From a virus: a stretch of 23,206 nucleotides of DNA. The translations under genes were made by a program, and so were the position numbers. The stretch covers positions 1 through 23,206 of IMG/VR virus record IMGVR_UViG_3300006350_000053. The stretch is one strand, 5' to 3'. Positions 1 through 23,206 of the stretch are shown one piece after another. Each line of letters opens with the position of its first letter. Positions within the stretch are counted from its first letter, which is position 1. The notes under the pieces are model-generated. The model saw only the letters and a program-made list of their open reading frames with translations. It made no database searches and was not told the origin of the DNA.

Positions 1-1304
1 TTCCTAATAATACTGGTTTAAAGGTTGGAGATATTGTTACTACTGATGGTGGTAGTGATTTTGCTGCTAATACTAGAGTAACAAATATTAATGGAACAAC
101 AATTACCATAAATGCAGCAGCTCTTACTTCTAGTACTGTAACTGTAAAATTTACTAATCCTATTAATGGATTAGAACCTTCAAATACAAATACTGCCTTT
201 ATAAAAATAGGAGATTGTGTTTATAGTTATAACCCATTAACTGGAGTAAGTACTGAATCTAATAATCAATATACTATTACTACTATTGCTCTGGTTGAAG
301 GAGAAGCACCAACTGGTGGATTTAAGAAAGATTCTGGATGGCAAGTAGAACATTATGTTGTTAATGGTATCCCACTAACAGAAATCAATAAGATCCATAA
401 TCAATTAGAGTACGTAACTCTTGATAGTTATCAGATTGATTTAAGTTCTTTAACAAGAACTCTTGCAACTACAAATACTACATTTGGTGGTAGAAAGGTA
501 TATGGAAGTAAGAATATAGCATATCATTCATTAATGCCTTTAATAGGGTATAGAGAGTTACCTGGAACTGCTATAGACGCTTCATTTAGAGGTACTACTG
601 GATCATCTATAGGAACTTCTTCATTCAGTGCACCTGGATCATCTGATGCTCCAACTACACGATCTTATAAGAGAGATTCTGCTTTTAGTCCAGTTGCATT
701 AAATGAACATAATTATTATAATACACCTAGAATAATTGCATCTGCTATTAATGAAGAAAGACAAATGGTAGGTACTCAATCTGGTCAATTACAATTTACA
801 CTTTCTAGTACATCAGATAATTTAAGTCCTGTAATAGATCAAGATAGAATGAGTATTGTAACAACTGGAAACAGAGTTACTGACTTTGATGGAACTTTTG
901 ATAAAGAGTTCTTCTTTAATGATGATAGTGATTATGATATTGGTTCAAGTCCAAAGCAAGATTTCAATGGTGCAAACTATATTACTAAGTTAATAACAGT
1001 TGCTAATGAGTGTACTTCATTAAGAATTGATTTTGCTGCATATAACTCATCAGAAACTGATATTGATGTATATGTTAAGTTGCTAACAGGTGATGAAACT
1101 AATCCTGGCGATCAAAGTTGGGAAGAGTTAACTGCTGTTGATTACTCTGGTAGTAAGAATGAATTTGATTTTATTGATTATACATACCAGAAAGATCTTT
1201 CTGGAAAGCAGTTTACACAATATCAAATTAAACTCAGAATGAGATCTCGTAATGCTGCTGTTGTACCTATTATTAAAGATTTAAGATGCATAGCTCTAGC
1301 TTAA
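1..1304 (+). CDS. Virion structural protein, C-terminal part (start outside window)
   Basis: The frame is open from position 3 to the TAA at 1302-1304, giving 433 residues of a longer protein. The first in-frame ATG (534) has no ribosome-binding site and lies inside continuous coding sequence, so it is not the start. The visible N-terminal part is Thr/Asn/Gly-rich beta sequence. The middle contains the helix-like HNQLEYVTLDSYQIDL, then RIIASAINEERQM and SPVIDQDRMS. The last 120 residues look like a beta-sandwich ending in IIKDLRCIALA. I recognise this C-terminal pattern (a SPVID-type motif followed by a terminal DLRxIALA) from large T4-like cyanophage virion proteins that lack an assigned T4 counterpart. 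It probably sits in the baseplate or tail-fibre attachment region. There are no signal peptide or membrane segments. The next gene starts inside its last 19 bases, suggesting translational coupling. The family assignment is from memory; the specific role is unknown. Confidence 0.75.
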   Translation, partial: PNNTGLKVGDIVTTDGGSDFAANTRVTNINGTTITINAAALTSSTVTVKFTNPINGLEPSNTNTAFIKIGDCVYSYNPLTGVSTESNNQYTITTIALVEGEAPTGGFKKDSGWQVEHYVVNGIPLTEINKIHNQLEYVTLDSYQIDLSSLTRTLATTNTTFGGRKVYGSKNIAYHSLMPLIGYRELPGTAIDASFRGTTGSSIGTSSFSAPGSSDAPTTRSYKRDSAFSPVALNEHNYYNTPRIIASAINEERQMVGTQSGQLQFTLSSTSDNLSPVIDQDRMSIVTTGNRVTDFDGTFDKEFFFNDDSDYDIGSSPKQDFNGANYITKLITVANECTSLRIDFAAYNSSETDIDVYVKLLTGDETNPGDQSWEELTAVDYSGSKNEFDFIDYTYQKDLSGKQFTQYQIKLRMRSRNAAVVPIIKDLRCIALA

Positions 1305-1507
1305 TACCAGTAGAAGGAAATTCAAATTTAAAAAGAGATCCTAAAACAGGAGCGATAGTAAATACTGATCGTAGCGAATATGAGAAATATATTGCTCAAC
1401 GTGAGGCAAGACAGTCAGATAAAGAGAGATTAAACAAGTTAGAGTCGGAAATTTCCGAAATTAAACAGTTGTTAGTTAAATTGACAACTGGTATAAATAC
1501 AAAATGA
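1286..1507 (+). CDS. Small coiled-coil virion-associated protein (SLIPVEGNSN family)
   Basis: This is a 73-aa protein. Its N-terminus carries SSLIPVEGNSNLKRDPKTG, followed by a charged stretch with TDRSEYEKYIAQREAR. Residues 45-66 form a heptad-like coiled coil (RLNKLESEISEIKQLLVKL). Small proteins with this opening motif recur beside tail-fibre genes of T4-like marine phages, where they are usually left without a function. The only ATG in frame lies inside the end of the upstream gene (19-base overlap), and no strong Shine-Dalgarno sequence precedes it, so expression probably depends on coupling. The last codons (GINTK) also contain an exact T4-type late promoter octamer for the next gene. 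A connector, oligomerisation factor or assembly chaperone is possible, but nothing in the sequence distinguishes these. Confidence 0.8.
   Translation: MHSSSLIPVEGNSNLKRDPKTGAIVNTDRSEYEKYIAQREARQSDKERLNKLESEISEIKQLLVKLTTGINTK
1492..1499 (+). promoter_or_regulatory. Candidate T4-type late promoter (TATAAATA)
   Basis: An exact TATAAATA octamer lies 22 bases before the ATG at 1522. T4 late genes are transcribed from this octamer by the gp55 sigma-like factor, and T4-like cyanophages encode gp55 homologues. A start about 6 bases downstream of the octamer would leave a short leader carrying AGGA at 1511-1514. The octamer lies within the last codons of the preceding gene. In AT-rich DNA an 8-mer like this can occur by chance a few times per window, so position is the main support. 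Confidence 0.5.
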
Positions 1508-1510
1508 TGT

Positions 1511-1514
1511 AGGA
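1511..1514 (+). promoter_or_regulatory. Ribosome-binding site for the 112-aa gene
   Basis: AGGA lies 7 bases before the ATG at 1522, which fixes that start. The upstream gene ends at 1507, so the site falls in the only 14-base non-coding gap here. Confidence 0.6.
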
Positions 1515-1521
1515 ATAATTA

Positions 1522-1860
1522 ATGCTAGCTGCGGTAACCAATTTAATTGCTTATCAGGGTGCTGATTTTACAAACACTTTCTATGTAACTAATGATAACG
1601 GATCAAGTTTCGATTTGACTGGTTTCTCAGCTGCAGGAAAGATAAAGAAGCACTACACGAGTAATACCTCAACAGATTTTGGAGTACTAATTGTACCTCC
1701 AGTAACTTCTGGTGCTATTACCATATCTTTGGCTAATAGTACAACAGCAGCAATGACTCCTGGTAAATATGTTTATGACGTTGTGGTAACATCAGCTCAG
1801 AATGTAAAATCCAGAATACTGGAAGGTGTAATAACTATCGTAGAAGGAGTAACAGTATGA
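1522..1860 (+). CDS. Small beta-sandwich tail protein (BppU-like N-terminal fold)
   Basis: The 112 residues read as alternating beta strands: NLIAYQGADFTNTFYVTND, then SFDLTGFSAAGKIKKHY, SGAITISLANSTTAAMTPGKY and VYDVVVTSAQNVKSRILEG. The pattern (YQGxDFxxxF, LTGxxxxxxIRK, xMxPGxYxYDV, ILEGxITIxxGVT) is common in small phage tail proteins. It resembles the N-terminal domain of baseplate upper proteins, and single-domain versions occur in T4-like marine phages beside fibre genes. It probably packs on a larger fibre or baseplate protein. An AGGA site and a late-promoter octamer precede it. Its stop overlaps the next start as ATGA (1857-1860), so the pair is likely translationally coupled. The fold resemblance is fairly clear; its place in the virion is inferred. 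Confidence 0.8.
   Translation: MLAAVTNLIAYQGADFTNTFYVTNDNGSSFDLTGFSAAGKIKKHYTSNTSTDFGVLIVPPVTSGAITISLANSTTAAMTPGKYVYDVVVTSAQNVKSRILEGVITIVEGVTV
1844..1849 (+). promoter_or_regulatory. Strong Shine-Dalgarno site for the 69-aa gene
   Basis: AAGGAG lies 7 bases before the ATG at 1857, inside the 3' end of the preceding gene. It is the best Shine-Dalgarno match in this gene cluster and supports the short downstream gene as real. Confidence 0.65.
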
Positions 1861-2066
1861 GTAGAGTTAGATTTGGGGATCAGGTATCTCCACAGGTATC
1901 TCGAATCGCTATAGGTGGTGCAGCAACCCTACAAAACCTTGCTGACGTTGACACAAGCACTGTTGGGCTTGCAGAAGGTTATGTTTTAGTATATGACTCA
2001 GCGAGTCAGAAATTTCAAACAACAAATGTTCTTAATCACGTAACAGTAAACGGGGGTAGCTTCTGA
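1857..2066 (+). CDS. Small structural protein with fibre-type C-terminal tail
   Basis: This 69-aa protein overlaps the previous gene (ATGA) and the next gene (TGATG at 2064-2068) and has a strong ribosome-binding site. The N-terminus is basic (MSRVRFGDQVSPQVSRIAIG). The middle has NLADVDTSTVGLAEGYVLVYD, a module (LsDVDtxxxxxGxVLVYDsxxxkF) that recurs in phage tail-fibre and tail proteins. It ends in VTVNGGSF, close to the LDGGTF end of the next protein. The size and layout fit a small adaptor or capping protein that borrows the final module of a fibre. No enzymatic motif is visible. I am sure that it is a gene and unsure of its role. Confidence 0.8.
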   Translation: MSRVRFGDQVSPQVSRIAIGGAATLQNLADVDTSTVGLAEGYVLVYDSASQKFQTTNVLNHVTVNGGSF

Positions 2067-4282
2067 TGGCATCAACCATCCTAGTAAAAAGAAGTACTGG
2101 CACATCCGTACCTAGTTCTTTAGAATTTGGTGAGTTAGCTTTAACAGTTGGTGCTGGTACTCAAGTCAACCGAGGAGATAGAATCTTCATTGGTGACAAT
2201 AACACTACAGTTCAAGTAATTGGAGGTAAGTATTTCACTGACATGTTAGATCATGTTCATGGAACTCTTACTGCAAATTCTGGAGTTATTGTTGACAACA
2301 ACAGTAAAATAGACAGATTTAGAGTAGATGATATTAATATAGACGGTAATGTAGTCGAAACTGACACTACAGACCAAGATATGATCTTCCGTGCCAATGG
2401 TACAGGTAAGATTGTAGTAGAAGATAGTCAAGAACTTGAATTTGGTACTACTGGAGATATCGAATTTAAGTTTGACGAAGTAGCAAACGTTCTAAGATTA
2501 GATAGAGTTGGGGCTAATGTGCCTGAGCTTCGACTTGACGATGATCTTAAGATTCAGTTTGGTACAGATGGAGATGCTGGAATTAGATACGATGAAGCAT
2601 CTACTGATAAGGTAAAAGTAGACGGTGCTGATTGGCAATTTGATAATGGAGTTCAAATTACTGCTGCTGACTTAACTGATGCAACAAACAGGACCAATGC
2701 TGCTGTAATGATCTCTGGTGGTTTGGGTGTTGATAAAATTGCATGGATTAAGGAACTTAAAGTTGATGATGATGCTGCTATTGGTACATCAAATACAGAC
2801 CAGTTAACTGTTGAATCTACGACAACATTTAACGCTGCTGTTACCTTCAACGGAACTAACGTATACAGTGGTACTACTAGTTTAACAGGTCAGTTAAACG
2901 TTGACAACCTTAGAATGGATGGTAATACTATTTCTACTGTTGCTGGTTCACAAATTATATTAGACCCAGATCCAGTTAATGGAGATGCTGCAGGTGACCT
3001 TGTTATTAGAGGAAACCTTCAAGTTGCTGGTACAACTACAACTGTTAACTCTACTCAGATGACAGTAAACGATCCTGTGTTTAACATAGGTGATACTACT
3101 TCTGAGAAAGCATTAACAGCACAGATACTAGCAAACGGTACAACATTTAATATTGATAATCCTTCTGGTATTGCTACTGGTGGATTAGTAACTGGTACTA
3201 ACGTTGGTAGCGGTGGTAGAACAATTACAGGTATAGATGTAGTATTCCATACTTCTGGTTCTATCAGTGGAGCAAGTAATGGAGATGCTATTTACCATAA
3301 GAAAGGTGGTGTATATGAACAGTTAGGTACTTTTGTTTCACAAACAGCATCTACTGTTAGAATTACATTAACTGCTGCACTTACTCTTAGAGAGACAGCA
3401 TTCTATGAGGAAACTGAATTAGCAGATGGTAACACTGGTACTCCTACTACAGTAACAATCAACAAAGATGCTACTGATCAGTCATGTTTTGAACTTACAG
3501 TTCTAACATTAAACGCTGGTATCTCTGCACAGATGGAGATAGGTGACTTTATTACTGTTACTCAGGGTTCTAATGACGGTATGGATCGTGGTATCCAGTA
3601 TTCTTATCATAATGGATCTGCAATCAAGCATGGATTCTTTGGTTTTGATAGAACTGCTGGTAAAGATGGTTTAGGTGCATTTACTTTTATAGAAGATGCA
3701 ACTAACACAAACAACATCTTTTCTCATACATTTGGTGCAGTTAGTGCTGTAGCAAAAGAGAAAGATGATAAAGATTATGAAAGTGGTACAACTATCGTTG
3801 CTCAAGCAAACCAGACATATACAGGTTTATCTGCTACTGGTGGTCAGGGAACTGGCATTGAGTTTACGATTGGAAGGGATGGTTCTGGTATTATAACTAC
3901 TATAACTATTACCTCTGCTGGTACATATTATGAAGAAGGTGACTTACTAACTATTGCAGGTAACGCAATAGGTGGTTCTGCAGGAACTGATGACTTAAAG
4001 TTAAGAGTTACTGCAATAACATCAAATAGAGGAACCGTTGTTCTTGGTGAACTAGAACTAGATACTGACTTAAGAGTTGAGTATGGTGGTACTGGTAGAT
4101 CTGAGTTTAACACTAATGGTATTCTTTATGGTAATGGCACTAGTGAATTACTAGAAACTGCTGCTGCCAACATGAGTAACCCAGGTATAACACCTGACGT
4201 TGCTACTTCATACCAAATTCTTACAGTAACATCTGCTGGTGTTCCTGTATGGACAGATACCCTCGATGGGGGTACGTTTTAG
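2066..4282 (+). CDS. Tail-fibre-like virion structural protein (738 aa)
   Basis: Residues 1-65 (ILVKRSTGTSVPSSLEFGEL, ending IFIGDNNTTVQVIGG) resemble the N-terminal domain of phage receptor-binding proteins such as Mtd. Residues 70-210 hold KIDRFRVDDINIDGN, then repeats of the form FGTTGDIEFKFDE...VLRLDR and FGTDGDAGIRYDE, typical of T4-like cyanophage fibres. Residues 270-340 are solenoid-like (LQVAGTTTTVNSTQMTVNDP). Residues 507-545 contain RGIQYSYHNGS, GFFGFDR and FTFIEDATN, another recurrent block. One GxGY-type unit follows at about 595-650 (GQGTGIEF...TITSAGTYYEEGDLLTI). The end has EYGGTGRSEFNTNGILYGNG and finishes WTDTLDGGTF. Probably a trimeric beta-structured fibre or baseplate appendage. 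The start overlaps the previous stop (TGATG), with a G-rich stretch at 2052-2059 upstream. Confidence 0.82.
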   Translation: MASTILVKRSTGTSVPSSLEFGELALTVGAGTQVNRGDRIFIGDNNTTVQVIGGKYFTDMLDHVHGTLTANSGVIVDNNSKIDRFRVDDINIDGNVVETDTTDQDMIFRANGTGKIVVEDSQELEFGTTGDIEFKFDEVANVLRLDRVGANVPELRLDDDLKIQFGTDGDAGIRYDEASTDKVKVDGADWQFDNGVQITAADLTDATNRTNAAVMISGGLGVDKIAWIKELKVDDDAAIGTSNTDQLTVESTTTFNAAVTFNGTNVYSGTTSLTGQLNVDNLRMDGNTISTVAGSQIILDPDPVNGDAAGDLVIRGNLQVAGTTTTVNSTQMTVNDPVFNIGDTTSEKALTAQILANGTTFNIDNPSGIATGGLVTGTNVGSGGRTITGIDVVFHTSGSISGASNGDAIYHKKGGVYEQLGTFVSQTASTVRITLTAALTLRETAFYEETELADGNTGTPTTVTINKDATDQSCFELTVLTLNAGISAQMEIGDFITVTQGSNDGMDRGIQYSYHNGSAIKHGFFGFDRTAGKDGLGAFTFIEDATNTNNIFSHTFGAVSAVAKEKDDKDYESGTTIVAQANQTYTGLSATGGQGTGIEFTIGRDGSGIITTITITSAGTYYEEGDLLTIAGNAIGGSAGTDDLKLRVTAITSNRGTVVLGELELDTDLRVEYGGTGRSEFNTNGILYGNGTSELLETAAANMSNPGITPDVATSYQILTVTSAGVPVWTDTLDGGTF

Positions 4283-4295
4283 CCCGTAACAAATT

Positions 4296-4490
4296 ATGAA
4301 TGACATCGACATTAATGCTTTAATATCAATCCTTCAAAAGAAGGTAACTGATTTGACTTTAACAAATATCGTTCTAGAAGCGAAAATAAACGATTTAACC
4401 AAACGGTTAAATAGTAGTATAGAAAATTCCAAACAAGAGAATGCTGTAGATGGCAACGAGAATTCAGCCAAAGAGGTCAACGACACCTAA
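4296..4490 (+). CDS. Small coiled-coil protein upstream of giant fibre gene
   Basis: This is a 64-aa protein. Residues 8-42 (from LISILQKKVTDLTLTNIVLE to NDLTKRLNSS) form a long amphipathic heptad pattern, followed by a polar acidic tail (ENAVDGNENSAKEVNDT). It begins 13 bases after the 738-aa gene, with no recognisable Shine-Dalgarno sequence. Its last 41 bases overlap the start of the 2538-aa gene in another frame. The arrangement repeats that of the 73-aa gene: a short coiled-coil gene ahead of fibre-type genes. It could be a trimerisation or assembly factor for the neighbouring fibre, which is inference from position. No known domain is evident. Confidence 0.7.
   Translation: MNDIDINALISILQKKVTDLTLTNIVLEAKINDLTKRLNSSIENSKQENAVDGNENSAKEVNDT
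4393..4412 (+). repeat. Perfect 8-bp inverted repeat (hairpin)
   Basis: ATTTAACC, loop AAAC, GGTTAAAT. It lies inside the 64-aa gene, 37 bases before the ATG of the giant gene. No U-run follows, so it is not a standard intrinsic terminator. It could affect mRNA folding near the downstream start, or be a chance product of AT-rich coding sequence. Confidence 0.3.
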
Positions 4491-7400
4491 TTCTAAACCG
4501 CAAGTAGCGGATCTTAGAAGTAATGAAATTGCCTTAAATATTCCTGATCGTAAGTTATTCATTAATAATAACGGTACGGTTGAGGAATTACTTAATGGTG
4601 CTCCAAATGACGAAACAATCATCACTTCGATGTTCGTTCAGAGCATCACGGATGGTGTTGGGAATACTTGGTTTGTTTCAAAGAATGGTACAGATAAAGC
4701 ACAGGTAGGTGGTAATAATCCTTTAAATACAGCAGCACAAAATACAAATCAGTGGGGAGCAACAGAGGGCACAGCATTTGCAACTATAAAGTATGCAATG
4801 ACATATGCTCAGTCAGGAGATGTTATTGAAGTTTCTGCAGGTGAGTATGAAGAGATATTTCCATTACAAATACCTGCAGGTGTAGCAGTAAGAGGTAGTG
4901 GACAAAAGAATACATTTATTAAACCAACAACTGGAACTAATCAATTAGATTGTTTCCAAATGATTGGTGATTGTATGATTGAAGATCTTACAGTCAAAGA
5001 TTACTTCTATAATAGTAGTAATGATACAGGATATGCATTTAAGTTAAAAAATAATTATAATGTAGCAACAGAAGGTAGAAGACCATATATTAAAGGTGTT
5101 AGTGTAATAACAAAAGGTAGTGTTACCAGTGCAAGTGACCCTCGTGGATTTAATCAAGGGGATGCTGGTAGAGGTGCATTAATTGATGGTTCAGTAGTAT
5201 CTACATCATCTTCAGAAGCAACTTTACTATTCAATGAGGTTACATTTATAGTACCTAATTCTAGAGGTTTATATCTTAAGAATGGTGCAAGAGCAGAGTG
5301 GTTAAACTCATTTACTTACTTTGCACAGGATAGTATTGTTGGAGAGAATCCAGGCGGTACAGGATTTGCTGGACAAGGTAAAATAAGATTAAAACTTAAT
5401 GGTATTACAGGAACATTTAATGTTGGTAATACTATTACACTTAGGAACTCTGGTGGAACTATAATAGCACAAGGAACTATTTCTGGAAATGATGGTACTT
5501 ATATAACAATTGATGGTCAGGGAACTGGAGAATTTGTAGAAGCTGCTGCAAGTACAGATGGTAAATCAATCACAGTAAATGGTGATACTCAGTTATCTAC
5601 AACAGAAAAGAAATTTGGTACTGCATCTGTCTTATTTGATGGAACAGGAGATGATTTATCATTAGCAACATCATCTGATTTCGGTTTTGGAACAGGTGAT
5701 TTTGCTGTAGAAGCATTCATACGACCAACTGCTATTACTGTTCTGGATACAATATTTGATTTTAGAACAGCAAGTCCAGAAGTGGCATTGGCGATTTCTA
5801 TCAATAGTAGTGGTCAAATCGTAGTTAATGTAAATGGTTCTAATGTTATTACTGGTGGATCTATATCTATAAACACATGGGCACACATAGCAGTTTCTAG
5901 AGTAAGTGGAACTACTAGTTTATTTGTTAATGGATCAAGAGTAGGATCTGCATACACTGATTCAAATAACTATGGAAATACAAAACCATTAACGATTGGT
6001 CGTTCAGGAGTAGATGGTGGTAATGCATTTGCTGGTTATGTTGATGAGATAAGAATTTCTAAAGGTGCAGCAAGATATGCTAACGCTGCTTCTATAACTG
6101 TTCCTACTGCAGCATTTGTTGCTGACGTTAATACTTCACTTCTTATACATGCTGATGGATTAAGTGGTAGTACTCAAATACTTGATGGTGGTATTACATC
6201 TCAGGATATTCAATCATCTAGTGGTGGTGTTGCACAGTTTATTACTCTTGCTGACTATACAGATTTTGGTGCAGAATTACGTTCTATAGGTTCTGCTTCA
6301 GTATATGGTACAAGAGGTATTACTGCTGATGGTAAGGGTGTTAGATTAAGATGTATTGTTCATAACTTTGGATATGTCGGTCTAGGTGCTGATCAAAGTA
6401 ATGATATTAGTAATGTAATTCAAGCAAACGAAGTTATTGAACAGAATAGTGGTAGAGCATTATTTACCAGTATGGATCAAAACGGTGACTTCCGTGTTGG
6501 TAATGCATTCTTTGTAGACCAAGAAAGAGGTACGGTTTCCTTCGCTGGTGGAGATTCGGGTGGTACTACTTTTGATCAATTAACTGTTAGTGGTTCGGGT
6601 AACACTACAACTATCTTACCTACACAAATTACAGTAGGTAATTTAGGGTTCTCTGGTGATCAAATTATTAACAATACTACTAATGGTATTGAACTTGGAT
6701 CAACATTAGAGTTATTAGACGGTACATCGGCTGATCCCTCACTCACGTTCATTAATGATAATGATTCAGGAATTTTCAGGGATACTGATTATGTTGAATA
6801 TACTATTAATGATGCAAATGAAGAAACCACAACACCAATAGGTAACCCATGGGCACTTGGATTTAAAGATGCAAGAAAATTACAAATTGGTAGAATTAAC
6901 TGGTCTCTTGTAAATTTAGCTGTTGCTGCTTCAAATATTGGTACTATTACTAATGTTTCTTTTGGTAATAACTATGCTCCAGGTCAACATTCATCTCCAG
7001 TTTCTGGTGGTGCTGGTACAGGAGCAACTTTAAATTATGAAATCTGGCCATTTACTGTAAATATAACCAATAAAGGTAGTGGATATACTCCAGGTACTAC
7101 ACAACAAGAAGATGTTGTTACTAACTCTGGTAATGGAAATGGTGGTAAGATTAATGTAGAAATACATGGTATTGAAACTGCAACTCTTAATGGAGGTAGT
7201 GGTTATTATACTGGTGATCTGGGAACTGGACATACATTTGGTAATATCCCATTCCAAGGTGGAAATGGAACAACAGGTGCTGCTAGTTTAGAAGTTGATG
7301 CTAATGGTGTTATTGTAACTGTAACTATTACACAGCATGGAACAGGTTATAATAATGGTGATGTACTTACTGTTAATAATAGCGATTTAATATACACAAA

Positions 7401-10400
7401 TAACCAAGGTGGAGAATCAACCTCTGGTGGTGCAGGATTTAGTTGGACTTTAACAGAACAACCAGGATCTGTAAAATCAATCACACCTGAGATGAATCCA
7501 TGGGATGGTAAATTCTATAGAGTTAATGACGTAATATCATTTAATGATAGTGTTGCTAGTGGTTCTAACTTTAGTGCAACTGTAACTGCTGTAGGTGTTC
7601 CTCAAACTGCTACTTTAGGTTCTGCAGGAGAAGGATATAATGTTGGTGATAGATTAAACCCTACATTTGTTATTGATACTACTGATCCTGTTGGTGGAGC
7701 ACAATGGAATGAGTCAGCACAAGGTATTTTCAATTATATTACTTACAATGTTAAAGTAGAATCTGGTACTACTCATGGTGGTAACAGTTACTTTATTGAT
7801 AAGTTAGATGGAAATGGTTGGGTAGAACATCCAGATTTAACTCTTGAGCGTGGTTATGCATATTCATTTGTATTCACAGATGGAAATGCTATGGCACATC
7901 CATTCCATTGGTCAACAACTGAAGATGGAACTCATGGTGGTGGTACTAGATACCAAACAAATATTAGAAAGCATTGGGATGCTAATGGTGTAGAAGATGG
8001 ATCACAGATATTTGTAACTGACGTTACTCCAGCTACTCTTCATTATTATTGTGAACAACACCCAAATATGGGTGGTCCTAGTGGTCAAAGAAATCAGGTA
8101 ACCATGTCTGGTACATGGGGAACTGGATTAGCAGTAGATGTTGCTACTCTTTCCAGAAATAAAAAGGTTGAAATATTTACAGATGGTAGTGCAAAATATG
8201 ATGGAAGAATAACCAGTTCAGGTCTTACTGCAACACAGAATGTTCAGATAGAATCTGGTGGAAATTTAGTAACAATTCCAGCTGCTGGTCCTGTTGGTGG
8301 TGATATAACCTGTGGAGGTAACCTCACAGTCGCTGGTAATGCCACTGTAGACGGTGATTTACTCATTAAAGGTACTTCAGAGTTCTCTGCTACTGTAGGG
8401 GGTGCTGGAGAGGTTGCTATAGGTGATGTAAACGCTGATACAGTTAATATTAAAGGTGATGTATTATTCAATCCAGTATATGGAACACCAACACCACCTG
8501 CAACAGTTGGTACTTTAGAATCTGCACAATTATTCTTAGATTTTAGTGAAGCAAAATTTGGATTCTTTGAACATGAACCAAAATCAGAAGTTGATATAAC
8601 AGGTCGTCTTCATAACACAGGTGATGCATTTTTAGCATCTACTCAAGGAGAAACATTACATATAGGTAGAGATCAAGAAACATATACTGCTGCTCCTGGT
8701 ATTGTATTAGATGTTGCAGGAGATACAATAACAACTGGTCATGTAGCAGTTCCAGATGGTGTAGAGGGAGATCCTCAATTTAGATTTACAAGTAATCCAA
8801 AGGTTGGTTTATTTGCTCATAATATTAGTGGTAATGAATATGGAATTTCGTTTAATAATGATTCTGGTAGAACAGTCGAAATAAATTCGGGAGAGAATAA
8901 GTTTTATAGAAATACCGACTGGATTAAAGAATCTGTTGGAACTACAACTCTTACTAGTGGAACTGGATATACAAATGGAATTTATACTAATATAACTGGT
9001 ATTGGTGGTAGTGGTAATGGAATTAAATTTAATTTAACAGTTGCATTTGGAACTACAATATCTAATCCAGGTGTTGGATATACTGATGCCATTTATACTG
9101 GTGTTACCTTAACTTCAGTCACAGGTGCTACAGCAGGTGCATTACAAACTCTTAACATCACTACTGCTGGTAATGATTATGTTAGTGGAACATATACAAA
9201 CGTCGCTTTAAATGGTGGAAATGGATCAAATGCTACTGTTGATGTTATAGTATCTGGAGGAGGAATTACTTCAATTGTACCTAATACTGTTGGTTCTGGA
9301 TATCAAGCATCAGATGCAGTATCTGTTAATGTTGCTGATATTGGTGGATCTCAATTAAGTAATAATTTTACTATATCTGCAGGTGGTTCTGGATATACTG
9401 ATGGAAATTATTTGAACATTCCTTTTGTTAACTCAAGTGGTTCTGGTACAAATGGTAGAGGAAACGTAACAGTTTCTGGTGGAGCAGTTACAGCAGTAAC
9501 AGTACAAACTGGAGGAGGTGGATATACTACCTCAGACGTTTTAACTTTTGATGGAGATGATCTTACAATTGCTGTAATTAATACACTTTCTATAGCAGTT
9601 GCTGGAAGTGGATATGCAAATGGAAATTACACTAATGTTTCTTTATCAGGTGGAAACGGTGCTGGAGCAACTGCTGATATTGTCGTTTCTGGTAATGCAG
9701 TTACTAGTGCAACTATTTCAACTAATGGTGGAGGAACGAACTATCTCGTTGGAGATACCTTAACTTTTGCATCCTCTGCTGTTGGTGGAACTGGTGCTGG
9801 ATTAATTGACACTTTAACAATATCGGCTGCTGGTACTGGATTTACTGATGGAAACTATACAGGTGTAGCACTTTCTGGTGGTAGTGGATCTAATGGAACT
9901 ATTGATATTGAAGTTAGTGGTGGACAAATAACTGCAGCAACTATTAATAATAAAGGTACTGGATATGCTATTGGTAATGTTTTAAGTATTGCTGGATATG
10001 CTGGAGCATCAGTAACAGTAGCAACCTTAGCAAGTCCAGTTGCTGGATCTCTTTCAGTAGCAACTATTACTGTAGGTAGTGGAGCACAAGTAACTCCTGC
10101 TACTGTAATCACTGGTACTGGATCAGTTCTTGAAGTAGGTACTGTTGCTAGTGGTAGTGGTGGAAATGGAGCTGCTGTAGATTTAGTAGTTAGTGGTGGA
10201 CAAGTTACTAGTGCAATTGTAGCGAATGCTGGAACAGGATTCTCTATTGGAGATACAATCAGGGTTAATGATTCTGATATGACTTATGATGATGGTACTG
10301 GATCTATAGTACAATCTGCTGTTCCAACAACACAGATGCTTCTTACCATTGATGGTTTAGGACAAGTAACTAAAGCAACAATTCCAACAACTGGGGAAGG

Positions 10401-12066
10401 AGAAGGATATAAATTAGCTGATGAAATTACAGTTAATGCAAGTGATATTGGATCTGGTGGTAATGGATTTAAAATAACTGTTGGATCTATAAACACTGAA
10501 ACTACTGTTTCTATTAATGAAAGAGAAGGTTCATTAACAGTTAAACAGTTTGATGCTCAGACACTTACTATTGATAATTCATTAGCATTAACTGGTACTG
10601 GAATAAACAAACAAACTGCTGATAATTTTCTATTAACTGCCCTTACAAATAGTTTTGTAGAAATAACTGGACAACAAGCATTTATAGTACCTAGAGGAAA
10701 TAGTGCTCAACGCCCAACAGGTGTTGCAGGTATGATTCGTTATAATAGTGAAGTTAGTCAGTTTGAAGGATATAATGGAACTTCATTTGTATCTTTAGGT
10801 GGCGTGAGAGACGTTGACCTTGATACTTATATAACTGCTGAAAATACAACTAATGCAGATGATGATACGTTTAGATTTTATAATGAAAATGTTAATACTA
10901 TTAAACTTACTAAAGATGTCTTTAGTTTAAATAACGCTGATTTAATTGAATATACTGACCTTAATAATGTTGCTCTTTGGGTAGAAGGAACTGCAGTAAT
11001 TTCACCTTTTGATGCCAGTACATTTGATGGATCTTCAGCATCTATTGTTGATGTAAACGCTGAAACAATTACTCTTACTGGACATAATTTAACACAAGGT
11101 GTAATCGTAACTTATTCTAATGGTGGTGGTAGTGATATTGGTGGACTTGCAAATGGAGTAGATTATCATGTAGAGGTTGTTGATGCTAATACTATTAAAT
11201 TAGCTTCAGATTCTGCTGATCTTGCTAATGATAATTTCGTTAATATTGGTCCTGTAGGAACTGGAACATCTCATACATTTACTCCAACAACTGCTTCTGT
11301 AGTTGATATTCTTTATTACTATGGAGACAACGTATATGCAGTAACAGGAAGTGGTACATTTGATGCTAGTGCTTCTAATTTCCCATCACATACTACAGGT
11401 GCTGTTGCTAATGGAACTGCACAATTAACTTGGAGAAGAACTAGATATGCAAATCCAGTATTTAGAGCAAAAGATGTAGATTATCAAATAGAAACATTTA
11501 ATATTAATACTGCAAACTTGAAATTTAGTAGTACTTCTACTAATGCTTATATCGGTAGTAATATAGATTCTATAGATTTTGGATTTGATAACACTGGAGA
11601 TAAAGTATTATTTGGAGCAACTAAAACTGGTGGATTATTTGTTAACACTGGTTATGTTGCTGGTACAACTTCTAACACAGAAATTTTAAATTATGAATTA
11701 AATGAATTTACTTTAAAAGATACTAAAGTATTATCAGCAGATGCAACTCTTGATACATCAGTTGGTAATTCAGTATCATTAACATTTAAACCATATACTG
11801 AAGGTTTCTCTGGTAAGTTTATGGTTGAGATAAAAGATAACTCAGCAACACCTAAGAGACAATTCTCAGAAATTAGTTTCCTTTGTGTTTCTGATGGTTC
11901 AGCAATAATTTACACTGAGGTAAGTAAGATATATACTGATGTGGTCCTATGTGATGTTTCTGTGGATATTGTTGGTAATAATATCACATTAATTGTTCAA
12001 GATTCTCAAAACTCCTCAACGGTTGTCTATACCGTTAAGGCAATACACAATAGCATTCTAGCATAA
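4450..12066 (+). CDS. Giant mosaic tail-fibre protein with lectin and cupredoxin domains (2538 aa)
   Basis: Domains read in order. Residues 1-50: Mtd-like start (RIQPKRSTTPNSKPQVADL, ending KLFINNNGTVEEL). About 70-385: right-handed beta-helix (TWFVSKNGTD, FATIKYAMTYAQSGDVIEV, GEYEEIFPLQIPAGVAVRG). 385-560: ConA/LamG-like lectin. 575-700: beta-helix resumes (SVYGTRGITADGKGVRLRC). 845-1100: GxGY-type repeats. 1105-1210: cupredoxin-like domain. 1286-1345: solenoid (GDITCGGNLTVAGNATVDGD). 1498-2015: second GxGY array. 2085 onward: RPTGVAGMIRYNSEVSQFEG and GVRDVD, a C-terminal block familiar from cyanophage fibres, ending AIHNSILA. The ATG at 4450 lies inside the upstream 64-aa gene and starts the conserved RIQPKRS domain, which supports it. 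The stop overlaps the next start (TAATG). A host-binding or virion-surface fibre is likely. No signal peptide or membrane helix is seen. The start is at least moderately sure; the architecture is by inspection. Confidence 0.85.
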   Translation: MATRIQPKRSTTPNSKPQVADLRSNEIALNIPDRKLFINNNGTVEELLNGAPNDETIITSMFVQSITDGVGNTWFVSKNGTDKAQVGGNNPLNTAAQNTNQWGATEGTAFATIKYAMTYAQSGDVIEVSAGEYEEIFPLQIPAGVAVRGSGQKNTFIKPTTGTNQLDCFQMIGDCMIEDLTVKDYFYNSSNDTGYAFKLKNNYNVATEGRRPYIKGVSVITKGSVTSASDPRGFNQGDAGRGALIDGSVVSTSSSEATLLFNEVTFIVPNSRGLYLKNGARAEWLNSFTYFAQDSIVGENPGGTGFAGQGKIRLKLNGITGTFNVGNTITLRNSGGTIIAQGTISGNDGTYITIDGQGTGEFVEAAASTDGKSITVNGDTQLSTTEKKFGTASVLFDGTGDDLSLATSSDFGFGTGDFAVEAFIRPTAITVLDTIFDFRTASPEVALAISINSSGQIVVNVNGSNVITGGSISINTWAHIAVSRVSGTTSLFVNGSRVGSAYTDSNNYGNTKPLTIGRSGVDGGNAFAGYVDEIRISKGAARYANAASITVPTAAFVADVNTSLLIHADGLSGSTQILDGGITSQDIQSSSGGVAQFITLADYTDFGAELRSIGSASVYGTRGITADGKGVRLRCIVHNFGYVGLGADQSNDISNVIQANEVIEQNSGRALFTSMDQNGDFRVGNAFFVDQERGTVSFAGGDSGGTTFDQLTVSGSGNTTTILPTQITVGNLGFSGDQIINNTTNGIELGSTLELLDGTSADPSLTFINDNDSGIFRDTDYVEYTINDANEETTTPIGNPWALGFKDARKLQIGRINWSLVNLAVAASNIGTITNVSFGNNYAPGQHSSPVSGGAGTGATLNYEIWPFTVNITNKGSGYTPGTTQQEDVVTNSGNGNGGKINVEIHGIETATLNGGSGYYTGDLGTGHTFGNIPFQGGNGTTGAASLEVDANGVIVTVTITQHGTGYNNGDVLTVNNSDLIYTNNQGGESTSGGAGFSWTLTEQPGSVKSITPEMNPWDGKFYRVNDVISFNDSVASGSNFSATVTAVGVPQTATLGSAGEGYNVGDRLNPTFVIDTTDPVGGAQWNESAQGIFNYITYNVKVESGTTHGGNSYFIDKLDGNGWVEHPDLTLERGYAYSFVFTDGNAMAHPFHWSTTEDGTHGGGTRYQTNIRKHWDANGVEDGSQIFVTDVTPATLHYYCEQHPNMGGPSGQRNQVTMSGTWGTGLAVDVATLSRNKKVEIFTDGSAKYDGRITSSGLTATQNVQIESGGNLVTIPAAGPVGGDITCGGNLTVAGNATVDGDLLIKGTSEFSATVGGAGEVAIGDVNADTVNIKGDVLFNPVYGTPTPPATVGTLESAQLFLDFSEAKFGFFEHEPKSEVDITGRLHNTGDAFLASTQGETLHIGRDQETYTAAPGIVLDVAGDTITTGHVAVPDGVEGDPQFRFTSNPKVGLFAHNISGNEYGISFNNDSGRTVEINSGENKFYRNTDWIKESVGTTTLTSGTGYTNGIYTNITGIGGSGNGIKFNLTVAFGTTISNPGVGYTDAIYTGVTLTSVTGATAGALQTLNITTAGNDYVSGTYTNVALNGGNGSNATVDVIVSGGGITSIVPNTVGSGYQASDAVSVNVADIGGSQLSNNFTISAGGSGYTDGNYLNIPFVNSSGSGTNGRGNVTVSGGAVTAVTVQTGGGGYTTSDVLTFDGDDLTIAVINTLSIAVAGSGYANGNYTNVSLSGGNGAGATADIVVSGNAVTSATISTNGGGTNYLVGDTLTFASSAVGGTGAGLIDTLTISAAGTGFTDGNYTGVALSGGSGSNGTIDIEVSGGQITAATINNKGTGYAIGNVLSIAGYAGASVTVATLASPVAGSLSVATITVGSGAQVTPATVITGTGSVLEVGTVASGSGGNGAAVDLVVSGGQVTSAIVANAGTGFSIGDTIRVNDSDMTYDDGTGSIVQSAVPTTQMLLTIDGLGQVTKATIPTTGEGEGYKLADEITVNASDIGSGGNGFKITVGSINTETTVSINEREGSLTVKQFDAQTLTIDNSLALTGTGINKQTADNFLLTALTNSFVEITGQQAFIVPRGNSAQRPTGVAGMIRYNSEVSQFEGYNGTSFVSLGGVRDVDLDTYITAENTTNADDDTFRFYNENVNTIKLTKDVFSLNNADLIEYTDLNNVALWVEGTAVISPFDASTFDGSSASIVDVNAETITLTGHNLTQGVIVTYSNGGGSDIGGLANGVDYHVEVVDANTIKLASDSADLANDNFVNIGPVGTGTSHTFTPTTASVVDILYYYGDNVYAVTGSGTFDASASNFPSHTTGAVANGTAQLTWRRTRYANPVFRAKDVDYQIETFNINTANLKFSSTSTNAYIGSNIDSIDFGFDNTGDKVLFGATKTGGLFVNTGYVAGTTSNTEILNYELNEFTLKDTKVLSADATLDTSVGNSVSLTFKPYTEGFSGKFMVEIKDNSATPKRQFSEISFLCVSDGSAIIYTEVSKIYTDVVLCDVSVDIVGNNITLIVQDSQNSSTVVYTVKAIHNSILA
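5602..6135 (+). other. ConA/LamG-like lectin domain within the 2538-aa protein
   Basis: Residues about 385-562 show the jelly-roll lectin pattern: KKFGTASVLFDGTGDDLSLA, then DFGFGTGDFAVEAFIRPTA, WAHIAVSRVSGTTSLFVNGS, and GYVDEIRISKGAARY. The order of a FDGxxDyl strand, a DFxxExFIRP strand, a WxHIAVSR strand with FVNG, and a YVDEIRIS strand is the Laminin_G_3 signature. Such domains commonly bind glycans, so this is a likely surface-sugar-binding module. It is bracketed by beta-helix sequence, so it appears to be inserted in the helix. Confidence 0.8.
7735..8080 (+). other. Cupredoxin-like (type-1 copper) domain within the 2538-aa protein
   Basis: Residues about 1100-1210 read as a small beta-barrel: NVKVESGTTHGGNSYFIDKL, then DLTLERGYAYSFVFTDGNAM, AHPFHWSTTEDGTHGGGTRY and a C-terminal YYCEQHPNMGG. 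His1150 or His1153, Cys1201, His1204 and Met1207 match the ligand layout of blue-copper proteins. The C-x2-H-x2-M spacing is the amicyanin spacing. A conserved cupredoxin-like segment with THGGG also occurs in other marine phage proteins as I remember them. Copper binding is inferred from the residues. Confidence 0.72.
8936..10290 (+). repeat. GxGY beta-repeat array in the 2538-aa protein
   Basis: Units of about 72-76 residues follow the plan L(T/S)I..AG(S/T)G(Y/F).DGNYTNV.LSGG.G..AT.DIVVSGG.(V/I)T.ATI...GTGY..GD.L. Clear unit starts are LNI at 9151, FTI at 9367, LSI at 9586 and LTI at 9814. A first degenerate unit begins near 8936 and weaker ones follow to about 10290. Related units occur at 7050-7640, in the 738-aa protein at about 3840-3990 and in the second giant at 21335-22380 and 23000-23206. 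Confidence 0.8.
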
Positions 12067-12839
12067 TGGCAACAAAAATAGTAAAATCGTTCCAATCTGA
12101 AGGTGGGTTCTCTGTTAAAGAGGCAACTATTATTGATGAAAATAGACACATCATTGATGCTGCTAGTGTAAAAGTTTTAGATGATGCCAATACTAGAACA
12201 TTTAAAAAGGAGTATATTGTACATGCTTCTTTGAATGATGCTACTAATTCTGCTGAGATGACTCCAACTCATACAGTAGCAGCAGATAGAATTGTTTTTG
12301 TTACTGGTTTTATGTTAGGTACATGGAAAGGTTATCCAGTAGCTACATATAACGTGGGTGCTAATGATACAACTGTAACTTGCTCATTAGCTGAACATGG
12401 TTTAAGTCAAGGTGATTCGATTGATATTGAATTTCAATCTCCATACTTATCATCTAATGGAACATTCACAGTAGCAAGTGTAGTTGATATAAACACATTT
12501 ACATTTACTACTACAAACCCTCTAAATGTCAACAATGCTGTTGTTGGTGCATTTTTAGAGATTACATCTATGTCTCTTAACTGGGAGCAAGCAATTAAAA
12601 TTGAATCTGCAGTTCTTAGTGATACGTTGCAGCAACTAACCATTGCAGCACAACACAAAACTGTTGTTAAAGATAACACTCCCCCAGGTCAAACTTGGGA
12701 TATCAACGCTATCATTAACAATACAACTAAGGTTCTTACCTTTACTCCATCCGTTTCAGCAGCAAAACTACAATATCGTGGTAATGGTGTTAGATGGAGT
12801 GGAAAAGTTGAAATAGTATATACCGAAAGGAATTACTAA
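12066..12839 (+). CDS. Virion structural protein between the two giant fibre genes (257 aa)
   Basis: Start and upstream stop share an A (TAATG), so translation is probably coupled to the giant upstream gene; no clear Shine-Dalgarno sequence is seen. The N-terminus (SFQSEGGFSVKEATIIDENR) is followed by a strand-rich body. Residues 97-155 hold a compact module, with AEHGLSQGDSIDIEFQSPYL, then SNGTFTVASVVDINTFTFTT. It follows a general HGLxxGDxVxI...NGTFxVxxVxxxTFT plan also seen in fragments of the giant neighbours. The last third (SLNWEQAIKIESAVL, then QQLTIAAQHKTVV, ending KVEIVYTERNY) looks like a beta-sandwich interrupted by the module. It is probably a minor tail or fibre-attachment protein. 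No enzymatic motif is present, and I cannot assign a T4 counterpart. Confidence 0.78.
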   Translation: MATKIVKSFQSEGGFSVKEATIIDENRHIIDAASVKVLDDANTRTFKKEYIVHASLNDATNSAEMTPTHTVAADRIVFVTGFMLGTWKGYPVATYNVGANDTTVTCSLAEHGLSQGDSIDIEFQSPYLSSNGTFTVASVVDINTFTFTTTNPLNVNNAVVGAFLEITSMSLNWEQAIKIESAVLSDTLQQLTIAAQHKTVVKDNTPPGQTWDINAIINNTTKVLTFTPSVSAAKLQYRGNGVRWSGKVEIVYTERNY

Positions 12840-12844
12840 ACCAA

Positions 12845-12852
12845 GATAAATA
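12845..12852 (+). promoter_or_regulatory. Candidate late promoter (GATAAATA) for the second giant gene
   Basis: GATAAATA matches the T4 late octamer TATAAATA at 7 of 8 positions. It lies in a 39-base gap, the longest non-coding stretch in the window, 26 bases before the ATG at 12879. This spacing leaves a leader of about 20 bases containing the ribosome-binding sequence. Its position is good, but in AT-rich DNA the match alone is weak. Confidence 0.45.
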
Positions 12853-12860
12853 AATCAATA

Positions 12861-12874
12861 GAGGAAACGTAGGA
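12861..12874 (+). promoter_or_regulatory. Ribosome-binding sequence for the second giant gene
   Basis: GAGGAA (12861-12866) and AGGA (12871-12874) precede the ATG at 12879. The AGGA is 4 bases away and the GAGG 14 bases away. Together they set this start, which also begins the conserved fibre N-terminus. Confidence 0.55.
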
Positions 12875-12878
12875 TCAA

Positions 12879-15800
12879 ATGGCTTTAGAATTAAATGCTG
12901 ATAAGCAGATTATTCAGTCAGACAAACTCAAAATTAAAAACGACACGAGTGTCAGAATTGATTTAGGGGGAGGTGCTGATGAGAAAGCGGCTATTTTTGG
13001 AAATTTAACAGCGGATGCTGATAAACTTGTTCGTATAGGTATAAACACATTAAATCCTCAATATGAATTAGACGTTGAAGGACAGATAAGAACTACTACA
13101 TCTATTATTTCAGATACTGCTCGTATCGCAAACTTGGATATTGATACGATTGTTAACCCAAGTTTAGCATTAAGAGCACCAGTTTTAAATACTTTTACTG
13201 ATCCTAACACTAACGAGTTACTATTTCCTCGCTCTACAACTCCTGCATATAGTGACGACAGTAATAAGATTGCTACAACAAACTTCGTATATAATATTGC
13301 TACTAACGACGTTGGTGGTCGTATTTACGTTTCAGCACAGATAGGTTCTGATACATTTGATGGTCGTTCTGCTACTAAACCAGTTAGAACAATTAAGAGA
13401 GCAACACAACTCGCTGCTTCAACTCCTGATAAAGAAACAATTATTGTTGCAGGTGGTGATTATCTAGAAGATAACCCAATTTCTCTACCAGATTTATGTT
13501 CTGTTGTTGGTGATAATATTCGTTTGACAATTTGCCGACCAGCAAATCCTGGTAAACATATGTTCAAGGCATCTGATGAGAACTATGTTACTGGTATTAC
13601 TTTCAGAGATCAGATTGATGGAAATAATGTACCAATTAAAACTTGGAGTTATGCATATGTATTTGATGATAAACAGAGATTCTATTATCCAAAATCTTTA
13701 GGTGGTCAATACGGTAGAACATTTAACTTAGGTCATAAAATATCTGCTGCCCAAGAATGGAAATTAACGTTCAACTCTAATGGTGGTGGAGTATTATTAG
13801 TTCCTGGTATCGTATTAACATCAGTTACTGGTGGTACTGGTACAATTTCAGAAGTTGTATTTGATACTGGTACAGATCAAGCTGGATATGTTGTTATACA
13901 AAATATTACTGGTTTGATTGAATCAACTGGTTCTGTATATACTTACGATGCAAATGATCCAGTAGTAAACTATAACTTATCAGTTTCTAGTGGTGAACAG
14001 TTAACTCCTGATGGACAGGTTGTTAAACATCAAACTACACATACCTCTTATAGTGTATCTAAAGTTAAATATGATCCATTATTATATCCAAATGGTTTAA
14101 TAGTAACTGTAACTGGTACAGGTGTTTATCATGATTTTGAAGTTGGTCAATATGTTAGATTTACTAATTTCCCAGATGCTGGACTATATGCTGACCTTGA
14201 TAGGTTTAATGGTCGTCAATATGTTTCACATAGAATTGAAACTACTGATGGATTCAGTACTCAATTTGTAGTATATAAAGATAATCCAACAGATCTTGGA
14301 GCAATAGGTGCTCCTGGTGGAGAATATGGTGTTACTAACTTCGCTGTTACTGTAACTTCTGATGATCACTATGTAACATTCTCTCTAGACAACTCTCCTC
14401 GTAAGTTTGTAACGTCTACAAAGAGTGCTAATAGATATCTTGATGCTACTGATTTAATTGATAGAAACAAAGCAGGTATTGCAGATCAAGCATTAAAGAG
14501 AGCAAAGAAAGAATATCCAGCATTAATGTGTGCTGATGAGGCAAAATGTATTAATGATATTGGTTATATTATAGATGCTGTTAACTATGACCTTACATGG
14601 GGTGGTAATGCAGCAACTAAAGAAGCAGCTGAATACTATTATACAGGTGGTGTATTAGATCATTTAGTTGGATCATTAAAAGAAAGTACATATACATTTG
14701 CACAAGCAAGAGACCTGTCTATACAGGCAATGAGAAACCAACTTGAGTATGTTAGTAGTAGCACTAAAACTTCTGTAACCAAGACAGTAGGATTTGGTGG
14801 AAATGCTATTTGGGATAATGAAAGATTTGTTTCAGTTAGTCAAAGTGGTATTGCTACTTCTGCTGATGGAGTAACTTGGACTTCTCAAACAGTTGCTGGT
14901 AGTCCCTATTTAAGAGATGTATTATTTAATAAATGGGCAGTTGGTGAAAGAGGAGTACCAGAATATATCGCTGTTGGTCATGGTGGTGTAATATTTACAT
15001 CTAATAATACAGTAGATTGGTATAGTAAAACTACACCTAATACAAAAGATTTAAAAGCAGTAGCTTATGATGGAACAACTTATGTTGTTGTTGGTGAAGA
15101 TGGTACAGTATTAACATCTCAAAATGGTAATACTTGGGTTGCACAAACTAGTGGAACAACTAATGATCTTGAAGATATCATATACAATGATGATTATGAT
15201 GCATTCTATGCTGTTGGTAATAATGATACAATACTTAAATCTACAAATTCTGGTGTTACTTGGACTGCATTAGAAAGTGGTACAATTTCACAAAATATTC
15301 AAAGTATATCTTGGTTTGAAGGAACCATGGTTGCTGGTGTTGCACGAGCACATATTCTAATAAGTGATGATGGTGGAGATACTTGGGAAACTAATACTAT
15401 AACAAGTACTGTTACATCTGATCGTAACCAAGATGCTGCTGATTTATTATTAAAGAACAAGAAATTACTTGCTGCACAAGGTTTATTTAATTACTTGAAT
15501 AATGGTGGTTCTGGTCATACAGTGCCTACAGGAAACATGGCATGTATTGATGATATTGTAGATGTAGTAGAAGCAATAGCTCATGACTTAAGACATGGTG
15601 GAAACTATAGAACATATAAGGCAGCAAGTTACTATGTTAGTACAAACGCAACTGCTGGAGAAGAAGCAGAAGCAGTAGGTGCATTAGACGCTGCTATTGT
15701 ATTAGCAAAATCTATAATTCGTAACGTATCAATAACAGTTAACTATGTTAACGATGCAACTTATGTTGCTTCTCTTGAGACACCATATCAAGCACTTACA

Positions 15801-18800
15801 CAATATACAAAACCAGATATTACTCTAGATTACTCAGAGGGTACTAGACATTCTGCTACTAATGCAACTTATGATCCAGACACTGGTGTAGTAGTATTAA
15901 CTATTGCTAATCATGGATTTGCAGATGGAGAGTATATTAAAATTGATACTGATGCATTGAAATTTACTTGTTCAATGGATGGTAATTATTCTACTCATTC
16001 ATATCCAAGAGCAGAAGATCCAGCAAATGATGCATGGTTACAAATATTTGGTAAAACAAATGATACTATAAGTGTATTTGTTGGTAGAGCATTTAATACA
16101 TCATACTCACCTACTGGAGGTTCATACGATCCAGAAACTGGTATAATGACTCTTACTGTTGGTGAAAACAGATTTAAAGCACCTTCATCTCACACAGTAA
16201 CTTTCGCTGATTATAATCCTAATACAGGTATTATGACAGTGACAATTCCACATCATGGATTCTATGAAAATGATCATGTTAAATTTAATAATGGTGCTGT
16301 AACCTTCACATGTACTCAGGGTGGTGGTACTCATTCATATCCACGCTCTACAGACCCTGCTAGTAATCGCTGGTTGAACATATGGAATGTAACCAGAGAT
16401 ACATTTGATGTACAAGTTTTAGATACTGTACCTTCTACAAACACAACTGTTCATACATTCTCTAGTGCACTATCAGGTGGTCTTAAGCATTCATCTGAAA
16501 ATGTAAAACTTGCTACTGGGGGAATATCATTTAGTTGTAATCCTGGTGGTGGAGTTCAGACAGTTGCATATCCAAGAAACACTGTTGATTCTCTAAACAC
16601 TCCAACAGGTGCAACATATGATCCTGCAACTGGTGTATTCCAAACAACAATTAATGGTCATGGTTTAAAGAATGGTGACTGGGTTAAATTTGCCACAGGA
16701 ACATTTAGATTCCAATGTACAATGGATGGTGGTAGTTCTCCTAAGGATTATCCACGTGCAACTGATCCAGCAAATGATGCATGGTTAAAAGTAACTAACG
16801 TAACTACTAACACATTTGAAGTTAATGTTGGTAAATCGCCTATAGTTGGACATGTAGCATCTGCAGGTTCTTATGATGCAGCAACAGGTGATCTTGTACT
16901 TAATATAGGTTCTCATACTTTAGCACCAGGCACTGCTATTAAGATTGCTAAAGAATCTTTAGAATGGACATGTGGTATGGATAATAATACCGCTACTAAG
17001 GTATATCCTAGAACTACTGATCCAGCATATAATACTGCTCTTGATATTACAGCAGCAGACGCAACTTCAATTACAGTTAACGTTGGACAATCTCCTTTAG
17101 TTAATCATGATATAACAAATGCTACTTATGATCCACTAACTGGTGTAGTAGTAATGACACTTGTTGGTACTCATGGTTTAACACAAGGCGAAAGTATTAG
17201 AATTGGTGATGATAAATTAACCTTTACTTGTACAATGGATGGTAATGCTACCAACCATACTTATCCAAGAGAAGGTGATCCTGCATATCAAACAGCAGTT
17301 CCAATTACTAATGTATCTGGTCAAGATATTACAGTCAATGTTGGAACATCTCCGATAGTCACTAAGACAGTAACAAATGCAATATACAATCCAAATACTG
17401 GTGAATTAATATTAACAATTCCTAATCATCAATTAAGACAAGGAACAAATATTAAACTAGCCACTGAATCATTAATATTCACATGTACACTTGATGGTAA
17501 CGTAACACAGAAAGCATACCCTCGTGCATCTGGAGAAGGTGCAAATTCTGGTGTTGCTGATTATGCATATGATAGACCTTTACAAATACAAAATACAACA
17601 ACTGATACAATTACTATCAATGTTAACTCTGGTGGTAATCCTATCAGTGATTTATCCAATCATACATTTATATCTGGTAATAATGCTGTTGTAACAGGTG
17701 GTAATTACACTCATACATGGGCAGGTGGAACTTCTACTGCTGCTGTTATATCAGGTGGTAACTATCCTCATACATTCCAGGCTGTACAAGGTTTAACTCC
17801 TAGTGATGCTGCATACAATCCTACTACTGGTAAATTAACTTTAACATTTACCGATGCACATGATTTAACTGCTGATGATTATGTAAAACTTGATGAAAAT
17901 GCATTAACCTTTACTTGTACAATGGATGCTGGTGCTTCAAATAAACAGTATCCACGTTCTACTGATCCGATTTATGGTAAGTATGTACAACTAGAGAACG
18001 TAACTACAAATACATTTGATCTTGATGTTGGTACTTCTCCACTTGTAACATTCACTCCTACTGACGGTGAATATACACCATCAACTGGTGTTATGACACT
18101 AGAGATTGGTAAGCATGATCTTAAAGTTGGTACAAATATTAAGTTAGCTGCTAATTCAATATCATTCAAGTGTGGTTTAGATAACTTTACTACTGCTAAA
18201 TCATATCCTCGTGCAAGTGGAACAGGAGCAAATGCAGGTACTCCTGACGCTGCATATGATGTACCAGTTACTATTACAGATACAACAAAAACTTCTATTA
18301 CAATTAATGTTGGTACTTCATCCGACACATCTGAGCATAGATTTGATAGTGCAACATCAGGTGCTGTAATAAGTGGTGGTGGATATGTTCATACATTTAT
18401 TGATTCAGCAAATAATTGTGTTCATAGAGCACAAGTATTATCAGGTGGTGGATATGCTCATACATTTGTATCTTCACCTGGTGGTGGAGTAAGTAAGAAG
18501 AGAGATAGAGCATTTGATACAAGTATTCCTGTAGTTGGTAAAACTTCTACTACTGTAACATTATTTGTTGGTATAAGCACAAGTGTTTATGCACATACTT
18601 TTGTCAGTGCAACTACTGGTGCATTGATAGCAGGTGGTAATTATGTTCACACCTTCTTATCAAGTGATGTAAACGGTATTATTAAAAATGGTCCTGAAAG
18701 TCCAACTACAGCATGTACCAATGTTATTAACTCAATAGTTACTTTAAACACTATTGTTACTTCTGCTATAACAAATGATAATTTAAACCATGCTACTTTA

Positions 18801-21800
18801 ACAGCATCTGTTGGTCATGAAAGATGGATAGGAAATCCTTCAAATGAGGTATATTCACCAGGAAGATTAGTTCATGATGGAAATAGATTCTGGGTCACTG
18901 TAAGTAACGTTTACACAGCTGGAAGATCTTACGTTTTAACATCTGAAGATAAAGGAAGAACATGGAATGTTGAAGTAGAAGGTTATGCAAATGCATCATG
19001 GAGAGGTGTTGCATTTAGTGATACTATTGGTGTATTCTTAGGATATAAAGATGGTCCAAGTACTACAGGTCCTCAAGGTTTCATAATTACTGGAACAGGT
19101 AGTGAATTTACTGATCCAAATGGTCTAACACAATTTAATACAACAAACACAGTATTCTCAGATAATACAATATCTAATACTTATGATACTAATAGAATTA
19201 GAGCATGTGATAATGTAAGTAACTCAATATTTACTTTATGGAATATTGTTATTGATAGGATTAATGGAAGAACAATTCCTGCAACATCTTATGCATCTTC
19301 ATATTTCCTTGATAGTAATAACAAATTCTTTACTGTAGGTCATGCATTTGATGATCTACCTATTATTGAAGTATCACCTTATATCTTCAACTCTTCTGTA
19401 ATATCATTCCTTGGTGGTAATGGTTGTGAAATTGATGGTGCTAAGTGTGCTACTCCTAACGTAAAACGTCCTAACTTACCTCCACAGGGTAAGTCAATGG
19501 TTGCTGCTGCATTCACGATTATCTCATTTGGTGGTACTGGTTATAGAGTTATCAATGATGGTTATACACAGTTGGTGTCTGTGTTCTGTATCTTTACACA
19601 AGATGGTGCTATTGTAGAAAGTGGTGGTTATGCATCACTAACTAACTCAGCATCTAACTTTGGTACTTTTTCATTAAGATCAACAGGTGTAAGAGAAGAA
19701 GCATATAGTTTTGATAAAGGTGTTGTTGATAACGTAACATTTACTGATGTAGGAACTCCTAAGTTTACTGTTACAGGTCTTGGTGCTGCACCTCTAGAAC
19801 ATTATATTATTAGTCCTGGTGGATTTGATTTACAATTACAATCTGGACAAAACCCCAGATACTTTATTGAAAATACTATATCAGCAACACCTACTAAACC
19901 AATTACTGCTGAGATACAGGCAGACCTACCTATGAATGTAAGGGGTAACTTTAACCGCTTTACAGATTCATTTGATTTAATTACAAATAATGCTAGGTAT
20001 ATTGCAGAAGAAGCATACTTTAAAACACTCCAAACTACATCTAATCCTTTAGATCAAGATAGAAATAAGTGTATTCGTGACACAGAAGAAATAGTTAAAG
20101 CATGGGCAACAGACCTTAAGTTTGATGCTAACGATGCTACATGGGATGCTGCCAAATTATATGTAAGTGGAACTTCTATTCAACATATTTCTGGATATGT
20201 TGCAGCAACTAAAGAAGTTCTTGATGAAGCATTAGTAATATGTAAGAAAGCAATTAATAACCAACTTAAATTAAAAGGAACTACATTAACTACTGCTGAA
20301 TCAAATGCTAATTATTACGTAGCACAGTGGACAGATGAAGTTCCATATGTTGATTATACTATTACACATGATGTAAGTACTGGTACTGAGTATGAGAATG
20401 GTGATTGTACTAATGTTCAAAGTGCACTAACAACTCTTAATACATTATTTGATGAGATTATTGATAATCCATCTGTTACAACTCCTATGCCTTCAACAGC
20501 AGTTAGGGATGATGGATTCTTCCAGATCAATGCAGTAAATAAAAACAAACTAATTGATCATAAAATTGATATAATTAGACCTTCTATTTGTAACTCCTCA
20601 TCTCATACATGGGAATTTTCTGGATCTGGTAATGACTACAATGCACTACCTCAAAATGGTGGTACTAGAGGTTCAGATAACACTGGAGATTTTGAACAGG
20701 TATCTCAACAAAATGGTCGTGTTTATGCCTCAGGTACTGATGAACTTGGTGACTTTAAGATTGGATACTTTGCTAATGTAGAGAACAGAACTGGTAACAT
20801 CACATTCGGTGGTACTGTTACAATTTCTGAAGTTGAATTCTTGAAGATTAAGGGTAACAACGTTGTTATCACAGGATTCTCTCCAGATAATACTTTAGGT
20901 GCTCTAGAGTTAGGTGGATCAGGTGCTAATGATTCATTACTACCAACACAGAAAGCAGTTAAAGATTATATCTCTAACCAGTTAGGTCAATACTTAGGAC
21001 GTACATATTCTACTGTTCCAACACCTAATGCTCTTGTTCAATTAGATGCTTCTGGTCGTATTAATATTGACCAGTTACCTGCATTAAGACCATTTAATAT
21101 CTTTACGGTTGCAGATGCTGCAGCAAGATATGCACTTGAAGGTCCTCTTGCTGGTGATATTGTTATTCAAAATGACAATACAATTTCCTACATTATGAAC
21201 AATGACTTGGAAAGTCAGATTCTTGAATTCCAACCTGCATCAAACCATGTATTTTCTACTAGTGATATTATACTTTCTACAGGTACTGGATCACAGGGTC
21301 AGGTAACATCATGGATACCAGGACGTATTAAACAGATTGTTGTTGCTAATGGTGGATCTGGATATTTAAGTGGAGATACAATTACAATCTCATCACCTGG
21401 CGGTGGTGGTACACAGGCAACTGGTACTCTTACTATTAATGGTGGACAGATTACTGGTGTAACTCTAAACAATAATGGACAAGGATATTACACACCACCA
21501 TCAACTGCTGGTAGCACAATTACAATTAATACTTCAACAGGATCTAATGCTGTTCTTACTTCAATTATTAGATCTAGATTAGAAGTTGATATATTAAACT
21601 CAATCAAGGCACTTGCTACTGACACGATTGATGATAAAACAACTCCAACTGCAATAACAATTCAGTTAACAGATGTTATTAACACTTCTGCTTCTAACGC
21701 TAATAACTGGGTTCAGTTGACATCATCTACAATTGATGCTTCATTCATTACAACAGGTGTTATTAACGTTGCACGTCTTGGTAATATATCTTCTGCATAT

Positions 21801-23206
21801 CCTGCAAACTCACTAACTTACTTAAGAGGTGACTCACTATTTGCTCCTGCAATGGCATCACAAAGAATTGCAGAAGATTCACCAATTGTATTAGGTTCAA
21901 ATAACACTGCAAGTGATTACATCAAACAAATTCAAATTGTTGATGGTGGTGAAGGATATACAACAGGAGTATATACTGACACTCTAATGTTAGGTGGTGG
22001 TGGATCATCTACAGGTCTTAAAGGAACATTTAACGTTGCTAACGGTGTTGTAAGTAAAGTTAACGTACTTACAGGTGGTACTGGATATACAACTGCACCT
22101 ACAGTTGTATTCAAAGATAACTGGACAGATCCTGCAAACCCAGCATTCCTTAATAATATTAAGGCAGTTGCAATAGTAAATGGTGGGGCAGTTACTGCTG
22201 TTCATATGACTGATGGTGGTACAGGATTAGGATCAAACACTCCTTTAGTTGAGTTTGTAGGTGGAGGTGGTGTAGACGCTACAGCAACATCTGTTACTAA
22301 AGATGGTGCTATTAGATTTGTTACTATCACTGATGGTGGTAATAACTACACTGGAGATTTCACTGTAACTCCTAACCCAACTTCAATTGGAACTTCTCCA
22401 ACTATAGCTGCTAATTTAAAAGGTGTTCTTGCAACTGTACCTAAGATTTTTGGTGACTCTGTAATTGATATTAATAGAGTTGATGATCTTACAGTTGCTG
22501 CAAACGATTTTGGTAACTTAGGTGTTATTAGATTACGTAAGGATCAATTTATATTTGAAACTAATGGTGCTGCAACACTAAGAACTGGTCAAGGTTCAGG
22601 TCTTGATGCTGACACACTTGACACTAATGATTCAAGTTACTTTACAAATGCATCAAATATACAAGCTGGTCGTCTATCTCCAGATAGATTGAGTGGAGAT
22701 TACACTATTAATGTTTTAGGTAACGCTTCCACATCTACCTTGATGAATGCTTCTGATACAAGAACTTCTATCTTTAACCCAGAAAACTTTGCTTCTGGTA
22801 TGATTTTATCATGGAAGAGTAACTCTCAAGGTTATAATGCAAACCAATTCCTTGATGATGGTGGTTTATATCATAGTGTACTTACAACACGTCGCTCAGG
22901 TGCTTCTACCGACTTCTCAGCAGGTGCTTTAGGGCAGATAGCACAGACAGATAATAATAACATTTACATTAGAAATAGTGGTCCTAACTTTGTTGGATCA
23001 TTAGCTATCACCAACGCAGGTGCTGGTTATAAAAATGGAACTTATAATAACATACTACTAGGTGGTGGTGAAGGTTATGGTCTAAAAGCAAATATAGTTG
23101 TTTCTGGTGGATCTATATCTTCTATCACTCTTGTAGATGGTGGTTGGGGATATAACGAAGGTGGTACTGCTTCTGGTACATTTATTGCAGATCTACCTTA
23201 TGAATG
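12879..23206 (+). CDS. Second giant mosaic tail-fibre protein, start present, 3' end beyond window (at least 3442 aa)
   Basis: The frame stays open from ATG 12879 to the edge (3442 whole codons plus two bases). N-terminus: LVRIGINTLNPQYELDVEG, the G(I/V)GT.NP...LDVEG motif of fibre proteins, then SDDSNKIATTNFVYNI. About 146-270: beta-helix (GRIYVSAQIGSDTFDG, ETIIVAGGDYLEDNPISLP). 525-626: helical module with Cys557. 630-843: Asp-box beta-propeller. 846-956: second helical module, Cys889. 995-1815: eight 85-residue FTC/YPR repeats. 1940-2140: Cys helices flanking a second propeller fragment. 2177-2310: beta-helix (SNFGTFSLRSTGVREEAYSF). 2363-2468: third helical module, Cys2398. 2640-2780: scaffold with LPTQKAVKDYISNQL and ALEGPLAGDIVIQND. 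2820-3170 and 3375 onward: GxGY repeats. Motifs are typical of T4-like cyanophage fibre proteins. No signal peptide is seen. The function is likely host contact; a final oligomerisation tip may lie outside the window. Confidence 0.85.
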   Translation, partial: MALELNADKQIIQSDKLKIKNDTSVRIDLGGGADEKAAIFGNLTADADKLVRIGINTLNPQYELDVEGQIRTTTSIISDTARIANLDIDTIVNPSLALRAPVLNTFTDPNTNELLFPRSTTPAYSDDSNKIATTNFVYNIATNDVGGRIYVSAQIGSDTFDGRSATKPVRTIKRATQLAASTPDKETIIVAGGDYLEDNPISLPDLCSVVGDNIRLTICRPANPGKHMFKASDENYVTGITFRDQIDGNNVPIKTWSYAYVFDDKQRFYYPKSLGGQYGRTFNLGHKISAAQEWKLTFNSNGGGVLLVPGIVLTSVTGGTGTISEVVFDTGTDQAGYVVIQNITGLIESTGSVYTYDANDPVVNYNLSVSSGEQLTPDGQVVKHQTTHTSYSVSKVKYDPLLYPNGLIVTVTGTGVYHDFEVGQYVRFTNFPDAGLYADLDRFNGRQYVSHRIETTDGFSTQFVVYKDNPTDLGAIGAPGGEYGVTNFAVTVTSDDHYVTFSLDNSPRKFVTSTKSANRYLDATDLIDRNKAGIADQALKRAKKEYPALMCADEAKCINDIGYIIDAVNYDLTWGGNAATKEAAEYYYTGGVLDHLVGSLKESTYTFAQARDLSIQAMRNQLEYVSSSTKTSVTKTVGFGGNAIWDNERFVSVSQSGIATSADGVTWTSQTVAGSPYLRDVLFNKWAVGERGVPEYIAVGHGGVIFTSNNTVDWYSKTTPNTKDLKAVAYDGTTYVVVGEDGTVLTSQNGNTWVAQTSGTTNDLEDIIYNDDYDAFYAVGNNDTILKSTNSGVTWTALESGTISQNIQSISWFEGTMVAGVARAHILISDDGGDTWETNTITSTVTSDRNQDAADLLLKNKKLLAAQGLFNYLNNGGSGHTVPTGNMACIDDIVDVVEAIAHDLRHGGNYRTYKAASYYVSTNATAGEEAEAVGALDAAIVLAKSIIRNVSITVNYVNDATYVASLETPYQALTQYTKPDITLDYSEGTRHSATNATYDPDTGVVVLTIANHGFADGEYIKIDTDALKFTCSMDGNYSTHSYPRAEDPANDAWLQIFGKTNDTISVFVGRAFNTSYSPTGGSYDPETGIMTLTVGENRFKAPSSHTVTFADYNPNTGIMTVTIPHHGFYENDHVKFNNGAVTFTCTQGGGTHSYPRSTDPASNRWLNIWNVTRDTFDVQVLDTVPSTNTTVHTFSSALSGGLKHSSENVKLATGGISFSCNPGGGVQTVAYPRNTVDSLNTPTGATYDPATGVFQTTINGHGLKNGDWVKFATGTFRFQCTMDGGSSPKDYPRATDPANDAWLKVTNVTTNTFEVNVGKSPIVGHVASAGSYDAATGDLVLNIGSHTLAPGTAIKIAKESLEWTCGMDNNTATKVYPRTTDPAYNTALDITAADATSITVNVGQSPLVNHDITNATYDPLTGVVVMTLVGTHGLTQGESIRIGDDKLTFTCTMDGNATNHTYPREGDPAYQTAVPITNVSGQDITVNVGTSPIVTKTVTNAIYNPNTGELILTIPNHQLRQGTNIKLATESLIFTCTLDGNVTQKAYPRASGEGANSGVADYAYDRPLQIQNTTTDTITINVNSGGNPISDLSNHTFISGNNAVVTGGNYTHTWAGGTSTAAVISGGNYPHTFQAVQGLTPSDAAYNPTTGKLTLTFTDAHDLTADDYVKLDENALTFTCTMDAGASNKQYPRSTDPIYGKYVQLENVTTNTFDLDVGTSPLVTFTPTDGEYTPSTGVMTLEIGKHDLKVGTNIKLAANSISFKCGLDNFTTAKSYPRASGTGANAGTPDAAYDVPVTITDTTKTSITINVGTSSDTSEHRFDSATSGAVISGGGYVHTFIDSANNCVHRAQVLSGGGYAHTFVSSPGGGVSKKRDRAFDTSIPVVGKTSTTVTLFVGISTSVYAHTFVSATTGALIAGGNYVHTFLSSDVNGIIKNGPESPTTACTNVINSIVTLNTIVTSAITNDNLNHATLTASVGHERWIGNPSNEVYSPGRLVHDGNRFWVTVSNVYTAGRSYVLTSEDKGRTWNVEVEGYANASWRGVAFSDTIGVFLGYKDGPSTTGPQGFIITGTGSEFTDPNGLTQFNTTNTVFSDNTISNTYDTNRIRACDNVSNSIFTLWNIVIDRINGRTIPATSYASSYFLDSNNKFFTVGHAFDDLPIIEVSPYIFNSSVISFLGGNGCEIDGAKCATPNVKRPNLPPQGKSMVAAAFTIISFGGTGYRVINDGYTQLVSVFCIFTQDGAIVESGGYASLTNSASNFGTFSLRSTGVREEAYSFDKGVVDNVTFTDVGTPKFTVTGLGAAPLEHYIISPGGFDLQLQSGQNPRYFIENTISATPTKPITAEIQADLPMNVRGNFNRFTDSFDLITNNARYIAEEAYFKTLQTTSNPLDQDRNKCIRDTEEIVKAWATDLKFDANDATWDAAKLYVSGTSIQHISGYVAATKEVLDEALVICKKAINNQLKLKGTTLTTAESNANYYVAQWTDEVPYVDYTITHDVSTGTEYENGDCTNVQSALTTLNTLFDEIIDNPSVTTPMPSTAVRDDGFFQINAVNKNKLIDHKIDIIRPSICNSSSHTWEFSGSGNDYNALPQNGGTRGSDNTGDFEQVSQQNGRVYASGTDELGDFKIGYFANVENRTGNITFGGTVTISEVEFLKIKGNNVVITGFSPDNTLGALELGGSGANDSLLPTQKAVKDYISNQLGQYLGRTYSTVPTPNALVQLDASGRINIDQLPALRPFNIFTVADAAARYALEGPLAGDIVIQNDNTISYIMNNDLESQILEFQPASNHVFSTSDIILSTGTGSQGQVTSWIPGRIKQIVVANGGSGYLSGDTITISSPGGGGTQATGTLTINGGQITGVTLNNNGQGYYTPPSTAGSTITINTSTGSNAVLTSIIRSRLEVDILNSIKALATDTIDDKTTPTAITIQLTDVINTSASNANNWVQLTSSTIDASFITTGVINVARLGNISSAYPANSLTYLRGDSLFAPAMASQRIAEDSPIVLGSNNTASDYIKQIQIVDGGEGYTTGVYTDTLMLGGGGSSTGLKGTFNVANGVVSKVNVLTGGTGYTTAPTVVFKDNWTDPANPAFLNNIKAVAIVNGGAVTAVHMTDGGTGLGSNTPLVEFVGGGGVDATATSVTKDGAIRFVTITDGGNNYTGDFTVTPNPTSIGTSPTIAANLKGVLATVPKIFGDSVIDINRVDDLTVAANDFGNLGVIRLRKDQFIFETNGAATLRTGQGSGLDADTLDTNDSSYFTNASNIQAGRLSPDRLSGDYTINVLGNASTSTLMNASDTRTSIFNPENFASGMILSWKSNSQGYNANQFLDDGGLYHSVLTTRRSGASTDFSAGALGQIAQTDNNNIYIRNSGPNFVGSLAITNAGAGYKNGTYNNILLGGGEGYGLKANIVVSGGSISSITLVDGGWGYNEGGTASGTFIADLPYE
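14457..14756 (+). other. Cys-containing helical module 1 in the second giant
   Basis: Residues 527-626. The core reads KCINDIGYIIDAVNYDLTWG followed by GN..T..AAEYY. Aligned copies centre on Cys557 (here), Cys889 (15420-15746, CIDDIVDVVEAIAHDLRHGG) and Cys2398 (19965-20280, CIRDTEEIVKAWATDLKFDA). The shared pattern is C-I-x-D-x3-[IV]-[IV]-x-A-x3-D-L. It is a helix-rich spacer recurring among T4-like cyanophage fibre proteins. Confidence 0.65.
14769..15407 (+). other. Asp-box beta-propeller in the second giant
   Basis: Residues about 631-843 have five Asp-box-like turns: SADGVTW (S661), SNNTVDW (S708), SQNGNTW (S747), STNSGVTW (S788) and SDDGGDTW (S829). Spacings are 47, 39, 41 and 41 residues, as expected of one blade each. 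Intervening strands (YIAVGHGGVIFTS, YVVVGEDGTVLTS, FYAVGNNDTILKS) match the YCF48/sialidase-type BNR blade. No catalytic residues of sialidases are evident, so a binding role is more likely than an enzyme. Confidence 0.78.
15861..18325 (+). repeat. Tandem ~85-residue FTC/YPR repeats in the second giant
   Basis: Eight readable copies plus one degenerate copy follow the plan Y(D/N)PxTGxxxLTI..H.L..G..IK(L/I)....L.FTC.MDG......YPR..DPAY......ITNVT..TI.VNVG.SP.V. The opening Tyr codons are at 15870, 16125/16212, 16617, 16872, 17127, 17385, 17814 and 18072. Steps are mostly 255-258 bases. Two longer steps reflect a damaged copy near 16480 and an insertion at 17640-17800. Each clear copy holds one Cys before the YPR. 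Confidence 0.82.
17697..18656 (+). repeat. GGxYxHTF short repeats in the second giant
   Basis: Five copies of GG(N/G)Y(T/P/V/A)HT(F/W) occur at 17697, 17754, 18375, 18444 and 18633. They sit in larger units HxFxSAxxGAVIxGGxYxHTF. Copies at 18375-18398 and 18444-18467 share 23 of 24 bases, 69 bases apart. They lie between and after the last FTC/YPR copies. Confidence 0.7.
18813..19107 (+). other. Second, isolated propeller fragment in the second giant
   Basis: Residues about 1979-2076 contain RLVHDGNRFWVTVSN, SYVLTSEDKGRTWNVEVEG (Asp-box S2022) and WRGVAFSDTIGVFLGYKDG. These look like one to two blades of the same type as residues 631-843. Cys helices (C1946 and C2110) bracket it. Whether it completes the distant propeller or forms its own domain cannot be told from sequence. 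Confidence 0.6.
21335..22380 (+). repeat. GxGY beta-repeats in the second giant
   Basis: Units include IVVANGGSGYLSGDTITIS (21338), VTLNNNGQGYYTPPSTAG, QIVDGGEGYTTGVYTDTLML (21931) and VNVLTGGTGYTTAPTVVF, with MTDGGTGLG and TDGGNNYTG in decayed forms. A further unit begins near 23004 (AITNAGAGYKNGTYNNILLG) and runs to the edge. They follow the plan of the array in the first giant. Confidence 0.72.

Follow-up and report, generated by a model that had tools for sequence, protein, structure and literature searches.

A giant virion protein of 2538 aa encoded by a viral fragment, most likely of a marine cyanophage, contains an internal domain that is predicted to fold as a cupredoxin and carries four candidate ligands of a type-1 (blue) copper site in the spacing of amicyanin. 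The most probable reading, to which we assign a probability of about 60%, is that this domain is an accessory module of a protein of the tail or baseplate region, loaded with copper and serving as a metal-stabilised surface contact, and not a free electron carrier. We infer copper to be the metal. Electron transfer or copper-linked adsorption by the module is no more than a possibility.

The window, that is, the whole stretch of DNA analysed here, comprises 23,206 nucleotides of an IMG/VR viral fragment (23.2 kb, record IMGVR_UViG_3300006350_000053) with the G+C content of 36%. Its genes follow the order of genes PHM2_088 to PHM2_096 of Prochlorococcus phage P-HM2, and thus the fragment most likely comes from a T4-like phage of the Prochlorococcus type and represents its tail/baseplate module. 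The giant protein (positions 4450..12066, plus strand) is the orthologue of PHM2_094, annotated as gp7 or baseplate wedge initiator, with 44% identity across residues 1-743 (blastp). Orthologues found by tblastn in phages are annotated as baseplate wedge proteins of the gp7 type, and the PHROG matches are to baseplate wedge subunit families, those to tail-fibre and head families being weaker. On the other hand, the classical position of gp7 in P-HM2, between gp6 and gp8, is taken by another giant protein, PHM2_086. Thus, judging by sequence comparison, "gp7" is a homology label, and a tail fibre is still possible. The initial annotation had called the protein a giant phage tail fibre; it is indeed a giant virion protein, with "fibre" a possible label that is not established.

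The same protein contains a LamG/concanavalin-A-like lectin domain at residues 398-540 (positions 5641..6069, plus strand; Pfam PF13385, E 3e-20, over the cut-off), a candidate carbohydrate-binding part. The 3442-aa ORF at positions 12879-23204, encoding a phage tail protein, has a weak match to the Phycobilisome family PF00502 at residues 512-582 (E 6e-4, 20.2 bits with the cut-off at 22.2). When the giant protein is aligned with contig IMGVR_UViG_3300012953_000076, residues 895-1394 and 2395-2538 are 85-97% identical, and residues from about 1395 to 2394 mostly 50-68% identical with many synonymous changes. This mosaic suggests recombination or a variable region. In this comparison with the closest contig, special conservation of the domain over its flanks was rejected, as the whole stretch to about residue 1394 is nearly identical and the divergence lies beyond.

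A profile built from 18 phage relatives, the window sequence being one of them, locates a single domain at residues 1096-1211 (positions 7735..8082, plus strand; E 1e-40), close to the span 1100-1210 proposed earlier from the letters of the sequence. The motif AHPFHW begins at residue 1149 and YYCEQHPNMGG at residue 1199, so the ligand residues are where the initial annotation had placed them. The protein contains only 7 Cys, 25 His and 14 Met. Its sole match to C-x2-H-x(2-4)-M is CEQHPNM, which provides Cys1201, His1204 and Met1207 in the C-x2-H-x2-M spacing of amicyanin; given the Cys, His and Met counts, about 0.0004 matches to this pattern are expected by chance.

The cupredoxin assignment, made at first by eye, agrees with structure prediction. 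The AlphaFold2 model of the window domain, based on an alignment of 117 relatives from public viral contigs, is confident (pLDDT 88.2, pTM 0.82), as is the model of a canonical relative, L035 (pLDDT 96.6, pTM 0.89). The top Foldseek match of the window domain in PDB is a Cu nitrite reductase (E 6e-4, probability 1.0), and other matches include pseudoazurin with an engineered amicyanin loop, rusticyanin, CueO, small laccases and plastocyanin, as well as SO1698, described in PDB as an aspartic peptidase. Most of the best matches are cupredoxins, with modest TM-scores of 0.34-0.48 to the best solved structures. L035 matches rusticyanin (E 4e-4, TMq 0.59) and Cu nitrite reductase (TMq 0.61), and among its 50 PDB matches listed almost all are proteins of the cupredoxin fold. 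Both models thus fall among the Greek-key beta sandwiches of the cupredoxin fold superfamily, with the best-match TMq of 0.44-0.61 and probability 1.0 to copper proteins. Among viral models, 66 match the fold of the domain at E 0.001 or better, and most of these are cyanophage virion proteins. Small beta-sandwich proteins of giant viruses, Pithovirus LCPAC302/304 and Marseillevirus LCMAC201 (BFVD models), also match it, with TMq 0.51-0.63.

The predicted topology places His1150 just before an earlier strand, Cys1201 at the end of a strand, and His1204 and Met1207 in the loop that follows. Judged by this model, the order of the ligands and their strand and loop context fit a type-1 copper site. 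His1150 is followed by Pro in the window domain, and in plastocyanin-type proteins the first His ligand is followed by Asn. Conservation was measured in 141 domains from viral contigs, gathered with two patterns that leave out the ligand residues. The first predicted ligand, His1150 (positions 7897..7899, plus strand), is H in 94% of copies; the predicted thiolate ligand Cys1201 (8050..8052, plus strand) is C in 94%; His1204 (8059..8061, plus strand) is H in 93%; and Met1207, the predicted axial ligand (8068..8070, plus strand), is M in 91%. The equatorial positions are each at least 92% conserved. The axial position is Met in 128 of the 141 copies, and in some copies that keep the equatorial His, Cys and His it is Leu, His or Tyr; the axial ligand of type-1 copper sites is known to tolerate replacement. 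The initial annotation had offered both His1150 and His1153 as ligands. The former stands together with Cys1201, His1204 and Met1207. The latter was rejected, as this position is H in at most one copy of 141 and is occupied by R, K, A, L or Y in relatives, with Arg or Lys in most.

All four ligands are kept in 126 of the 141 viral copies. They are also kept in 23 of the 24 copies from database phages, the exception being S-WAM2, which has lost all four. Wherever Cys is absent, the second His is absent too (9/9; Fisher p 2e-13, kinship ignored). Copies without Cys or the second His retain 76% of the 22 other conserved positions, compared to 92% in intact copies; of the ligands, the same copies keep 15%, which in part results from the way they were selected. 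Mapped on a tree from which the ligand columns were excluded, each ligand shows about 7-8 changes. The supported independent pairs of ligand changes nearly all go in the same direction, but there are only 3-4 of them, too few for a sign test to reach significance. Ligands that are kept or lost together within a mostly retained framework form, as far as sequence conservation can tell, the pattern of a metal site and not of a fold relic. The suggestion that selection acts on the four ligands as a metal site is thus well supported: instead of varying freely while the fold is kept, they are retained or dropped as a set, with about three quarters of the framework preserved in the copies that lose them.

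Single ligand-less copies occur beside ligand-bearing ones in the same protein in P-HM2 gp7 (L010), S-CAM22 (L018) and P-SSM7 (L020). In these three proteins module copies adjoin a YHYH domain (PF14240), and in S-CAM22 and P-SSM7 the ligand-less copy seems to be inserted inside it. This association was rejected as a general rule, being seen at only four database phage loci and in no viral contigs. The P-HM2 orthologue of the window protein, PHM2_094 (L436), contains at residues 1389-1482 a divergent copy with a His and a shifted C-x2-H-x3-M motif, which matches the profile weakly (30 bits).

The module is not confined to one type of protein. In database phages it occurs in tail fibres of podoviruses and myoviruses, gp9-type connectors, gp7-type proteins and other virion proteins, and also in a protein encoded near the portal gene. 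Several proteins contain two or three copies, in some cases in tandem. These phages infect Synechococcus, Prochlorococcus and Pelagibacter, and the cultured ones among them include P-HM2, S-TIM5 and HTVC028P. When bacterial and archaeal genomes were scanned with a sequence pattern, the module turned up in SAR86, Bacteroidetes, Verrucomicrobia, marine archaea and others. The cellular proteins often are either short, with a lipoprotein-like start, or very large, with DUF11, GEVED or lectin domains. Both settings look extracellular, which agrees with a module exposed at surfaces and loaded with copper outside the cytoplasm. The module is a mobile accessory of many marine phage virion proteins and exported bacterial proteins.

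The course of events that we infer as most likely is as follows. The apo-domain would fold as the virion assembles, and copper would be taken up outside the cytoplasm, either when the cell lyses or in seawater. Once bound, the metal would lock the loop joining the last two strands, and the module on the virion surface would serve as a metal-stabilised domain for contacts with proteins or cell surfaces, a role akin to that of the Ig-like decorations of other phages.

Several other explanations have to be weighed against copper-loaded surface contact. The site may hold a different metal, such as zinc, as a purely structural clamp in the virion. Zinc can occupy the Cys/His/His/Met sets of apo-cupredoxins, and virions are assembled in the cytoplasm of the host, which keeps free copper at a very low level. 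However, an amicyanin-like C-x2-H-x2-M loop whose axial residue varies from Met to Leu, His or Tyr is typical of copper sites, and the proteins closest in structure bind copper, which makes another metal rather improbable. The domain also might be a cupredoxin-like beta sandwich that serves as a structural spacer, with the ligand residues conserved merely for packing. Copies that have no ligands and yet keep the fold do exist in S-WAM2, P-HM2 gp7, S-CAM22 and P-SSM7. However, the loss of the ligands as a set while most of the framework stays, the retention of all four in the large majority of copies, and the paucity of cysteines in the rest of the protein leave this explanation very doubtful.

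It is also conceivable, if unlikely, that copper or its redox chemistry is used for infection: the site would bind a copper factor of the host outer membrane or periplasm, or sense redox state, and so aid adsorption or the triggering of the tail, as a copper counterpart of the proposed iron Trojan horse. Phages of Synechococcus, Prochlorococcus and Pelagibacter do carry the module in tail, fibre and baseplate proteins that face the host, its ligands are conserved as a coupled set, and an iron precedent has been proposed for the HxH motifs of tail fibres (PMC11705849). On the other hand, its occurrence in gp9-type connectors and in the product of the portal-adjacent gene shows that receptor-binding tips are not its only location, some copies have dropped the site, and no partner was found. 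A broader version, in which virion type-1 copper centres function in the infection by many marine phages as a copper lure or a redox-sensitive tail switch, with phages carrying copper in the ocean and adsorption determined by the state of copper at the surface of the host, seems quite improbable. Finally, free plastocyanin (petE) is a known auxiliary gene of cyanophages (PMC5083919), and one could imagine that the domain is an auxiliary metabolic plastocyanin that serves host electron transport during infection. However, the domain lies in the interior of a virion protein of 2538 aa whose gene belongs to a tail cluster, and nothing points to a separate, free product. This position and the size of the protein led us to reject the reading as a metabolic plastocyanin gene derived from the host, and the explanation deserves next to no credence.

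If the metal-stabilised contact module indeed binds copper, then virions of phages of Prochlorococcus, Synechococcus and Pelagibacter, which are among the most abundant cells on Earth, hold a redox metal in their structural proteins. Since the four ligands persist in hundreds of related surface proteins of marine phages and bacteria, copper may be present in the particles of many marine phages, which would affect the speciation of copper in the sea, the stability of virions and their adsorption. The analysis also provides a concrete annotation for a widespread module that PHROG groups at present into families with no cupredoxin label. Metagenome surveys could mistake such virion domains for plastocyanin-like metabolic genes. 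The literature searched yielded no paper that describes a cupredoxin, plastocyanin-like or blue copper domain in a virion or structural protein of a phage; most subscription journals were outside the scope of this search, and therefore the absence of a report is not a proof of novelty.

The relation of the domain to known families is indirect. The window domain scores 13.2 bits with PF00127, below the Pfam gathering cut-off of 21.2, and the phage relatives tested also score below it. Two bacterial domains exceed the cut-off, L422 with 27.5 bits and L428 with 31.8 bits, and the phage profile aligns with both at 46-48 bits (E about 1e-11). Thus the profile scores tie the phage family to the plastocyanin/azurin family PF00127 transitively, via bacterial intermediates. 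Direct profile comparison with a three-sequence set of pseudoazurin/halocyanin-like proteins is weak (hhalign probability 7%). The amicyanin family TIGR02657 (NCBIfam) does not match the window domain and matches one of the 18 relatives at E 0.012. No solved phage structure is matched at the sequence level. Scores below the cut-off, the bridging bacterial domains and the weak direct comparison together indicate that this is a distinct, so far unlabelled family of the cupredoxin superfamily, and not a formal member of PF00127 or of the amicyanins.

With the amicyanins and pseudoazurins of PF00127 (Copper-bind), the phage domain shares the predicted cupredoxin fold, the His...Cys-x2-His-x2-Met order and the amicyanin spacing. 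Unlike these proteins, the window domain scores under the cut-off, has His-Pro in place of His-Asn, resides inside a giant virion protein and belongs to a family with a conserved signature of its own, DGTHGGG...EYTTGVT. Its best structural neighbours in PDB, rusticyanin and the cupredoxin domain of three-domain Cu nitrite reductase, serve in electron transport or as parts of enzymes, and share little sequence identity with the phage domain (12-19%). The At5g54830-like domain PF25489, named for a plant protein, matches several phage copies in the same region at scores below the threshold (at best 20.3 bits against 27), and its kinship to the phage domain is unproven. The closest parallel among phage proteins is found in the HxH iron-binding motifs of the tail fibres of T4 (gp37) and alterophage R22Y (PMC11705849). 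As with the candidate site of the phage domain, a metal site is situated in a tail protein and a relevance to marine trace metals has been proposed; however, these fibres are trimeric and bind iron octahedrally, whereas the domain described here combines a predicted cupredoxin fold with a predicted cysteine-thiolate ligand, neither of which occurs in the HxH fibres.
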